DNA of 64,000 bases from Halalkalicoccus tibetensis. Its GTDB lineage: Archaea; Halobacteriota; Halobacteria; Halobacteriales; Halalkalicoccaceae. Under the pieces are notes generated by a model, which was not told the origin of the DNA, ran no database searches, and saw only the letters and a program-made list of their open reading frames with translations. Made by a program: the position numbers and the translations under genes. The DNA is taken from NCBI RefSeq assembly GCF_037996645.1, contig NZ_JBBMXV010000001.1, positions 438,168-502,167 of the forward strand, read 5' to 3'. Positions 1-64,000 of the stretch are shown piece after piece. Position 1 is the stretch's first letter, and each line of letters starts with the position of its first letter.

Positions 1-516
1 CCCTCGAACCACGAGGCCACCGGCGGCGTCGGCGAGTGGTACGTCTTCGATACGAACGAGCACCGCCCGATCGACCCCGAGACGGGCGAGGTCGTCGAGG
101 GCGAGTACACCCACGAGGACGTCGCGCGCGACTCGGGTGGCTACGACGCCCACGGCTTCTGGTTCGTCGGCGACGATCTGTGGATCGTCAACCGCGAGAC
201 CAGCGACGGGCTCGTGATCGACCCCGAGGCCGACGAGGTGACCAACGAGTTCGAAACCGCCGAGGCGCCCGACATCATGTGGGGTTCGCCCGACGACGAG
301 TACGTCTTCGTCACACAGCGCGGGCCCGAGCCGCTCTCGGGCGACCCGCACGCCTCGACCGGCTCGACCCCCGGTCTCGGCGTGCAGGACGGCGAGAGCC
401 GCGAGGTCGTCACGGTCCTCCAGCCCGACGAGGGCAATCCTGAGAGCGACTTCCACGCCGTCGGCGTGCGCCCCCTCGAGGGCCACGACGAGAACGAGGA
501 CGGCTTCGGCGCGTAG
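1..516 (+). CDS. C-terminal part of a beta-propeller-like (YVTN-type) protein, truncated by window start
   Basis: The frame is open from base 1 and ends with TAG at 514-516, so 171 residues of the C-terminus are visible. The text shows short repeated strands of the kind seen in YVTN or NHL beta-propellers: a DAHGFW-FVGDDLWIVN blade, a VIDPEADEV blade (value written to a variable) and DIMWGSPDDEYVFVTQRGP. It reads like a protein that compares stored values, usually a secreted or surface protein in haloarchaea. The N-terminus, and therefore any signal peptide, lies outside the window. No catalytic motif is visible. Function is inferred only from the fold-like pattern. Confidence 0.6.
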   Translation, partial: PSNHEATGGVGEWYVFDTNEHRPIDPETGEVVEGEYTHEDVARDSGGYDAHGFWFVGDDLWIVNRETSDGLVIDPEADEVTNEFETAEAPDIMWGSPDDEYVFVTQRGPEPLSGDPHASTGSTPGLGVQDGESREVVTVLQPDEGNPESDFHAVGVRPLEGHDENEDGFGA

Positions 517-950
517 ACCGAGGGCTTAATCCGCCCGAGCGGCTACGGGGAGTGCACACCTCTAGTCCCCGGCGGAGTCTTCCCATTCGGGAGCGATGAT
601 CGCACGGCGAACCCGGGTGTGCGACAGCGTGATTCCGAAGGAATCACGAAACGATTGACGGTGTAGCCGTCAATCGCGCGGTTCGCGCGGTCCCGAAGGG
701 ACCGCGAAACGCGAGGCGGCCTCGCCGCCGAGCGCGCTGTACGGTTTGCGATGCGGCTGCGGTTGCGGTTCACGAGGTTCCGATGGAACCTCGCTATGCC
801 CGGCACGAGGGTTTCCCGGTCGACGCGGCACGCCGCCTCGGGATGAGACCGGCCGTTAGTGTTCCGGGCGACATCCCCGACACCACCTCGCCAGCCGGCG
901 GTCCATCGGATGACTGATGGGCCGGGGGTGCCTATCCCCGATACGCGACA
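517..950. other. Gene-free spacer rich in short hairpins
   Basis: I find no convincing gene here; the long open frame on the minus strand across it is the antisense of hisD. The spacer carries a run of perfect inverted repeats (628-793, listed separately), followed at 800-950 by unremarkable GC-rich sequence leading to the small membrane protein gene at 951. No clear TATA box is seen before 951. Confidence 0.5.
628..793. repeat. Array of five hairpins, mostly with 3-nt loops and unrelated arms
   Basis: Perfect inverted repeats seen directly: 628-636/640-648 (9 bp, loop GAA), 652-661/667-676 (10 bp, loop TGTAG), 686-694/698-706 (9 bp, loop GAA), 715-720/724-729 (6 bp, loop CTC) and 773-781/785-793 (9 bp, loop GAT). 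The arms share no sequence with each other, yet four of five have exactly three loop bases. The same architecture recurs in the elements at 4371-4633 and 33565-33912. Function unknown. Confidence 0.75.
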
Positions 951-1115
951 ATGAACGACCGACTCTCCACCTTCGTTGGCGACCTCTGGGGGATCGCCGA
1001 GGAGTTCCTCTACGACGACGGCATGCTCGGGACGGTGCTCGCCTTCATGCTCGTCTTCGGTGGGGCGGCGCTCGCGGTGCTCCTGATCTTCCTCGTCGCC
1101 GGCCTGCTCGCGTGA
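951..1115 (+). CDS. Small single-span membrane protein, 54 aa
   Basis: ATG at 951 and TGA at 1113-1115 encode 54 residues. The N-terminal half is soluble and acidic (MNDRLSTFVGDLWGIAEEF). The C-terminal half is one strongly hydrophobic segment (about residues 26-54, rich in Leu, Val, Ala, Gly) that ends the protein, so it resembles a tail-anchored membrane protein. It lies 42 bp upstream of hisD on the same strand and could share its transcript. No family is recognised. The clean amphipathic-then-hydrophobic composition makes it more likely a gene than chance. Confidence 0.6.
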   Translation: MNDRLSTFVGDLWGIAEEFLYDDGMLGTVLAFMLVFGGAALAVLLIFLVAGLLA

Positions 1116-1157
1116 AGCGATGGAAACGACTTTTCGACCCACGGCCGAAGCACGCCC

Positions 1158-2474
1158 ATGAACGTCGAGTCCGTGTCCGATCTGGGGCCCGAGCGCCGCC
1201 GCGCGCTGTTCGAGCGCGACGCCGGCATCGAGGCGGTCCGTAGCGACGTCCGCGGGATCGTCGAGCGCGTGCGCGAGGAGGGCGACGTCGCCGTCCGGGA
1301 GTTCTCGAAGGAGTTCGACGGCGTCGACGTCGGCAACCTCGAGGTCACCGACGCCGCCGAGCGCGCCTACGAGTCGATCGACGCGGGGACGCGCGAGGCG
1401 ATCGAGACCGCCGCCGACAACGTTCGCGAGTTCCACGAGCGCCAGCTCCCGACCGACTGGCGCGAGGAGTTCGATGACGGGCGGGAGCTCGGCCGGCGCT
1501 TTCGCCCCATCGAACGCGTCGGCGTCTACGTCCCCGGCGGCGCGGCGGCCTATCCCTCCAGCGCGCTGATGGGCGTGATCCCCGCGACGGTCGCGGGCGT
1601 CGAGACCGTCTGCGTCGCGACCCCGCCCGCCGACGAGATCAACCCCGTGACGCTCGCGGCGATCCACGCCGCCGGCGCCGACGAGGTCTACAGCGTCGGG
1701 GGCGCCCAGGCGATCGGGGCGCTGGCCTACGGCACCGAGTCGGTCACCGGCGTCCAGAAGGTCGTTGGACCCGGAAACCGTTGGGTCACGGCCGCGAAGG
1801 CCGAGGTCCGGGGCGACTGCGAGATCGACTTCCTCGCCGGCCCGAGCGAGATCCTCGTGCTCGCCGACGGGACGGCCGACCCGGAGTTCGTCGCGAGCGA
1901 CCTCCTCGCACAGGCCGAACACGACGAGAACGCGTCGGTCGTCGCGGTCGCGACCGACGAAGGAGTAGCGGAGGCGATCGCCGAGGCGGTCGAGGAAGGG
2001 GCCACGGAGCGCGAGCGCGAGGGGACGATCCGCGCGGCGCTCGAGAGCGACGCCAGCGGCGTCTTCACGGCGCGCTCGATGAGCGAGGCGATCGCCCTCG
2101 CCGAGGAGTACGCCGCCGAACACCTCTCGATCCAGGCCGAGGACGACGAGGCGATACTCGACCGGGTCAGTAGCGCAGGAAGCGTCTTTCTGGGTCCCCA
2201 TACCCCCGTCGCCGCGGGCGACTACGCCAGCGGCACCAACCACGTCCTTCCCACGAACGGGCTCGCCAAACTGACCGGCGGTCTCTCGGTCGAGCATTTC
2301 ATGCGCGCGAGCACGGTCCAGCGGCTCTCCCCCGAGGGGCTCGACTCGCTGTCCGATACGATCGACACCCTCACGCGCGCCGAGGGCCTCGAGGCCCACG
2401 CCGAGAGCGTCGCGGTTCGGCTTCGGGAGCGGGCCGGGCGCGAGGACGACGGCGAACGGCTGCGCGAGCGCTGA
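1158..2474 (+). CDS. hisD: Histidinol dehydrogenase
   Basis: This 438-residue protein has the normal length for HisD, which oxidises L-histidinol to L-histidine in two NAD-dependent steps and ends the cytoplasmic histidine pathway. Visible family signatures are GVYVPGGAAAYPSSALM (about 120-136), the VGPGNRWVTAAK stretch, the conserved GPSEILVLAD and the zinc-ligand-containing SDLLAQAEHDENA, then the C-terminal HVLPTNGLAKLTGGLS. It stands alone here with no other his genes, as is common in haloarchaea where his genes are scattered. The ATG at 1158 gives the family-typical N-terminus. Confidence 0.96.
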   Translation: MNVESVSDLGPERRRALFERDAGIEAVRSDVRGIVERVREEGDVAVREFSKEFDGVDVGNLEVTDAAERAYESIDAGTREAIETAADNVREFHERQLPTDWREEFDDGRELGRRFRPIERVGVYVPGGAAAYPSSALMGVIPATVAGVETVCVATPPADEINPVTLAAIHAAGADEVYSVGGAQAIGALAYGTESVTGVQKVVGPGNRWVTAAKAEVRGDCEIDFLAGPSEILVLADGTADPEFVASDLLAQAEHDENASVVAVATDEGVAEAIAEAVEEGATEREREGTIRAALESDASGVFTARSMSEAIALAEEYAAEHLSIQAEDDEAILDRVSSAGSVFLGPHTPVAAGDYASGTNHVLPTNGLAKLTGGLSVEHFMRASTVQRLSPEGLDSLSDTIDTLTRAEGLEAHAESVAVRLRERAGREDDGERLRER

Positions 2475-2515
2475 TCCGTCAGGCTTTCTGGCCCGCAGGC
2501 GCGTACTGACAGCCG

Positions 2516-3535
2516 ATGAGCGGCGTCGAGCGGAACGACGAAGGTGTCGTGAACCGGGCGGTCGACTGGGTGCTGTTCGACGGCTCGCGGTGGGCCGTCG
2601 CCGGCGGGTCGCTCCTGCCGATCGTCGTCCTGTTGGGTCTGATGGCCGGGACGGACCTGCTGGTGCTCGACGACACCGAGCCGCTGTTGTTCCTCTTCAG
2701 CGCGATCGTCGGCGGGAACTTCACCCTGCTTACGGTCGTGCTCTCGGTCAACCAGCTCGTGCTCTCGCGCCAGCTCGAGTCCCCCGGCGAGGTCCGCGAT
2801 CGGATCGGGTCCGTCCACGACTACCGCGACGAGGTCGAGAGCCACACCGAGGGGGTCGCCCCCGTTCTCCCCCCGGAGTTCTTCCTGCGGGTCCTGGAGG
2901 GCGCCCGGCGACAGGCCCAGGAGCTCGGCGGGCTGGTCGCGGGCCGGAGCCCCGATCCGCTGCGCGAGGACGTCGACGAACTCGTCGAGACCGTGACCGC
3001 ACAGATCGACCGAAGCCGCGAGCTCTACGGGCAGTCGGAGGCGGGCACCGTCGAGGTGCTCGTGGTCGCGCTGGAGACCAACTACGCGATGCAGATCCGC
3101 GACGCCCGGCGGATCAAGCGCCACCACGAGGCGGAGCTGTCCGAGGAGCTCCGGGAACGGATCGACGACCTCATCGATTCGCTCGAGCACGTCGACGTGG
3201 CCCGCCAGTACCTGAAGACCCTCTACATCCAGGACGAGCTCGCGCGCTTCTCGCGGCTCCTGCTGTACGTCGGGATCCCGGCGATGTTCGTCCCGATCTG
3301 CGTGCTGGCCGGCTTCACCACCGCGCCGGGGATCGGGTCGACGAACCCCTTCCTCCCGGCGCTGGTCGTCGCGTCGATCGTCGTCGGCCTGCTGCCGCTG
3401 GCCGTGCTGTTCGCGTTCGTCCTCCGGGTCGCGTCGGTCTCCCAGGAGACGATCGCGATCACGCCGTTTACGATGGCCCAACAGGAGTCCGAGGACCGTT
3501 CGAACGGATCGGAGGACGGCCACCCGGGTTCGTGA
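2516..3535 (+). CDS. Four-span membrane protein, paralogue of the one at 16105
   Basis: A 339-residue protein starting 42 bp after hisD. Two hydrophobic segments near residues 28-45 and 58-80 are followed by a long soluble region (about 90-245, charged and predicted helical), then two more membrane segments near 250-275 and 285-310 and a short hydrophilic tail. The 360-aa protein at 16105 has the same order and similar motifs (LSVNQLVLSRQ against ISQLVISQE, and LKTLYIQDELARFSRLLLYV against VKTLYFEWALIDLSQLILYV), so the two form one family. I do not recognise a named domain. The helical insert between membrane pairs suggests a sensor or transport accessory, but that is inference. Confidence 0.85.
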   Translation: MSGVERNDEGVVNRAVDWVLFDGSRWAVAGGSLLPIVVLLGLMAGTDLLVLDDTEPLLFLFSAIVGGNFTLLTVVLSVNQLVLSRQLESPGEVRDRIGSVHDYRDEVESHTEGVAPVLPPEFFLRVLEGARRQAQELGGLVAGRSPDPLREDVDELVETVTAQIDRSRELYGQSEAGTVEVLVVALETNYAMQIRDARRIKRHHEAELSEELRERIDDLIDSLEHVDVARQYLKTLYIQDELARFSRLLLYVGIPAMFVPICVLAGFTTAPGIGSTNPFLPALVVASIVVGLLPLAVLFAFVLRVASVSQETIAITPFTMAQQESEDRSNGSEDGHPGS

Positions 3536-3584
3536 CCCCGCGGGAGCGGGAACGCTTTTAGTACCGGACTGACACCGGCTACCC

Positions 3585-3962
3585 ATGGACGGCGAGGAAC
3601 GGGACGAATGGCTGATGGTCGCGCTGGTTCTCACCCTCGTGATCGTCCTCCCGCTGTTGATCCTCGAGGCCCCCTGGCTGCTCGCGCTCGCGATGCTGCT
3701 GGGTGCGGGCTACTGGTGGCAGACGGGCCGGAACCCGGTCTCGGCGACCCTCGACGCGGTTCGGGGCGACGAGGAGCCGCCGGCCTCCCGCGAGCCGCCG
3801 GCTGGCGCGCGAACCGCGGACGACGACCCGCTCGTGGTGCTGCGCGACCGGTACGCCCGCGGGGAGATCACCGAGGAGGAGTTCGAACGCCGGCTCGACC
3901 GGCTGCTCGCGACCGAGCCCGACGAGCTGGACCGTGAGCGTGACCGATCGTACGAGCGGTAG
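3585..3962 (+). CDS. SHOCT-domain small membrane protein
   Basis: A 125-residue protein. Residues about 10-45 form one or two adjacent membrane spans (VALVLTLVIVLPLLIL then LLALAMLLGAGYWW). A Pro/Glu-rich linker follows, and residues about 82-112 match the SHOCT domain pattern, with DPLVVLRDRYARGEITEEEF followed by a short ERRLDRLL helix. SHOCT is a short C-terminal module thought to mediate oligomerisation; haloarchaea have many such proteins of unknown role. It follows the membrane protein at 2516 by 49 bp on the same strand and may be co-expressed with it. Confidence 0.85.
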   Translation: MDGEERDEWLMVALVLTLVIVLPLLILEAPWLLALAMLLGAGYWWQTGRNPVSATLDAVRGDEEPPASREPPAGARTADDDPLVVLRDRYARGEITEEEFERRLDRLLATEPDELDRERDRSYER

Positions 3963-4009
3963 CGCGGGTTGCCGTCACAGTTAACCGCCTCGGCGACCGA
4001 TGGTGGGAC

Positions 4010-4372
4010 ATGAGCACAGAGACCGCCGCCGGCACGGACCCGGAGATCCAGGTCTCCCCGACGGCCGCCGAGCAGGCGATCGACCTGCTGGAGGGCGAGG
4101 GGCTTGACACCGACGTCGCGGGCCTGCGCCTGTTCGTCCAACAGGGCGGCTGTGCGGGCCTCTCGTATGGCATGCGCTTCGACGACGAGCCCGAGGACGA
4201 CGACACCGTCTACGAGCACCACGACCTGCGGGTGTTCGTCGACCCCGCGAGCATGCGCTACATCGAGGGCAGCCAGCTCGACTTCGAGGGCGGCCTCCAG
4301 GGCGCGGGCTTCCACGTCGAGAACCCCAATGTCGTTTCCGAGTGTGGCTGCGGGGAGTCCTTTCGCACCTGA
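4010..4372 (+). CDS. HesB/IscA-family iron-sulfur cluster carrier
   Basis: A 120-residue A-type carrier that would bind a transient Fe-S cluster and pass it to apo-proteins in the cytoplasm. The three conserved cysteines of the family are present: one in QQGGCAGLSYGM (about residue 48) and the C-terminal CGC pair in ECGCGESF. The conserved strand IEGSQLDFEGGLQGAGFHVENPN also matches. The N-terminus MSTETAAGTDPEIQVSPTAAEQA is a short acidic extension before the domain. The stop codon (4370-4372) overlaps the first bases of the structured repeat element that follows. Confidence 0.93.
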   Translation: MSTETAAGTDPEIQVSPTAAEQAIDLLEGEGLDTDVAGLRLFVQQGGCAGLSYGMRFDDEPEDDDTVYEHHDLRVFVDPASMRYIEGSQLDFEGGLQGAGFHVENPNVVSECGCGESFRT

Positions 4373-4633
4373 AAGCCCTCGCTCGACGCTGGCGCGTCTC
4401 GCTCGCCCTTTTCATTTCCCTAAGAAAGGCCGCAGAGCGGTCTTTTCGGGCTGAGCGGCGACGACGTCGCCGCGAGGTCCGCGGGAACGCAATTCCCGCG
4501 AGATCCCAGAAATTTTCGATTTCTGAGGACCGCCAGGTGCCGCCGAGTCGCGGCGCGTGATCACGCGCCGCTTCCGAGGACGCCAGCCCTTCCCCGTTCG
4601 CGTGGCAGTCGCTCCGGAGCGACTGCCACGCGA
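4371..4633 (+). repeat. Structured hairpin element, copy 1
   Basis: This element shares long identical blocks with 33651-33912, in the same orientation, including a 48-bp identical stretch at 4441-4488 matching 33720-33767. Six hairpins are seen: 4425-4433/4437-4445 (one wobble, loop AGA), 4455-4462/4466-4473 (loop GAC), 4480-4488/4492-4500 (one mismatch, loop GCA), 4507-4514/4518-4525 (one wobble, loop TTC), 4550-4571 (22-nt perfect palindrome) and 4598-4633 (36-nt perfect palindrome). The last two sit between conserved spacers but share no arm sequence with their counterparts in copy 2. The minus-strand reading gives a peptide containing GPRGDVVAAQPEKTA in both copies, which I regard as non-coding. 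Confidence 0.85.
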
Positions 4634-4654
4634 GGCCACCGCCGTGGTAGGTAG

Positions 4655-4664
4655 AAAATAAAAT
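4655..4664 (-). terminator. T-rich terminator of the dodecin gene
   Basis: On the minus strand, about 20 nt after the dodecin stop codon, the transcript reads ATTTTATTTT. An oligo-U tract is the usual archaeal termination signal and stands out in this GC-rich DNA. It also separates dodecin from the repeat element. Confidence 0.6.
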
Positions 4665-4682
4665 CGCTACCCGAGTCCGTTC

Positions 4683-4883
4683 TCAGTCCTCGACTTCGAA
4701 GGCGACCTCGAGGGTCGCCTGGTACTCGGGCTCGTCGACGTTCTTGAGTTCGACGCCGAACTCCTCGACCTCCGCCCAGTAGACGTTCTCGAGGGTGTTC
4801 TGGGCGCGCTCGATCGCCTGGTCGGCGGCGTCGTCGAAGCTCTCGGTGCTCGTCCCGATCAGCGTGACCTTCTTGAAGACCAT
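4683..4883 (-). CDS. Dodecin, flavin-binding
   Basis: A 66-residue protein closely matching the haloarchaeal dodecin pattern: [20 protein letters not shown] at the N-terminus, then [20 protein letters not shown] with the Trp that stacks on flavin, and a final beta strand LEVAFEVED. Dodecins form hollow 12-mers that store riboflavin or lumichrome in the cytoplasm. An in-frame ATG lies two codons upstream (4889), but the family start is MVFKK, and the TATA-like GGAGTTAAGT (4911-4920) lies about 30 bp before 4883. The gene ends next to a T-rich terminator. Confidence 0.93.
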
Positions 4884-4937
4884 ATGCATCCGTGAGTTCC
4901 CTCGGTATCCACTTAACTCCGGGGCCGGCGCGACGCG

Positions 4938-5603
4938 CTACACGTCGTCGTGGGACAGGTTGACTGTGAGCGCGTTCTCGACCAGCGTCCGGTGACCCCG
5001 CCGGAGCCGGTTCGAGAGCGCCTGCTGGGAGACGCCGAGCTCGCCGGCCAGCTCGTCCATCGAGAGCCCGCGGGGGACTTCGTAGTAGCCGGCCCGGAGC
5101 GCCGTCACCAGGGTATCGTGCTGGAGGTCGGTCAGCCCCGGCTGCCCCTCCATCTGGGGCTGGGTCGGCTTATAGAGCCGGTGGATCTCGGCGCTCCGGT
5201 TGCTCTCCTCGAGATAGTGCTGGAACGACGAGGAGGCGTCCTCGTCGTCGAAGCGCAGCTGGAGCTCCCAGCGGCCGTCCTTCCCGGAGGCGTTGAGAAG
5301 GGTCGCTCCCGCCTGCGTGTAGGCGTAGGCGACGGTCTCGACGTCCTCGACCCACTCGGCACGATACAGGGCGGCCCCGTCGCGCTGGTCGAGCTTCGTG
5401 AGCTCCGCGACCGAGTGGTCGTCACGGGCCGCCCGTTCGAACGCCTCCTGATCGCCGCCCGATGTCCAGAAGTACGGGACGATACGGTCGTCGGCGTGGG
5501 CGACGACGCGCTCGACCGCGACGGTCGTTTCGGGGACGACACAGAGCGTCTCGTAGAGGGCGAACTCCTCGGCCGGGACGGTGAACTCGATGATCGTACT
5601 CAT
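4938..5603 (-). CDS. HTH-10 (Bat-like) transcriptional regulator
   Basis: A 221-residue haloarchaeal regulator with an N-terminal beta-rich bacterio-opsin-activator-type domain (starting MSTIIEFTVPAEEFALYETL) and a C-terminal HTH-10 DNA-binding domain. The latter shows LTDLQHDTLVTALRAGYYEV, then SMDELAGELGVSQQALSNRL and RRGHRTLVENAL. It probably senses an unknown signal and controls genes in the cytoplasm. It has its own TATA box 27 bp upstream, giving a leaderless mRNA. A paralogue of the same architecture lies just upstream (5668-6351), about 64 bp away, suggesting a tandem duplication. Confidence 0.92.
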   Translation of the reverse strand: MSTIIEFTVPAEEFALYETLCVVPETTVAVERVVAHADDRIVPYFWTSGGDQEAFERAARDDHSVAELTKLDQRDGAALYRAEWVEDVETVAYAYTQAGATLLNASGKDGRWELQLRFDDEDASSSFQHYLEESNRSAEIHRLYKPTQPQMEGQPGLTDLQHDTLVTALRAGYYEVPRGLSMDELAGELGVSQQALSNRLRRGHRTLVENALTVNLSHDDV

Positions 5604-5626
5604 TGTTACCGATGTGCTTACCGAAC

Positions 5627-5634
5627 CCTATAAG
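5627..5634 (-). promoter_or_regulatory. TATA box of the HTH-10 gene at 4938-5603
   Basis: The minus strand reads CTTATAGG, centred about 27 bp before the ATG at 5603, the normal haloarchaeal spacing for a leaderless transcript. It indicates that this regulator is transcribed separately from its upstream paralogue. Confidence 0.65.
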
Positions 5635-5667
5635 ACCTCAGCCGGCGCTCCCCGTTTTCCCTGTCGG

Positions 5668-6351
5668 TCACGGCCTCGTGACCTCGGGCTCGGACTCAGC
5701 GTCGCCCATCGAGTGCCCGCGGAGGGCCGTCGAAACGAGGTGTTTGTGCGCCCGCCGGAGGCGCTCTGAGAGCGCCTGGTGTGAGACCTCGAGTTCGTCC
5801 GAGAGGTCGGTGAGCGACGTCTCGCGCGGGATGTCGTAGTAGCCCCCCGAGAGGGCCGTCTCGAGCGTCCGGCGCTGGTTGTCCGTCAGCGACTGGACCG
5901 GGGTGCTGTCGCTCAGCTCGTAGATCGAGTCGACCGTCATTTCGATCCCGTCGTCCGCCCGCGAGTCGTACATCCGCGAGAGCCGCTCGCGCGTCGGGAA
6001 GAGGACCTCGATGGCCCACTCGTCGCCGTTCAGCGCCGCGCTACGGAGATGGCCGCCGAACTCCTCCAGGGTGGCGAAGATCGACCCTTCCGGGTCGGCC
6101 CACGCCAGCTCGTAGAGCCGGCGCTCGCCGACCTCGCTGACGATCGAATGCTCGGCGACGGTCGGGTCGCCGGCGAGGGCGTCGTCGACGTCGCCGAACG
6201 CCTCGGCCCGGATCCAGACGAGCGGCCGTTTGGCCTCGTTGGCGCCGTTTGCGAACTGTTCGACCTCCATCGAGATCTCGGGGACCGACGCGACCGTCGC
6301 CCCCAGCGTCGCGTTCGTCGCCGGGACCCGAAGCTGTATGATCGCGGCCAT
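5668..6351 (-). CDS. HTH-10 (Bat-like) transcriptional regulator, second of the pair
   Basis: A 227-residue paralogue of the neighbouring regulator. The N-terminal domain begins MAAIIQLRVPATNATLGATV, and the C-terminal HTH-10 domain has LTDNQRRTLETALSGGYYDI, SLTDLSDELEVSHQALSERL and RRAHKHLVSTAL. The sensing halves of the two proteins differ more than the DNA-binding halves, so they may read different signals but bind related sites; that is inference. I see no strong TATA box in the 244-bp spacer upstream. Confidence 0.92.
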   Translation of the reverse strand: MAAIIQLRVPATNATLGATVASVPEISMEVEQFANGANEAKRPLVWIRAEAFGDVDDALAGDPTVAEHSIVSEVGERRLYELAWADPEGSIFATLEEFGGHLRSAALNGDEWAIEVLFPTRERLSRMYDSRADDGIEMTVDSIYELSDSTPVQSLTDNQRRTLETALSGGYYDIPRETSLTDLSDELEVSHQALSERLRRAHKHLVSTALRGHSMGDAESEPEVTRP

Positions 6352-6538
6352 CGGGATCAGTCACGCCACGGCTGCGGGCTGTGTGCCGTAGCCCCTGTTG
6401 CCGTCCCCGTTCCAGCTCTCGCGTGTTCGCCCGTACGCTGCCCCCATCGTCGCGTCTGCTCGAGCATGTCCTACACCAGAGTACCGTCGTTGATCCGAGT
6501 GGCGGTTGTCATAACAATCCGTTTATGCTCATGCGTCG

Positions 6539-6555
6539 GCCCCCGAACCGGGGGC
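6539..6555. terminator. GC hairpin between the PAP2 and HTH-10 genes
   Basis: A perfect 6-bp inverted repeat (GCCCCC, loop GAACC, GGGGGC) sits 40 bp past the stop of the PAP2 gene. It may act as a transcription barrier for that gene. No strong U-tract follows directly, so terminator function is only possible. The rest of the 6352-6595 spacer holds no recognisable gene. Confidence 0.35.
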
Positions 6556-6595
6556 TCGAAGGAGGGCACGCCGTCGTGACGACCGGGAGCACGCC

Positions 6596-7438
6596 TCAGA
6601 AGCGCGAGCGAAAGGCGCCGGCGATCCTCGGCGTCGCGCTCGTCGCGATCTCGCGCCAGCGATCCGCCCCGCGGACGCCGATCCGAACGCTGATGACCGC
6701 GAGCACCGTCCCCGCGATGACGTCGATCCCCCAGTGGATCCCCAGATACATCGTCGCGATCACGACGCTGATCGCGAGGACCGCCGCGATGGCGAGCCAG
6801 CGGGGGTAGGCCTCCCGGGTGCGCCACGCGAACAGCAGCACCGTCACCGAGAGCGAGGTGTGAAGCGACGGGAAGACGTTCGTGTTCGTGTTGACCGCGC
6901 TCGTGAGGAACTGCGAGGACGGGTAGAGGGTGTACATGAGCTCCTGGGCGATGTCGAGGTTGCGCGGGCCGTAGGCGATGAAGAAGAGATAGCAGACCAG
7001 CCCGATGCCGTAGTTCGCGGTGTAGGCGATCGTGAGCTCCTGAAACGTCCGTTGCTCGGAGAGCGCCAGATAGGCAAGCAGCGGGAAGACCAGCAGGAAG
7101 ACGTAGCCGTAGATGTAGATCGCCGAGAAGTACAGCGTCAGCTCGGTCGTCTGGAACGTCTGGATCCAGGCGACGAACTCGCCCTCGACCCGGTAGATCG
7201 GGTCGGTGATGTTGAAACCGACCAGCCACGACAGCTGCTGGGCCGTCCGCCGCGTGAGGCTGTTGAGCACGAGCACGGCGCCGAGCAACCCGATCGCGGG
7301 CGCCGCGACCCGCAGCCGCGGTCGGAGGTCACCCGCCAGCTCGCGCAGCTGGCTGCGCTCGATACAGACGAGCGTCCCGATCACGAGCAGGAGGCTCACG
7401 ACCACGACGACCGACAGCAACACCGTTATCAGAGCCAT
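6596..7438 (-). CDS. PAP2-superfamily membrane phosphatase or phosphotransferase (AUR1-like)
   Basis: A 280-residue integral membrane protein with about six hydrophobic segments. The PAP2 catalytic signatures are visible: FPSLHTSLSV (P-S-x-H) in the middle and YLGIHWGIDVIAG near the C-terminus, holding the catalytic His and Asp. Members dephosphorylate lipid phosphates or transfer phospho-head groups; the AUR1-like branch makes inositol phospholipids. The exact substrate cannot be read. The start lies 7 bp after the stop of the solute-binding lipoprotein gene, so the two are almost certainly one transcript. Confidence 0.85.
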   Translation of the reverse strand: MALITVLLSVVVVVSLLLVIGTLVCIERSQLRELAGDLRPRLRVAAPAIGLLGAVLVLNSLTRRTAQQLSWLVGFNITDPIYRVEGEFVAWIQTFQTTELTLYFSAIYIYGYVFLLVFPLLAYLALSEQRTFQELTIAYTANYGIGLVCYLFFIAYGPRNLDIAQELMYTLYPSSQFLTSAVNTNTNVFPSLHTSLSVTVLLFAWRTREAYPRWLAIAAVLAISVVIATMYLGIHWGIDVIAGTVLAVISVRIGVRGADRWREIATSATPRIAGAFRSRF

Positions 7439-7445
7439 TGTGACC

Positions 7446-9212
7446 TCAACGTATCACCATTTCTCCGTCCTCGTTGTATATATACCCTGCCTCGTAGAAG
7501 AGGTCGCGCGCCGTCTCGGCGTCGACCTCCCCGGTCCCGCTCTCGCCGACGAAGCCCGCCTCGTGGCCCGAGTGCCAGTCGTCGCTGGGGCCGGCGGCGG
7601 CGATGGGGCTGAACGCCGGGGTCGCGTCGCCCGCGAACACCTCCGTCCGCAGGTACTCCCTGTCGAACAGCCTCGCGGCCGCGCGCCTGAACCGGGGGTT
7701 CGACAGCGGCGCGTTCCGGGCGTTGAACCCGACGTGGTAGTGTGCGCTCGTCTCGTCGCTGACGAGCTCGACCCCGCTCGTCCCCCGGATCCGGTCGATC
7801 TCGGTCGGGGGCAACGCGGCGGCGCTGGCGTCGATCTGTCCCGCCCCGACCGCCTCGATGACGTTCGCCGGCGACGGCGAGTAGTCGAAGACCAGCCGTT
7901 CGTAGGCGGGCCCGCCCGCGAACGCCTCGAGGGGGCCCTCGGTCAGCCGGGTGAGGAAGTGGTCCTCGTTGCGGACGAGTTCGAGGCGTTCGTCGGTGGT
8001 GACGTCCTCGAACCGGAGGGGGCCTGAGCCGACCGGCTCCATGTTGTCGGCGACCAGCGCCTCGGTGACGCTGTCGAAGTCGAAGCCCGCGATCGATGCG
8101 GGATCGGTCCGCTCCTCCCAGACGTGCATCGGGAGGACCGGGACCGTGAGCGCCCGCAGCCCGACGTCGGGGTGGGCGTCGATCGTCAGATCGAGGGTCC
8201 GTTCGCCGATCACCTCGACCGCATCGACGAGCGTGCTCCGGGAGCGGAAACACGGGGCCGGGACGATCGGGGGGTCCTCGCTGTAGGTGGTGTCCCACAA
8301 CAGACGGTAGGTGAAGGCGACGTCCGCGGCGGTGAGCGCCTCGCCGTCGTGCCACGCGAGGTCCTCGCGCAGCCGGATCCGCAGGCGGTCCTCGTCCCAC
8401 GACCAGTCGGCCGCGAGCCAGGGGACGATCCCGCCGTCGACGTGGCGACCGAGCGGATCGTAGAGCAGCCCCGTGACGATCCAGCGCCGGCGGTACTCGA
8501 CGGCGAGCGGGTTCAGGTTGTTCGTGATCCGTCCGTCGCTGATCCCGAGCTGGAGCGTGTTCTCGGCCCGGTCGTCCCGTGCGCGCCCGTCGACCTCCTC
8601 GAGGTCGAGAAGGCCGAGCGGCGATTCGAGCGAGCGATCGCCCCACCCCCTGTATCGGTCCGTCCGGAGCGCCCTGGGCTCCTCGGGGTAGGCAACGACC
8701 GAGAAGGGGGCCTCCTCGCGGAGGCCCTCGACGAGGCTCGAAAGGGCACCCTCCCGGGTTCCGTCGCTCGTCTCGCGTTGGGTTTCGAGGGGCTCGTCCA
8801 CGCCGGGGACGTTCACGTAGCCGAAGGGGTTCTGCCAGCCGGCTTCCTCGCTGAACTGCGAGTGCAACAGCCCGTAGAGGTAGTCGGGGTCGGCGTAGCC
8901 GGGGTGCTGTCCGATGTAGATGTCGAAGTCGTGGTTGAGGAGGACGTCGCGCCAGAGCTGCTCGGTCGTCACCGGCTGGAGGCCGACGTCGATCCCGGCC
9001 GTCTCCAGGTTCTCCGCGAGGTGGCGCGCGATCCGTACGGGAACGGAGTCCTCGTCGTTGGGAACTGTCGTGATCGAGAGAGAGACCTGTTCGGGCGTCT
9101 CGCGGTCGACGGAGGCCTGAAACCGGTTCAGACAGCCGGCGCTCGACGCGAGTACGCCGGCTGTGGCTGCGAGAAACGCTCGCCGATCGGTCGGTCCCCT
9201 CCGTACGGTCAC
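7446..9212 (-). CDS. ABC transporter family-5 solute-binding lipoprotein (peptide type)
   Basis: A 588-residue exported protein. The N-terminus has a Tat motif (DRRAFLAATAGVL) followed by a lipobox ending SSAGC, so it is a membrane-anchored lipoprotein outside the cell. The body matches the family that binds oligopeptides, dipeptides or nickel: ITNNLNPLAVEYRRRWIVTG, the strand YDPLGRHVDGGIVPWLAADW, LRIRLREDLAWHDGEALTAA and DVAFTYRLLW are typical. No permease or ATPase genes are nearby, so it is an orphan binding protein. Downstream, 7 bp away, is a PAP2 phosphatase instead. Confidence 0.9.
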   Translation of the reverse strand: MTVRRGPTDRRAFLAATAGVLASSAGCLNRFQASVDRETPEQVSLSITTVPNDEDSVPVRIARHLAENLETAGIDVGLQPVTTEQLWRDVLLNHDFDIYIGQHPGYADPDYLYGLLHSQFSEEAGWQNPFGYVNVPGVDEPLETQRETSDGTREGALSSLVEGLREEAPFSVVAYPEEPRALRTDRYRGWGDRSLESPLGLLDLEEVDGRARDDRAENTLQLGISDGRITNNLNPLAVEYRRRWIVTGLLYDPLGRHVDGGIVPWLAADWSWDEDRLRIRLREDLAWHDGEALTAADVAFTYRLLWDTTYSEDPPIVPAPCFRSRSTLVDAVEVIGERTLDLTIDAHPDVGLRALTVPVLPMHVWEERTDPASIAGFDFDSVTEALVADNMEPVGSGPLRFEDVTTDERLELVRNEDHFLTRLTEGPLEAFAGGPAYERLVFDYSPSPANVIEAVGAGQIDASAAALPPTEIDRIRGTSGVELVSDETSAHYHVGFNARNAPLSNPRFRRAAARLFDREYLRTEVFAGDATPAFSPIAAAGPSDDWHSGHEAGFVGESGTGEVDAETARDLFYEAGYIYNEDGEMVIR

Positions 9213-9262
9213 TGTGGGGGCGATACGAGACCCGCGAGTATCAACGTTCCGTCAGTGGACGG

Positions 9263-9580
9263 CTACGCGCTCATCGAGGGGGCGTGGATCACGTCGTAGT
9301 CGGCGTCGTCGTCGACCGAGATGACGGCCCACTCGTAGTCGGGGCCGAGATCGGAGAGGCGACGGACGAGCGACTCCGCCGTCTCGCGATAGGTGACGAA
9401 ACAGCGAAGCGAGCCGGAGTCGGGGATCGCTCCCTCCTCCTCGTCCGCGGTTGCGGTCACATGCACGACCTTCCACTCGCGCTCGGCGCGGAACTCGGTG
9501 CCGTCACCCGAGAGGGTGTAGCCGAGTTCACTGAAGATCGACCGGGCCTGCTCGACGGGTGGTATGCTAACAGGTCCCAT
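9263..9580 (-). CDS. Conserved haloarchaeal small soluble protein, 105 aa
   Basis: A 105-residue acidic protein with alternating strands and helices: VEQARSIFSELGYTLSGDG, then WKVVHVTATA, a turn, LRCFVTYRETAESLVRRLSD and YEWAVISVDDDADYDVIHAP. It resembles a family of uncharacterised haloarchaeal proteins (possibly DUF7116, from memory). There are no membrane spans, Cys motifs or catalytic signatures. A TATA box at 9607-9614 lies about 30 bp upstream of the ATG, so it has its own leaderless transcript. Confidence 0.8.
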   Translation of the reverse strand: MGPVSIPPVEQARSIFSELGYTLSGDGTEFRAEREWKVVHVTATADEEEGAIPDSGSLRCFVTYRETAESLVRRLSDLGPDYEWAVISVDDDADYDVIHAPSMSA

Positions 9581-9606
9581 CCACTAGTCACTACACCGTC
9601 CCGGTT

Positions 9607-9614
9607 GATAAAGC
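9607..9614 (-). promoter_or_regulatory. TATA box of the gene at 9263-9580
   Basis: The minus strand reads GCTTTATC, centred about 30 bp before the ATG at 9580, which fits the haloarchaeal leaderless arrangement. Confidence 0.6.
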
Positions 9615-9621
9615 TTCACCC

Positions 9622-9858
9622 TCATTCGTGGGCCGCGTCCCACTCGGTGGGCTTTCGCTGGTTGGGACAGTCGTTACAGACGATCCGCCCCATCGTGTCC
9701 ATCGCCGTGTTCGCGCCCTCGCAGTTCCCACAGAGGTAGCCCCAGCGCTCCTGGCGATCCCTCGTCCGATAGACGACGTAGAAGGGGCCGTCCGAACCCC
9801 GCTCGGCCTCGTCGCGCGCGACGTACGCCTCCTCCCCGTCGATCGACAGCTGATCCAT
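9622..9858 (-). CDS. Small zinc-ribbon protein (DUF5816-like), 78 aa
   Basis: A 78-residue protein with two CxxC pairs: YLCGNCEGAN and RIVCNDCPNQ, spaced as in a zinc ribbon. Upstream of these is a two-strand unit, FYVVYRTRDRQERWGYL. I chose the ATG at 9858 (MDQLSIDGEE) because it begins the conserved domain; the frame stays open to an ATG at 9981, but those 41 extra residues look unconserved. The role is unknown; small zinc ribbons in haloarchaea often act as protein- or nucleic-acid-binding adaptors. Confidence 0.8.
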   Translation of the reverse strand: MDQLSIDGEEAYVARDEAERGSDGPFYVVYRTRDRQERWGYLCGNCEGANTAMDTMGRIVCNDCPNQRKPTEWDAAHE

Positions 9859-10003
9859 ACCTGCGGTCCGGCCGCCGACGGCTTGAGGGTTGTCCCCGTC
9901 CGGCTGCGGGCGGCATTTCGTCCTGAATCCATCCATCAGTCGGATTGAAATACCGTCTTCTGCTTCGGTTTTAGCTGTCATAGCATACTAATTAATCAGA
10001 TGA

Positions 10004-10013
10004 CAATAATAAG
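10004..10013 (+). promoter_or_regulatory. TATA box of the deacetylase gene at 10036
   Basis: CAATAATAAG centred about 27 bp before the ATG at 10036, within an AT-rich pocket (9980-10015). The pocket may also serve the minus-strand zinc-ribbon gene. Confidence 0.55.
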
Positions 10014-10035
10014 GACGTGTCGATAATCGGGAAGT

Positions 10036-11115
10036 ATGAACGGAGCATCACCGTCGCGGCGCCAGTTCCTTGGAGGGGGCGCGGTCGCCGTCGTCGGGCT
10101 GGCCGGCTGTCTCGGCAGGCTGGACGGGACGGCGGACGAGGAGGACGATGACAGAGCTACCGACGGGACTGACGCCGGCGACGGGAAGGAACCCGAGGTC
10201 CGCGACGACGAAGCGGAGGAGGAGGAGGAACCCCCCGATCCCCCGGAGGGCGGTGCGGTCGTCTTCGTCTACGACGACGGCCCGATGGAGGACTATACCC
10301 AGGCACTGCCGGCTCATCGGGCGTTCGACGCGCCCGCGACGACCGGCATCGTCAGCGAGTGGATCGGCCGCGAGGACTTCCAGAACAGCGGCTGCATGGA
10401 CGTCGAACACCTCGAGGAGCTCGTCGACGCGGGCTGGGAGATCTGCTCGCACACGACCGAGCACACCGCAGTGGGGACGTTGCCCCTCGTCGAGGACGCG
10501 GCCCCGAGCGACGAACGGATCTACCCCGAGGAGATCCGCCACGGCTACCACCGCGGCAAGACCCTCGAGATCACCGACGGCGAGCGGACACTCCACAGGA
10601 CCGTCGCCGACTACGGAAGCGACGGAACCGGACGCTACATCGACCTCGACGAGCCGCTCGGCGAGGCGTGTGCCGCCGGCGACACGATCGTCCGCTATCC
10701 CGAGGAGCAGGTCGAGGAGGCGCTCGGGAAGTCCAAACGCGACCTGGAGGCGCTCGGCTTCGAGATCGATACCTTTCTCGCGCCCTACGACAACTTCGAC
10801 GACTACTCGCGCGGGTTCGCCACGGAGCATTACGACGGGATCGCCAACGCCGACCACGGCTCGCGGATCAACCCCCGGGAGGGGTTCGACCCCTTCCACA
10901 CCAAACGCGACTACTTCATCGAGTTCACGAGCCCCGACAGCGTGCGGGCCGACCTCGACGAGATCGGCGACCGGGGCGCGCTGGGCGTGATCGGCGCCCA
11001 CACGTTCAAGGAGGAGGTCACCGAGGAGCGGATCCACGAGACCCTCGGATGGGTCGACGAGCGCGGGATCGAGGTGCTGACGCTGCGCGAGGCGATCGAG
11101 CGCTACGCCCGGTAG
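10036..11115 (+). CDS. Polysaccharide deacetylase (NodB fold), Tat lipoprotein
   Basis: A 359-residue secreted lipoprotein: SRRQFLGGGAVAVVGLAGC gives a Tat signal and lipobox Cys at about residue 25. A highly acidic linker (30-70) follows. The catalytic domain shows the metal-binding motif 1 as VFVYDDGPMED (Asp80, Asp81) and motif 2 as CSHTTEHT (His139, His143). These are the ligands expected in active carbohydrate esterase family 4 enzymes, which remove acetyl groups from N-acetylated polysaccharides. It acts outside the cell, perhaps on surface or environmental glycans. Compare the degenerate relative at 62261-63571. Confidence 0.88.
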   Translation: MNGASPSRRQFLGGGAVAVVGLAGCLGRLDGTADEEDDDRATDGTDAGDGKEPEVRDDEAEEEEEPPDPPEGGAVVFVYDDGPMEDYTQALPAHRAFDAPATTGIVSEWIGREDFQNSGCMDVEHLEELVDAGWEICSHTTEHTAVGTLPLVEDAAPSDERIYPEEIRHGYHRGKTLEITDGERTLHRTVADYGSDGTGRYIDLDEPLGEACAAGDTIVRYPEEQVEEALGKSKRDLEALGFEIDTFLAPYDNFDDYSRGFATEHYDGIANADHGSRINPREGFDPFHTKRDYFIEFTSPDSVRADLDEIGDRGALGVIGAHTFKEEVTEERIHETLGWVDERGIEVLTLREAIERYAR

Positions 11116-11162
11116 CGCCGCGACCGCAGCGGTTATGCGGGCGGCCTCGGTAGGGTCGTCGA

Positions 11163-12524
11163 ATGGGTCCCCGGCTGCTGCAGTACTCCGACGTCGAGAA
11201 CGCCTACGACGACCCCGAGCGGATCGGCCGGCTCGCGGGCCTGATCGGGGCGCTGCGCGACGAGGACACGATCGTCGTCGGGACCGGCGACAACACCGCG
11301 CCGGGGGTGCTCTCGCTCGTCATGGAGGGTCGCCAGGCCCTCGATTTCTTCGAGCGGGTCGAGCCCGACCTCGGGACGTTCGGCAACCACGACTTCGATC
11401 ACGGCTACGGGGCGACCCGCGAGGTGCTCCGGGAGTCGCCCCAGACCTGGGTGAGCGCGAACGTCTTTCGCGAGGGCGAGCGCTTCGGACGCGAGGAGGG
11501 GGTCGTCCCCACGGCGGTCGTCGAGCGCGATGGGGTTCGGGTGGGCTTCTTCGGCGTGCTCGACCCGGCGACGCCCTCGATCAATCCGAAGGCGAGCGAC
11601 CTGACCGTCGAGGACCCGATCGAGGCCGCCGAGCGGGCGGTCGCGGCCCTGCGTTCGGAGGGCGTCGATCGCGTGGTCGCGCTCTCGCATCTCGGGGCCG
11701 GCGACGACGCGCTGGCCCGCGCGGTCGACGTCGACGCGATCCTCGGCGGGCACGTCCACTCCGATCGTCTCGAACGGGTCGAGGGGACCCTCTGTACGCG
11801 CCCCGGGGCCAACGGAACGGCGCTGCTCGAGGTCGAGCTCGGCGAGGAAGTGCGGGGAACGCGCCACCACGTCGAGACGGGGCCGTGCGACGAGCGGGTG
11901 GCGGACGCGCTTCGCGAGCGCATGGCCAGGGCGGGACTCGACGAGGTCGTCGGCCGCGTCGAGGAGCCCATCGAGCGCTCCGAGGAGCTCACCGTCAGCG
12001 GGGAGTGTCGGATCGGCAACTGGGTCGCCGACGCCTACCGGTGGGCCGCGGGAACCGACGTCGCGATCCACAACGCCGGCGGGATCCGGTCGGGCCCGCC
12101 GCTCGCGGGCGAGGTGACGCTCGCCGACTGCATCAGCGTGGTCCCGTTCGACGGGCCCGTGACGGTCGGGACGGTGACTGGCCGGGAGCTCCGGCGGCTG
12201 CTCTCGCAGGCGAGCAACGGCGACGCGAGCTTCGGCGAGTCCGACTGGTGGCACGCCCACGTCAGCGGGCTCCGGGCGACCTTCGACGGGACCCGCGTCG
12301 AGTCGGTCCGGGTCGGCGGCGCTCCCCTCGAGCCCGACGCCGAGTACTCGATCGCAGCGAGCCGGTATCTCTTCGAGACCGACCACGAGTTCCCGGCGCT
12401 CACGACGGCCCACCGGGTCGGGACCGTCGAGGTCCAGTACGAGGTACTCGCCGAGTACGCCCGCGAGGAGGGGATAGCGCCGACCATCGACGGGCGCCTC
12501 GGGCGGGCCGAAAGGAAAGGTTGA
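11163..12524 (+). CDS. 5'-nucleotidase / 2',3'-cyclic phosphodiesterase-type metallophosphatase
   Basis: A 453-residue two-domain protein. The N-terminal metallophosphatase has VGTGDNTAPG, FGNHDFDHG (the GNHD metal-ligand motif) and LGGHVHSD (GHxH). The C-terminal substrate domain has IHNAGGIRSG and VVPFDGPVTVGTV, typical of UshA-like nucleotidases. The first metal motif reads YSDVEN rather than the usual D-x-H, an oddity known to me for this archaeal branch. There is no signal peptide, so unlike UshA it is probably cytoplasmic and may recycle nucleotides. It starts 47 bp after the deacetylase gene. Confidence 0.88.
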   Translation: MGPRLLQYSDVENAYDDPERIGRLAGLIGALRDEDTIVVGTGDNTAPGVLSLVMEGRQALDFFERVEPDLGTFGNHDFDHGYGATREVLRESPQTWVSANVFREGERFGREEGVVPTAVVERDGVRVGFFGVLDPATPSINPKASDLTVEDPIEAAERAVAALRSEGVDRVVALSHLGAGDDALARAVDVDAILGGHVHSDRLERVEGTLCTRPGANGTALLEVELGEEVRGTRHHVETGPCDERVADALRERMARAGLDEVVGRVEEPIERSEELTVSGECRIGNWVADAYRWAAGTDVAIHNAGGIRSGPPLAGEVTLADCISVVPFDGPVTVGTVTGRELRRLLSQASNGDASFGESDWWHAHVSGLRATFDGTRVESVRVGGAPLEPDAEYSIAASRYLFETDHEFPALTTAHRVGTVEVQYEVLAEYAREEGIAPTIDGRLGRAERKG

Positions 12525-12551
12525 CACCGGTCGGTACACCTACTCCCACCC

Positions 12552-12953
12552 GTGACTCGCGTCGTCGTCCCCGTTCGATACCCCCTCTCGAACCGCTCGA
12601 AGCGCACCGTCGAGCGGGCGCTCGAGGTCGCCGACGAGGACGACGCTGCCCTGACCGTCCTGCACGTCAACCTCTATCAGAACGGCCACCCGATCACGCG
12701 CGCGGAACTCAAACGCGAGGTCGAAGGCGCGTTCGGACGCCTCAGACGCGTGCGGTACGTCGTCCGATCGGGGTTCCTCGTCGAGGAGACCATCCTCGAC
12801 GAGATCGCCGCCGAGGACGCGGACGTCGTCGTCATCGGCCACAGACAGGCCTCCCGGTGGAAGCGCCTGATCGGACGGCTCACCCGGGATCCGGACATCG
12901 AGACGTTCCTCAAGACCCGCCTCGAGTGTACCGTCATCACGGTCGGCGGCTGA
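12552..12953 (+). CDS. UspA-family universal stress protein
   Basis: A 133-residue single-domain protein starting at GTG 12552. Typical features are TRVVVPVRYPLSNRSKRTVE at the start, the strand ALTVLHVNLYQNG, and the C-terminal DVVVIGHRQASRWKRLI and TVITVGG. The ATP-binding G-2xG-9xG-S/T motif is poorly conserved (GHRQAS), so nucleotide binding is uncertain. It follows the nucleotidase gene by 27 bp and overlaps the convergent MscS gene by 17 bp at the 3' ends. Confidence 0.85.
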   Translation: MTRVVVPVRYPLSNRSKRTVERALEVADEDDAALTVLHVNLYQNGHPITRAELKREVEGAFGRLRRVRYVVRSGFLVEETILDEIAAEDADVVVIGHRQASRWKRLIGRLTRDPDIETFLKTRLECTVITVGG

Positions 12954-13881
12954 CGTCGGGGTCCGCGTCGTCGTCCGTCGATCCCGTCGTCCCGCCCGTC
13001 TCCCCTTCCACGTCGTCGAAGACGACGTGCGTGTGGGGGTAGGGGATGTCGACGTCGGCGTCGGCGAGCTCCTCCCAGATCCGGCTCTGGATCTCCGAGC
13101 GAACCGCCGGGGCGTAGTAGGGCGACCTGACCCAGTACCGGAGCCTGAGTGCCACCCCGTTATCGCCGTACTCGACGATGTTACAGGTCGGCCGGGCGGG
13201 ATACCGGGCGCTGCCCACGCGGATGGTCGGGCCGCCGCCGATGACGCCGTCGGTCCCCCGGGCGGCCCGGACGATCAGCCGGCGGGCCTCCGCGAGGTCG
13301 CCCTCGTAGGTGACGGTCATGTCGAGGGCCAGTCGGGTACGCTCGTCCTCGGCGGAGTAGTTGATCACGTCCCGCTCGCGGATGGTGGCGTTCGGGATCA
13401 CGAGCACGGAGTTGTCCTCCGTGAGCACCTTCGTATACCGGAGCGTGATGTCCTCGATGAACCCCCGCTGTTCGGTGTCGACGATCTCGATCATGTCGCC
13501 GATCTCGTAGGGCTGGTCGGCGAGCACGAACAGCCCGCCGACGTAGTTGCCGATCACCGGCGCGAGGACGACGCCGATCACCGCCGAGATGACCGTGACC
13601 GAGAGGAAGATGTTGCCGATACCCACCCCGAGGATCCCGGCGGCGACGGCGAACGCCATCAGGATGACCGAGATCTTGACGATCCGGAGGATCGTCCGCG
13701 AGAGGCTCTGGCGCTCGAATCGCTGTGCGACCGGCCGGCCGAGCATCCTGACGACGAGCCCCGAGACGTACCAGCCGACGACGATCACGGCGGTCGCGAG
13801 CAACAGCCGTCCCGTGGCCGAGTTCCCCAGCCACTGGAGGGAGTTCTCGACCGTCTCGACGATCGTCTGCCCGACCTGCAT
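12937..13881 (-). CDS. Small-conductance mechanosensitive channel (MscS family)
   Basis: A 314-residue membrane protein with three spans in the first 120 residues. The pore-lining helix and upper beta domain are seen in VIGNYVGGLFVLADQPYEIG, DMIEIVDTEQRGFIEDITLR and LVIPNATIRERDVINYS, the family core. MscS channels open under membrane tension and release solutes during osmotic downshock. I prefer the ATG at 13881 (MQVGQTIVE) over 13896, because a TATA-like CCCTTTGATC lies at about 13903-13912 and would give a near-leaderless mRNA at 13881. Confidence 0.93.
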   Translation of the reverse strand: MQVGQTIVETVENSLQWLGNSATGRLLLATAVIVVGWYVSGLVVRMLGRPVAQRFERQSLSRTILRIVKISVILMAFAVAAGILGVGIGNIFLSVTVISAVIGVVLAPVIGNYVGGLFVLADQPYEIGDMIEIVDTEQRGFIEDITLRYTKVLTEDNSVLVIPNATIRERDVINYSAEDERTRLALDMTVTYEGDLAEARRLIVRAARGTDGVIGGGPTIRVGSARYPARPTCNIVEYGDNGVALRLRYWVRSPYYAPAVRSEIQSRIWEELADADVDIPYPHTHVVFDDVEGETGGTTGSTDDDADPDVSRRP

Positions 13882-13976
13882 TACGTGTAGTTGCACGAGG
13901 CGTGATCAAAGGGCTGTCGTCTGACACGGGTCCGACGCCACCAACGGCTAAGGGCGCGTCCCCCGTAGCCCCGACC

Positions 13977-14720
13977 ATGGCCGCCGACCACACCGACACC
14001 TCGTTTCACGTCACTCACGAGACCGGCGAGACCGGCGATACGCTCCTGGTGGGGCTCTCGCAGTTCGGCCTCGCGGGGCTGACGGCCGTCGACTACCTGA
14101 CCACGCAGCTCGACCTCGAGGAGACCGGTCACATCACCGCGGAAGCGCTCCCCTCGATCACGCCGTTTACCAACGGGGTGCCCCGGCATCACACCCGGCT
14201 GTACTCGCGCGCGGACCTCGATATCACCGTGCTGGTCGGCGAGCTGTTCGTTCCGGTGGGGGCCGCCGACCCGTTCAGCCGGGCGATCCTCGAGTGGGCC
14301 GAGGGGAACGCGGTCGACGAGATCGCCGTCCTCGCGGGGATCCCGATGGCCCACGGCCCCGCGGACCACCGCACCTTCTACGTTGCGACCGAGGACTACC
14401 GCGAGGCGCGCCTCGACGGGGCCGACGTCGACCCGATGGGGATGGGCTTTCTCGACGGCGTCAACGCCAGCCTCGTCGAGCGCGGGCTCGACACCGACCT
14501 CGGCGTCGGGGTGTTCGTCACGCCGGCTCACGGCCAGACGCCGGACGCGGAGGCCGCGTTGCGCCTGCTCTCGACGATCCGGCGGGTCCACGACCTCGAG
14601 TTCGACACCGGCCCCCTCGAGCAGTTCGCGAGCGAGGTCCGCCAGCACTACGCCCAGCTCTCCGAACGCCTCGAGGCCGCCGAGGCCCACGAGCGCCCCG
14701 ACGACCGGATGTTCATGTAA
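13977..14720 (+). CDS. Proteasome assembly chaperone-like (PAC2 family) protein
   Basis: A 247-residue protein with the PAC2 pattern: [20 protein letters not shown] near the start, [40 protein letters not shown] and ITVL. Archaeal members resemble assembly chaperones of the 20S proteasome and carry the same PNP-like fold, but few have been tested. The ATG at 13977 is chosen because the upstream in-frame extension runs through the promoter of the divergent MscS gene. It is followed by trmB after 68 bp. Confidence 0.85.
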
Positions 14721-14741
14721 CGCGGTTCCGAAACCGGGTGC

Positions 14742-14765
14742 TACTCGGATTCCGATACATAATTC
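14742..14765 (+). promoter_or_regulatory. trmB promoter: TATA box with a partial TrmB-like half site
   Basis: ACATAATTC (14757-14765) lies about 28 bp before the ATG at 14789. Just upstream, TACT-N8-GATA (14742-14757) resembles the published TrmB consensus TACT-N7-8-GAGTA in its first half and spacing only. Autoregulation is therefore a possibility, not a demonstrated feature. Confidence 0.4.
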
Positions 14766-14788
14766 ATCATTGCGGATCTGTGACCCGT

Positions 14789-15841
14789 ATGGTCAGCGAC
14801 GATCTCCGCTCGACGCTCGAAGCCGTCGGCGAGCAGTTCAACCTCGGCGAATACGAGATCGAGGCGTATCTCACGGTCCTCGAACACGGCCAGCTCACCG
14901 CGAGCGAGATCGCGGATCGAACCGACATCCCCCAGCCCCGGGTCTACGACACCGTCCGCAGCCTCTCGGATCGCGGGCTCGTCGAGCTCCGCGAGACCCG
15001 CCCGATGCAGATCATCGCGGTCGACCCCGAGGAGGCGTTCACGCGGGTCCGGGGCTCGCTCGACGAGATGGTCGACGAGCTCGAGGCGCGCTACACCGCC
15101 CCGGCCCGCGAGACGGAGGCGGTCTCGCTAGTGAAATCGCGCTCAACGATCCTCCGGCACCTCACGGAGGTGATCGAGGCCGCCGAGTTCGAGCTGATCC
15201 TCTCGCTCACGCCGGAGCTGCTCGAGCGCTTCGAGGGGACGCTCCGGGAGGTCCACGCCTCGGGGGTCAGCATCGAGCTGCTCGTGACCCCCGCGAGCGG
15301 CGCGCCCTCGCCCGAGGAGTTCGACTACGGCGAGGTCTCGACCGTCGCGAAGGCCCGCCGCGGGATCACCACGCCCGTGCTCGCGGTCGCCGACGGGGAG
15401 TACTCGGTCTACGCCACCCAGGACGCGATCCGCGACGATCGGGACCGCTACGGCGTGATCTTCAACCGTTCGGCGCTCGGCTTCCTGGTCTCGGGCTTCT
15501 TCGGGACCGTGCTCTGGACGACCGCCGAGACGCTCTCGGCGAACGGCGACGGCCGCCCGTTCCCCCGGAAGTACGCCTCGATCCGCCGCTGTGTGAAGGA
15601 CATCCGCGAGCTCGGCGGGGAGTTCTACGCCAGCGTCGACGGCCGCGACGTCGAGACCGGCGAGGCGCGGGTGGTGCGCGGACGGGTCGCGAACGTCGAC
15701 TTCGAGGACACCGAGGAGGTCGCGACGATGACCGTCGAGACCGACGACGGCGAGGTGAGCGTCGGCGGGCGGGTCGCCGCGCTCGAACGGATCGAGGCCC
15801 ACGAGATCCATATCGGACGCGACGGCGTCCCGTCGATGTAG
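14789..15841 (+). CDS. trmB: TrmB-family sugar-responsive transcriptional regulator
   Basis: A 350-residue protein with the length and layout of haloarchaeal TrmB. The N-terminal winged helix is [57 protein letters not shown] central helix follows, then a C-terminal effector domain (about 115-350) with the family strands [16 protein letters not shown] and [16 protein letters not shown]. In Halobacterium, TrmB binds DNA when glucose is low and controls gluconeogenesis, glycolysis-related and cofactor genes. Its presence 5 kb from a sugar importer makes local targets plausible. The ATG at 14789 fits the TATA box at 14757-14765. Confidence 0.9.
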
Positions 15842-15901
15842 GCGCGCCCGTCGTGCAAGGGCCGGATACTTCACCGTCGAGGGTCTCGATACGGGAGAGC
15901 G

Positions 15902-16108
15902 ATGAGTGACGACACGGTTCGCTGGGAGTACGAGACGCTTCGACCCCCGCGGGAGGCCACGAGGAAGGAGGCGAGCGACCCGAAATCGGAGCTGAACGAG
16001 CTGGGCGCCGACGGCTGGGAGCTCGTCGGGACGGTCGAGTACACCGGCGGCGGCACGAAGTACCTGGTGTTCAAACGGCCCAGGGGGAACGGGGACGACG
16101 ACCCATGA
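15902..16108 (+). CDS. DUF4177-like small protein
   Basis: A 68-residue protein with the compact pattern of DUF4177: VRWEYETLRPPREATRKEAS, LNELGADGWELVGTVEYTGG and TKYLVFKRP. The GADGWELV core is characteristic. Function is unknown. Its TGA overlaps the ATG of the next gene by 4 bp (ATGA at 16105-16108), which implies translational coupling with the membrane protein that follows. Confidence 0.85.
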   Translation: MSDDTVRWEYETLRPPREATRKEASDPKSELNELGADGWELVGTVEYTGGGTKYLVFKRPRGNGDDDP

Positions 16109-17187
16109 GCGAGAACCCCGATCAGGGTGCGGACGTCGACGCGGACCCGGACGTCGACACGGAGATCGACGCCGACGCCGAGGCCGACATCGGGACCGCG
16201 AACACGATGCAGGCGCGCTCGAGCGAGAGCCGGATCAAGCTCTGGGCGGTCCTGAAGGCCGAGCGGCTGCTGATAACGGGGCTGCTGGCGCTCGTCTTCT
16301 TTCTCTCGTTCGTCGTCATCGGGGAGCTGTTCGTCCCCAACTTCGAGTCGACGCTCCGGACCGACGAGATGATCAACTACATGTTCTCGACGATGATCAG
16401 CGCGATCATCACCGGGACGACGCTGGTCGTCACGATCAGCCAGCTCGTGATCTCCCAGGAGAATGGCCCGCTCGGCGAGCAGCGCGAGCGCATGAGCAAC
16501 ACGATGGACTTCCGGGAGTACACCGAGGAGATGATCGGCTCGCCGAGCCCCGCCGACCCGTCGGCGTTCCTGCGCGAGACCGTCAGCCTGACCGAACGGC
16601 GGGCCAAGCTGCTGCGCGCGTCGATCGCCGACAACGACGACGAGCAGCTCAAGGCCGAGGTCGACGAGTACACCGAGAGCCTCATCGGCAACGCGGAGGA
16701 GGTCCGCGACCAGCTCGAGGGGGCGAGCTTCGGCTCGTTCGGCGTCCTCAACGCCGCGCTCAACTACAACTACGGCATCAAGATCTTCCACCTCGAGCGG
16801 ATCGCGAACGACCACGCCGACAGCCTCACAGACGAGAACATGGGGCATCTCGACGACCTGAAGTCGTCGCTGTCGATGTTCGGGCCCGCACGCGAGCACG
16901 TCAAGACGCTCTACTTCGAGTGGGCGCTGATCGACCTCTCGCAGCTGATCCTCTACGTCTCGGTCCCCGCGCTGCTCGTCTCGGGCACCATGCTCGGGTT
17001 CTACAGCGGGCTCTCGTTCCCGAACACGACGTTCGGCATCAACGACTCGATCCTGATCGTCGGCGCGGCGTTCACGGTGACGCTGCTGCCCTTCTTCCTG
17101 CTCATCTCGTATATCCTGCGTGTCGCGACCGTCGCCAAGCGGACCCTCGCCATCGGCCCGCTCATCCTGCGGGAGTCGGCGCGCTGA
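16105..17187 (+). CDS. Four-span membrane protein, paralogue of the one at 2516
   Basis: A 360-residue protein with an acidic N-terminal tail (about 1-40), two membrane segments (about 52-75 and 92-118), a soluble helical region (about 120-270), and two C-terminal spans. The motif order and spacing match the protein at 2516-3535 (see LVVTISQLVISQE and HVKTLYFEWALIDLSQLILY). No named domain is recognised. It is coupled by a 4-bp overlap to the DUF4177 protein, unlike its paralogue. A run CCCTTTTT follows about 20 bp after the stop and may terminate transcription. Confidence 0.85.
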   Translation: MSENPDQGADVDADPDVDTEIDADAEADIGTANTMQARSSESRIKLWAVLKAERLLITGLLALVFFLSFVVIGELFVPNFESTLRTDEMINYMFSTMISAIITGTTLVVTISQLVISQENGPLGEQRERMSNTMDFREYTEEMIGSPSPADPSAFLRETVSLTERRAKLLRASIADNDDEQLKAEVDEYTESLIGNAEEVRDQLEGASFGSFGVLNAALNYNYGIKIFHLERIANDHADSLTDENMGHLDDLKSSLSMFGPAREHVKTLYFEWALIDLSQLILYVSVPALLVSGTMLGFYSGLSFPNTTFGINDSILIVGAAFTVTLLPFFLLISYILRVATVAKRTLAIGPLILRESAR

Positions 17188-17234
17188 GACCGGCCGCCAC
17201 CACCCTTTTTGCGCGGCCCGGACGTGGACGGCTC

Positions 17235-18233
17235 ATGGACACCGACGACAACGACATGGAGTACACCACCCTCGGCTCGACGGGGATGGAGGTCTCACGG
17301 CTCTGTCTGGGCTGTATGAACTTCGGGAGCGCCCAGCCCTGGATGATCGACGACGAGGAGAGGAGCGTCGAGATCATCGACCGGGCGATCGACCTGGGGA
17401 TCAACTTCCTCGACACCGCGAACGTCTACTCACGGGGGGAAAGCGAGGAGATCGTCGGCCGAGCGATCGAGGGCCGCGATCGTTCGGAGCTCGTGCTCGC
17501 CACGAAGGTCTACGGGCCGATGGGCGAGGGCCCGAACCAGCAGGGGCTCTCGCGGAAACACGTCATCGACCAGTGTGAGGCGAGCCTCGATCGATTGGGA
17601 ACCGACTACATCGATCTCTATCAGATCCACCGCTGGGACGACGACACGCCCATCGAGGAGACGCTCTCGGCGCTCAGCTACCTCGTCGACGAGGGCCTCG
17701 TGCGGTATATCGGCGCCTCCACGATGATGGGCTGGCAGTTCATGAAGGCGCTCGGGGCGAGCGATCTCAACGATCACGAGCGGTTCGTCTCGATGCAGCC
17801 CGAGTACAGCCTCGTCGACCGCCACGAGGAGGAGAACCTGCTTCCCGTCTGTCGGGACCAGGGGGTCGGCGTGATCCCCTGGAGCCCGCTTGGCGGGGGC
17901 TTTCTCACCGGGAAGTACGACCCCGACGACGAGCCCGAGGAGGGGCGGGCGGCCACCGACGAGCACACCCACGAGCGGTTCACCGAGGAGAACTGGGCGG
18001 TGCTCGACGCCGTCCGCGAGCTCGCCGACGAGAAGGACGCCTCGCCCGCCCAAGTCAGCCTCGCGTGGCTCCTCGAGAAGGAGGTCGTCGATTCCCCGAT
18101 CATCGGGCCCCGCTCGCTCGAGCACCTCGAGGAGAACGCCGGGGCGGTGTCGGTCTCGCTCACCGATGAGGAGATCGAGCGCCTGGAGGAACCGAAGACG
18201 CCGGTCTGGTCGCGGGCGACCGGCGACCTCTGA
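17235..18233 (+). CDS. Aldo/keto reductase
   Basis: A 332-residue NADP-dependent oxidoreductase of the (beta/alpha)8 AKR family. Visible motifs are MEVSRLCLGCMNFG, INFLDTANVYSRGESEEIVG (catalytic Asp and Tyr), LVLATKVYGPMGEGPN (catalytic Lys), DLYQIHRWDDDTPIEETL (catalytic His) and VIPWSPLGGGFLTGKY. It resembles YajO/YeaE-type general aldehyde reductases. An alternative ATG at 17256 (MEYTTLG) matches the usual family start, while the seven residues before it are acidic. Substrate unknown. Confidence 0.92.
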   Translation: MDTDDNDMEYTTLGSTGMEVSRLCLGCMNFGSAQPWMIDDEERSVEIIDRAIDLGINFLDTANVYSRGESEEIVGRAIEGRDRSELVLATKVYGPMGEGPNQQGLSRKHVIDQCEASLDRLGTDYIDLYQIHRWDDDTPIEETLSALSYLVDEGLVRYIGASTMMGWQFMKALGASDLNDHERFVSMQPEYSLVDRHEEENLLPVCRDQGVGVIPWSPLGGGFLTGKYDPDDEPEEGRAATDEHTHERFTEENWAVLDAVRELADEKDASPAQVSLAWLLEKEVVDSPIIGPRSLEHLEENAGAVSVSLTDEEIERLEEPKTPVWSRATGDL

Positions 18234-18287
18234 GACGGGCTCGGAGCGAACAATGCGTCTATCCCCCGTGGTATTGGTTCTCAGGGG

Positions 18288-18404
18288 ATGTCGAGCGACG
18301 ACCCCGAGGCCGGCCGGACGGTGCTCGTGAGCGTCGAGGGACGCTGGACCGCCACCGGCGAGGACTGCGAGGCGGCCCGAATCGCCGTCGAGTCGGTGGA
18401 GTAG
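18288..18404 (+). CDS. Possible 38-aa acidic small protein
   Basis: ATG at 18288 to TAG at 18402-18404 encodes MSSDDPEAGRTVLVSVEGRW plus an acidic C-terminal helix ending AARIAVESVE. The composition (acidic, alternating strand then helix) fits haloarchaeal proteins, and AGGGG precedes the ATG as a possible ribosome binding site. It fills the 210-bp gap between two same-strand genes. No relative is recognised, so it may be chance. Confidence 0.35.
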   Translation: MSSDDPEAGRTVLVSVEGRWTATGEDCEAARIAVESVE

Positions 18405-18443
18405 TGCGGAACGCTCTTGGCCGCGCCCGCCGTCCTGTCAAGT

Positions 18444-18977
18444 ATGAGCGAGCTACCGAGGCGGTTCGGCGGCGCGGACTGGCTCGATCTGGGCCCCGAC
18501 GAGGAGCTGCTCTGGGCGGGCCATCCGAGCGTCGTCCCCTACCTGGGCGCGTTCGTCCTGGGGGCGGCGCTGATCGTCGCCGGCGCGATCGGGATGGCGC
18601 TGCTCGGGGAGTACGCGATCGTGGGGGTCGCGGGGATCGTGGCCGGCCTCGCGACGGCGGGATGGGCCTACTACCGGCGGATCTCGACGGGCTACGTGAT
18701 CACGACCGCGGAGGTCTACCACAAGGAGGGGATCGTCGCGCGCGACGTGACACAGATCCGCTACGAGCGGATCCAGAACACCTCCTTCAGTCAGTCGGTG
18801 TTCGAACGCGCGCTGTCGTACGGCGACGTGGTCATCACCAGCGCGGGCACCGGCGAGGTCGAGATCGTCCTGAAGAACGTCCCGGACCCCGCCGATCTGA
18901 AGCGACTGTTGAGCCAACAGCTCGACGAGGTCTACGCCTCCGATACCGGTGCCACGCCGACCCGATCGGAGCTGTAG
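18444..18977 (+). CDS. PH-domain (bPH2/DUF304-like) membrane protein
   Basis: A 177-residue protein. Two adjacent membrane spans (about 37-60 and 63-82) are followed by a bacterial-PH-type domain: YVITTAEVYHKEGIVARDVT, QIRYERIQNTSFSQSVFERA and YGDVVITSAGTGEVEIVLKN. The RYERIQN and F/R pattern is the hallmark of DUF304 (YdbT/YdbS) proteins. The domain usually lies on the cytoplasmic face. The function is unknown; YdbST proteins have been linked to membrane stress. The ATG at 18444 begins the family-typical acidic N-terminus. Confidence 0.88.
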   Translation: MSELPRRFGGADWLDLGPDEELLWAGHPSVVPYLGAFVLGAALIVAGAIGMALLGEYAIVGVAGIVAGLATAGWAYYRRISTGYVITTAEVYHKEGIVARDVTQIRYERIQNTSFSQSVFERALSYGDVVITSAGTGEVEIVLKNVPDPADLKRLLSQQLDEVYASDTGATPTRSEL

Positions 18978-19023
18978 GCCGCTGACGGAACCCTCATACC
19001 CCCTCCCCGATAACGGGGATTCG

Positions 19024-19809
19024 ATGGGTCCGATCGCCGCCCTCCGTCGACCGGAACATACCGGGGCGAACCGCTGTCTGCCCTGTACCGTCGCCAACGG
19101 GGCGATCCTGATCGGCTGCTGTCTCGTCCTCGCACTCGTCCGGATTCCGATCGCGGTCGTCGCGTTGCTGGCGGGGTCGGGAACGATCTGGCTGCGGGGC
19201 TACCTCGTCCCCTACACCCCACAGTTACTGAGCCGGGTCCGGGAGCTGACGGGACGCTCGCGGGAGCCGGACCCGACACCCGCCGCGTCGCTGGCCGCGG
19301 CCGACGCGGCGGTCGGCGAGCGGGCCGTCGAGTCCCTCCTCGGGGCCGGCGTGCTCGTCCCCGAGGGCGACCGGCTCCACCTCGACGAGGGGTTCCGGGC
19401 CGACTGGCGCGACGGGATCGAGCGGCTCCGGACCCGCTCGGACGGGGGGCTGGTCGAGGCGGTTTCGGCGGCGACCGACCCGGGGACGGACGCCGAGCTG
19501 ATCGCGGCCGACCGGCCGATGATCGCCCTCGTCGGCCCCGACGGCGGCGAGTCCTGGGTCTCCCGGCCTGTCGCGATCGCCGAGGTGGCCGCGGTCCGGG
19601 CGCTCGATTCGCACGTCGCCGACGGGGCAAGCCGGGAACGGCTCGCCGCGGCCCGGGCACTCCGGGGGTTTCTGGACCGGTGTCCGGTCTGCGATAGTTG
19701 GACCGAGGAGGCGTCCCTCCGGCGCTGCTGTGGGAACCGCCCGCGACGGGGGACCGTCCTTCGATGCCCGGACTGCGACGAGGCCCTCTATCGGTTCCCC
19801 GACGAGTGA
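19024..19809 (+). CDS. Membrane-anchored protein with C-terminal zinc ribbon
   Basis: A 261-residue protein. One hydrophobic hairpin (about 24-58, with a CLPC pair just before it) is followed by a winged-helix-like or mixed region (about 85-210). The C-terminus has FLDRCPVCDSWTEE, RRCCGNRPRR and RCPDCDEALYRF, a likely zinc-binding module. The architecture suggests a membrane-tethered adaptor. No named family is recognised, though similar proteins recur in haloarchaea. The ATG at 19024 is used because upstream sequence overlaps the preceding gene. Confidence 0.75.
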   Translation: MGPIAALRRPEHTGANRCLPCTVANGAILIGCCLVLALVRIPIAVVALLAGSGTIWLRGYLVPYTPQLLSRVRELTGRSREPDPTPAASLAAADAAVGERAVESLLGAGVLVPEGDRLHLDEGFRADWRDGIERLRTRSDGGLVEAVSAATDPGTDAELIAADRPMIALVGPDGGESWVSRPVAIAEVAAVRALDSHVADGASRERLAAARALRGFLDRCPVCDSWTEEASLRRCCGNRPRRGTVLRCPDCDEALYRFPDE

Positions 19810-19856
19810 TCGACGCTATCGACGGTTTACAACGGGCGTAGTAGCAGTATTCAAAA

Positions 19857-19892
19857 CAACTAAATAGGAAAGATCCCTCTCTCCGTGAGAGA
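19857..19892 (+). promoter_or_regulatory. Promoter and possible operator of the sugar ABC operon
   Basis: ACTAAATAGG (about 19858-19867) is a TATA box about 28 bp before the ATG at 19892, predicting a leaderless mRNA. A perfect 6-bp inverted repeat, TCTCTC-CGT-GAGAGA (19878-19892), covers the predicted start site and the A of the start codon. It could be a repressor site or an RNA hairpin that hides the start codon. Confidence 0.5.
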
Positions 19893-21346
19893 TGGGGCGA
19901 GGGAACACGAGACGACGCGCCGGGCTGTCCCGCCGAACGTTCGTCAAGGCGGCCGGGGCGTCCGGCGTGGCCGCCGGATCGCTGGGACTGGCGGGCTGTT
20001 TGGGCAGCGCGGACGACGACACGATCATCATTCACAGCGATACGGACTTCCAGGACATCAGGGACACCGTTCAGGAGACCCTCTGGGAAGCCGGCCTCGA
20101 CGAGGACATCTCCTACGAGGTCCGCGCGGCCGCGGACGACACCGAACAGCGCCGCCAGGACATCCAGTCGGCGCTGCAGGCCGGGCGATCGACCCCGGAC
20201 ATGTTCATGATGGACTCGGGGTGGACGATCCCCTTCATCCTGCGCGAACAGACGCTGAACCTGGAGGAACAGCTCTCCGGCGAGGTGCTCGACACGATCG
20301 AGAACGACTACCTCCAGGCGTCGGTCGAGACGGCGAGACACCCGGAGACCGACGAGCTACACGCGCTACCCCTGTTTCCCGATTTCCCGGTGATGCTCTA
20401 TCGTCGGGATCTCGTCGAGGAGGCGGGCTACGACACCGAGGGATGGGCGACCGAACCGATGTCCTGGCAGGAGTTCTCCGAGGTCGTCGCCGACACCCGC
20501 GACCAGAGCGACGTCGACTTCGGCTTCACGACCCAGGCGGCCGCCTACGAGGGGCTCGCCTGCTGTACGTTCAACGAGACGATGTCGGGTTGGGGCGGGG
20601 CGTACTTCGGCGGGGTCGACAACCTCTTCGAGGCCGGCGACCGGCCCGTCACGGTCGACGAGGAGCCCGTCCTGGACGCGATCCGCATGATGCGGGCGTT
20701 CATCCACGGCCAGGAGGACGAACACGCCCTCGAGGGCTACGAGCAGATCGCCCCGACCTCGATCGTCCAGTGGATCGAGGACGAGTCGCTCGGCCCGTTC
20801 CAGAACGGTAACGCGGTCGCCCACCGCAACTGGCCGGCGTTCGGGATCGCCGAGACGGCCGGCGAGGACGACTTCGGCGAGGCGATCGGTGCGATGCCGA
20901 TGCCCTACGGCGTCACCGAGGAGGAGTCGGAGTACGAGGGGCTCGGCGGCTCGCGCGTCGCCCTCGGCGGGTGGCATCTGACGATCAACCCGTCGACCGA
21001 CAAGATCGACGAGTGTGCCCAGATCCTCGAGGCGTTCACCGCCGAGGAGGTCCAGCTCACGATGTTCGAGGAGGGGACGTGGTTCCCGCCGAACCTCGAC
21101 CTGCTCGAGTCCGAGGAGGTCCAGGAGATCGAGCCGCTGAACCGCTACACCGACACGCTGCAGGCGCTCGGCGACAGGGCCGTCCCGCGGCCGGTAACCG
21201 ACATCTGGAACGAACAGGCGGCGGTGATCGCGATCGAGGTCCACAACGCCTACACGGGCCAGAAGAGCCCCGAGGAGGCGATGGAGGACCTTCGAAACCG
21301 ACTCGAACGCAGCGAGGCGGACGTGGAGGACGTAAATGCCAACTGA
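19892..21346 (+). CDS. Sugar ABC transporter substrate-binding lipoprotein
   Basis: A 484-residue family-1 extracellular solute-binding protein. The N-terminus has a Tat motif (SRRTFVKAAGASG) and a lipobox ending GLAGC, so it is anchored outside the cell. The mature part begins after SADDDTIIIH and shows two-lobe features, including DMFMMDSGWTIPFIL and HALPLFPDFPVMLYRRDLVE, then GNAVAHRNWPAFG and LGGWHLTINPSTDK. It is the first gene of the four-gene importer (19892-24491) and delivers the sugar to the permeases. The sugar cannot be read from the sequence. It overlaps the next gene by 11 bp. Confidence 0.93.
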   Translation: MGRGNTRRRAGLSRRTFVKAAGASGVAAGSLGLAGCLGSADDDTIIIHSDTDFQDIRDTVQETLWEAGLDEDISYEVRAAADDTEQRRQDIQSALQAGRSTPDMFMMDSGWTIPFILREQTLNLEEQLSGEVLDTIENDYLQASVETARHPETDELHALPLFPDFPVMLYRRDLVEEAGYDTEGWATEPMSWQEFSEVVADTRDQSDVDFGFTTQAAAYEGLACCTFNETMSGWGGAYFGGVDNLFEAGDRPVTVDEEPVLDAIRMMRAFIHGQEDEHALEGYEQIAPTSIVQWIEDESLGPFQNGNAVAHRNWPAFGIAETAGEDDFGEAIGAMPMPYGVTEEESEYEGLGGSRVALGGWHLTINPSTDKIDECAQILEAFTAEEVQLTMFEEGTWFPPNLDLLESEEVQEIEPLNRYTDTLQALGDRAVPRPVTDIWNEQAAVIAIEVHNAYTGQKSPEEAMEDLRNRLERSEADVEDVNAN

Positions 21347-22337
21347 CGCACCCGAACGCGGACGGCTCGCACCGGTCGTCGACTGGATGGAGAACCTGAG
21401 CGAGGCGGCCTACGCCTATCTGTTGCTCACGCCGGCGTTCGCGTTGCTCGCGCTGATCGCGTTCTACCCGCTGGCCGCGACGTTTCGGATGTCGTTTCTC
21501 GAGGACCAGACCCGTGGGGCCGAGCCCCTCGGTGGGTTCGTCGGCTTCGACAACTACGTCAACATCCTCACCGGCGACGCCCGTCTCGCGAGACAGTTCC
21601 TCGACGTCCAGCTCACGAGCGGCTTCCCGTTCGTCGAACTCGGGGTCGGCTTCTTCCAGCAGGCGCTGTTCGTCACGCTGGCGTTCGCGATCCTCAACGT
21701 CCTCTTCACGACGCTGATCGGCTTCGGTCAGGCGATCGTCCTCGATAAGGACTTCCGGGGCCGGCGCTGGGTCCGGGTCGCGGTCATCATCCCATGGGCG
21801 GTGCCGATCGTCATCCAGGGAATGATCTTCTACCTGATCTTCCAGCCGACCGTCGGCTTCGGGGCGGACCTGATGAACTGGCTCGGCCTGTTCGGCTCGG
21901 ACCCGCTCGCGAGCAGCCAGGACTCGTTTTTCATCATCCTGATCGCCGACGTCTGGAAGACCTCGGCGTTCATGGCGCTGTTGATCCTCGCGGGGCTCCA
22001 GAGCGTCGACCGCAGCCTCTATAACGTCGCGAAGGTGTCGGGGGCTTCGGCCTGGCAGCGCTTCAAGCTGATCACGTTCCCGCTCGTGCTGCCGGCCCTG
22101 CTGGTCGCGATGCTGTTCCGGACGATGGACGCGATGCGCGTCTACGGGCTGATCGAGTCGACGGCGGGCTGTACGACGGTGCCGTCGCTGACCTGTATGG
22201 TCGTCGAGGCGCTGTTCGGCGGGACCCGCATCTTCGGCACCGCGGCCGCCGTGGCGTTCATGACGGCGGCGATCATCGGGGTGTTCATCTCGATCTACAT
22301 CGTGAAGTTCCGTGACCAGGAAGGAGGTGTCTACTGA
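21336..22337 (+). CDS. Sugar ABC transporter permease (MalF/UgpA type)
   Basis: A 333-residue inner-membrane permease with about six spans. The cytoplasmic EAA loop that docks with the ATPase is visible as YNVAKVSGASAWQRFKLITF followed by PLVLPAL. It forms a heterodimeric channel with the next protein. Its start lies inside the end of the binding-protein gene (11-bp overlap), and its stop shares one base with the next start (TGATG), so translation is tightly coupled. Confidence 0.93.
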   Translation: MPTDAPERGRLAPVVDWMENLSEAAYAYLLLTPAFALLALIAFYPLAATFRMSFLEDQTRGAEPLGGFVGFDNYVNILTGDARLARQFLDVQLTSGFPFVELGVGFFQQALFVTLAFAILNVLFTTLIGFGQAIVLDKDFRGRRWVRVAVIIPWAVPIVIQGMIFYLIFQPTVGFGADLMNWLGLFGSDPLASSQDSFFIILIADVWKTSAFMALLILAGLQSVDRSLYNVAKVSGASAWQRFKLITFPLVLPALLVAMLFRTMDAMRVYGLIESTAGCTTVPSLTCMVVEALFGGTRIFGTAAAVAFMTAAIIGVFISIYIVKFRDQEGGVY

Positions 22338-23290
22338 TGGCAACCGAAACCGAGACGGCCGAGACACAGTCCGACGACCAGGAGCGCGAACAGGGTCCCC
22401 TCGAGCGGTGGGTCGGCGACTCGATCTCCGATCCCAACCGGGCCTACCGGCCGATGTTCTGGCTGGTGACGGTCTTCTTCCTGTTCACCACGCTGTTCCC
22501 GTTCTACTGGCTGCTCATGGTGGCGCTGACTCCCGAGGGTCAGCTCCAGGACGTCTGGCTGACGCCGAACGGGTTCAACCCCGGCGTGTTCATCGAGGTG
22601 TTCGAGATCCTGCCGTTCCACCGCTACATGTTCAACAGCTTCGTGATCGCGACGGTCGCGACGCTCGTCGTCCTGGTCGTGGCGAGCCTCGCGGGCTACG
22701 TCTTCGGCCGGCTCTCGTTCCCCGGGAAGGGACCGCTGATGCTTCTGGTCCTGCTGGTCTCGTTCTTCCCGCCGGCAGCCTTCTTCATCCCGATCAACGA
22801 CCTGTTCAACACGCAGTTCGCGATCCTCGAGCCGATCATGCAGGACGGCAGCCTCTACAACACGCCGTACGCGTTGATCATCCCGCTGTCGGCGATCTTC
22901 ATGCCGCTCGCGATATTCATCCTCACGACCTTCTACAGCCAGATCCCCGACGGGCTCGAGGACGCCGCCCGGGTCGAGGGGACCACGCGGCTGGGCGCGC
23001 TCTTTCGGGTGATCATCCCGCTGTCGGCGCCCGGCGTCGCGACCGCGGGCGTGCTCACCTTCATCGGCGTCTACAACGAGTTCTTCTTCTCGTTTCTCAT
23101 GACCGACGGCCAACCCGAGAACTGGGCGCCGATCCTCGACGGGATCCTCGGGTTCCAGGGACAGTACCAGACGTTGTACAACGCGATGGCCGCGGCGTCG
23201 ATCATCGGCGTGCTGCCGATGGCGATCCTCGTGGTCGTCGCACAGGAGAAGATCGTCAGCGGACTGACGGCGGGCGGCCTCAAGGAGTAA
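22337..23290 (+). CDS. Sugar ABC transporter permease (MalG/UgpE type)
   Basis: A 317-residue permease with an acidic N-terminal tail and six membrane spans. The EAA loop reads LEDAARVEGTTRLGALFRVI followed by IPLSAPG, the conserved MalG motif. The preceding region FFPPAAFFIPINDL matches the periplasmic-facing loop of family members. It pairs with the MalF-type protein to form the translocation pore. The ATPase gene starts 4 bp after its stop. Confidence 0.93.
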   Translation: MATETETAETQSDDQEREQGPLERWVGDSISDPNRAYRPMFWLVTVFFLFTTLFPFYWLLMVALTPEGQLQDVWLTPNGFNPGVFIEVFEILPFHRYMFNSFVIATVATLVVLVVASLAGYVFGRLSFPGKGPLMLLVLLVSFFPPAAFFIPINDLFNTQFAILEPIMQDGSLYNTPYALIIPLSAIFMPLAIFILTTFYSQIPDGLEDAARVEGTTRLGALFRVIIPLSAPGVATAGVLTFIGVYNEFFFSFLMTDGQPENWAPILDGILGFQGQYQTLYNAMAAASIIGVLPMAILVVVAQEKIVSGLTAGGLKE

Positions 23291-23294
23291 GATC

Positions 23295-24491
23295 ATGGCA
23301 CGAGTCACACTCGACGGAGTCACGAAACGGTACGAGGACGTAACGGCGGTCGACGACATGAACATGGAGATCGGCGACGGCGAGTTCGTCACCTTCGTCG
23401 GCCCCTCCGGCTGTGGGAAGTCGACGACGATGGAGACGATCGCGGGGCTGACCCAGCCCACCGAGGGGACGGTCCACATCGGCGACCGGGACGTGACCCG
23501 GCTCCCGCCGAAGGACCGCAACATCGCGATGGTCTTCCAGAACATCGCGCTGTTCCCCCACATGGACGTCTACGAGAACATCAGCTTCGGGCTTCGCCTC
23601 CGCAACTACGAAAAGGAGGAAGTCGATCGACGGGTCGAGGAGGCCGCCGACATCGTCCAGCTCGAGGGGATGATGGACCGGATGCCCGAGGAGATGTCCG
23701 GCGGCCAGCGCCAGCGCGTCGCGATCGCCCGCGCGCTCGTCCGGGAGCCCGACGTGTTCCTGATGGACGAGCCCCTCGCGAACCTCGACGCGAAGCTCCG
23801 CGTCCACATGCGCACGGAGCTCCAGCGGCTTCACCGCCGTTTGGACACCACGATCATCTACGTCACCCACGACCAGGCCGAAGCGATGACGATGTCCGAC
23901 CGGATCGCGGTGATCAACGCGGGCTCGCTCCAGCAGATCGCCCCGCCGCTGGTCTGTTACAACGAGCCCGCGAACCTCTTCGTCGCGGGCTTCATCGGCT
24001 CGCCCTCGATGAACTTCGTCGAGGCCGAGGTCGGAACCGACGAACTCGAAACCGAGAACTTCTCGATCGAGTTCGACCCCGCGACGACCGACGGGCTCGC
24101 GCCCGGCGACCGGGTCACCGTGGGTGTCCGCCCCGAGGACGTCTACCTCGATCACACCGCCGACGGGGTCGAGCATTCGACCGGGCTGATCGACGCCCGG
24201 ACGGACGTCCTCGAGCCCATGGGCAACGAGGTGTTCGTCTACCTCGTCACCGGCGACGACGCCGAGACGAGCATGGAGGTCGAGGGCGGCGCCGCGACCG
24301 ACGACCAGCTACTGATGAGCGTCGACCCCGACACCGAGATCGACATCGACGAGGAGGTCAAGGTCGTTCTCGACCGTTCCCGGATCCACCTGTTCGACAT
24401 CGAGACAGGGGACGCGCTCCGCCACGGGCTGGTCGAGGTCGCCACGACCGGCTCGGGGACCCCCGAACGCGGCGTCGGCGACTCGGACTGA
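23295..24491 (+). CDS. Sugar ABC transporter ATP-binding protein (UgpC/MalK type)
   Basis: A 398-residue ATPase. It has Walker A GPSGCGKSTT (about 36), Q-loop MVFQNIALFPHM, the signature EMSGGQRQRVAIARALV, Walker B VFLMDEPLANLD and the switch VTHDQAEAM. The C-terminal third is the TOBE-type regulatory domain with VGVRPEDVYLDHTA. This powers the sugar importer and, as in MalK, may interact with regulators. It is the fourth gene of the operon. A weak hairpin, GACCG-TTATC-CGGTC (24492-24506), follows the stop and may be a terminator. Confidence 0.95.
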   Translation: MARVTLDGVTKRYEDVTAVDDMNMEIGDGEFVTFVGPSGCGKSTTMETIAGLTQPTEGTVHIGDRDVTRLPPKDRNIAMVFQNIALFPHMDVYENISFGLRLRNYEKEEVDRRVEEAADIVQLEGMMDRMPEEMSGGQRQRVAIARALVREPDVFLMDEPLANLDAKLRVHMRTELQRLHRRLDTTIIYVTHDQAEAMTMSDRIAVINAGSLQQIAPPLVCYNEPANLFVAGFIGSPSMNFVEAEVGTDELETENFSIEFDPATTDGLAPGDRVTVGVRPEDVYLDHTADGVEHSTGLIDARTDVLEPMGNEVFVYLVTGDDAETSMEVEGGAATDDQLLMSVDPDTEIDIDEEVKVVLDRSRIHLFDIETGDALRHGLVEVATTGSGTPERGVGDSD

Positions 24492-24618
24492 GACCGTTAT
24501 CCGGTCTATAATAACGTACTCCCGACGGGTTAGTCGAACTATGAGACGAACGATATGTATTGGGGTCGACTCGACCATGAACGAAAGCGTAATGCGGTAA
24601 CTTTCTCTAGTTTCCCCA

Positions 24619-25704
24619 ATGAACGACCCACGAGACGTTTCGGTCGGGGTTATCGGCCTCGGAAACATCGGGCGTTACCACGCCGATCGGCTCCGGAACT
24701 ACGGCGCGGAGCTCGTCGGCGGGATGGACGTCCTGCCCGAGGCCCGCGAGCGCTTCGAGCGTGACTACGGGGTCGCCACCTACGAGGACCACGAGGAGCT
24801 CTACTCGAGCGTCGACGCACTCGTCATCACGACGCCCAACAAGTTCCACGAGGAGTACGCGGTCTCGGCGCTCGAGGCCGACCTCAGCGTCCTGCTCGAG
24901 AAACCCCTCGCCCACTCCGTCGAGAGCGCAGAACGGATCGCGTCGGCCGCACGAAACTCCGAGGGGTTCTGTATGGTCGGTTTCCACAACCGCTATCTCC
25001 CGTCGATAGAGGTGCTCACCAACGAGCGCGACCGCGGGCGGTTCGGCGAGCTCACCCATGTCGAGGCCAACTACGTCCGCCGTCGCGGCATCCCGGGCCG
25101 TGGCTCGTGGTTCACCTCCCGGGAGATCGCGGGCGGGGGCGCGATGATCGACATCGGCGTTCACGCGCTCGACCTCGCGCTTCACGTGCTCGATTTCCCC
25201 GACATCACCGAGGTTTCCGGCGTGGCTCGCTCGGAGTTCGGCACCCGCGAGGACTACACCTACCTCCAGATGTGGGGCGAGGACGCCGGCCACGAGCGGT
25301 TCGACGTCGAGGACTCGGTGAGCGCGTTCATCCGCTGTGCGGGTGGTCAGACGATCTCGCTCGAGGTCGCGTGGGCGGCCAACCGCCCGGCGGACAACGA
25401 GTTCGTCGTCCACGGCACCGACGCCGGCGCCCGCTTCGACCGGGGGGACGGCGAGATGACCCTCTACGAGACCAGTGCCGACGGGTCGGCTCACTTCAGC
25501 GACACGGAGGTCAGGACCCGCGAGCGCGACGCCCACGCCGCGGAACAGGAGACGTTCCTGCAAGCCGTCGCCGCCGGCGAGGCACCCGACCAAAACACCG
25601 TCGAACAGGGGCTGCTCGTCCAGCGGGTGATCGACGCGATCTACCGTTCGAGCGAACAGGGCCGTTCGATCCGGTTCGAGGAGGAGTGGGTCGCAGCGGA
25701 ATAA
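24619..25704 (+). CDS. Gfo/Idh/MocA-family oxidoreductase (first)
   Basis: A 361-residue NAD(P)-dependent sugar dehydrogenase. The N-terminal Rossmann fold has VGVIGLGNIGRYHADRL, and the EKPLAH motif (Lys of the E-K-P triad) follows at about residue 95. The C-terminal domain carries GGGAMIDIGVHALDLALHVL, with the conserved Asp and His. Typical substrates are inositol, glucose or related sugars. It is transcribed in the same direction as the importer, 127 bp downstream, and is followed by a sugar isomerase, so the three likely act in one catabolic route. Confidence 0.92.
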   Translation: MNDPRDVSVGVIGLGNIGRYHADRLRNYGAELVGGMDVLPEARERFERDYGVATYEDHEELYSSVDALVITTPNKFHEEYAVSALEADLSVLLEKPLAHSVESAERIASAARNSEGFCMVGFHNRYLPSIEVLTNERDRGRFGELTHVEANYVRRRGIPGRGSWFTSREIAGGGAMIDIGVHALDLALHVLDFPDITEVSGVARSEFGTREDYTYLQMWGEDAGHERFDVEDSVSAFIRCAGGQTISLEVAWAANRPADNEFVVHGTDAGARFDRGDGEMTLYETSADGSAHFSDTEVRTRERDAHAAEQETFLQAVAAGEAPDQNTVEQGLLVQRVIDAIYRSSEQGRSIRFEEEWVAAE

Positions 25705-25742
25705 TCACCGGGATTTATTCTCGTTCGAGTTCACCCCCCGGT

Positions 25743-26714
25743 ATGGACATCGGCGTACTCACCGTCCCGCTGGGCGGCCAGTCACAGGAGGAGGCGTTCT
25801 CGTATCTCTCCGACATCGGCGTCGGCGCGGTCGAACTGGGCTGTGGCGGCGCCCCGGGCGACGACCACCTGCCACGCGAGGAGTACCTCGGGAACGAGGC
25901 GGCCCAGTCGGAGCTGCTCGACCTGCTCGAGGAGTACGACCTCCGGATCAGCGCGCTCGCGACCCACAACAACCCGATCCACCCCGACGAGGACCACGCC
26001 GGCGAGGCCGACACCGAGCTCCGCGAGGCGATCGAACTGGCCGACGAGCTCGACGTCGGCGTGGTCACCACGTTCTCGGGGCTTCCCGGCGGCAGCCCGA
26101 GCGCGCAGGTGCCCAACTGGATCACCGCGCCGTGGCCCACCGAGCACGCCAACGCCCACGACTACCAGTGGGAGGAGGTCGCGATCCCCTACTGGCGGGA
26201 GATCGCCGAGCACGCCGACGACCACGGCGTGAACGTCGGCATCGAGATGCACCCGAACATGCTCGTCTACGAGCCCCACGGGATAGCCCGGCTGCGTGAG
26301 GCGACCAACGAGCGCATCGGCGCGAACTTCGACCCCTCGCACCTCTACTGGCAGGGGATCGACGTCACCGAGGCGATCCGGTATCTCGGCGAGCGCGACG
26401 CGATCCACCACGTCCACGCAAAGGACACCAAGGTCTACGAGGCTCAAGCGAGGGAGAAAGGGGTGCTCGACACCACGCCCTACACCGACGAGCCGAACCG
26501 CTCGTGGCTCTTTCGGTCGATCGGCTACGGCCACGGCGAGAGCCACTGGAAGGACGTCGTTTCGACGCTCAGAATGGTCGGCTACGACGACGTGCTCAGC
26601 ATCGAACACGAGGACTCGCTGACCAGCGCGAACGAAGGTCTGGAGAAGGCCGTCGACGTGCTCGACCGCGCCGTCTTCGAGACGACGCCCGGCGAGGCCT
26701 ACTGGGCCGAATAG
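25743..26714 (+). CDS. TIM-barrel sugar phosphate isomerase/epimerase
   Basis: A 323-residue protein of the IolE/xylose-isomerase-like TIM-barrel family. It starts MDIGVLTVPLGGQSQEEAFS; metal-ligand motifs include GVNVGIEMHPNMLVYEP, the FDPSHLYWQGID motif, IHHVHAKDTKVYE, and VLSIEHEDSL near the C-terminus. Such enzymes isomerise or dehydrate ketoses and inosose. The gene lies 38 bp after the Gfo/Idh dehydrogenase and ends facing the zinc alcohol dehydrogenase gene. Exact substrate unknown. Confidence 0.9.
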   Translation: MDIGVLTVPLGGQSQEEAFSYLSDIGVGAVELGCGGAPGDDHLPREEYLGNEAAQSELLDLLEEYDLRISALATHNNPIHPDEDHAGEADTELREAIELADELDVGVVTTFSGLPGGSPSAQVPNWITAPWPTEHANAHDYQWEEVAIPYWREIAEHADDHGVNVGIEMHPNMLVYEPHGIARLREATNERIGANFDPSHLYWQGIDVTEAIRYLGERDAIHHVHAKDTKVYEAQAREKGVLDTTPYTDEPNRSWLFRSIGYGHGESHWKDVVSTLRMVGYDDVLSIEHEDSLTSANEGLEKAVDVLDRAVFETTPGEAYWAE

Positions 26715-26729
26715 GGAGTTCGACTCGGG

Positions 26730-27875
26730 TTACGGCTCAAGGACGACCTTGACGCAGTCGTCCTCCTTGTCGTTGAACGTCTCGTAGAGCTCCGGCCCGT
26801 CCTCGAGCGAACCCCGGTGGGTGATGATCTCGGCGGGGTCGATCTCTCCGTTCTCGATCGTCTCGAGCAGCGGGTTCAGGTAGGCCTGGACGTGGGTCTG
26901 GCCCGCGTTGACCGTGAGGGCTTTGTTCATCAGCGGCCCCATCGGCACGCCGTCCATCTCGCCGATGTAGACGCCCGGGATCGAGAGCGTCCCGCCCTTC
27001 CGACAGGACTTGATCGCTTCCTGGAGCACGTACGGGCGGTCGGGCTCGTCGGGGACGTGGTCGACGCAGGTGTGGTGGGCCTCCGAGCCGACGGCGTCGA
27101 TACACCGATCCGGCCCCCGGCCGTCGGTCTCGTCCATCAGCCACTCGTAGACGTCGTCCTCGGAGTAGTCGATCACCTCGGTGTCGGCGTGGCCCTCGGC
27201 CATCCCGAGGCGTTCCTCGATCCGGTCGATCGCGATCACGCGGTCGGCGCCCATCATCCAGGCGCTCTGGATGGCGAACTGGCCGACCGGGCCACAGCCC
27301 CAGACGGCGACCGTGTCGTTCTCCTCGATCTCGGCGTTCTCGGCAGCCATATACCCCGTGGGATAGATGTCCGAGAGGAACAGCACCTCCTCGTCCGAGA
27401 GGTCCGACTCGATCTTGATCGGCCCGACGTCGGCGTGGGGGACCCGCAGGTACTCGGCCTGCCCGCCGTCGTAGCCGCCCAGCGTGTGCGAGAAGCCGAA
27501 CAGCCCCGCTGGCGAGTGGCCCATCGTCTCGGCGGCCATCTCGGCGTTCGGGTTCGTCTCGTCACACAGCGAGTAGAGGTCGTTCTCACAGAACCAGCAC
27601 TCCCCACAGCTGATCGTGAAGGGGATGACGACGCGGTCACCCTCCCGGAGGTCGTCTACCTCCTCGCCGACCTCGACGACCTCGCCCATCGGCTCGTGGC
27701 CGAGGATGTCGCCCTCCTCCATGCCCGGCATGAAATCGTTGTAGAGATGGAGATCCGAGCCGCAGATCGCCGTGGCCGTGATCTCGACGATCGCGTCGGT
27801 CGGCTCCTCGATCTCGGGTTTGGGAACCTCGTCAACGCGGACGTCGCCCTCGCCGTGCCATCGGAGTGCTTGCAT
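26730..27875 (-). CDS. Zinc-dependent alcohol dehydrogenase (glutathione-independent FDH/sorbitol DH-like)
   Basis: A 381-residue MDR-family enzyme. The catalytic-zinc part has [12 protein letters not shown] and [15 protein letters not shown]; the structural-zinc lobe has [17 protein letters not shown] (four Cys). The Rossmann motif is [17 protein letters not shown]. Residues 285-300 ([11 protein letters not shown]) resemble formaldehyde dehydrogenase-type members. It oxidises an alcohol or polyol with NAD(P). The ATG at 27875 ([10 protein letters not shown]) is chosen as it begins the domain and fits a TATA box at 27901-27910; the frame continues upstream to 27929. Confidence 0.92.
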
Positions 27876-27900
27876 TACGGTCCCATACTGCGGTGTCGTT

Positions 27901-27910
27901 TTCGATAAAG
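27901..27910 (-). promoter_or_regulatory. TATA box of the alcohol dehydrogenase gene
   Basis: The minus strand reads CTTTATCGAA about 30 bp before the ATG at 27875. It lies in the 109-bp divergent spacer shared with the second Gfo/Idh gene (27985), whose own TATA box is unclear (CCCTAACTAC at about 27953). Confidence 0.6.
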
Positions 27911-27984
27911 GCATGGCTTGTCCCTGCAACGACCCCGCCGACGAGACGGAAACCCCTAACTACATCTGTGGTGAACGATCGCGC

Positions 27985-29094
27985 ATGGCACTCGACGTAG
28001 GCGTACTCGGCTACCGGTTCATGGGCAAGGCCCACTCGAACGCGATGGCACGGCTCCCGATGTTCTTCCCGGACGCTCCCGAGATCAACCGGGAGGTCCT
28101 CGTGGGCCGCGACGAGGAGGCCCTATCGGAGGCCGCCGACAGGCTCGGCTTCGCGCGGACCACGACCGACCCGAGCGAGGCCATCGAATCGGTCGACGCC
28201 TTCTACAACCTCGGGCCGAACTTCGTCCACCCCGAGTACTCGATCGAAGCGCTGGAGGCGGGCGTGCCGGTCTTCTGCGAGAAGCCGCTGGCGCCCACCG
28301 TAGAGGAGGCCGAGGAGATGACCGATGCCTACCGCGAGGCGGGCGTCCCAGCGGGCTGTGCCTTCAACTATCGGTTCGTGCCCGCGATCCGCTACGCGAA
28401 GGGGCTGATCGAGGACGGCGAGCTCGGCGAGATCTACCACGTCCGGGGACGTTACCTCCAGGACTGGCTGGTCGATCCCGAGGCCGAGTGGAGCTGGCGC
28501 AACGACGAGGAGCTCGCGGGAAGCGGCGCGCTGGGCGATCTCGGCGCGCACACGATCGACCTCGCGCGCTTCCTCGTAGGCGAGCAAGCGGGCGAGATCA
28601 GCGAGATCACGGGCCAACTGCGGACGTTCACCGACGAGCGCCCCACGGGCGACGGCGAGACCCGCGAAGTGACCGTCGACGACGCCTACCTCGCGACCGC
28701 GGAGTTCGAGGGCGGCGCGGTGGGCAGCTTCGAGGCTTCCCGGAACGCCAACGGCCGGAAGAACGACCACACCATCGAGATCGAGGGCTCGAAGGGGAGC
28801 CTGACGTTCTCGCTCGAACGGCTCAACGAGCTCGGGTACAAGCGGGAGGGCTCGCGCGGGTTCGAAACGATCCTCGTGACGGACGGCGACGATCCCTACA
28901 TCGATCACTGGTGGCCGCCGGGCCACGTCATCGGCTGGGAGCACACGTTCGTCCACGAGAACTACGAGTTCCTCTCGGCGGTCGAGGAGGACGACGAGTT
29001 CGAGCCGAGCTTCGAGGACGGGCTCGCGACCCAGCGCGTGCTCGCGGCGATTCAGGAAAGCGACGAGAACGGCCAGCGCGTCAGTCTCGACTGA
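27985..29094 (+). CDS. Gfo/Idh/MocA-family oxidoreductase (second)
   Basis: A 369-residue dehydrogenase, only distantly similar to the one at 24619. Motifs are VGVLGYRFMGKAHSNA (Rossmann, with F-M in place of the usual second Gly positions), PVFCEKPLAPTVEEAEEM (EKP), AGCAFNYRFVPAIRYAKGLI, and the C-terminal GSGALGDLGAHTIDLARFLV. The second half has a long insertion with GRKNDHTIEIEGSKGSLTFS. It is divergent from the alcohol dehydrogenase gene, and its last 14 bp overlap the convergent hydrolase gene. The ATG at 27985 begins MALDVGVLGY. Confidence 0.9.
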   Translation: MALDVGVLGYRFMGKAHSNAMARLPMFFPDAPEINREVLVGRDEEALSEAADRLGFARTTTDPSEAIESVDAFYNLGPNFVHPEYSIEALEAGVPVFCEKPLAPTVEEAEEMTDAYREAGVPAGCAFNYRFVPAIRYAKGLIEDGELGEIYHVRGRYLQDWLVDPEAEWSWRNDEELAGSGALGDLGAHTIDLARFLVGEQAGEISEITGQLRTFTDERPTGDGETREVTVDDAYLATAEFEGGAVGSFEASRNANGRKNDHTIEIEGSKGSLTFSLERLNELGYKREGSRGFETILVTDGDDPYIDHWWPPGHVIGWEHTFVHENYEFLSAVEEDDEFEPSFEDGLATQRVLAAIQESDENGQRVSLD

Positions 29095-29974
29095 GAAACC
29101 CGATCAGGGCGTCGTTGACACGATCGGGGGCGTCCATCTGGACCCAGTGGCTCGCGTCGTCGATCCGTTCGACTTCGACCTCGGACACCCACTCCTCGAG
29201 CCCCTCGGTGAGCCGCGGGGAGAGCGCTTCGTCCTCCATCCCCCAGAGCAGCAGCGTCGGCCGATCGATCAGCCCGTCGCTCGCGGTCGCCGTCGGCGCG
29301 CTACAGCCGGGGATCGCCGACCGGACCGTCCCCCGAAACGCCGCGCGATAGTAGTTCAACATGGCGGTCATCGCGCCCGGGCGCGAGCAGGCCCGTTCGT
29401 ACCGGCGGATCGCCTCGTCGTCGAACGCCTCGGGGTTCTCCGCGCCCTCGCGGAACAGCCGCCGCAGCAGGCGTCGTCCGCCCGCCCGGAAGAGGAGCTC
29501 GGGCAGCCACGGGAGCTGGAAGAACAGCACGTACGACGAGCGGCGCCGCTGGTCGGAGTCGGGGTCCTGAAGCTCGCGGCGATACGCGCTCGGGTGGGGG
29601 GCGTTCATGACGACCAGCCGCTCGACGCTTTCGGGGTGGCGGACGGCGACCTCCCAGGCGACCATCCCGCCCCAGTCGTGGCCGACGAGGTGGGCGTGCT
29701 CGGCCCCGCAGCCCTCGATCAGCGCGCGGACGTCCTCGACGAGCTGGCCGATCCGGTAGGCGCTCACGCCGGGCGGTTTCTCCGAGCGGTTGTAGCCGCG
29801 CATGTCAGGGGCGACGACCCGGTAGCCCGCCTCGACGAGCGCGGGGAGCTGTTCGCGCCAGCTGTACCAGTGTTCGGGAAACCCGTGCAGGAGGACGACG
29901 AGGGGTCCCTCGCCCGCCTCGACGTAGTGCAGCCGGACGCCGTTGACGATCGCCTCCTCGTGAGACTGATCCAT
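29081..29974 (-). CDS. Alpha/beta hydrolase, epoxide-hydrolase-like
   Basis: A 297-residue protein. HGFPEHWYSW is the oxyanion-hole motif, LVGHDWGGMVAW carries an Asp nucleophile rather than Ser, WGMEDEALSP supplies the acid and DASHWVQMDAP the catalytic His. An Asp nucleophile with this HGFPE motif is typical of epoxide hydrolases and haloalkane dehalogenases. The ATG at 29974 (MDQSHEEAIVNG) begins the family-typical N-terminus. The stop lies within the end of the facing Gfo/Idh gene. Confidence 0.88.
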   Translation of the reverse strand: MDQSHEEAIVNGVRLHYVEAGEGPLVVLLHGFPEHWYSWREQLPALVEAGYRVVAPDMRGYNRSEKPPGVSAYRIGQLVEDVRALIEGCGAEHAHLVGHDWGGMVAWEVAVRHPESVERLVVMNAPHPSAYRRELQDPDSDQRRRSSYVLFFQLPWLPELLFRAGGRRLLRRLFREGAENPEAFDDEAIRRYERACSRPGAMTAMLNYYRAAFRGTVRSAIPGCSAPTATASDGLIDRPTLLLWGMEDEALSPRLTEGLEEWVSEVEVERIDDASHWVQMDAPDRVNDALIGFLSRD

Positions 29975-30061
29975 ACCGCTCGTGAGGACGGCTCTCGGGA
30001 AGCTCTTGTGCCCGGCAGTTCCCGGCCGTGATACTATCCGTTCGCCGTCTGAACGTCCGGT

Positions 30062-30829
30062 ATGAAGGTCGCCATCACCGGCGCGAACGGCAACGTGGGC
30101 CACCAGGCCGTCGAGGCGCTCTCCGACCACGACGTGACGCCGATCACCCACAGTGAGACCGAGGAGATGGACAGCGAGATCGCCGACGTCACCGACGCCG
30201 AGCGGGTCTCGAAGGTCCTCTCGGGTCATGACGCCGTCGTCCACCTCGCGGCGAACCCCGACCCCGACGCCGACTGGGAGGGCGTCCGCGAGGTCAACGT
30301 CGACGGCGCGTACAACGTCTACGAGGCCGCCGTCGAGAACGGCCTCGATCGCGTGGTCTTCGCCTCCTCGAACCACGTCAGCCACATGTACAACGCCGCC
30401 GACCCCGCCGAGCCCGAGTCGATGGTCGAGGCGCCCGACGTGGTCGACGCCGACGACCCGACCCGGCCCGATTCGTACTACGGCGTCAGCAAGGTCGCCG
30501 GCGAGGCACTCGGCGACTACTACGCCGATCGCCACGGGCTCGAGGTCGTCAACCTGCGGATCGGCTGGCTGCTCGAGCAGGAGGACCTGGAGGAGACCCA
30601 AGAGGACGGCGAGGAACACGCTCGATACGCCCGCGCGATGTGGCTCAGCCCGCGGGACTGTCGGGATGCGATCGAGTCCGCGACGACGGGCAACGTTGAG
30701 GGCTCCGTCGCGGTGAACGCCGTCTCCGCGAACGACGACCGGTATCTCTCCCTGACCCACGCGATGCGGACGATCGGCTACCGGCCGCGGGACGACTCGG
30801 GCGAGGCGCTCAGCCGAAGTACGTACTGA
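30062..30829 (+). CDS. NAD(P)-dependent sugar SDR (epimerase/dehydratase family)
   Basis: A 255-residue extended-SDR protein with the cofactor motif ITGANGNVGHQAV at the start and the catalytic YYGVSKVAGEALG (Y-x-x-x-K). VVHLAANPDPDADW is the conserved NAD-binding strand, and LRIGWLLEQ is the substrate loop. Short members of this family in archaea include uronate dehydrogenases and the NAD-dependent glucose-6-phosphate dehydrogenase called Azf in Haloferax; either is possible here. It is encoded next to a GH15 glucosidase, and the two genes overlap tail to tail by 20 bp. Confidence 0.85.
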   Translation: MKVAITGANGNVGHQAVEALSDHDVTPITHSETEEMDSEIADVTDAERVSKVLSGHDAVVHLAANPDPDADWEGVREVNVDGAYNVYEAAVENGLDRVVFASSNHVSHMYNAADPAEPESMVEAPDVVDADDPTRPDSYYGVSKVAGEALGDYYADRHGLEVVNLRIGWLLEQEDLEETQEDGEEHARYARAMWLSPRDCRDAIESATTGNVEGSVAVNAVSANDDRYLSLTHAMRTIGYRPRDDSGEALSRSTY

Positions 30830-32639
30830 ACTCGCCGCCCTCGGCTTCGATCTCCTCCTCCTTCGCGACGCTGAGGTAGATCGCGCTGTTGATCAGCCCG
30901 ATGTGCGAGAACGCCTGCGGGAAGTTCCCGAGGAAGGTGCCCGTCCCGGGCTCGATCTCCTCGGCGAACAGCCCCAGCGGGTTCGCGTGATCGAGCAGGG
31001 TCTCGAAGATCTCCTCGGCCTCCTCGATCCGCCCTGAGAGCGCGAGCGCGTCGACCAGCCAGAACGAACAGAGGACGAACGCCCCCTCCTCGCCCGGCAG
31101 GCCGTCGTCTCGCTTGTAGCGGTAGACGAACCCCTCCTCGCTGGTCAGGTCGGCGAGGATCGCGTCGATCGTGTTCTGGACGCGCTCGTCGTCGGCGGGC
31201 AGGAAGCCGCTGATGGGGATCAGCAGCGTCGAGGCGTCGAGGTGTTCGTCGGTGTCGAAGTGCTGGACGAACGCCCCCGCTTCCTCGCTGTAGCCCCGCT
31301 CGAGGATCGCCTCGCGGATCTCCTCGCGGACCTCGCGCCAGCGCTCGAGGGGTGCCTCGCGGTCGTCGAGCTCGGCGATCTCGATCCCGCGCTCGAGCGC
31401 GATCCAGCACATCAGCTTCGAGTGGACGTGGTGGCGCGGCTCGTCGCGGAACTCCCAGATCCCCTCGCCGGGCTCGTCCCAGATCTCGCAGGTGTAATCG
31501 ACGACCGCCTCGACCAGCCGCCAACCCTCCTCGTCGAGGTCCTCGTCGTAGTGAAGCGTCTCGTAGATCCCCTGGACGATCGAGCCGTAGATGTCGCCCT
31601 GGTGCTGGTCGGCGGCCGCGTTACCGATCCGGACCGGCTTCGAGTAGCGATAGCCCGTGTGTTCCTCGAGCAGCTCCTCCTCGAGGTCCAGCTCGCCGCG
31701 CAGGCCGTAGATCGGCTGGAGCTCCTCGGGGCCGGACTCACAGAGGTCGAGGAACCATTCGAAGTAGGCGTGGGCTTCGTCCCTCTTCCCCAGGGCGTAG
31801 AGCGCCTGAACGGTGAGCTTCGAGTCCCGGATCCAGTTGTAGCGGTAGTCCCAGTTGCGAACGCCCCCGAGGGTTTCGGGCAGCGAGGTCGTCGGGGCCG
31901 CACAGATCGCGCCCGTTTCCTCCTGCATCAGCAGCTTGAGCACGAGCCCCGACCGGACGACCGCGTCCACCCATCGGTCCTCGATGACGTCCGCGAGCAT
32001 CCCGTTCTCGCGCCCGACCCAGTCGGTCCAGTAGTCGACCGTCGTCTCGAGGACCGCCTCGCCCTCGCTCGGGTCGGGCGCCGTCTCCCCGTCGTGCTGG
32101 GCCACCGACCACCGGACGTCGCCCGCCTCGAGGGTCTCGTGGCCGATCGCGCGGTCGTCGTCGACGCGGAGCGGCGACTCGCTCGCGAACTGGAGGCGCT
32201 CGGTCTCGCCGTCGGCGATGATCGCTTCTCCGTTCTCCTCGAGGACGGTGTCCGCGCGAGCGTAGTCGAACCGGGGTTCGAAGACGGTCTGGACGGTGAC
32301 CGGCCCCTCCTCGCAGGTCACCCGCCGGTAGATCGACTGAACGCGCGAGGGCCCGTCCTCGGCCTTCGGAATGAAGTCCGTGACGGTGATCGCGCCGCTT
32401 TCGGTCTCGAACTCGGTGTGGAGGACGTTCGTGTCCGGCTCGTAGCGCTGGCTGCTCGTCGCGGGCGAGACCGGCTCGATCGAGAACCCGCCCATCCCGG
32501 GGTCGAGCAGCCGGCCGAAGACGCTCGGCGAGTCGAGGTTCGGGACGCACCACCAGTCGATCGTCCCGTCCTCCGCGACCAGCGCACACGTACTTCCGTC
32601 GCCGATGAGCCCGTGGCGCGAGATCGGGGTGAAGTCCAT
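30810..32639 (-). CDS. Glycoside hydrolase family 15 (glucoamylase or trehalase)
   Basis: A 609-residue protein with the two-part GH15 layout. The N-terminal domain begins ISRHGLIGDGSTCALVAEDG with TIDWWCVPN. The catalytic (alpha/alpha)6 barrel has the signature NWDYRYNWIRDSKLTVQALY (about residue 262), and a later EEGAFVLCSFWLVDALALSG near the catalytic Glu region. It releases glucose from alpha-glucans, glucodextran or trehalose; the length and absence of a signal peptide suggest an intracellular enzyme. It has its own TATA box (32663-32668) despite lying only 34 bp from the previous gene. Confidence 0.9.
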   Translation of the reverse strand: MDFTPISRHGLIGDGSTCALVAEDGTIDWWCVPNLDSPSVFGRLLDPGMGGFSIEPVSPATSSQRYEPDTNVLHTEFETESGAITVTDFIPKAEDGPSRVQSIYRRVTCEEGPVTVQTVFEPRFDYARADTVLEENGEAIIADGETERLQFASESPLRVDDDRAIGHETLEAGDVRWSVAQHDGETAPDPSEGEAVLETTVDYWTDWVGRENGMLADVIEDRWVDAVVRSGLVLKLLMQEETGAICAAPTTSLPETLGGVRNWDYRYNWIRDSKLTVQALYALGKRDEAHAYFEWFLDLCESGPEELQPIYGLRGELDLEEELLEEHTGYRYSKPVRIGNAAADQHQGDIYGSIVQGIYETLHYDEDLDEEGWRLVEAVVDYTCEIWDEPGEGIWEFRDEPRHHVHSKLMCWIALERGIEIAELDDREAPLERWREVREEIREAILERGYSEEAGAFVQHFDTDEHLDASTLLIPISGFLPADDERVQNTIDAILADLTSEEGFVYRYKRDDGLPGEEGAFVLCSFWLVDALALSGRIEEAEEIFETLLDHANPLGLFAEEIEPGTGTFLGNFPQAFSHIGLINSAIYLSVAKEEEIEAEGGEFSTYFG

Positions 32640-32662
32640 ACCGGGACCTAACAGGTGGCCGG

Positions 32663-32668
32663 TATAAC
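32663..32668 (-). promoter_or_regulatory. TATA box of the GH15 gene
   Basis: The minus strand reads GTTATA about 26 bp before the ATG at 32639, within the 34-bp gap after the eIF2B-like gene, supporting a separate leaderless transcript for the glucosidase. Confidence 0.65.
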
Positions 32669-32673
32669 TGTCT

Positions 32674-33525
32674 TTAGAACGCCATCGCGCCGTCGTCAGT
32701 GATGATCGCGTCGAGCAGCCTGATGGGGGTCGCGTCGTACAGCGGGTTCTCGACGGCGAACCCCTCGGCGGGCTCGAGCAGCACCTCGCTGGCCGGCCGG
32801 TAGTCGTTCTCGAAGACGAACCCGCTGTCGATCAGCTTCGCCCCCGAGCCCGTGACCCGCATCGGGACGTCGAGGTCCGCGGCGGTCGCCGCGATCGGGT
32901 AGGTCCCCACGCGGTTGTACAGCGTGTCCCCGACCAGACAGTCCATCCCCATCAGCACGCAGTCACACTCCTCGAGGTAGTTGCCCGCCGCGCTGTCGAC
33001 GATCAACGTCGGCTCGACGCCGTCGATCCCGGCGAGATGGCGGGCTGTCTTTCGCCCCGCGAGCCGGGGGCGGGCCTCGGTGACGTAGACCGACAGTTCG
33101 TTCCCCTCCTCGACCGCCCGTTCGATCGCCGCGTTGACCGTCGAGGAGTAGTCGTGGGTCAGGACCGTCATCCCGTCCTCGAGGGTCTCGGCGGTGTGGG
33201 AGGCGGCCCGATCCTTGCCGTCCTCGACGCGCTCGACCGCCCGATCGATCGCGTCGGCCAGCGCCGCCTTCGCCGACGCGACGTCCTCGGGCTCGTCCTC
33301 GTCGACCTCGCGGGTTATCGAGTGCTGGACGTTGAACAGCGAGGCATGCGAGGGGTTCGCCCGTCGGAGCACCGAGCTGTTGCGTTCGAGGTCCCTGACG
33401 AACTCCTCGACCGTCGCGTACTCGCGTTCGAGCAGCTCCGTGAGCGCGCGTGCGGCCTTGACGGCGACGACCGAGGAGCTGTGGGTCTGCATCCCCTCGA
33501 TCTCCGCGACCGTCTCGTCGATCAT
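32674..33525 (-). CDS. eIF2B alpha-like / ribose-1,5-bisphosphate isomerase-like protein
   Basis: A 283-residue member of the IF-2B superfamily. It starts MIDETVAEIEGMQTHSSSVV; the C-terminal core has LTHDYSSTVNAAIERAVEEG, VYVTEARPRLAGRKTARHLA, the conserved CDCVLMGMDCLVGDTLYNRV followed by GTYPIAATA, and FVFENDYRPASEVLL. Family members are translation initiation factor subunits, MtnA, or the ribose-1,5-bisphosphate isomerase of the archaeal AMP pathway; sequence alone does not separate these. I use the ATG at 33525; the frame stays open through the upstream hairpin element but those 99 residues are not credible. Confidence 0.85.
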   Translation of the reverse strand: MIDETVAEIEGMQTHSSSVVAVKAARALTELLEREYATVEEFVRDLERNSSVLRRANPSHASLFNVQHSITREVDEDEPEDVASAKAALADAIDRAVERVEDGKDRAASHTAETLEDGMTVLTHDYSSTVNAAIERAVEEGNELSVYVTEARPRLAGRKTARHLAGIDGVEPTLIVDSAAGNYLEECDCVLMGMDCLVGDTLYNRVGTYPIAATAADLDVPMRVTGSGAKLIDSGFVFENDYRPASEVLLEPAEGFAVENPLYDATPIRLLDAIITDDGAMAF

Positions 33526-33564
33526 ATCCGATCCTCTCGGTCTCGGGGCAAAGACCTTCCGACG

Positions 33565-33650
33565 AACGCCGTCGGCGTTTTTGGCATCGGGAGAATCGGA
33601 GATTCTCCAGCGAAACCTTGGCAGTTTCGCCTCGCCCGTTTCATGTCCAC
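33565..33650 (+). repeat. Extra hairpins preceding structured element copy 2
   Basis: Perfect inverted repeats at 33565-33570/33574-33579 (loop GTC), 33590-33597/33601-33608 (loop GGA) and 33610-33616/33624-33630 (7-nt loop). They are followed by CGTTTCATGTCCACGAAAG (33637-33655), which is close to CTTTTCATGTCCAAGAAAAG further on (33688-33707), so part of the element is internally repeated. Two of the three hairpins again have 3-nt loops. Confidence 0.65.
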
Positions 33651-33912
33651 GAAAGCCCTCAGCGCTCGCTGGCGCTCGCGCTTCGCCCTTTTCATGTCCA
33701 AGAAAAGACTGCTGCGCAGTCTTTTCGGGCTGAGCGGCGACGACGTCGCCGCGAGGTCCGCGGGAACTGCGTTCCCGCGAGATCCCAGAAATCGAAGATT
33801 TCTGAGGACCACCAGGCCGCATTGCGAGGGGTTCGGATCCGAACCCCTCGCTTAGGACGCCAGCCCTTCCCCGCCCCGCGAACGGGGTCGCGAATTGGCG
33901 ACCCCGTTCGCG
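33651..33912 (+). repeat. Structured hairpin element, copy 2
   Basis: Partner of 4371-4633 in the same orientation. Hairpins: 33703-33712/33716-33725 (loop TGC), 33734-33741/33745-33752 (loop GAC), 33759-33767/33771-33779 (loop TGC), 33786-33793/33797-33804 (loop GAA), 33824-33851 (28-nt perfect palindrome) and 33877-33891/33898-33912 (15-bp arms, loop GAATTG). Conserved spacers include TTTTCGGGCTGAGCGG, CGAGGTC, GAGATCCCAGAAAT, TGAGGACC and AGGACGCCAGCCCTTCCCCG. Where stems differ from copy 1, both arms have changed and pairing is kept. Confidence 0.85.
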
Positions 33913-33985
33913 CCGGCCGACGCACCGTTCGGCCGCTACAGCTCCCGCACAGCAGACCTAAACCGCGACGACCTCTACGGAGGAT

Positions 33986-34384
33986 ATGGTCGCCGTCACC
34001 TACTACTGCCCCCGCTGTGGAGCGCTCGCCGAGCTCGAACGCGACGCCTACCTCGCCGACAAGTCGGTGACGCCCTATCCCCTCGAGGGCTGGGAGTACG
34101 CCGGCCCCGACGAGGAGTACGAGGAGAGCGACGGCGTGCGGTTCGTCTGCGGGCGCGAGGAGGCCTCGGCGCTGTCCTTCCGGCCACCGGCAGGGGAGGA
34201 CACCGAGGATGAAGCGGTCGGCTGTGGCGAGCCGTTCTACCTGAGCTACGTCCGGTTCGAGGGCGGCGAGGAGGTCGACCCCCGCCCGCCCGAGGAGTAC
34301 GTCGAGATCGGAGCCGGGATCGGCCCCCGCGGGCCGCAGGGGCCGCGCGGACCGAGCGGGCCCGGCGGTCCGGGCGGGCGGTAG
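33986..34384 (+). CDS. Zinc-ribbon protein with a collagen-like C-terminal tail
   Basis: A 132-residue protein. The N-terminal ribbon YYCPRCGALAEL holds one CxxC, and further Cys occur at VRFVCGRE and EAVGCGEPF, so zinc binding by four Cys is plausible. The last 22 residues are a Gly-X-Y run (GPRGPQGPRGPSGPGGPGGR), resembling collagen, with Pro at many X positions. A strong ribosome binding site GGAGG (33979-33983) sits just before the ATG, unusual in this mostly leaderless genome. The collagen-like tail could drive trimerisation. No named function. Confidence 0.75.
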   Translation: MVAVTYYCPRCGALAELERDAYLADKSVTPYPLEGWEYAGPDEEYEESDGVRFVCGREEASALSFRPPAGEDTEDEAVGCGEPFYLSYVRFEGGEEVDPRPPEEYVEIGAGIGPRGPQGPRGPSGPGGPGGR

Positions 34385-34424
34385 CAGGCGGAAAGGTAAC
34401 GTCGCTGGCGCGAATCCCCCCGTC

Positions 34425-34640
34425 ATGGACGATGAGATCCTCGCCGATCAGCGCGAGCTCGTCGAACTGCTCGAGTCCGCCGGCTGGGACGTCACCGACG
34501 CGGAGCTGTCGGTCTACGAGAGCCCCTGGGAGAACGACGAGGCGCCCGAGGCCTCGGTCACGCTCAGCGCCCGCAAGCGCTATCCCGAGGAGGGCGACGA
34601 CGGCGATGATGAGGACGACAACCCGTACCGGATCTCCTAA
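34425..34640 (+). CDS. Small acidic protein, 71 aa
   Basis: A 71-residue highly acidic protein: MDDEILADQRELVELLESAG begins a helix, VTDAELSVYESPWENDEAPE follows, then a strand ASVTLSARKRYPEE and an Asp-rich tail ending NPYRIS. The composition is strongly haloarchaeal and supports coding. No family is recognised. Its stop overlaps that of the convergent rtcB gene by 4 bp. Confidence 0.7.
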   Translation: MDDEILADQRELVELLESAGWDVTDAELSVYESPWENDEAPEASVTLSARKRYPEEGDDGDDEDDNPYRIS

Positions 34641-36097
34641 CCCTTGATGTTACAGACCGGGAACGTGCGCGCGACCTTGTCGCCGATCCCCAGCTCGTCG
34701 CTGACCCGAACGACCTCGTCGACGTCCTTGTAGACGCCGGGGGCCTCCTCGGCGACCGTCGCGCCGCTCTGGGCCTTCACGTAAATGCGGTCCTGATCGC
34801 GCAGGCCGTCCTGTACGTCGCCGCCCCAGAACTCGTTTTTCGCCTGCGTCCGGCTCATCACCCGTCCCGCGCCGTGGGCCGTCGAGCCGAACGTCTCTGC
34901 CATCGAGTGCTCCCCGCCCCTAAGGACGAAACTGCCCGCGCCCATGCTCCCGGGGATGATGACGGGCTGGCCCACGTCACGATACGCCGCGGGCACCTCG
35001 GGGTGGCCCGCCGGAAACGCCCGCGTCGCGCCCTTGCGGTGGACGTAGAGCTCGCGGTCCTCGCCCTCGACGGTGTGTTCTTCTTTCTTCGCGATGTTGT
35101 GGGCGACGTCGTAGAGCAGCTCCATCTCCATCTCCTCGTGGCTCCTGTCGAAGACCCGCTCGAACACTTCCATCGTCCGGTGCATGATCAGCTGGCGGTT
35201 GACCCACGCGAAGTTGATCGCCGCACACATCGCGCCGTAGTACTCCTCGGCCAGCTCCGAGCCCGCGGGCGCGGCCGCGAGCTCCTTGTCGGGCAGCTCC
35301 GCGAGCATGTCGCCGTGTTCCTGTTCGATCCTTCGGAGGTAGTCCGTACAGACCTGGTGGCCCAGGCCACGGGAGCCGGTGTGAATCAGGACGACGATCT
35401 GCTCCTCGGCGAGGCCGTAGGCGTCGGCGACGTCCCCGCGGAAGACGTCAGTGACGCGCTGGACCTCGAGGAAGTGGTTGCCTGAGCCCAGCGAGCCGAT
35501 CTGGTTCTTCCCGCGGTCCTTGGCCTTCTGGCTCACCGCGCTCGGATCGCTGTCGGTGCGAACGCCCTCGTCCTCGCAGTGATCGAGATCCGCGGGCACG
35601 GCATAGCCCTCCTCGAGCGCCCACTCCATGCCCCGATCCAGAATGGCCTCGACGGTGTCGATCCCGCTCTCGACGACGCCGCCGCCGCCAAGCCCCGAGG
35701 GGATGTTCGCGAACAGCGCGTCGACGAGCTCCTCCTCGCGGCCGTCGACGTCGTCGTAGGTGAGGTTCGTCGTCATCATCCGCACGCCGCAGTTGATGTC
35801 GTAGCCGACGCCGCCGGGCGAGATACAGCCCTCCTCGGCGTCGAGCGCGGCGACGCCGCCCACGGGAAAGCCGTAGCCCTGGTGGCCGTCGGGCATGCAC
35901 AGCGCCTGTTTCTGGATCCCGGGCAGGTGGGCGGTGTTCTTGAGCTGCTGGATCGTCTTGTCGTCGCTGATCTCCTCCAAGAGCGCCTCGCTGGCGAGCA
36001 CGCGGGCCGGCACGCGCATCCCGTCGTCCCGGGTGATCTCCCAGACGTTCTCGCGGACCCGCTCGAGCGTGATCCCGTCGGCGTCGAAGGTGGTCAT
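34637..36097 (-). CDS. rtcB: RNA-splicing ligase RtcB
   Basis: A 486-residue protein of normal RtcB length. It joins 2',3'-cyclic-phosphate or 3'-phosphate RNA ends to 5'-hydroxyl ends with GTP and Mn(II), and seals tRNA halves after intron removal. Active-site motifs are GVGYDINCGVRMMTT (metal-binding Asp and Cys), SLGSGNHFLEVQ, LIHTGSRGLGHQ, INFAWVNRQ and SMGAGSFVLRG, with HGAGRVMSR holding the guanylylated His. No intein interrupts it, though archaeal RtcB often carries one. The ATG at 36097 (MTTFDADGIT) starts the domain. Its activator, archease, is encoded at 47124-47537. Confidence 0.95.
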   Translation of the reverse strand: MTTFDADGITLERVRENVWEITRDDGMRVPARVLASEALLEEISDDKTIQQLKNTAHLPGIQKQALCMPDGHQGYGFPVGGVAALDAEEGCISPGGVGYDINCGVRMMTTNLTYDDVDGREEELVDALFANIPSGLGGGGVVESGIDTVEAILDRGMEWALEEGYAVPADLDHCEDEGVRTDSDPSAVSQKAKDRGKNQIGSLGSGNHFLEVQRVTDVFRGDVADAYGLAEEQIVVLIHTGSRGLGHQVCTDYLRRIEQEHGDMLAELPDKELAAAPAGSELAEEYYGAMCAAINFAWVNRQLIMHRTMEVFERVFDRSHEEMEMELLYDVAHNIAKKEEHTVEGEDRELYVHRKGATRAFPAGHPEVPAAYRDVGQPVIIPGSMGAGSFVLRGGEHSMAETFGSTAHGAGRVMSRTQAKNEFWGGDVQDGLRDQDRIYVKAQSGATVAEEAPGVYKDVDEVVRVSDELGIGDKVARTFPVCNIKG

Positions 36098-36174
36098 ACC
36101 CGTACTCGGCCCGGCGGCGGGGAATAGGTTTCGCCAGTGGATTCGACACAATCCGGGCTACCAGCGACAGGTGC

Positions 36175-36369
36175 TCACTCCTCGGTGGCGTGCTTTCGCT
36201 CGTAGAGGTAGGCGGGGATGACGACGAGGCCGACGATCGGGATGAGGACACCGTAGGCCCATCCGTGGGGGTTCAACCCGACCCGCCGCGCGTCGATCTC
36301 GATGGCGATCCACGCGACGATGTGGATCGGCAGGGCGACGAGCAGCGCGAGCACGACGAGACCCTCCAT
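36175..36369 (-). CDS. Small two-span membrane protein, 64 aa
   Basis: A 64-residue protein with two hydrophobic segments (MEGLVVLALLVALPIHIVAW and GVLIPIVGLVVIPAYLY) separated by a charged turn IEIDARRVGLNPHGWAYG and ending in a charged tail YERKHATEE. The DARRxG-N-HGWAYG turn recurs in small haloarchaeal membrane proteins. The C-terminus is likely cytoplasmic. Function unknown. Confidence 0.75.
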   Translation of the reverse strand: MEGLVVLALLVALPIHIVAWIAIEIDARRVGLNPHGWAYGVLIPIVGLVVIPAYLYERKHATEE

Positions 36370-36426
36370 CTCCCGAAGGATCCACCGAGCGGGTAATGGG
36401 CTTTGTGCCGCGCGCCGGCGGCGACC

Positions 36427-38082
36427 CTAGCTGGGGCGCTGGGCGGACTCGATCTTCTCGCGGCTCCGCTCGCGGAGCTCCTCGCGGCGGTCCTCGTCGG
36501 CCTCGAGGACGGCCTCGATCCGCGCGGCGAGCCGGCCGGCCGCGAGCACGTCCGGCACTGCGACGTACAGCGCGCCGCGCTCGAACAGCTCGCGCGCGCT
36601 CTTTTCGTCCGTCGCGCGCGTGATGACGTCGGCCTCGGTGTCAAGCTCAAGGGCACGTGCCGAGCGTTCCTCCTGGATGACCGTCGAGACGATCAGCTCG
36701 GCCCGGTCGGCCCGCGCGGCCTCCCAGACCCGATCGCCCATCACGTCGCCGACGACGTAGTTCTCGACGTCGTCGACCAACCCCTCGACCAGCACGGGGT
36801 CGTTCTCGATGACGACGAACTCCCGGCCGGCCTCCTCGCAGGCCCGCGCGACCTCCTTGCCCTCGGTCCCGTAGCCGACGACGATCACGTGATCGGAGAG
36901 GTCGTCCGTAACGCGGCTTCGTTCGTCGACCCGTTGGACCGGCCCGAACAGTCCCCGCTCGGCGAGTGCGCGGTGGATCTCCTCGCCGTACCGGCTCGAG
37001 TACGCCGAGACGATCATCGTCACGACGCCGGCCAGCACGATCGCCTCGAACAGCGCGCCCTCGATCGTGCCGGCCCCGAGCGCGCCGATGGCGACGATCA
37101 GCGAGAACTCGCTGACCTGATCGAGCCCGAGGGCGGCCAGCGTCGACGTCCGGGGATCGTAGCCCCGTCGGAGCAGGACGAGCACGGCGATCGCCGGGTT
37201 CACGACCAGCACGGCGACCACGAGCACGAGCGTGTACAGCGCGGTCTCGAGGGTCGGGATCGCGATCAACGCTCCCAGCGTGAGGAAGAAGATCGGCGCG
37301 AAGAAGTCGTGGAGGTCCTCGATCGCGTCGAGCATCTTGATGTTGTAGGGGTACTCGGGGGAGACGGCGAGCCCGGCGGCGAAGGCCCCGACGACGATCG
37401 AGATGCCGGCGAGTTCCGAGAGGGCGATGAAGCCGATGATGAACGACACCCCCACCAGCATCATGATCTCGATGTCGTCGGCGAGCGACGCGATCCGATC
37501 GAAGAGGTAGCGCCGGACGAACAGCCCCACGAGCACCAGACCGATCCCGACCGCGAGCTGCTCGAGGGCGGGCTGGGCCGAGTAGACGAACGCGCTGAGA
37601 CAGAGGACGACGACGATCGCGAGCAAGTCCTCGACGAAGTGGATCGACTCGCGCAGGCGCTCGAAGGTGACGTCCGGTCGCCCGTTCGCCTCGCCCAGGC
37701 TGACGAGCGAGGAGCTGAGCGCCGCCGCGATCGCGAGATACAGCGCGTTCAGCCCGTCGAGGCCCAACCCTAGGCCGACGAGGTAGAACGCCCCGCCGGT
37801 GACCAGCAGCTGGACGATGGCGATGACCGTGCTGTCGGCCCCGAGCTCCCTGATGTCGGCCGTGTCGAACTCGACGCCGAAGAGGAACACGAGGAAGGCG
37901 ATCCCCCACTGGGCCAGATCGAGCAGCTGCTCCTCGGCGATCACGAAGCCGGCGACGATCCCGGCGACGAGATAGAAGGGGATCACCGGCAGCCCGTAGC
38001 GGCCCGCGGCCAGCAACAACACGGCGGCCAGCACGAAGATCGCGGTCAGCGAGCCGATCACCTCAACGACCATCGGACTCAC
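36427..38082 (-). CDS. CPA2 cation/proton antiporter with TrkA-N domain (second of tandem)
   Basis: A 551-residue protein: about 12 membrane spans in residues 1-380 (Na_H_Exchanger/KefB type, with PYNIKMLDAIEDLHDFFAPI as a family stretch), then a cytoplasmic Rossmann domain DHVIVVGYGTEGKEVARACE that binds NAD(H) or nucleotides (TrkA-N), continuing to about residue 520. Such proteins exchange K+ or Na+ for H+ and are gated by the nucleotide domain. Its start lies 20 bp inside the end of the related upstream gene (38063-39754). A closer start MVVEVIG at about 38073 is possible. Confidence 0.9.
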   Translation of the reverse strand: MSPMVVEVIGSLTAIFVLAAVLLLAAGRYGLPVIPFYLVAGIVAGFVIAEEQLLDLAQWGIAFLVFLFGVEFDTADIRELGADSTVIAIVQLLVTGGAFYLVGLGLGLDGLNALYLAIAAALSSSLVSLGEANGRPDVTFERLRESIHFVEDLLAIVVVLCLSAFVYSAQPALEQLAVGIGLVLVGLFVRRYLFDRIASLADDIEIMMLVGVSFIIGFIALSELAGISIVVGAFAAGLAVSPEYPYNIKMLDAIEDLHDFFAPIFFLTLGALIAIPTLETALYTLVLVVAVLVVNPAIAVLVLLRRGYDPRTSTLAALGLDQVSEFSLIVAIGALGAGTIEGALFEAIVLAGVVTMIVSAYSSRYGEEIHRALAERGLFGPVQRVDERSRVTDDLSDHVIVVGYGTEGKEVARACEEAGREFVVIENDPVLVEGLVDDVENYVVGDVMGDRVWEAARADRAELIVSTVIQEERSARALELDTEADVITRATDEKSARELFERGALYVAVPDVLAAGRLAARIEAVLEADEDRREELRERSREKIESAQRPS

Positions 38083-39754
38083 CCCCCTCGAGCCCCTCGC
38101 GGGTGCGATCGACCGTCGCGTCGAACGCCTCCCGGTCGGTCAGGTAGTCGGTCACGTGCTCGGCCAGCACCTCGCCGGCGAGCACCTGCCGGATGATCAC
38201 GTAGTCGGCACCCTCGTCGTAGAGCGTCGCCGCGTCCTCGGGGTGGCCGGCCGCGACGAACGTCGTCGCGTCCTCGGGGGCTTGCTCGAGGAGCTGGCGG
38301 TTGATCTCCGTCTGAGTCGCCATGCTCATGACGAACGACGCGTTCTCGAGGTCCGCCTCCTGGCGGATCTCGCCGTGGCGGAAGTCGCCGTAGTTGTAGT
38401 CGAAGCCGCTATCCCGAAGCTCGGAGACGTTCTCGGGTGACCGATCGACGAGGACGATGTCGTCGAACTGCTCACGGATGGGGTCGAGCGACTCGACCAC
38501 GAGCCGGTCGTAGCCGATGATCACCGCGTGGTCCTCGTGGACGCCGAGCTCCGTCTCGATGCGGTCGTCCGACTTGAAGCGTTCCAGGTACGGTTCGGCA
38601 CGCCTGTAGATCTCGTGGTTGTTGATGATCACGTATGTCGAAAGCGGCATCGTTACTAGCGCCATCAGGCTGAAGAAGCCGAGCAGGTCCTCCTCGATGA
38701 ATCCCTGGGTAACGGCGATGGCCCCGAGAACGAGCGAGAACTCGCTGACCTGCAGCATGTTGATCGTCCCGATGAAGGAGGTCTCGACGTCGAAGTTCTG
38801 GCTCAGGAAGAGCCCGAAGACGATGAAGAAGTTCCCGATGATCAACAGCGCGGCGGCGATCAGCGCCTCCTGCCAGTAGGCGAGCAGCTGATCGGCGGTC
38901 ATCTGCAGGCCGATCGAGGCGAAGAAGACCACGATGAAGAAGTCGGTGACGAGACTCATCCGTTCCTTGAGCTCCGTGCTGTAGGGGAGCTGGGCGAGCG
39001 CGAGGCCGGCGAGGAAGGCGCCGACCTCGACCGAGAGCTCGAGGGTCTCGGCCGCGAAGATGAAGACGAACGCCCACGCGATTCCGACGGTGAAGAGGGT
39101 GCTCTCGTTCTGGGCGCTCGCGCGGAGCAGCGTCGGCAGCAGATATCGATAGGAGAGGTACGCTGCCAGCCCGACCAGCGCCATCAGCCCGAGCACGCGC
39201 CCCATGCTCAGGGCGACCTCGGTGACGTCGTCGACCGTACCGACGCCGAGCACCGCGAGCGCGATCACGAGGTAGATGTCCTGGACGATCAGGATGCCGA
39301 CGTCGACCCGACCGTATAAGGTCTTGAGCTCGTCCTTGTCGCCGAGGATCTTGACGATGATCGGCGTCGCCCCGAAGGTGGTCGCGAGCGCGATCATCCC
39401 CGACTGGAACGGGTCGAACCCGATCAGCAGGGCGACGGAAAAGGAGAGGACCGCCTGCAGGACCGCCTGTCCGGCCGCGATCGCGGCGGTCGGCTTGAGG
39501 ATGTCGCGGATGTTCTCGAAGCTCATCTCGATGCCGAGCAGGAAGAGGAGGAAGCCGAGGCCCAGCTCGGCCATGATCTCGATGAGCTCGTCCTCGCCGA
39601 CGAGGTCGAGCATCACCGGGCCGATGACGATCCCGGTGAGGATGTACGCGACGATGGTCGGCTGTTTGGTCTTTCGGGCGAGGATCGCGAGGACCGCTGC
39701 CGTGACGATGACGGCGGCGAAGTCGGTCGCGAGGGCGATACCGCCGAGGCTCAT
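38063..39754 (-). CDS. CPA2 cation/proton antiporter with TrkA-N domain (first of tandem)
   Basis: A 563-residue protein with the same order as its neighbour: membrane antiporter domain (LAILARKTKQPTIVAYILTG and GIVIGPVML at the start; FLLGIEMSFENIRDILK), then the cytoplasmic nucleotide-binding part EDHAVIIGYDRLVVESLDPI (about residue 405), ending in a DREAFDATVDRTREGLEGG tail. The GYDRLV loop lacks the full G-x-G-x-x-G pattern, so nucleotide binding may be weak. The two antiporters may form a heteromeric pair because they are translationally coupled. Confidence 0.9.
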   Translation of the reverse strand: MSLGGIALATDFAAVIVTAAVLAILARKTKQPTIVAYILTGIVIGPVMLDLVGEDELIEIMAELGLGFLLFLLGIEMSFENIRDILKPTAAIAAGQAVLQAVLSFSVALLIGFDPFQSGMIALATTFGATPIIVKILGDKDELKTLYGRVDVGILIVQDIYLVIALAVLGVGTVDDVTEVALSMGRVLGLMALVGLAAYLSYRYLLPTLLRASAQNESTLFTVGIAWAFVFIFAAETLELSVEVGAFLAGLALAQLPYSTELKERMSLVTDFFIVVFFASIGLQMTADQLLAYWQEALIAAALLIIGNFFIVFGLFLSQNFDVETSFIGTINMLQVSEFSLVLGAIAVTQGFIEEDLLGFFSLMALVTMPLSTYVIINNHEIYRRAEPYLERFKSDDRIETELGVHEDHAVIIGYDRLVVESLDPIREQFDDIVLVDRSPENVSELRDSGFDYNYGDFRHGEIRQEADLENASFVMSMATQTEINRQLLEQAPEDATTFVAAGHPEDAATLYDEGADYVIIRQVLAGEVLAEHVTDYLTDREAFDATVDRTREGLEGGESDGR

Positions 39755-39877
39755 CGATCGGCCCTACAGAATCCGACGTTCATCGATCACTCTATGAAAT
39801 CTCCTTCCCTGAGGCCCCTCGTTCTTTCGCTTGTAGCTGCCGGACCGGCCGAAGCGGAGCCCCGTGGCGCCCGTCGG

Positions 39878-42148
39878 TCAGTCCGCGAGTCGCTCGGCGA
39901 CCGCCTCCCGGACGCCCCGATGGGTCTCGTAGGGACCGCGGATCATCGCGACGTTCGCGCTGGCTTGCTCGCCGACCTGTTTCGCGATCGATCCGAACAT
40001 GATGCGCGAGACGGCCTTCTTCTCCGAGACGCCGGCACAGACCGTGTCGTAGTCGTCGATCGCCTCGAGGATCGCGTCGGCGGTGTCGTCGGCGACGAGC
40101 ACCTCCGTCTCGTACTCCTCGGGCTCGAGTCCCGCCTCCTCGGCGATTCCCTCGATCATCGCCTCACCCCGGTCGACGGGGTCGGGCTCGTCGTCGCCCT
40201 CCGCTTCTGGCTGTTGGACGTTCAACAGCGTCGGAACGCGTCCGTCGATCATCGCGAACTCGGCGGCCCGCCGGGCGGCCACGGGCGCGTGCGGGCCGGG
40301 GCCCGCGAGCGCCACCGGCGTGCCGATGACGTCGTTCTTGAGCTCCACGATCGAGACGTCACAGGGCGCGTGCTTGAGGACGGGATCGAGGTTCGAGCCG
40401 AAGACCTCCTGGCGCCGGGTCTGGGGCCCATGAGACCCGATGAGGACCTGATCGGCCCCCTCCTCCTCGGTCACGTCGAGGATCGTTCGGCCGACGTCAC
40501 GGCCCACGATCGCGCGCGTCCTGAGGCTGACGTCCATCCCCTCGGCGGCCTCCCGGGCGCTCTCGAGGAGCTCGCGTTGTGTCTCGACGCGCTCCTCCTC
40601 GAACTGGAGCTTCTGGTCGAGCGAGGTCTGGTCGGGGACCTGCAGCACGTTGATCGCGACGATTTCCGGGGTTTCGTCCTCCTCGGAGTGGGTGTTGGCG
40701 CTCGCGGCGGCGAGCTCCAACAGCCCCTCCTGTGTCCCCGGGTTCGCGACCGGGACGACGACCCGGTAGCCGTCGGTCGGCTCGCCGGGACCGCCCGGCT
40801 GCTCGGCGATCGCGTCGCCCATGAGGCTCTCGTCGACGTCCTGCTTGCGGACGTACAGCAGGTACCAGAGGGCGCCGAGCGCGACGATCCCCAGCCCGAT
40901 GGCGATCACGACCGGCTCCATCTGCGTGATGACGACGACCGACAGGATCACACCTAGTACCGGCACTGCCGGATACAGCGCGCCGGGGACCTCGAAGTCG
41001 GGCTCGTAGCCGTCGGGATCCGCACGCCGGATCACGACGAGCGAGACGTGAACGAGCGCGTAGGCGACGAGGAAGCTGAAGCTCGCGACCTCGGCGAGGA
41101 TCTCGATGATCCCCTCGACCCAGAGACCGGCGAGAACCAGCAGCGCGGTGATCCCGCCGGTCGCCATCACCGCCCGGTGGGGCGTGTAGAACTTGCTGTG
41201 GGTCTCGTTGAGCCAGTCGCTCATCAGGTCGTCGCGCCCCATCGCGAAGACGACGCGTGCGGCCGCGAGGATCGAGGAGTTCGAGCTCGAGATCGCCGCG
41301 ATCACCGCGGAGGCGACGATCGCGACCACGCCGGCGAGCCCCATCGAGATCTCCGCGACGTCAGAGACCGGCACGAGCGAGTCGCCCAGCTCGTCGAACG
41401 GAACGACCCCGGTGCTGATCACCATCACGACCATGTAGAGGATCGTCACCGAGACCACCGAGAGGATCATCGTCAGCGGGATGTTCCGACCGGGGTTCTT
41501 GACCTCCTCGGCGACGGTGGCGATGATCTCGAAGCCGAGGAACGTGACGAAGACGAGCCCCGTCGTCGCGATGATCCCGCTCACGCCGGTCGGCGCGAAT
41601 GGATCGAGGTTCGCGGGCTCGACGAAGAAGACGCCGACCGCGAGGTAGATGAGGATCACCACCGTCTCGGCGCCGATCATGATGTTCTGGAAGCTGCTCG
41701 ACTCCTCGGTGCCGTAGTAGTTGACCCCGATCAGGAACGACAGTCCGAGGAGGCCGAACAGGATCACGAGGAACCGCCCGTCGATGAACGGCACCGGCTC
41801 GACGAGGTACTGGCCGAAGCCGATCATGTAGAAGGCGCTCGCGAACATCAGGCCCGTCCACATCCCCCAGCCGACGATCGAGCCGAAGAAACTGCCCAGC
41901 GCGCGGTTGACGTAGTGGTAGCTCCCGCCGGCGATCGGCATCCCCGTCGCGAGCTCGGCGAGCGAGACCGCCGCGAACAGCGCGACGAGCCCGGCGATCG
42001 CGAAGGAAAGCGAGCTCGCCGGCCCGGCGCCCTCCGCGGCGATCCCCGGCAGGATGAAGATCCCCGCCCCGATCATCGTCCCGCCCCCCATCGTCATCGC
42101 CTCGAGGAAGCCGAGGTTGCGCGCGAGCTCCCCATCGCCGCCGCTCAT
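39878..42148 (-). CDS. Amino-acid permease with two C-terminal UspA domains
   Basis: A 756-residue fusion. Residues about 1-440 form a 12-span APC-family transporter (GFLEAMTMGGGTMIGAGIFI, MPIAGGSYHYVNRALGSFFG). Residues about 465-600 and 610-750 are two UspA-like domains: the first has RVVVPVANPGTQEGLLELAA and QVLIGSHGPQTRR, the second IGTPVALAGPGPHAPVAARR and SRIMFGSIAKQVGEQ. Such CAT-type fusions in haloarchaea move cationic or other amino acids and are sensed by the cytoplasmic Usp part. I use the ATG at 42148 (MSGGDGELARN); the frame extends upstream with 47 Arg/Ser-rich residues that look non-coding. Confidence 0.9.
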   Translation of the reverse strand: MSGGDGELARNLGFLEAMTMGGGTMIGAGIFILPGIAAEGAGPASSLSFAIAGLVALFAAVSLAELATGMPIAGGSYHYVNRALGSFFGSIVGWGMWTGLMFASAFYMIGFGQYLVEPVPFIDGRFLVILFGLLGLSFLIGVNYYGTEESSSFQNIMIGAETVVILIYLAVGVFFVEPANLDPFAPTGVSGIIATTGLVFVTFLGFEIIATVAEEVKNPGRNIPLTMILSVVSVTILYMVVMVISTGVVPFDELGDSLVPVSDVAEISMGLAGVVAIVASAVIAAISSSNSSILAAARVVFAMGRDDLMSDWLNETHSKFYTPHRAVMATGGITALLVLAGLWVEGIIEILAEVASFSFLVAYALVHVSLVVIRRADPDGYEPDFEVPGALYPAVPVLGVILSVVVITQMEPVVIAIGLGIVALGALWYLLYVRKQDVDESLMGDAIAEQPGGPGEPTDGYRVVVPVANPGTQEGLLELAAASANTHSEEDETPEIVAINVLQVPDQTSLDQKLQFEEERVETQRELLESAREAAEGMDVSLRTRAIVGRDVGRTILDVTEEEGADQVLIGSHGPQTRRQEVFGSNLDPVLKHAPCDVSIVELKNDVIGTPVALAGPGPHAPVAARRAAEFAMIDGRVPTLLNVQQPEAEGDDEPDPVDRGEAMIEGIAEEAGLEPEEYETEVLVADDTADAILEAIDDYDTVCAGVSEKKAVSRIMFGSIAKQVGEQASANVAMIRGPYETHRGVREAVAERLAD

Positions 42149-42690
42149 ACGATACCACTCGATTGGCTCGAACCGAGGCGGATCCTGTTCCGAGACCGAT
42201 CGACCGGAACGACCCGCTCGGAGCCGTCGAAGACGTGCCTGGCTCGTCGACCGGCTTCCGCGGGATCCGTCCCGGGAAGCTCGGACCACCTAAGTGCCAT
42301 GACCCCTCTTTAGGGCTAAGCGCCGTCTAAATGTTTCAGACGGTTTCAGAGGACAAAGGCGCTACCATCGGCCATCGCGGTAAACACGCTCCTCGGACAA
42401 TCACTACGGGATATCTCCGGTTTAGGGGATCGAGAACACCGTTCTATAGGGGCCGTTACGGGTGGGGATGTACCGGGTGTGCCCCCAAGCAGTTTCGGGA
42501 ACGGAGAACACCGCCATCGTGATAGGGTCACTCATAACGAGCGAATCCGATACGAACGGGGCTGCGAGCCGGCCCCGGTCACAGTAGAATGAAGTGAGTC
42601 AGAGCCGAACCGGGAGGTGATGAGTGCCCACGGGATCGCGATACGCGTAGACGACGGAGGACGGCCGTGAGATGGTTCGGGGAGTGAGCC
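42149..42690. other. 542-bp gene-free divergent spacer
   Basis: I find no convincing gene. It contains a 6-bp inverted repeat, CCGTCT-N9-AGACGG (42323-42343), a TATA-like CCCTAAAGAGG on the minus strand (about 42307-42317, far from the permease ATG), and two direct copies of GAGAACACCG (42432-42441 and 42504-42513). A long 5' leader for the permease mRNA or an unrecognised small RNA could lie here. Confidence 0.45.
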
Positions 42691-43098
42691 GTGACGAGTC
42701 AATGGGACCCGGACGGTATCTTCGAGGTGTTGGCGAGCCAGGACAGCCGTCGTATCCTGGCTGCCGCAAGCGTCAGACCGCTGTCCGCGCGGGAACTCGA
42801 ACAGGTCTGTGATGCATCGCTTCCGACCATCTATCGACGCGTCAACGTCCTCCTCGACTACGGGCTGCTCTCGGAGGAGCAGTTCGTCGACTCCAGCGGA
42901 AAGCAGTACATGCAGTACACGACCGACCTCGAGGAGATCAATATCAGGGTCGAGGACGGCGGGTTCAACGTCAACCTCGAGATCAGAAAGGACGCGGTCG
43001 ACAAGTTCGGCGACCTGTTTCGTGACCTCGGGGAAGGTCGACGGGGCGGTGAAGCGGGCGACGAATCGGTGGACCTCTCGGACATCACGGAGGAGTAG
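42691..43098 (+). CDS. Winged-helix (ArsR-like) transcriptional regulator
   Basis: A 135-residue protein from GTG 42691. The DNA-binding domain is FEVLASQDSRRILAAASVRP, LSARELEQVCDASLPTIYRR and VNVLLDYGLLSEEQ, a typical winged helix. The C-terminal part is a strand-rich segment (INIRVEDGGFNVNLEIRKDA) and an acidic tail. It is followed 2 bp later by a small membrane protein; this HTH plus membrane-protein pair recurs in haloarchaea and probably acts as a unit in which the membrane partner supplies the signal. Confidence 0.88.
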   Translation: MTSQWDPDGIFEVLASQDSRRILAAASVRPLSARELEQVCDASLPTIYRRVNVLLDYGLLSEEQFVDSSGKQYMQYTTDLEEINIRVEDGGFNVNLEIRKDAVDKFGDLFRDLGEGRRGGEAGDESVDLSDITEE

Positions 43099-43100
43099 TC

Positions 43101-43394
43101 GTGTCTGAACTGGCGCTGTTCCTCGCGAGCAACCTGCTCGTCCTTCTGGTCGGGGGGACGCTCACGATGCTCAGCTACAAGGCACAACGACGTCTCGGTC
43201 AGCGGAACCTCCGATACACGACGCTCGGGTTCGCGCTGATCACGATCAGTAGCCTCGTCGAGGCCGTCTACGCGCCGGGGATCGGCGGCGGACACTGGCT
43301 CACCACCGGCCAGCTGCTGATGCTGTACACGATCGAGTCGCTGCTCGTCGGCCTCGGGCTCGCGAGCATCGCATACTCGGTGCTGCGGCACTGA
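43101..43394 (+). CDS. Three-span small membrane protein (DUF7521-like)
   Basis: A 97-residue protein from GTG 43101. Spans: LALFLASNLLVLLVGGTLTM, TTLGFALITISSLVEAVYAP and LLMLYTIESLLVGLGLASIA. The central SYKAQRRLGQRNLRY is a basic cytoplasmic loop. It resembles a haloarchaeal family often encoded right after an ArsR-like regulator (possibly DUF7521, from memory). The start lies 2 bp after the regulator stop, so they are co-translated. Confidence 0.8.
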   Translation: MSELALFLASNLLVLLVGGTLTMLSYKAQRRLGQRNLRYTTLGFALITISSLVEAVYAPGIGGGHWLTTGQLLMLYTIESLLVGLGLASIAYSVLRH

Positions 43395-43488
43395 CCGTCG
43401 GCGCTCCGTCCCCGACGACGCGTCGATACGGGCGAACGGCGTTCGGGCCTCAAACCCCGTCGGCCGACCTCGTCGGTGGCCGATCGCC

Positions 43489-45126
43489 TCATCGGGAGCG
43501 TTCGTGAGTCAGCCCCTCGAACCGCTCGATCGCCGCCTCCGTACCCGCGACCACGAGTTCGTCGTCCTCCCTGACGACGAACTCGGCGCCGAGGTCCGTC
43601 AGCAGCTCGTCGTCGCGTTCGACGGCGACCACCGTACAGCCCGTCTCGGCCCGGACGTCGACGTCCCCGAGGCTTCGACCCGCGAGGGCGGGGGCGTCGG
43701 TCCGTGTGAACTCAAACTCCGTCCTGGCCGTCAGGATCTCCGTCTCGTCGATCAGATCGGAGGCGAGGATCTCGCCGGCCACCGTCGGCAGCGAGAGCAC
43801 GAAGTCCGCGCCGGCGTTGTAGAGCTTCCAGACGTTCTCCGCCTCGTCGGCGCGTGCAACGATCTCGACGTCGGGGGCGAGCTGTTTGAGGACGAGCGTC
43901 GCGTAAATCGTCGGGACGTCCTCGTCGAGCGCCAGTACCACGGTCCGCGCGTTCTCGAGGTCGGCCTCCGAGAGCGTCTCCGGGTCGGTGACGTCCCCGA
44001 CGATGTCGGCGCCGCTTCCCTCCTCGAGATCGATCACGTCGACGTCGACCCCCTCCTTCCTGAGCTCCTCGGCGACGACCCACCCGACGGTGCCGTAGCC
44101 ACAGACGACCACCCGCGAGGGGTGGCCCCGGTGGGTCGGGATCGGACGGGCCTGCAGTTCCTGAAAGTCGTCGTATCGGTCCGTGACGAGGAGGATGATG
44201 TTCTCCTCGATCGTCGTCGTCGGGCCGGGCGCGACGACGAACTTCCCGCCGAGCCACGCGCCGATGACGCTTGCGCCCTTCCGATCGAAGACGTCGGTCT
44301 CCTCGAGGGTCCGTCCGACGAGATCGCTGTCCTCCTCGACGAGCAGTTCGGTCACCTCGACGTTCGACTCCATGCCGATCGTCCCGCGGAGCTTCTCCGA
44401 GAACGACGTCATCGCCCGCATCGCGAGGCTCGTCCCGAGCTGCTGGCGCGACTGGACCACCTCGTCGGCGCCCGCGTACTCGTGGTACGGCGCCACCTCG
44501 TGGTCTCGGGCGACGCTGACGACCCGGAGGTCGGGGTTGGCCCGCTTGGCCGAGAGGATCACCGTCGGGTTCGTCTCGTCGTCGACGTCCGCCACGAGCG
44601 CGCGGGCCTCGCCGGCGTTTGCCGCCCGAAGCGTGTCGATCCGCTCGGGGTCGCCGTGGATCGCCTCGGCCCCGTCGTCGACGAGATCGGTGACGACGTC
44701 GGGATCCCGGTCGACGAGGAGATACGGGACGCCGATCGCGTCGAGCTCCGCTCGCAGGACCTCGTCCTGCGACGTGTACGAGCAGATGATCACGTGGTCG
44801 GTCAGGTCGCTCGACGTCGGGGGTGTCGACTGGACCGCCTGGCGGAACATCGGGATGGCGAAGACGGGAAGCGCCAGGAAGACCAGCAGCACGCCCGTCA
44901 GGTTCATTCCGAGGACGATGAGGTTCATCTCGAGGGAGGACCACGGCGCGTGCCCGCCGAACCCGGCCGTCGTGAGCGACTCGACGACCTTCTGGGTCGC
45001 CTGAACGAACGGGACCGACTCCCCCTCGAACGTCGCCATCCCCCAGCGATATATCGACGCGTAGGTGACGACGATGGCGAACACGACCGTCAGCGCGAGC
45101 GAGATCCGTCGCCACCAACCGTTCAT
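43489..45126 (-). CDS. K+-channel-like protein with two TrkA/RCK units
   Basis: A 545-residue protein. Two membrane spans (about 9-28 and 66-92) flank a pore-loop motif SLTTAGFGGHAP (about residues 50-61), a variant of the canonical TVGYG. Two cytoplasmic TrkA-N/TrkA-C repeats follow: DHVIICSYTSQDEVLRAELD and VVVCGYGTVGWVVAEELRKE (G-x-G-x-x-G only in the second). They sense nucleotides or ions. It likely forms a tetrameric K+ conductance. The filter variant leaves ion selectivity uncertain. Confidence 0.88.
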   Translation of the reverse strand: MNGWWRRISLALTVVFAIVVTYASIYRWGMATFEGESVPFVQATQKVVESLTTAGFGGHAPWSSLEMNLIVLGMNLTGVLLVFLALPVFAIPMFRQAVQSTPPTSSDLTDHVIICSYTSQDEVLRAELDAIGVPYLLVDRDPDVVTDLVDDGAEAIHGDPERIDTLRAANAGEARALVADVDDETNPTVILSAKRANPDLRVVSVARDHEVAPYHEYAGADEVVQSRQQLGTSLAMRAMTSFSEKLRGTIGMESNVEVTELLVEEDSDLVGRTLEETDVFDRKGASVIGAWLGGKFVVAPGPTTTIEENIILLVTDRYDDFQELQARPIPTHRGHPSRVVVCGYGTVGWVVAEELRKEGVDVDVIDLEEGSGADIVGDVTDPETLSEADLENARTVVLALDEDVPTIYATLVLKQLAPDVEIVARADEAENVWKLYNAGADFVLSLPTVAGEILASDLIDETEILTARTEFEFTRTDAPALAGRSLGDVDVRAETGCTVVAVERDDELLTDLGAEFVVREDDELVVAGTEAAIERFEGLTHERSR

Positions 45127-45208
45127 GATCGGAGCACTTGATCCCAGTTCCCGATAAGCACTTCGTACCGCCGCCCGAACGGCGATGGTCCGTTACGCAT
45201 CTGGGACC

Positions 45209-45796
45209 TCACTCCTCTGGCGTCGCGCCCACGTCGGGCGGGTGGCGCTGGGACTCGACGGTGCCGGCGACGAGCTCGCCGTACTCGCCGACGGTGTACT
45301 CGCCGGCCACGTACTTCCGGGCCCACTCGGTGTCGACCTCGGCGGCCCCGAACGACGAGGACTCCGTATCGAGGATCGTCACCTCGAGGAACGCCGCGTC
45401 GTAGCCCGAGCGAACCAGTGCGGCGTAGGCCCCCGCGATCGGGCCGACGTCGTGGAGCTTCCCACCCTCCCCGAGGTCGGTGGTCTCGTACTCGATGGTG
45501 AGCGCGCTCAGCTTGCGCTCGACGGACTCGACGGCGACGCCGTGGGACTCGAGGGCCCCTTCGAAGCCGGATTCGTCCTCGATCGTCTCGCTCGCGAAGG
45601 CCTCGATCCCCTCCTCGACGACGGCGGAACGCCCGCCGACCGGGAGGTCGGGTGCGTACTCGCTGGTCGGCCAGCGTCGGTTGGGCGGGAACTGCTCGCC
45701 GACCTCCTCGACGCAGCCCGACAGCCCACAGACGGCCGCAAGCGCGCCAGCTCCGCGCGCGAGCAGTGCCCGGCGCGGGACGGGGCGTTCGTCCAT
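45209..45796 (-). CDS. Tat lipoprotein of unknown function, 195 aa
   Basis: A 195-residue exported protein. RRALLARGAGALAAVCGLSGC is a signal with lipobox Cys at about residue 28; the twin Arg is followed by ALLARG, so Tat use is likely though not perfect. The mature part is acidic: FPPNRRWPTSEYAPDLPVGG, then a helical region ending ARKYVAGEYTVGEYGELVAG. No domain is recognised. It faces the K+ channel gene on one side and is divergent from the CPA1 antiporter on the other. Confidence 0.75.
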   Translation of the reverse strand: MDERPVPRRALLARGAGALAAVCGLSGCVEEVGEQFPPNRRWPTSEYAPDLPVGGRSAVVEEGIEAFASETIEDESGFEGALESHGVAVESVERKLSALTIEYETTDLGEGGKLHDVGPIAGAYAALVRSGYDAAFLEVTILDTESSSFGAAEVDTEWARKYVAGEYTVGEYGELVAGTVESQRHPPDVGATPEE

Positions 45797-45886
45797 GGGT
45801 CGGGTACGGCGGCCGGCGACATGACTCCGCGGCCGGCAGCGGCGTGCAGGCTCAACCGTTTTGGCCCACCCGAGCGACCGGGCAGT

Positions 45887-47116
45887 ATGGCGATCGAACT
45901 GTACGACGTCGGGCTGATCGTGATCGGCCTCACCTTGCTCGGCGTCGCCGTCCTCCCCCTGCTGATCGCCGATCGGCCGGTCTCGCTGCCGGTCTTCTTC
46001 GTCGCGTTCGGCGCGCTGGTCTTCTGGCTGCCGATCGTCCCCGCGCCCGACCCGCTCGAACAGGGCGTGCTCACCGAGCACTTCGCCGAGCTGGTCGTGA
46101 TCGTCGCGCTGATGGGCGTCGGGCTGAAGCTGGATCGCCCGCCCGGGCTGCGCGCGTGGGCATCGACCTGGCGACTGCTCGCGATCACGATGCCGCTGTC
46201 GATCGCCGGGGCCGCGCTGCTCGGGTGGTGGCTCGTCGGCTTCCTCGTCCCGACCGCGATCCTGCTGGGTGCTGCGATCGCGCCGACCGATCCCGTACTG
46301 GCGAGCGAGGTGCAGGTCGAGGAGCCCGGCGAGGGCGGGACGGACGACGAACCCTCCGAGACCCGCTTCGCGCTCACCTCGGAGGCCGGGCTCAACGACG
46401 GGCTCGCCTTCCCCTTCACCAACCTCGCAATCGCGATCGCGCTCGTGGGGCTCGCGCCGGGCAACTGGCTCGGCGAGTGGCTGCTGGTCGACGTGGGCTA
46501 CCGGATCGGCCTCGGGACCCTCTTGGGAATCGTCTTCGGGGCCGTCCTCGCGCGGCTCATCTTCGCGTCGGCCCCCGAGACGCGGATCGCCCAGTCGGTT
46601 CAGGGCCTGGAGGCGATCGCGGGGACGCTCCTGGTCTACGGGCTGACCGAGGTCGTCGGGGGCTACGGCTTCGTCGCGGTGTTCGTCGCCGCGCTCACGA
46701 TCCGCCACTACGAGCGCGATCACGAGTACAACGAGTCGCTCCACCGGACGGCGGAGCTCGCGGAACAGACGCTGATGGCGCTTCTCATGGTCTTCTTCGG
46801 CGGGGCGATCGTCGGCGGGTTGCTCGGCCCGCTCACCCTCGAGGGACTGCTCGCGGCGCTCGCGATCGTCTTCCTCGTCCGCCCGCTCGCGGGGGTGGTC
46901 GGGCTCGCCGGCTTCGATCTGCCCTGGCGTGAGCGGGGCGCGATCGCCTTCTTCGGGATCCGCGGGATCGGATCCTTCTACTACCTCGCTCACGGGTTGA
47001 ACGAGGCGGCCTTCGCCGACGCCGACCTGCTGTGGGCGGTCGTCGGGACCATCGTCCTCGTCTCCGTCGTGCTCCACGGCGTCGCGGCGACGCCGGTGAT
47101 GAACCGGCTCCACTGA
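45887..47116 (+). CDS. CPA1-type cation/proton antiporter
   Basis: A 409-residue membrane protein with about 12 spans. Family signatures are IAPTDPVLASEVQVEEPGEG (the APTDPV ion-binding motif), RFALTSEAGLNDGLAFPF (the conserved S-E-x-x-x-N-D-G) and GAIAFFGIRGIGSFYYLAHG. These define NhaP-type Na+(K+)/H+ antiporters, which export Na+ using the proton gradient. An acidic cytoplasmic loop after DPV (EEPGEGGTDDEPSETR) may be a salt adaptation. It lacks a TrkA-like tail, unlike the CPA2 pair nearby. Confidence 0.92.
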   Translation: MAIELYDVGLIVIGLTLLGVAVLPLLIADRPVSLPVFFVAFGALVFWLPIVPAPDPLEQGVLTEHFAELVVIVALMGVGLKLDRPPGLRAWASTWRLLAITMPLSIAGAALLGWWLVGFLVPTAILLGAAIAPTDPVLASEVQVEEPGEGGTDDEPSETRFALTSEAGLNDGLAFPFTNLAIAIALVGLAPGNWLGEWLLVDVGYRIGLGTLLGIVFGAVLARLIFASAPETRIAQSVQGLEAIAGTLLVYGLTEVVGGYGFVAVFVAALTIRHYERDHEYNESLHRTAELAEQTLMALLMVFFGGAIVGGLLGPLTLEGLLAALAIVFLVRPLAGVVGLAGFDLPWRERGAIAFFGIRGIGSFYYLAHGLNEAAFADADLLWAVVGTIVLVSVVLHGVAATPVMNRLH

Positions 47117-47123
47117 CGGATCC

Positions 47124-47537
47124 TCAGACGTCGAGCACGACGTACGCCTCCCAGCCGTCCTCGCCCTCCTCGATACGCATCTCGGAGTAGGTCACGGCTT
47201 TCACCTCGCGGGCCTCGACCTCGGCGAGGGGAACGCCCCGCGCGCTGGCCTCGAGGCGCCACTCCTCGCCGGGGTTGACGCTCACCTCGTTGTCCGCGGG
47301 CAACACCGCGCGGACGTCGCGTTCATAGATGAGCTGATCGAGGTAGTCGAACAACAGTGCCTCGCGGCCCTCGGCAGCCAGTGAAAACGAGAACCGCTCG
47401 CCGTCGGCGGGGATCTCGTCGCACTGGGCGGCCGAGAGCCCGTCCCCGAGCGCGCCGAAGACCGAATCGAGCGCGGGGCCGAAGGCCGCGACCGCGACGT
47501 CGGCGGTGTGATCGCGGAGCTCGTATCGGGCGTCCAT
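47124..47537 (-). CDS. Archease (RtcB activator)
   Basis: A 137-residue protein matching archease: ARYELRDHTADVAVAAFGPA with the conserved Asp-His-Thr-Ala-Asp near the N-terminus, EALLFDYLDQLIYERDVRAV in the middle and EVKAVTYSEMRIEEGEDGWE at the C-terminus, followed by the strand AYVVLDV. Archease helps RtcB guanylylate and turn over repeatedly. In many archaea the two genes are adjacent; here rtcB lies about 11 kb upstream on the same strand. Confidence 0.93.
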   Translation of the reverse strand: MDARYELRDHTADVAVAAFGPALDSVFGALGDGLSAAQCDEIPADGERFSFSLAAEGREALLFDYLDQLIYERDVRAVLPADNEVSVNPGEEWRLEASARGVPLAEVEAREVKAVTYSEMRIEEGEDGWEAYVVLDV

Positions 47538-47587
47538 ACCGTGTGTGGGGTAGTGCGGCGCCTAAAGGCGTCGTTACGGGCAGTGAA

Positions 47588-47595
47588 CTTATAAT
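47588..47595 (+). promoter_or_regulatory. TATA box deciding the start of the GNAT gene
   Basis: CTTATAAT is centred about 26 bp before GTG 47618. The ATG at 47594 lies inside the TATA box, so it cannot be the start of a transcript from this promoter. This fixes GTG 47618 as the leaderless start. Confidence 0.7.
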
Positions 47596-47617
47596 GGGGC
47601 TCGTACTACTACTGGTA

Positions 47618-48094
47618 GTGAGTGTCAACGTCGATCTGCAGGTCGTCGGGCCCGGCGACGACAGCCACGTGGATACCGCGTGGCGGCTCAAGGAGGAGAT
47701 CCGGACCAGGGAGGGGGTCCTCAAACAGCGCCGCGGCTTCTTCACCGACGCCTACCGGCGCTCGGAGGCCCACCTGCTGTTCATCGACGGCCGGCTGATC
47801 GGCTTCGCGGCGACGCGCCGCGACGGTTACCTGCTCTTTCTCGCGGTCGACCCCGAGTACCGCGGCCAGGGGTTCGGCGAACGGCTGATCGAGCTGATCG
47901 CCGACGAACACGACTCGGTGACCTGTCACGCCCGGACGACCAACGAGGAAGCGCTGGCCTTCTACGAGCATCTCGGCTTCGAGATCGTCCGCCGGATCAA
48001 CGACTACTACGAGGACGGCGGGGACTCCTTCTACCTCAAGCGCGGCGAAAACGAGGGGCTCACCGACCGGCTCTCCTCGTATCTCCATCGCTGA
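47618..48094 (+). CDS. GNAT-family N-acetyltransferase
   Basis: A 158-residue enzyme from GTG 47618 (reads MSVNVDLQVVGPGDDSH). The acetyl-CoA binding core is FLAVDPEYRGQGFGERLIEL, with the R/Q-x-x-G-x-G/A pattern (RGQGFG), followed by NEEALAFYEHLGFEIVRRIN, typical of RimI-like proteins. The acceptor (protein N-terminus or small molecule) cannot be predicted. It lies 40 bp upstream of priS on the same strand, each with its own TATA box. Confidence 0.88.
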   Translation: MSVNVDLQVVGPGDDSHVDTAWRLKEEIRTREGVLKQRRGFFTDAYRRSEAHLLFIDGRLIGFAATRRDGYLLFLAVDPEYRGQGFGERLIELIADEHDSVTCHARTTNEEALAFYEHLGFEIVRRINDYYEDGGDSFYLKRGENEGLTDRLSSYLHR

Positions 48095-48102
48095 TCGCTA
48101 GC

Positions 48103-48110
48103 CCTATATC
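48103..48110 (+). promoter_or_regulatory. TATA box of priS
   Basis: CCTATATC centred about 28 bp before the ATG at 48135, in the 40-bp gap after the GNAT gene; predicts a leaderless priS transcript. Confidence 0.65.
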
Positions 48111-48134
48111 GACGCGGCCGAGACCCACTCGGGT

Positions 48135-49307
48135 ATGGAGGAGCGAACGCGCGATTACCTGCGGGGGCGGTTTCGCGATCACTACCGCCGGACGTCGGTG
48201 ACGCCCCCGCCGAGCGCGAACGAGCGCGAGTGGGGGTACATCCCCTGGCGCGCCGGCGGTACCACGATGATCCGCCACCGCTCGCTGTTCGACCTGGGCG
48301 AGCTCGGCGACTTCCTCGCGCGCGAACGCCCGCGGCACGTCTACTTCTCGGCGGGCCGCTACGACGATCCGGGCGCCGGCTCGATGGGCGAGAAGGGGTG
48401 GCGCGGCTCGGACCTGATCTTCGACCTCGACGCCGACCACCTGCCCGGCGTTACCCCGGGCGAGGACACCTACGAGGAGATGCTCGCGAGCTGCAAGGAC
48501 GCGCTAGTGAAGCTGCTCTCCTTTCTCGACGGGGACTTCGGCTTCGAGGAGCTGACGGTCGTCTTCTCGGGCGGACGGGGCTATCACGTCCACGTCCGCG
48601 ATCCGGCCGTCCAGGAGCTCGAACGCGACGCGCGCCGCGAGATCGTCGACTACGTCCGCGGGATCGGGCTGGATTTCGAGGAGCTGATCGTCCGCGAGAC
48701 GGTCGCCGGGCTCGGGCGACGCACGCCCGCCGAGAAGCGCACCCTCGACGTCCGCGGCGGCTGGTCGAAGCGCGCCCACGCCCACGTCGTCGCGCTCGTC
48801 GAGGAGGTCGTCGACATGAACGACGAGGCGGCGATCGATCGGCTCCGGGAGTTCGACGGGATCGGCGAGGGGAAGGCGACGGCCGCGCTGCGGGCGATGC
48901 GCGAGAACCGCGACGGGATCGAGGCCGGCAACGTCGACGTCCATCCGGCCTTCTTCAGCCTCGCCAAACGGATCGCGAGCGAGAGCGTCGAGCGCGACAA
49001 CGCGCCGATAGACGAGCCGGTGACGACCGACACCAACCGGCTGATCCGCCTCCCGGGGAGCCTGCACGGCGGCAGCGGGCTCGCGGTACAGCGACTGGAC
49101 CGCGAGGAGCTCGAGGCGTTCGAGCCGCTGATCGATGCCGTCCCCGAGACGTTCCGGAACCACGAGATCACGGTCGAGCTCCCCGAGTCCCGGCGCGTGG
49201 AGCTCGGCGGGCTCTCGCGCTCGCTCGACCCCGGAAGCCACACCCTACCCGAGTACGCGGGGATCTTCCTGATGGCGCGGGGCTGGGCCGAGAAGGGCCG
49301 CGAGTAA
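48135..49307 (+). CDS. priS: DNA primase small (catalytic) subunit
   Basis: A 390-residue archaeal/eukaryotic-type primase. The catalytic triad region is SDLIFDLDADHLPGV (acidic DxD), RGYHVHVRDPAVQELE carries the conserved His, and DTNRLIRLPGSLHGGSGL is the conserved C-terminal signature. It makes RNA/DNA primers with PriL. The start MEERTRDYLRGRFRDHYRR matches relatives, and the gene is followed by the ginS gene, a gene order conserved in haloarchaea. Confidence 0.95.
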   Translation: MEERTRDYLRGRFRDHYRRTSVTPPPSANEREWGYIPWRAGGTTMIRHRSLFDLGELGDFLARERPRHVYFSAGRYDDPGAGSMGEKGWRGSDLIFDLDADHLPGVTPGEDTYEEMLASCKDALVKLLSFLDGDFGFEELTVVFSGGRGYHVHVRDPAVQELERDARREIVDYVRGIGLDFEELIVRETVAGLGRRTPAEKRTLDVRGGWSKRAHAHVVALVEEVVDMNDEAAIDRLREFDGIGEGKATAALRAMRENRDGIEAGNVDVHPAFFSLAKRIASESVERDNAPIDEPVTTDTNRLIRLPGSLHGGSGLAVQRLDREELEAFEPLIDAVPETFRNHEITVELPESRRVELGGLSRSLDPGSHTLPEYAGIFLMARGWAEKGRE

Positions 49308-49309
49308 AC

Positions 49310-49318
49310 GCTTAAGAG
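49310..49318 (+). promoter_or_regulatory. TATA-like element before the GINS leader ORF
   Basis: GCTTAAGAG is centred about 28 bp before the ATG at 49342, within the 34-bp gap after priS. It would start a leaderless mRNA at the small leader ORF, so GINS would be translated as the second cistron. Confidence 0.45.
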
Positions 49319-49341
49319 GATCGGGGAAGTCAGTCCGGGGT

Positions 49342-49452
49342 ATGCACCGACTGTCGGACGCGGACGGTCGCGGGCGTTTCTCGGGAGTCGTCGACGGTCC
49401 CGCACGACCCGCCGCGTCCGGCGGTCCCTCCGTCGAGGGGGTGAGCCGATAG
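49342..49452 (+). CDS. Possible 36-aa leader peptide abutting the GINS gene
   Basis: ATG 49342 to TAG 49450-49452 encodes a 36-residue peptide beginning MHRLSDADGRGRFSGVVDGP. The stop is followed at once by the GTG start of GINS (49453), with no spacer. The TATA-like element at 49310-49318 places it first on a leaderless transcript. Gly/Ser/Arg-rich composition is not clearly protein-like, so it may act as a translated leader that couples GINS translation. Whether it is conserved is unknown. Confidence 0.45.
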   Translation: MHRLSDADGRGRFSGVVDGPARPAASGGPSVEGVSR

Positions 49453-50352
49453 GTGGACCTCGACGAGCTCCAGACCGTCAAGGACACCGAGCGCGAGAAG
49501 GACAGCCTCCAGCACCTCCCCGACTCGTTCTACACCGACGTCGCCGAGCACATCGAGTCGCTGAAAGAGGACAGGAAGGACCGCGCCGCGGCGACCGACG
49601 ACCCCTTCGACGATCCCGAGGTCCAGCGCCTGACGGGCGAGATCGACTCGACCGAGCAGGTCGTCGAGTCGATCTACGAGCGCCGGGTCGGCAAGCTCGT
49701 CAAGCTCGCGAGCTTCGCGGCTGCGGACATGCCCGCCGACGAGGAGGGCCTGACGAGCGAGGAACGCGACCTCTTCTCGGACCTCGTCGCCCGGATCAAG
49801 GAGAACCGCGCGCACGTGCTCGACGTGCTCGCCGGCGAGGTCGACGCCGAGACCGACGGGGAGGCCCCGACGGAGGCGGGGGAGACGGCGGACGTGCCCG
49901 CGGGCCCGGAACCCGAGTCGGAGCCGGAGTCGGCGGACCCGGTGGAGCCGGAGCCCGACCCCGGACACGAGCCGGCACCGGGCCCCGAGAACGTCCCCGA
50001 ACCCGACGGGGAGACGTCGGTGAGCGCCGCCGACCTCATGGGCGACGGCTCGGAGACGGAGGAGGCGATGCCCGCGAACGCGGGTGCGGTGACCGACGAC
50101 GCCGGGACGACCGCGGGCACGGCCTCCGAACCGTCAGCGGACGACGGTTCGGACGAGGAGACATCGGCGGAGCCGGAGCCCGGCGAGTCCGACGGGGTCG
50201 GGCGGGCGACCCTCAGGATCACCCGTGACGTCGGCGAGATCGTCGGCGTCGACGATCGCGAGTACGATCTGGCGACCGACGACGTGGTGACGCTGCCCGA
50301 GGCAAATGCCGGCGCGCTCGTCGAGCGCGAGGCCGCGGAACGTCTGGAGTAA
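49453..50352 (+). CDS. GINS complex subunit (Gins51-like) DNA replication factor
   Basis: A 299-residue protein from GTG 49453. The N-terminal helical A-domain (about 1-135) has LDELQTVKDTEREKDSLQHL, PDSFYTDVAEHIESLKED and SIYERRVGKLVKLASFAAAD, diagnostic of Gins51. A long acidic, Pro-rich low-complexity linker (about 136-250, PESEPESADPVEPEPDPGHE) follows. The C-terminal B-domain (about 255-299) has TLRITRDVGEIVGVDDREYD. GINS activates MCM and links it to polymerase and primase, which fits the PriS neighbour. The linker is unusually long, as in other halophiles. Confidence 0.9.
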   Translation: MDLDELQTVKDTEREKDSLQHLPDSFYTDVAEHIESLKEDRKDRAAATDDPFDDPEVQRLTGEIDSTEQVVESIYERRVGKLVKLASFAAADMPADEEGLTSEERDLFSDLVARIKENRAHVLDVLAGEVDAETDGEAPTEAGETADVPAGPEPESEPESADPVEPEPDPGHEPAPGPENVPEPDGETSVSAADLMGDGSETEEAMPANAGAVTDDAGTTAGTASEPSADDGSDEETSAEPEPGESDGVGRATLRITRDVGEIVGVDDREYDLATDDVVTLPEANAGALVEREAAERLE

Positions 50353-50411
50353 GGATTGTTTCCCCCATACTGATCGTGTAATTGATTAGTCCCGCCTATC
50401 GATAGCGGAGC

Positions 50412-51720
50412 ATGGCTCTCCGGCAGGAGTTTCGTCATGCCATTCGGATCGCCCGAACCGAGCTCCGGCGGGGCTGGCGCTCGGCAGTCGATCGCTGGAC
50501 GCTGGTCGGGGTCGGGCTCGGATTATGTCTCTTCGCCGGCTGGACGCTGCTTCTCGGTGGAATCAGCTACCTGTTCGGATCCTTTTCGTCTAGTGTTCGT
50601 TGTCCTGCTCGGTCACGTCACCGGCATCGCTGCGAAGATCTTCAGCAGCCGGATCAGCGGATTCGGGTGGCTTCGGACGGTGGCAGGGCTGGTTATCGGC
50701 GCACTTGTCGGCTTGGCACCGATTTTGGTAGTCGGCGGGGGCGAAACGCTTGGCCTCTCACTCGATTTCGCTTCCATACTCGCCGTCGTTCCTATCGCCG
50801 CCTACGTCGACTTGTTCGCACTGGGAACGCCGTTGGAAGCGTCGTTCGGGTCCGATACGGCGGTGGCGGTCGTGATCGTTTTCGGTTCGATCCCGCTGCT
50901 GTTCGTCCTCGATCACCGACTCGCGCGAGCACTCTGATTCGGTGGGTCGGAAGGAAGCGCCGTCGGACGTACCAGCGCGCGCACGCCGCCCGCCCGACTC
51001 GCTCGTGGGTCGGCCGGCTGGTTGGCTTGGTGGTATTGGCTCAGAGGACTGCGCGCCCCGTCGCGCTTTACGCATCTGCTGTACTACTCGTTCCCGTTGT
51101 TCTGGCTCGTATTCGACAGTATCTCCGATCCTTCCCGGATCCCCTCGTTGGCCGCGGTCGTCCTCCCGGCGCTCGGGGTCCTCTTTGCCGGTGCGGCCTT
51201 CGGGTTGAACCCGCTCGGTGACGAGCGAAAAGCCCTCCCTGCCGTGCTCTCGACGCCCGGCGGCGAGCGGTTCGTCCGCGCGCGGGTTCTCGCCGGACTC
51301 CCCTGGACAGTGTTCGCGCTCTCGGGCGTCGTCCTTGGGGGTATCGTCGGCCGGTTCGAGCCGGGGACGACGACGCTTCTCGCGATCCTCGTTGTTTCGC
51401 TCTGTGCGTTCAGTGCAGCCGTCGCTCCTGTGGTCGGAGTTACACTCCCTCGGTTCGAGCCGATCGCCACGACGAAAAGTGAGGTGATCACGCCGAGCTT
51501 CGGGGCGATAGTCGGCCACGCGGGGGCAGTCAGTACTGCCGGCGCCGTCGGTCTCGTCGCCGTCTACGCGCCGACCGTGCTCGGTTCACTCTCCCGATCG
51601 ACACCAACGTTCGCAGCGAGAGTCGGTCTCGTCTGTACTGTCGCGGCCGTCGTTCTCGGAGCAAGTCTCGTGATGTATCGCTACTCGACGACCCTGTTTC
51701 GGGCGGCGACGGTTAGTTGA
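50412..51720 (+). pseudogene. Degenerate ABC-2-type membrane permease with several frameshifts
   Basis: Three reading-frame segments read like one protein: 50412-50597 (starting MALRQEFRHAIRIARTELRR, then a membrane segment), 50572-50937 (FVVLLGHVTGIAAKIFSSRI through GSIPLLFVLDHRLARAL) and a C-terminal part 51022-51720 (AWWYWLRGLRAPSRF then about five spans). Between the last two, a short bridge in the first frame (50930-51020) reads LIRWVGRKRRRTYQRAHAAR. The family is recognised by RIARTELRR at the start and the AWWYWLRGLRAP motif. The N-terminal half is also much shorter than I would expect. No ATPase partner is adjacent. Codon use is less GC-biased than in neighbours. Confidence 0.75.
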
Positions 51721-51736
51721 AAAGTATCCGAGTGGT

Positions 51737-54019
51737 CTACTGGAACGTCCGGCTGACGTTGTCCTCCTCGAGCTCCGCCCCGCCCTGATCGAAGCGCTGT
51801 TCGATCTCCTCGTAGCGCTCGCGGGTCTCGGCGGTGACGCTCGGGTTTACCTCCTCGAGGGCCTGCTCGAAGTGCTCGCGGCTCACCCGGACGTTGCCGA
51901 CGCTGTCGGCGGCCTCGTCGGGGCCGACGCTGTGGATGAACTCCCGGGTCGCGGCCATCGACGCCTCGCGGCAGACCGCCTCGATGTCGGCGCCGACGTA
52001 GCCGTCGGTCTCCTCGGCGAGCTCGTCGAGATCGACGTCGTCCGCGAGGGGCTTCTCGCGGGTGTGGACCTCGAAGATCGCCCGCCGTGCCTCGACGTCG
52101 GGCACGGGCACGTGGACGTGTCGGTCGAGCCGGCCGGGGCGCAGCAGCGCCGAGTCGATCAGGTCGGGCCGGTTGGTCGTCGCGATCACGACGACGTCCT
52201 CGAGCTCCTCGAGGCCGTCGAGCTCCGTGAGGAGCTGGGAGACCATCCGCTCGCCCACCCCCGAATCGCCCGACTGGCGGCCGCGCTCGCCCGCGACCGA
52301 GTCGATCTCGTCGAAGAAGATCACGGTCGGGGCGTTCTCGCGGGCCTTGCTGAAGACCTCGCGAACGCCCTTCTCGCTCTCGCCGACGAACTTGTTGAGC
52401 AGCTCGGGGCCCTTGATCGAGATGAAGTTCGACTCGGCCTCGTTGGCGACGGCCTTCGCGAGCAGGGTCTTGCCCGTGCCCGGCGGGCCGTAGAGCAGGA
52501 CGCCCTTCGCGGCGTCGAGGTCCATCGACTCGAACACCTCGGGGTAGTCGAGGGGCCACTGGATCGTCTCGCGGAGGCGTTCCTTGGTGTCGGCGAGGCC
52601 GCCGACCTGCTCCCAGCTGGTGTCGGGCACCTCGACGAAGACCTCCCGGAGCGCCGAGGGCTCGATCCCCTTGCGGGCGCTCTTGAAGTCCTCGGCGGTC
52701 ACGCGCAGCCGTTCGAGCACGTCGGCGTCGACCTCCTCGCTCTCGAGGTCGAGCTCGGGGCGGATGCGTCGCAGGGCGTTCATCGCGGCCTCGCGCGCCA
52801 GCGTGGCGATGTCCGCGCCGACGAACCCGTGGGTGTTCTCGGCGTACTGCTCGAGGTCGATCCCGTCGGCGAGCGGCATCCCGCGGGTGTGGACCTGGAG
52901 AATCTCGCGCCGTCCCTCCTTGTCGGGGACGCCGATCTCGATCTCGCGGTCGAACCGGCCGCCGCGGCGCAGTGCGGGGTCGATCGCGTCGACGCGGTTG
53001 GTCGCGCCGATGACGATGACCTCGCCGCGCTCCTCGAGACCGTCCATCAAGGAGAGGAGCTGGGCGACGACGCGGCGCTCGACGTCGCCGCTGGTCTCGC
53101 CACGCTTCGGCGCGATCGAGTCGATCTCGTCGATGAAGACGATCGCGGGGGCCTGCTCCTCGGCCTCCTCGAACATCTCGCGGAGCTGCTCCTCGCTCTC
53201 GCCGTAGTACTTCGACATGATCTCCGGGCCGGAGATGGTGTGGAAGCTGGCGTCGATCTCGTTGGCGACGGCCTTCGCCATCAGGGTCTTGCCGGTGCCC
53301 GGCGGGCCGTGCAGCAGGACGCCCTTCGGTGGCTCGATGCCGAGCTGTTGGAACAGCTCGGGGTGGCGCATCGGCAGCTCGATCATCTCTCGAACCTGTT
53401 CGAGCTCGCGGTCGAGCCCGCCGATGTCCTCGTAGGTGATGTTCGGCGCGCCCTCGCCGCCGGCCTGGCCGCCCGCGCCGGCCCCCTCGTGGATCTGTTC
53501 TGCGGGCTTCTCGCTGATGGTGATGTCGGTGGCGTCGGTGACGACGACCGTGCCCGACGGCGAGGTGTCCGCGATCTTCAGCGGGATCTCGCGGCCGCCG
53601 CCGGACATCGGGCCGATTCCGAAGCCCACGCGGACGGTCTGGCCCTGCGTGATCGCCTGGCCACTCAGACGGTCGCGGACCAGCGGGCCGATGTTGCCCT
53701 GGATCCGGAGGTTCTGGGGGGTGGCGATGGTGATCTCGGTGGCGGGTTCGACCTCGGCCTTCTCGACGGTCGCGCGGTCGTCGATCCCGACGTTGGCCTC
53801 CTGGCGCAGGCGGCCGTCGATGCGGATCACGCCCTGGCCGTCGTCCTCGGGGTAGCCCGGCCAGACTCGCGCGACGGCGCGGTCGCCGTCGCCACCCTCG
53901 ATGAGGATGTAATCGCCGTTCTCGAGGCCGAGCTCCTCCATCGAGCCACGGTCGACCGCCGCGAGCCCGCGGCCCGCGTCCTTCTGCTTCAGCGGCTTGA
54001 CGGTGAGTTTCGCGCTCAT
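51737..54019 (-). CDS. Cdc48/VAT-type AAA ATPase
   Basis: A 760-residue ATPase with an N-domain (about 1-180, [20 protein letters not shown]) and two AAA domains. D1 has [33 protein letters not shown] and the arginine-finger segment; D2 has [20 protein letters not shown] and [15 protein letters not shown]. The C-terminal acidic tail ([10 protein letters not shown]) follows. It unfolds ubiquitin-like-tagged or other proteins and hands them to the proteasome. It is coupled by a 4-bp overlap to the small Hsp20-like protein upstream, which probably acts with it. Confidence 0.95.
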
Positions 54020-54264
54020 GCGTTCACCTCGATGGTGAGGACGCCGTTTCTGATAAACGCTCGTGCTTGCTCGTTCGGGAGGTCGAACTCCTCCTGGCGC
54101 TCGCCCTCCGGAGTCTCGACGACGACGATCGCCGTGCCGTCGACGACGTCGACGCTGGCGTCGCTCGCCTCGACGCCGAGGTCGAGCGCGATCACGGCCT
54201 CGTCGTCGTACTCGTAGCGCCGGGCGAAGACGTCGCGTCCGTCCGCGATGTGTTGTGGGGACAT
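54016..54264 (-). CDS. Hsp20/alpha-crystallin-like small protein (DUF7127-like)
   Basis: An 82-residue beta-rich protein: [40 protein letters not shown] and a C-terminal strand [13 protein letters not shown] that ends with the I-x-V motif typical of small heat-shock proteins. This pattern matches a truncated Hsp20 core. The ATG of cdc48 overlaps its stop (54016-54019), so they are translationally coupled. It could be a substrate adaptor or chaperone for Cdc48. The first gene of this operon has its own TATA box and an inverted-repeat operator candidate upstream. Confidence 0.82.
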
Positions 54265-54270
54265 GATGAT

Positions 54271-54304
54271 ACTAACTCTACGTTAGTTACAAGAGTATAT
54301 AAGC
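54271..54304 (-). promoter_or_regulatory. cdc48 operon promoter and possible operator
   Basis: The minus strand reads GCTTATATAC (54295-54304), about 35 bp before the ATG at 54264. Between them lies a perfect 6-bp inverted repeat ACTAAC-TCTAC-GTTAGT (54271-54287), covering the expected transcription start. Such a position suits a repressor, perhaps heat- or stress-linked. Confidence 0.55.
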
Positions 54305-54374
54305 ATATCGGCAACGGTAGCACTACGACGGCCGGTCTCGGGCTAGTCGGTCGTATTGCGGTTCAGGGTGATGA

Positions 54375-54382
54375 GCTTTATC
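54375..54382 (+). promoter_or_regulatory. TATA box of the hydrolase gene at 54406
   Basis: GCTTTATC centred about 27 bp before ATG 54406. It supports this ATG as a leaderless start over the in-frame ATG at 54385, which lies too close to the TATA box. Confidence 0.6.
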
Positions 54383-54405
54383 AGATGAGCGACCGAACCG
54401 TGGGT

Positions 54406-55173
54406 ATGCGAACGGTCTCACACCACGGTCGGGACACCGCCTACGAGTACCACGACCGGGGCGGCGACGGTGCGCCGACGCTCTGCGTCCACGGCAGCGG
54501 CGGGTCGCGGGGCGTCTGGAAGGCCCAGGCCCGCATGGCCGACGAACGCCCCGTCGTCGCGCTCGACCTCTCGGGCCACGGCGACAGCGACGACATCGAC
54601 GCCGACGCGGGCTTCAGCACCCTCTCAGCGTACGCCGACGACGTGCTCGCGGTCGCCGAGGAGACCGGTTCGAGGGTGCTCGTCGGCAACTCGCTGGGCG
54701 GAGCCGTCGCCCTCCACATCGCCCTCTACCGCGAGTTCGAACCCGAGGCGCTCGTGCTGGCCGGTACCGGCGCACGACTCGCCGTCCTCGAAGACCTACT
54801 GGCGTGGCTCGCCGAGGAGTTCGAGCGCGCCGTCGAGTTCCTCCACGAACCCGAGCACCTCTTCTACGACGCCGACGACGAGCTCGTGGCCCTCTCCAGG
54901 GAGAGCATGGAATCGTGTGGGCGCGCGGTGGTCGAACGCGACTTCAAGAGCTGTCACGCCTTCGACGTGCGCGGGGAGCTCGACCGGATCGACGCCCCGG
55001 CGCTCGCCGTCTACGGCGAATACGACCGGCTCACGCCCCCGCAGTACCACGAGTATCTGGCCGAGGAGATCCCCGACTGCGAGCTCGCGACGATCGACGA
55101 CGCCGCACATCTGGCGATGCTCGAACGGCCGGAGGCGTTCAACGACGCTGTTTCGAGGTTTTTGGATCGGTAG
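54406..55173 (+). CDS. Alpha/beta hydrolase
   Basis: A 255-residue enzyme. The catalytic Ser lies in LVGNSLGGAVALH (G-x-S-x-G), the acid in VYGEYDRLTPPQYHEY and the His in IDDAAHLAMLERPEAF. HGSGGSRGVWKAQ is the oxyanion loop. It could be an esterase, lipase or C-C hydrolase. Divergent from the cdc48 operon, with its own TATA box. Confidence 0.9.
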   Translation: MRTVSHHGRDTAYEYHDRGGDGAPTLCVHGSGGSRGVWKAQARMADERPVVALDLSGHGDSDDIDADAGFSTLSAYADDVLAVAEETGSRVLVGNSLGGAVALHIALYREFEPEALVLAGTGARLAVLEDLLAWLAEEFERAVEFLHEPEHLFYDADDELVALSRESMESCGRAVVERDFKSCHAFDVRGELDRIDAPALAVYGEYDRLTPPQYHEYLAEEIPDCELATIDDAAHLAMLERPEAFNDAVSRFLDR

Positions 55174-55206
55174 ACGATCGAGTCCGTCAGTCCGATCTAA
55201 TCTCCC

Positions 55207-55222
55207 ATCGTAGTACTACGAT
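55207..55222. repeat. 16-bp perfect palindrome downstream of the hydrolase gene
   Basis: ATCGTAGTACTACGAT is fully self-complementary. It lies 34 bp after the hydrolase stop at the left border of an AT-rich islet (about 55200-55350). It may be a protein-binding site or a transcription barrier. The rest of 55174-55373 has no recognisable gene and is AT-rich compared with the surrounding DNA. Confidence 0.4.
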
Positions 55223-55373
55223 TGTACCACGAGCGGCTAGTGAGTACTGGAATGATAATAAATGAGGAAGCTTATTATCTATCCTGAGTGGTCTGTTTCA
55301 TGAAAAATTCAATAGAATAAAACTACTGAAATTACTGGGTGAACCAGCGTGTAGGTTCCTCCAAGGGATCACG

Positions 55374-55598
55374 GTGATTGCAGGTGGTGTCCTCATGTTG
55401 GTGCCCGAACCGAGTTCGACGGCTGTGGGAACCGTCGGTATATCTACTGTTCTCTCCGGTGGCCGTGAGGTCGCTGATCTCTTGGACGATCATATCGTGG
55501 GTAGCTGCGAAATCACCCAAACCGGAACCCGTATAGCGTATCCTAGCATCACCTCTCCGACACCGGATGGCCTCGCCTACCCCGTAGACTGCGTATGA
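55374..55598 (+). CDS. Small hydrophobic protein, 74 aa, coupled to the next gene
   Basis: From GTG 55374: MIAGGVLMLVPEPSSTAVGT followed by VGISTVLSGGREVADLLDDH, a possible membrane span then a soluble part. The frame is open further upstream to 55275 (GSLLSILSGLFHEKFNRIKL), with no ATG. The stop overlaps the next ATG in the arrangement ATGA (55595-55598), a sign of translational coupling that supports coding. No family is recognised; it could be a remnant of a longer gene. Confidence 0.4.
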   Translation: MIAGGVLMLVPEPSSTAVGTVGISTVLSGGREVADLLDDHIVGSCEITQTGTRIAYPSITSPTPDGLAYPVDCV

Positions 55599-55783
55599 AA
55601 AAACACAGACAGGCCGGATTGGTGGCCGCCGTTGGGTGTCTTCTGATCTTGCTTTCCGGGCCGCTTCTCTCCGCAGTCGGAGACGAAGGAATACACGCCG
55701 CAGTGTACACTTTCCCGGTAATCGGCGGCGCGATGGCGATCGGTGCCGGGATCGTCCTCCTTCGGGAAGCCCTCGGTCAGTAG
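55595..55783 (+). CDS. Small two-span membrane protein, 62 aa
   Basis: A 62-residue protein with two hydrophobic segments (GLVAAVGCLLILLSGPLLSA and VYTFPVIGGAMAIGAGIVLL) and basic ends (MKKHRQ; REALGQ). This composition is strongly membrane-like and unlikely by chance. It lies 4 bp overlapped with the upstream ORF, and its last 7 bp overlap the 3' end of panB on the other strand. Confidence 0.6.
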   Translation: MKKHRQAGLVAAVGCLLILLSGPLLSAVGDEGIHAAVYTFPVIGGAMAIGAGIVLLREALGQ

Positions 55784-56583
55784 ACGTCCTCGACCTCCTC
55801 GACCGTCTCCGAGTGCTCCTCGGCGGGGAACTCGCCCGACTCGACGGCCTCCTTGTACGCTTCGACGGCGGACGTGATCTCGCCGCGGACGTCGCCGAAC
55901 TGCCGAGAGAACGGCGGCGACCAGTCGCCAAGTCCGATAACGTCGGTGATCACCAGTACTTGTCCGTCGCAGTCCGACCCGGCGCCGATCCCGATCGTCG
56001 GGGTCGAAAGCTCGTCGGTGATCGCGCCCGCGAGGTTCGCGGGGACGTGTTCGAGCACCAGCGAGAACGCGCCGGCCTCCTCGTGGGCGACCGCGAGCTC
56101 CGCGATCTCGGTGGCGGCCTCCTCGGTGGTCCCCTGGCGGCCGTAGCCGCCCAGCTGGTTCACACGCTGTGGAGTGAGCCCGAGATGGGCCATCACGGGG
56201 ATCCCCAGCTCGACGAGCCGCTCGGTCAACGAAACGGTGTGGGGGCCGCTCTCGAGCTTGACTGCGTCCGCGCCCGCCTCCTTGACCATCCGGCCGGCGT
56301 TCTCGATGCTCTCCGCTTCGCTCACGCCGACGGAGAGAAACGGCATGTCCGCGACCACGAGCGCCTCGTCGGTCGCGCGGGAAACGGCGGCCGTACGGCT
56401 CGCGACCTCCTCGGTCGTGACGGGAAGCGTCGTGTCGTGGCCGAGGACGGCGTTGCCCATGCTGTCGCCGACGAGGATGGCGTCGATCCCGGCCCGCTCG
56501 ACGAGCTCGGCGGTCGGGGCGTCGTAGGCGGTCAGCATCGTGATCGTCTCCTCGGCCGCGCGAATGTCCGCGACGGTCGGCAT
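55777..56583 (-). CDS. panB: 3-methyl-2-oxobutanoate hydroxymethyltransferase
   Basis: A 268-residue PanB of normal length, which makes ketopantoate from 2-oxoisovalerate and methylene-folate in coenzyme A synthesis. The signature MLTAYDAPTAELVERAGIDA and ILVGDSMGNAVLGHDTT is intact, and GIPVMAHLGLTPQRVNQLGG and PTIGIGAGSDCDGQVLVITD hold metal- and substrate-binding residues. It is a single-gene unit with no other pan genes near. Confidence 0.96.
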   Translation of the reverse strand: MPTVADIRAAEETITMLTAYDAPTAELVERAGIDAILVGDSMGNAVLGHDTTLPVTTEEVASRTAAVSRATDEALVVADMPFLSVGVSEAESIENAGRMVKEAGADAVKLESGPHTVSLTERLVELGIPVMAHLGLTPQRVNQLGGYGRQGTTEEAATEIAELAVAHEEAGAFSLVLEHVPANLAGAITDELSTPTIGIGAGSDCDGQVLVITDVIGLGDWSPPFSRQFGDVRGEITSAVEAYKEAVESGEFPAEEHSETVEEVEDVY

Positions 56584-56674
56584 GAGGAGGGGTTGTGGCC
56601 ACCCGACCTAAACGCCCGCGGTTCGGACGCGACGAATCCACAGGCTTACGACCGCGCCGCCCCCACCTCAGCGC

Positions 56675-56905
56675 GTGCCGTCCCGCGTCGAGAGCCACGA
56701 TCCCGAGGGCGTCGACTACGGCTGGGTGATGCAGGTGACGTTCGTGCTCACCATCGTCGTCGGCGCGCCCGTCGTCGCGCTGCTCTCGACCGGCGTCGAC
56801 CTCCCCACGTGGGGCTCCCGCCTCGAGTTCACGGTCCGGGTGGGATCGGTCGTCTGGATCGCCATCGGCCTCACGACGTTTCTCTACGCGCGCAGGCGGG
56901 TGTAA
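56675..56905 (+). CDS. Two-span membrane protein, 76 aa (DUF5822-like)
   Basis: A 76-residue protein from GTG 56675. The soluble start (PSRVESHDPEGVDYGWVMQV) is followed by spans VTFVLTIVVGAPVVALLSTG and VGSVVWIAIGLTTFLYA, ending in basic RRRV. The DYGWVMQ-VTF motif resembles small haloarchaeal membrane proteins I recall as DUF5822. It faces the HAD gene with an 8-bp gap. Confidence 0.75.
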   Translation: MPSRVESHDPEGVDYGWVMQVTFVLTIVVGAPVVALLSTGVDLPTWGSRLEFTVRVGSVVWIAIGLTTFLYARRRV

Positions 56906-56913
56906 GGGCCGTC

Positions 56914-57465
56914 TCAGATCAGGTCGCGGACGTAGAGAAAGCCCGTCCCGGCGCGCTCGGCGGTGATCGCGTCCCGGTCGGTGTCGCCGACGAACACCGT
57001 CCGATCGAGGGGCGTCTCCAGGGCCTCGGCGGCCGCCTCGAGCGGCTCGGGGTCGGGTTTGGGCTTCGAGACCGAGTCCCGACCGATGACGGCGTCGACG
57101 TGCTCCTCGAGACCGTGTTTCGCGAGCGCGATCCGACACGCCTCCTCGCAGTTGAGCGAGCAGACCGCCACCGGGCGCTCCTCCGCGACGACCTGATCGG
57201 CGAGGGGAAGGCGCTCCGAGCGGTGGGCCCCGCCGCGTTCGTACTCGGAGATGGTCTCCTCGACCTGGCCCCGGAGGTCCACCTTCGAGGCGCGCTCGAG
57301 CAGGTCCCAGAGGTTGCCGCTCGTGTCGACCCCGCGTTTGGCGAACGTCCCGACGACCGCGGTCGCGACCTCGTCCCAGTCGACCGCCAGATCGACGAGC
57401 GTGCCGTCGAGGTCGTAGACGATCGCGTCCCAGCCGTCGTCGATCCGACGTGGCCCGTCTGACAT
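56914..57465 (-). CDS. HAD-superfamily hydrolase (phosphoglycolate phosphatase-like)
   Basis: A 183-residue phosphatase. Motif I is VYDLDGTLVDLAVDW (D-x-D-G-T), motif II VAVCSLNCEEA, motif III KPKPDPEPLEAA and motif IV VFVGDTDRDAITAERAG. It uses an Asp nucleophile on a phosphate ester. The ATG at 57465 (MSDGPRRIDDG) is preferred over 57492. Substrate unknown. Confidence 0.9.
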   Translation of the reverse strand: MSDGPRRIDDGWDAIVYDLDGTLVDLAVDWDEVATAVVGTFAKRGVDTSGNLWDLLERASKVDLRGQVEETISEYERGGAHRSERLPLADQVVAEERPVAVCSLNCEEACRIALAKHGLEEHVDAVIGRDSVSKPKPDPEPLEAAAEALETPLDRTVFVGDTDRDAITAERAGTGFLYVRDLI

Positions 57466-57518
57466 CGTCGGGGGTACGGAGCGACGGATCAACAGCGTAT
57501 CGAATCGCCGCGCTCGCG

Positions 57519-58637
57519 CTACTTCAACAGCTCACGGGCGATCACGCTCTTCTGGATCTGGCTCGTTCCCTCGTAGATCGTCGTGATCCGCGCGTCCCGG
57601 TAGTAGCGCTCGACGTCGAAGTCGGTCGTGTAGCCGTAGCCGCCGTGGATCTGGACGGCCTCGTTGGTCACCTCCATCGCCGCCTCGCTCGCGAAGTACT
57701 TCGCGATGCTCGCGTCGAGTCGCGGGTCCTCGCCCGCGTCCTCCTTCCGGGCGGCCTCCCGGGTCAGCAGGCGGGCGGCCCGGAGCTGCGTCTCCATGTC
57801 GGCGAGCTTGTGCTGGATCGTCTGGATGTCGGAGATGGGGCCGCCGAACTGCTCGCGCTCCCCCGCATATGCGAGCGCGTCGTCCATCGCGGCCTGGGCC
57901 AACCCCACCGCCTGGCTCGCGATCCCGATCCGCCCGCCCGTGAGGATCGAGAGGGCGGCGCTCAGCCCGCGACCCTCCTCGGTGAGGCGGTTCCCCGCGG
58001 GAATCCGCACGCCGTCGAACGACAGGGCGGTCGTGTCGCTCGCGCGCAGCCCGAGCTTCTCCTCCTTCCTCCCGACTTCGAGCCCCTCGCTGTCGGCGGG
58101 CACGAGGAACTGGGTGATCTCGTCCTCGCCGGTCTTCGCGAAGAGGATCACCACGCCCGCCCGCGAGCCGTTCGTGATCCACTGTTTCTCCCCGTCGATC
58201 ACGTACTCGTCGCCGTCGCGCTCCGCGCGCGTCGACATCTCCGCGGGGTTCGAGCCCGCCTCGGGCTCCGAGAGCGCGAACGCGCCGACGGGCCGCCCGG
58301 AGACCATCTCGGGGAGCCAGCGCTCCTTGATCCCGTCGCTTCCGAACTCCGCGATGCAGGAGGTCGCGAGACAGTGCACCGAGAGGGCGGTCGCCACCGA
58401 GAGATGCCCGCGGGCCAGCTCCTCGTTGACGACGCTGTAGGTCGTCCGATCCGAGCCGAACCCGCCGTACTCCTCGGGAACCGTCAACCCGGTGAGATCG
58501 AGCTCCGCGAGCGCGTCCCACACGTCCTCGGGGAACGTCTCGGTCCGGTCGGCCTCGGCCGCCCGGGGCTCGAGCTCCTCGGCGGCGAACTCCCGGACCA
58601 CGTCCCGGATCGCCCGCTGTTCCGCGGTGAGTTCCAT
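57519..58637 (-). CDS. Acyl-CoA dehydrogenase
   Basis: A 372-residue flavoprotein of the ACAD family. Features are MELTAEQRAIRDVVREFAAE at the start, the FAD-binding GAFALSEPEAGSNPAEMSTR, QWITNGSRAGVVILFAKTG, IASQAVGLAQAAMDDALAYA and the C-terminal QIHGGYGYTTDFDVERYYRD with the catalytic loop IYEGTSQIQKSVIARELL. It oxidises acyl-CoA to 2-enoyl-CoA. No other fatty acid genes are adjacent. The ATG at 58637 is the domain start; upstream frame residues overlap the AlaX gene. Confidence 0.94.
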   Translation of the reverse strand: MELTAEQRAIRDVVREFAAEELEPRAAEADRTETFPEDVWDALAELDLTGLTVPEEYGGFGSDRTTYSVVNEELARGHLSVATALSVHCLATSCIAEFGSDGIKERWLPEMVSGRPVGAFALSEPEAGSNPAEMSTRAERDGDEYVIDGEKQWITNGSRAGVVILFAKTGEDEITQFLVPADSEGLEVGRKEEKLGLRASDTTALSFDGVRIPAGNRLTEEGRGLSAALSILTGGRIGIASQAVGLAQAAMDDALAYAGEREQFGGPISDIQTIQHKLADMETQLRAARLLTREAARKEDAGEDPRLDASIAKYFASEAAMEVTNEAVQIHGGYGYTTDFDVERYYRDARITTIYEGTSQIQKSVIARELLK

Positions 58638-58674
58638 ACGACCCCCTCGATTCGCGGAGGAAAAAAGATGAGGT

Positions 58675-59949
58675 TCAGTGCCCCCGGAGCCGGGCGACAA
58701 CCTCGTCGGGGTCGGCGTCGATCCCGCCGCCCTGTGCGAACTCGGGGCCGCCGCCACCGCCGCCGCCGAGCGCGTCAGTGAGAGAGTCGACGACCGCGCC
58801 GGCGTCGGCCTCGCCTGCGCTGGCGACGACGACCGTCGCCGGCCGCTCGTCGCTCACGAGCGCGGCGACCTCGCAATCCTCGCCGGCCAGCCCGCGCGCC
58901 CGCTCCGAGAGGGTGTCGCCGTCGACCCCCGAGAGGCGGGCGACCAGCCAGCGCTCGCCCTCCCGTTCGACCGGGTCGGGGAGCGCCTCGAGCTGCGCGT
59001 CGGCCAGCCGATCGAGCAGCGCGTCACGTTCGTCCTCCAGTTGCTCGATCTCCCCCCGTTGGCGCTCGATCTCCTCGGGGAGGTCCGGGACGCCGACCCC
59101 GAGCCCGCGGGCCGCCGACAGCGCCGCCCGCCGGGTCTCGGCGCGGTGTTCGATCGCCGCGGGGCCGACCGCCAGCTCGACCCGCGTCAGCCCCTCGCCG
59201 GGGTTCGACCGGCCGAGAACCGAGACGAAGCCGATCTCGCGGGTGTTCGAGACGTGGGTCCCGCCGCAGGCGGCGGCGTCCCACTCTCCCGCCGTGGGCT
59301 CGGTGGAATTCCGATTCGCGCCGTCCTCGTCCTCGAAACCCCCGGGCGAATCGCCCGTGTCCCCGATCGTCACGACCCGAACGCCCTCGCCGTTTCTGAA
59401 GACGCCCTCCTCGGTTCTCGTGTTGAACGCGACGCCCTCGCGGGCGCGGGCCTCCTCGGCCGGGACGGTCCCCCACTCCACGGATCGGCCCTCCCAGACC
59501 GCGCGGTTCGCGAGCCGCTCGAGCTCGATCAGCACCCCGTCGTCGATCGCGGTGGTCGTCTCGAAGTCGATCCGGGCCTTGCGCTCGTCGATGTCGAACC
59601 CGCCGTATCCGAGATCGTCGAGCAGCCGGCGGCCCGCCCCGTAGAGGACGTGGCTGGCCGTGTGGGTGCGCATGCAGTAGCTCCTGAACGCCGCGTCGAT
59701 CGAACAGTCGACGGTCGCACCGACCTCGGCGCCGAGCTCCGCGTCCTCGGCGAGCGTGTGGACGACCCGTCCGTCGCGCGACTGTACGTCGACGACCTCG
59801 GCCCCGGCTATCTCGCCCCGGTCGGCGGGCTGACCGCCACCCTCGGCATAAAAATACGTGTCGTCGAGGACGGCCTCCTGGCCGTCATACTGTTCGACGC
59901 GCGCCTCGAACTCGGTCGTGTACGGCTCGCGTGCCGCAAGCGAGTGCAT
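58675..59949 (-). CDS. AlaX-type alanyl-tRNA editing protein with DHHA1 domain
   Basis: A 424-residue protein. The N-terminal part has the editing zinc site MRTHTASHVLYGAGRRLL (HxxxH) and a second AACGGTHVSNTREIGFV (C-x-x-x-H). A coiled-coil (EEIERQRGEIEQLEDERDAL) leads to a C-terminal DHHA1-like domain ending in a glycine stretch (GGGGGGGP). It removes Ser or Gly wrongly attached to tRNA-Ala. It is a free-standing relative of AlaRS. The glycine stretch is coded by a GCC/GCG microsatellite (about 58746-58771) that may be length-variable. Confidence 0.92.
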   Translation of the reverse strand: MHSLAAREPYTTEFEARVEQYDGQEAVLDDTYFYAEGGGQPADRGEIAGAEVVDVQSRDGRVVHTLAEDAELGAEVGATVDCSIDAAFRSYCMRTHTASHVLYGAGRRLLDDLGYGGFDIDERKARIDFETTTAIDDGVLIELERLANRAVWEGRSVEWGTVPAEEARAREGVAFNTRTEEGVFRNGEGVRVVTIGDTGDSPGGFEDEDGANRNSTEPTAGEWDAAACGGTHVSNTREIGFVSVLGRSNPGEGLTRVELAVGPAAIEHRAETRRAALSAARGLGVGVPDLPEEIERQRGEIEQLEDERDALLDRLADAQLEALPDPVEREGERWLVARLSGVDGDTLSERARGLAGEDCEVAALVSDERPATVVVASAGEADAGAVVDSLTDALGGGGGGGPEFAQGGGIDADPDEVVARLRGH

Positions 59950-59979
59950 GCAGGGGCTGTCGGCCGAGGGGTCAAAAAC

Positions 59980-60477
59980 CTACTCGGCGAGTTCGACGTC
60001 GAGTTCGGACTCGAGGTCGGCGATCAACGATCCGCCGACGCCCGCGCGGGCGGCTCGGCCCTGCTCGACGGCCATGACCTGCTCTTCGGGCACGCCGAGG
60101 GTCTCGGCGAGCTCGTTGATCTGGAGTCCGGCGTCCTGTCTGGCCGCCTCGAGGCGGTCGTCGTAACCCGAGACCAGATAGGGCAGGGGGTCGTCGTCGT
60201 AGCTGGTCCCCTCCTGTTCCCAGTGGCTCGAATCGCCCCCTTGGGCGTCGCGCATCTCGGCGATCTTGCGCGCCGCGCGCTGCTTTCGCTCGCGGTCGTC
60301 CGAGCCACCCTCGTCGCGTTTCTTCGGCGCATCGTCGTGGGGCGCGCAGGCCGAACAGACCTGAAGGGTGGCCCCGGCGATGCTCGCGGTTTGGAGCGAC
60401 CCGGAGGAGGCGCCACAGAGCTCACAGGAGTCGCTCTCGCCCCCGCCGGAGGAGCCGCCGGTGGAGTATTTCGCCAT
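59980..60477 (-). CDS. Multiprotein bridging factor 1-like regulator
   Basis: A 165-residue protein. The N-terminal zinc ribbon CELCGASSGSLQTASIAGAT has CSACAP as the second pair. The C-terminal HTH is YDDRLEAARQDAGLQINELA and ETLGVPEEQVMAVEQGR, the archaeal MBF1 signature. It links TBP or ribosomes to regulators in eukaryotes; in archaea it is ribosome-associated. The ATG at 60477 (MAKYSTGGSS) is chosen. It is divergent from the tRNA gene. Confidence 0.92.
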   Translation of the reverse strand: MAKYSTGGSSGGGESDSCELCGASSGSLQTASIAGATLQVCSACAPHDDAPKKRDEGGSDDRERKQRAARKIAEMRDAQGGDSSHWEQEGTSYDDDPLPYLVSGYDDRLEAARQDAGLQINELAETLGVPEEQVMAVEQGRAARAGVGGSLIADLESELDVELAE

Positions 60478-60556
60478 GAGGCCCCTACGCAACCCGGCCA
60501 TTTGAATACCCCGCTCGGGGTGTCACTCCGGGACAGGGGGCGGGCGAAGCGAAAGC

Positions 60557-60564
60557 CCTTTTAT
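60557..60564 (+). promoter_or_regulatory. TATA box of the tRNA-Leu gene
   Basis: CCTTTTAT about 40 bp before the mature tRNA 5' end at 60602 suggests transcription from near 60588 with a short 5' leader to be removed by RNase P. Confidence 0.55.
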
Positions 60565-60601
60565 CGGAGGTGGAATAGGGTCGGGTGCAAAGAGCACGCG
60601 A

Positions 60602-60686
<85 letters not shown>

Positions 60687-60959
60687 TCGCACGGGCGGGT
60701 TTCCCGCCACAGACGATGCAGGTGATATCGACGGGAGCTCGCTTCCGTCGGCCAGTCGGGTTCGCCCGACATGGTCCCTTCGTGGACATCACCCACGCAT
60801 AATCCTTCGGAGACCGACACCGGACAGCGACCGCGCCGCCCCGTCCGACGTCACGCCTACCGAGTACCCCGTCGACCAGTTCGTTTACCGCTCGTCCGTC
60901 GTTCGGTCGCGATCGGTCGGCACATCGGCCCCCTCATCGGGAACAGTTTTACAGTGTTT

Positions 60960-60983
60960 CACATGTATCGTGTGCTACATGTG
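60960..60983 (+). promoter_or_regulatory. Inverted repeat over the start of the C5-epimerase gene
   Basis: CACATGTA (60960-60967) and TACATGTG (60976-60983) are perfect 8-bp arms separated by 8 nt. A TATA-like GTTTTACA (about 60946-60953) lies just upstream, so the arms straddle the expected transcription start and the ATG at 60979. This looks like an operator for a dimeric regulator. Confidence 0.5.
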
Positions 60984-62142
60984 CGCGAGACGGGTCCGCC
61001 GTCGTCGTTTCCTCCGGACCGCCGGCGTGGCATCGGCCGTCGTCGTCGCCGGCTGTACGGGCGACGACGGGGCCGAGGAGGCGCCGTCGGACCGCGACGA
61101 CGACGAACCTGCCCCCGACGACGGCGAGGGAGAAAGCGGGAACGAGAACGAGGACGACGATGCCGACCGGGACGGCGTCGCCGAGATACGCGGGGTTCCG
61201 GTCCACCGAAACGAGTACGACCTCGCCGAGCTACCCCACGAGCGCTGGCCCCAGTACGGCGAGGACCGGGTCCTCCCGCCGTACTGTGAGTACCCCAATG
61301 CGAGCGCGGTCGACGACGAGATCCCCGACCTCCGGATGAACACCGTGACGCTGTTCGACGTCGAGAACGACGAGGGCCACCACCCGCTTCGAACCTCCCG
61401 AACGGCGATGCGGCTGATCCACTGCTATCGCGACGGCGGCGACGAGCGCTACCTCGAGAAGGCCGAATCGATCGGCGAGGCGATGCTCGACATCGCCATC
61501 GAGCAGGACGACGCGATCTACGTCCCCTACGGCTACGACTGGGGGAGCCAGGGCGGGGACCGGTTCATGGAGGCGCCGTGGTACGGCGGGATGGCCCAGG
61601 GGACGATCCTCTCGGCGTACGCCCACCTCTACGAGCTGACGGGCGACGACGACCACCGCGAGGCCGCCGACGGCGTCTTCCGGAGCTTCACGAACGTCCA
61701 GCAGGTCGCGAGCGACGTCTGGACGACGATCGTCTCGCCGGCGACGGAAATGCCCGACGACGGCGACGATCCCGAGTACTTCTGGATCGAGGAGTACCCC
61801 GTCGAGCCGCCCCAGCACGTACTCAACGGGTTCGGCGTCGGGCTCTACGGGCTGTACGACTACTGGCTCCACGTCGACCGCGAGGCCGGCTACGACCCGC
61901 TGTGTGCCGCGATCACGACGATCGAGGACCACCTCGAGGAGTACCGCGTCCCGGGCGAGGTGAGCTGGTACGATCTCGCGGAGGCCTACCGGGGTAACGA
62001 ACACTACCACAGCACCCACATCAACCAGCTGGAGCTCCTGGCCGAGCTCTCGAACGAGGAGTACTTCGCGGAGATGGCCGATACCTTCCGCGAGGACAGC
62101 GCCTACGAGGAGTACCGGCCGGACAGACCCGACTGGGCCTGA
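60979..62142 (+). CDS. D-glucuronyl C5-epimerase-like Tat lipoprotein
   Basis: A 387-residue exported protein from ATG 60979 (MCARRVRRRRFLRTAG). The signal ends in VVVAGC, a lipobox Cys, after a very basic Arg-rich Tat region. An acidic linker (about 40-65) precedes a domain with the (alpha/alpha) pattern of the C5-epimerase C-terminal family: MRLIHCYRDGGDERYLEKAE, YVPYGYDWGSQGGDRFMEAP, WYGGMAQGTILSAYAHLYEL, HVLNGFGVGLYGLYDYWLHV and ISTHINQLELL-like tail. It would act on uronic-acid polysaccharide outside the cell. It is near a NodB-fold protein (62261-63571), suggesting a surface-glycan role. Confidence 0.82.
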   Translation: MCARRVRRRRFLRTAGVASAVVVAGCTGDDGAEEAPSDRDDDEPAPDDGEGESGNENEDDDADRDGVAEIRGVPVHRNEYDLAELPHERWPQYGEDRVLPPYCEYPNASAVDDEIPDLRMNTVTLFDVENDEGHHPLRTSRTAMRLIHCYRDGGDERYLEKAESIGEAMLDIAIEQDDAIYVPYGYDWGSQGGDRFMEAPWYGGMAQGTILSAYAHLYELTGDDDHREAADGVFRSFTNVQQVASDVWTTIVSPATEMPDDGDDPEYFWIEEYPVEPPQHVLNGFGVGLYGLYDYWLHVDREAGYDPLCAAITTIEDHLEEYRVPGEVSWYDLAEAYRGNEHYHSTHINQLELLAELSNEEYFAEMADTFREDSAYEEYRPDRPDWA

Positions 62143-62260
62143 TCGGGCGAACGGGGTTCGTCCCCGCCGCCCGACGGTCGAAAGAGGGGAGTTACCGTCG
62201 TCGAAATCGATGTCCGTGGGTGTTCGTGGACCCGTTCGGATGCGAGCCGGCGTCCGGGCG

Positions 62261-63571
62261 TCAGTAGTACTCGAGCAGCTGGGACGGCGTGATCGGTTCG
62301 AGACCGTCGCCGTAGGCGGTGTCGTCGTCCTCGTCGGCGATCCGGTCGAGCTGTGCCTCGAAGTCGTCGACGCTCATCCCGTCGCCGCCGACCTCCTCGA
62401 AGTAGGGGACGACCACCTGGTTGTGCTGGTCGGCCCGGAGAATCGGCGCGCGACTGCTGTCGTAGTCGCTGCCGCTGATCGCGGAGATGGTGTGGCGGCC
62501 CGTCGGCGGGATGCCGCTGGAGCCGGCGCCGAAGACGAACGCGGTCTCGTGGGTGTCGCGGAGCACGTTCAGCAGGTCGGTGTTCATCCGGTTTCGCGGC
62601 GTGAAGAAGTGCCGTGCACCGTCCTCGAAGCCGCGTTTCGCGAGGTAGTCCCGGTTGCTCTCGACGACCTGGCGCATCCCGTCTTCGTTGAGGCTGGTCA
62701 GGTCGCCCTCGTGGACGGGGTACGAACAGATCTCCCATCCGGCGTCGCGCATCTCCCGGAGCTGGTCGATATCGAGGCGCCCCGGTCGGTTGAGCAGGTC
62801 CTGTGAGATCCCGAGCGTGCCGACCCAGCCGCGCTCCTCGAGCAGCGGGAAGACCGTCTCGTAGTGGGATTCGAGCCCGCCGTAGAACGCGAGGATCACG
62901 TTGCTCTCGTCCTGTGCGGGCGTCGTCCGGAGGTCGTCGACCCGGTATTCGATAGGGTCGCCCTCCGGGGCGACCATCTCGATGCGAAGCTCCTGGACCG
63001 ACTCGAAGTCAGGGCTGCCGTAGCCGATGGTGTAGCCGAAGTCGATCCGGAACCACTCGTCGACGCCGTTCGGCAGCCGCCGTCTGGCGGTGACGTAGTC
63101 GTCACCCCCGGGGGCCCGGACGTGCATCGCCATCTGCCCGCCGACCGGCGAGGTCACCTTCACCGCCAGCGAGAGGTACTGATCCGAGAGGTCGAGCGGC
63201 GAGGCGGGCGCCCACGCGATCGTCGAGACGTTGTCGTCGGACTCGACCAGCAGCGACTGGTCGCCGACGACCGCCTCGCCGTCGTCCGGCGTCAGCTGCT
63301 CGTCCCGAAGGGCGTACCAGCTGCCGCCGTCCTGGAAGTCGTCGAGCGACTCGCCGATGTCCGTCGTGGCGGCCTCCGCGGCCTCGCTCCCGTTGCCGTT
63401 TTCGGGCTCGTCTCCGTTTTCGTTGCCGTTCTCGTCCCCGTTGCCGTTCTCGGTCTCGTCGCCGTTGCCGTTCTCGTCCCCGTTACCGTTGTCGTCCATA
63501 CAGCCAGCGAGTGCGATGGAGGACGCGCCAACGGTGCCCAAGAAGGTGCGGCGGGATAGTGGGTTTCTCAT
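62261..63571 (-). CDS. NodB-fold (polysaccharide deacetylase-like) Tat lipoprotein, degenerate active site
   Basis: A 436-residue lipoprotein. LSRRTFLGTVGASSIALAGC gives a Tat signal and lipobox Cys at about residue 24. A low-complexity linker of Asn/Gly/Asp/Glu repeats (25-62) follows, then a beta-sandwich-like domain (about 75-220) and a NodB-like domain. In the NodB part, motif 1 is AFYGGLESHY (228-237), where the metal-binding Asp pair (DDG) is replaced by Gly, and motif 2 is SYPVHEG (283-289) in place of the His pair. The fold is recognised by WEICSYPVHE, YLAKRGF and the FFTPRNRMN stretch. It is probably not an active deacetylase. The ATG at 63571 is used. Confidence 0.8.
   Translation of the reverse strand: MRNPLSRRTFLGTVGASSIALAGCMDDNGNGDENGNGDETENGNGDENGNENGDEPENGNGSEAAEAATTDIGESLDDFQDGGSWYALRDEQLTPDDGEAVVGDQSLLVESDDNVSTIAWAPASPLDLSDQYLSLAVKVTSPVGGQMAMHVRAPGGDDYVTARRRLPNGVDEWFRIDFGYTIGYGSPDFESVQELRIEMVAPEGDPIEYRVDDLRTTPAQDESNVILAFYGGLESHYETVFPLLEERGWVGTLGISQDLLNRPGRLDIDQLREMRDAGWEICSYPVHEGDLTSLNEDGMRQVVESNRDYLAKRGFEDGARHFFTPRNRMNTDLLNVLRDTHETAFVFGAGSSGIPPTGRHTISAISGSDYDSSRAPILRADQHNQVVVPYFEEVGGDGMSVDDFEAQLDRIADEDDDTAYGDGLEPITPSQLLEYY
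63390..63499 (-). repeat. Minisatellite encoding the Asn/Gly/Asp/Glu linker
   Basis: About 110 bp composed of imperfect copies of a unit like CGTTGCCGTTCTCGTCCC on the plus strand, which reads GNGDEN-type repeats on the minus strand. The unit is 18 bp (six codons). Such tandem coding repeats change length by slippage, so linker length may vary between strains. Confidence 0.7.
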
Positions 63572-63577
63572 GCCAGT

Positions 63578-63621
63578 GTGTACTCCGTACGGTGTACTCT
63601 TTCTAATACGGTGCTTAAATC
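63578..63621 (-). promoter_or_regulatory. Promoter of the NodB-like lipoprotein gene with tandem operator half-sites
   Basis: A TATA-like GATTTAAGC reads on the minus strand at about 63613-63621, roughly 45 bp before the ATG at 63571. Between it and the gene, the plus strand has GTGTACTC-CGTACG-GTGTACTC (63578-63599), an 8-bp direct repeat around a 6-bp palindrome. The pair could bind a regulator. It contains TACT-N7-GTGTA, one base from the TrmB consensus TACT-N7-8-GAGTA. Confidence 0.45.
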
Positions 63622-63704
63622 CTATTAACCTTTTCATAACGGATTGATTATGTGTTTCGGACGTGGGTAACAACGGCTATACGCCCCAGGGCCCATCTCC
63701 GGGT

Positions 63705-64000
63705 ATGCAACAGCAGGTTCGCGCACACGTCCCCGCGCTGACGGGTGTGTTGACCGCCGTCTCGCTCGCGCTCGTCTTCGGCGCCGTCCTTGGCTACATC
63801 CCGAACGCCCTCGTCCCCGCGGCCCCCGAGTGGGTCGTGGCCGCGATCCCACACCTCAACGTCGCCATCAGCCTCGCGGCGATCGCGTCGATCTCGGCCG
63901 GCTGGTACTGGATCCGGGCCGGTGCGGTCGAGAAACACCGCCTCGCGATGATCGCCTCGACCGTGCTGTTCGCCGGCTTCCTCGTTCTCTATCTCTACCG
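63705..64000 (+). CDS. DUF420-family membrane protein, truncated by window end
   Basis: Ninety-eight residues of the N-terminus are visible from ATG 63705, with the frame open at base 64000. It starts MQQQVRAHVPALTGVLTAVS and shows three spans, including IPHLNVAISLAAIASISAGW and VEKHRLAMIASTVLFAGFLV. The H-x-N and KHRLAM motifs match DUF420 proteins (relatives of cytochrome-oxidase-assembly or heme-copper accessory proteins). Function unknown. It is divergent from the NodB-like gene. Confidence 0.85.
   Translation, partial: MQQQVRAHVPALTGVLTAVSLALVFGAVLGYIPNALVPAAPEWVVAAIPHLNVAISLAAIASISAGWYWIRAGAVEKHRLAMIASTVLFAGFLVLYLY

Follow-up and report, generated by a model that had tools for sequence, protein, structure and literature searches.

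Bacteria are well known to harbour families of palindromic repeats. Enterobacterial BIMEs bind gyrase and IHF, and the REP/BIME sequences of enterobacteria are RAYT-associated, extragenic and interspersed palindromes clustered at gene ends and candidate DNA-level protein sites. The BOX elements of Streptococcus pneumoniae (boxA-boxB-boxC) are, from general knowledge, modular intergenic sequences with constant end modules and optional internal hairpins. The foot of the REP hairpin carries a GTAG or CGTC tag (PMC3733652). The intergenic termination sites of Haloferax volcanii contain a T-stretch plus TC motif, and one tested hairpin also terminated transcription there (PMC7237163).

The element studied here lies in Halalkalicoccus tibetensis (assembly GCF_037996645.1, contig NZ_JBBMXV010000001.1, forward strand, 438,168-502,167); the window is this whole stretch of 64,000 nt, and all positions refer to it. 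The element is a modular palindrome repeat, with near-perfect palindromes (A, optional B to E, F and G) strung on near-invariant linkers. The original prediction had described a two-copy element, but the two copies in the window are 2 of about 21 in this Halalkalicoccus genome. Like REP/BIME, it is extragenic, interspersed and palindromic, lies at gene ends and is a candidate DNA-level protein site; unlike REP/BIME, it is a longer mosaic of 3 to 8 unrelated palindromes whose stems change freely while the linkers stay fixed, and it was found here only in Halobacteriales, chance-level matches aside. It shares with BOX the modular intergenic layout, the constant end modules and the optional internal hairpins, whereas its stems are swapped between copies and it occurs in many haloarchaeal genera; a sequence relation to BOX is not known.

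A search for Y1_Tnp (PF01797, RAYT) genes gave no match in genomes G000, G001 and G002, nor in G005, and the domain was present in G003, G004 and G006. Mobilisation by RAYT/IS200-605 was therefore rejected, as Y1_Tnp is absent from three genomes with 8-16 copies. The feet of module A have the invariant sequences CCCTC/TCGCCC and lack the GTAG/CGTC tag. True REP membership thus fails on the RAYT gene and on the tag at module A. The element matched no Rfam family, which rules out a known RNA identity and agrees with the original view of it as neither an IS nor a known riboswitch. No account of the repeat family was found in the literature searched.

Architecture of the Two Copies

Copy 1 (4371-4642) consists of linker 1, module A, linker 2, hairpins B-C-D-E, linker 3 with CCAGG, module F, linker 4 with GCCAGCCCTTCCCCG, module G and a right-end linker. 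Copy 2 keeps this order and has an extra hairpin and a partial A unit ahead of it. Modules A, F and G are constant across copies, and B to E are optional. The features are as follows.

4371..4380, plus strand: copy 1 linker 1, GAAAGCCCTC, from the sequence; its GA is common to the TGA stop of the IscA-type gene
4381..4402, plus strand: copy 1 module A, a hairpin with a TGGC loop, arms of 9 nt and two T.C/C.T mismatches (70.9 bits with covariance model R1)
4403..4419, plus strand: copy 1 linker 2, TCGCCCTTTTCATTTCC, with a T tract; near-invariant in alignment A2
4420..4450, plus strand: copy 1 optional hairpin B, apparent hybrid of two B types with the joint in the loop
4453..4480, plus strand: copy 1 optional hairpin C (GCGGCGACGACGTCGCCGC)
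4481..4506, plus strand: copy 1 optional hairpin D (GCGGGAAC..TTCCCGCGAGATCC)
4507..4531, plus strand: copy 1 optional hairpin E (CAGAAAT..ATTTCTGAGGACC)
4532..4544, plus strand: copy 1 linker 3, GCCAGGTGCCGCC, conserved among copies
4550..4571, plus strand: copy 1 module F, perfect 22-nt palindrome; the same F stem occurs at L068 and L222
4572..4596, plus strand: copy 1 linker 4 (..GGACGCCAGCCCTTCCCCG), conserved among copies
4598..4633, plus strand: copy 1 module G, perfect 36-nt palindrome
4634..4642, plus strand: copy 1 right-end linker, GGCCACCGC, conserved among copies
33590..33608, plus strand: copy 2 extra upstream hairpin, GGAGAATC..GATTCTCC
33610..33650, plus strand: copy 2 tandem A unit, incomplete, with its stem at 33610-33630 and the linker CTCGCCCGTTTCATGTCCAC (R1 match 33612-33648, E 0.0015)
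33651..33699, plus strand: copy 2 module A with linkers 1 and 2 (R1, 69 bits)
33700..33810, plus strand: copy 2 optional hairpins B, C, D and E
33811..33873, plus strand: copy 2 module F, whose 28-nt palindrome spans 33824-33851, together with linkers 3 and 4; its stem is common only to L076 and L081, in the same genome
33877..33918, plus strand: copy 2 module G (18-nt arms, one mismatch) with right-end linker CCGGCC

The first two bases of copy 1 are the last two of the TGA stop codon (4370-4372) of the upstream gene, an IscA-type Fe-S assembly gene at 4010-4372. The element ends, GAAAGCCCTC and GGCCACCGC, are not mutual inverted repeats. Folding of both loci beats every dinucleotide shuffle (z -6.35 and -7.28). 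The A-A tandem in front of copy 2 is found also in L081.

The layout first read from the two loci was confirmed, with some corrections. Their alignment has near-identical linkers and about 49 identical columns (GTCTTTTCGGGCTGAGCGG...CGCGGGAAC), in line with the near-identical spacers and long identical block reported at the outset, and the palindromes of 22 nt (4550-4571) and 36 nt (4598-4633) in copy 1 and of 28 nt (33824-33851) in copy 2 are all present, as are paired arms in copy 2, of 18 nt and 94% complementary, at 33877-33912. The boundaries 4371-4633 and 33651-33912 needed correction: copy 1 runs to about 4642, and copy 2 begins earlier, with the hairpin and partial A unit at 33590-33650. 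At 4420-4450, hairpin B of copy 1, the wobble difference looks like a loop-joined hybrid of two hairpin types and not a wobble substitution.

Within the element copies at L073:1710 and L077:1684, a G run (or C run) stands beside N in the assembly, suggesting that sequencing stalls at the hairpins.

Distribution and Inheritance

About 21 loci were recovered in the Halalkalicoccus genome itself by DNA search; in this search, L072, within a gene, looks like a chance match. A pattern scan of named genomes recorded the element in Halalkalicoccus, Halapricum, Halococcus, Natrinema, Halobium, Haloprofundus, Halegenticoccus and Halorussus, and its few bacterial matches appear to be chance. A covariance-model search of haloarchaeal genomes, proposed with the original prediction, yielded many further copies: R1, the model of module A, was searched in archaeal genomes and matched 90 of 392 Halobacteriales genomes and 36 of 95 genera, with a single marginal match outside Halobacteriales (E 2e-4) in a phylum-wide sample. 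Copies gathered by such model-based searches lean to the consensus. The element was not found in viral, phage and plasmid collections, and an origin from phage, virus or plasmid was rejected on these zero matches.

Of the loci compared, the Halalkalicoccus family has 5 of 8 in common with f6 and 7 of 18 in common with f7; 0.1-0.2 would be expected on the assumption of about 2500 possible slots. The same genes often carry the element in different families. At the IscA locus, where copy 1 lies, the element is present in G000 to G003, decayed in G006 and absent from G004 and G005. Many loci are common to several species and to several families, and the comparison shows vertical inheritance with loss, copies decaying or vanishing at particular loci. 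As single copies decay or disappear between close species, most of them are dispensable.

A two-hairpin unit, H (ACGGGACG..CGTCCCGTTCG..CTCGC..), is inserted between TC dinucleotides in different modules (A or G) at L065, L292, L021 (the same locus as L078), L125 and L223. In addition, acyl-CoA dehydrogenase genes are followed by A-only elements with a direct duplication of 31-53 bp of the gene 3' end on their flanks (L104, L105, L088, L095, L219 near 895-942, and L353), in six genomes of several genera and with 84-98% identity in the aligned cases. Flanking duplications above the null were seen in 5 of 169 copies (31-53 bp), all at acyl-CoA dehydrogenase loci, and the remaining loci had no flanking duplication above the 99% null. 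These duplications, the sole trace of an insertion mechanism that was found, are possibly long target duplications or the result of an integration that restored the gene end.

Exchange of Palindromes Between Copies

At the L081 locus, the A stem and G module of G003 and G001 correspond to A' and G of G000, the ancestral parts retained there, and the middle of the G000 copy, running from its second A to F, matches copy 2 almost perfectly, with the ends of the tract in linkers. Only G000 has the F stem GCGAGGGGTTCGGATCCGAACCCCTCGC, which it carries at three unrelated loci, and the related loci of sister species have other stems. Hybrid hairpins with a breakpoint in the loop were found as well (L234/L097, GGAACGCA with CGAATTTC), and hairpin B of copy 1 looks like another. 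These cases show same-genome copies exchanging whole palindromes by gene conversion, with tract ends in linkers and occasionally in a loop, where hybrids arise. Because of the L081 tracts, the F stem private to G000 and the hybrid hairpins, we attribute the swapped stems of copies 1 and 2 to gene conversion. The replacement of whole stems with pairing kept, initially held to be stronger evidence for selection on structure than ordinary conservation, is not strong evidence on its own, since gene conversion copies intact palindromes between loci. Template-switch repair, too, could in part keep palindromes perfect, even in the absence of selection.

Covariation and Base Pairing

The stems contain strong covarying pairs, a check that the original prediction had suggested. 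Among 32 module A sequences, 9 of 9 pairs changed on both sides and 91% of cells pair; the covariation score was 1.007, against 0.264 when shuffled and at most 0.151 when slid. A wider set of 82 distinct rows scored 0.893 against 0.234, on an alignment fitted to the model.

An RNA helix read from one strand tolerates G.U and not A.C, while a DNA palindrome treats both alike. With a hairpin finder that seeds on Watson-Crick pairs and treats both strands alike, 421 distinct hairpins gave 4475 Watson-Crick, 26 G.T and 32 A.C pairs, whereas 30 tRNAs of the same genome, used as a control, gave 613, 26 and 2, respectively (Fisher p 1e-5; G.T share p 4e-11). Both mismatches were also rare in the Natrialbaceae elements (G.T 3 and A.C 1 of 482 pair cells), and the counts in ++ contexts were 7 G.T vs 6 A.C. 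The T tract is as well conserved on the promoter side as after stop codons (p 0.57), with similar stem pairing, and in promoter-side copies the neighbouring promoter is divergent, so that module A is not entered from any gene. The equal rarity of G.T and A.C and the equal conservation without an incoming gene point to a constraint on DNA and not on a structured RNA; and because Watson-Crick pairing is equal on both strands, the object kept is a DNA palindrome, be it a hairpin, a cruciform or a two-fold protein site. The conserved object thus appears to be a DNA structure, not an RNA. Among the three identities first offered, a REP-like repeat or a DNA-hairpin element fits these data, and a structured RNA fits poorly, G.T being as rare as A.C and promoter-side conservation equal. 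Preference for a bottom-strand hairpin through sheared G.A at the recurrent T.C/C.T mismatches was considered and dropped, as the strand energy difference is small.

Placement Relative to Genes

Genes were called with a codon-usage script trained on the 64-kb window. The left gene points at the element in 120 of 169 distinct copies, and in 107 of these 120 its stop codon lies -3 to +10 nt from GAAAG. In the other 49 the left gene points away, with the start codon 34-47 nt off in 36, which places the start of the element just before the presumed promoter, on its upstream side. Counted as independent loci, 32 of 33 are flush with the stop codon and 12 of 17 lie at the start-codon distance. The elements occupy the whole space that separates a stop codon from the promoter or stop codon that follows. 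Same-strand gene gaps in the window are mostly 27-68 bp, about one promoter, so the flush position is nearly the only free or harmless place, and targeted insertion at stop codons is not needed as an explanation. An orientation bias of 47 vs 16 copies shrinks to 14 vs 5 independent loci between same-strand genes (p 0.06) and was not retained. Convergent gene pairs are in modest excess (17 of 43 loci vs 11 of 61, p 0.02), measured against the background of a single 64-kb window.

Truncation of genes, or supply of their stop codon, by the element was rejected, as at IscA and fttA the protein end is the same with or without it. An exception is an asparaginase/beta-aspartyl-peptidase-type gene that reads into the element (..MQTKALG*, ..MQTKALATN*; L063, L213, L221, L239 and L244), so that in five Halalkalicoccus genomes the element encodes part of its C-terminus.

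Among the recurrent neighbours are fttA (aCPSF1), gyrB, glutamate dehydrogenase, gamma-glutamyltransferase, isoleucyl-tRNA synthetase, EF-1 beta and an RNA polymerase dimerisation subunit. The element stands behind gyrB at L075, L237, L216, L230, L225, L247 and L135. At L075 the following same-strand gene starts MSSDVPNPDIDA and is probably gyrA, which would place the element inside the gyrase gene pair.

The Single Copy Behind fttA

In Natrialbaceae (f8), all 16 of the 16 copies examined lie directly behind fttA (aCPSF1), a termination-factor gene (e.g., L128 and L139); the element at L067 is likewise behind fttA/aCPSF1, and many haloarchaeal fttA genes are without it. A whole-element search of five Natrialbaceae genomes found no second copy beyond near-threshold fragments, and the element is essentially single copy in this family. 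Across ten Natrialbaceae, identity was 0.83-0.93 in the linkers, 0.74-0.77 in the stems and 0.88 in the fttA coding end, and the DNA just downstream of the element fell to 0.61, near the shuffled 0.57. Neither transposition nor gene conversion could maintain the linkers of a single copy, so their conservation argues for function. At this one locus in one family, linker conservation is better evidence for function than the stem swaps.

Discussion

Considering all the above results, we think it reasonably probable that the element is an ancient, vertically inherited chromosomal repeat of Halobacteriales, a REP/BOX-like boundary element without RAYT, with a putative role as a protein-bound DNA site. 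In the model we propose, the element would mark the borders of transcription units as a boundary site at the DNA level; its linkers may be recognised by a haloarchaeal DNA-binding or DNA-topology protein, by analogy with BIMEs and gyrase or IHF. The palindromes are swapped by gene conversion between copies, ending in linkers. We hold more tentatively, as a somewhat doubtful possibility, that the family forms a lineage-wide DNA-structure code, in which a dedicated protein reads the linkers between sequence-free palindromes and the sole Natrialbaceae copy is a working part of the fttA locus.

Other explanations have to be weighed against the boundary-element reading. A non-autonomous mobile element (MITE-like or REP-like selfish DNA) that is the substrate of a recombinase acting in trans, with occasional re-insertion, gene conversion and palindrome repair, would account for the interspersed and modular arrangement, for unit H between TC dinucleotides of different modules, for the gene-end duplications around A-only elements in six genomes, and for the loss and decay of copies within the genus. 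We nevertheless regard it as unlikely, because G000, G001 and G002 have 8-16 copies and no Y1 transposase, flanking duplications that exceed the 99% null are confined to the acyl-CoA dehydrogenase group, no copy was found in the viral, phage and plasmid collections, the loci followed in Halalkalicoccus behave as old and vertical, and the element is conserved as a single copy in Natrialbaceae. That the copies have no function, as ancient degenerate repeats whose palindromes are perfect only through intrastrand template switching and gene conversion, is quite improbable. Strand-symmetric perfection and hybrid hairpins fit such a repair process, and copies are freely lost, yet palindrome repair could not keep the linkers, which are conserved in single copy while downstream DNA is at background, and loci are common to different families.

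A terminator or 3' UTR RNA element, in which hairpin A and the TTTTC tract end transcripts just past the stop codon, is a further alternative; the location after stop codons and the T tract of linker 2 are shared with haloarchaeal terminators. As in an intrinsic or FttA-type terminator, the tract lies behind a hairpin; 120 of the 169 copies follow a same-strand gene, and linker 2 (CCCTTTTCAT) is similar to the T-stretch plus TC motif found in Haloferax volcanii (PMC7237163); the flush stop codons, the excess of convergent gene pairs and the Natrialbaceae copy behind the termination-factor gene fttA point the same way. In contrast to those terminators, the element is a long palindrome chain with DNA-symmetric pairing and is equally conserved upstream of divergent promoters, so constraint is not confined to places where transcription enters. 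G.T does not exceed A.C even in ++ contexts, promoter-side copies keep T tract and stems equally well, both orientations occur between same-strand genes, and many haloarchaeal fttA genes do without the element. We therefore consider this explanation of the family distinctly unlikely; a terminator role at gene ends is possible, and would leave the promoter-side copies unexplained.

The family shows that strong covariation can be a DNA-level signal, which calls for caution when structured RNAs are proposed from covariation alone. Since the stems vary freely while linkers and pairing are kept, the family provides a natural test of selection, gene conversion and template-switch repair against one another. 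Furthermore, the conserved single-copy element behind fttA makes function testable at one locus.
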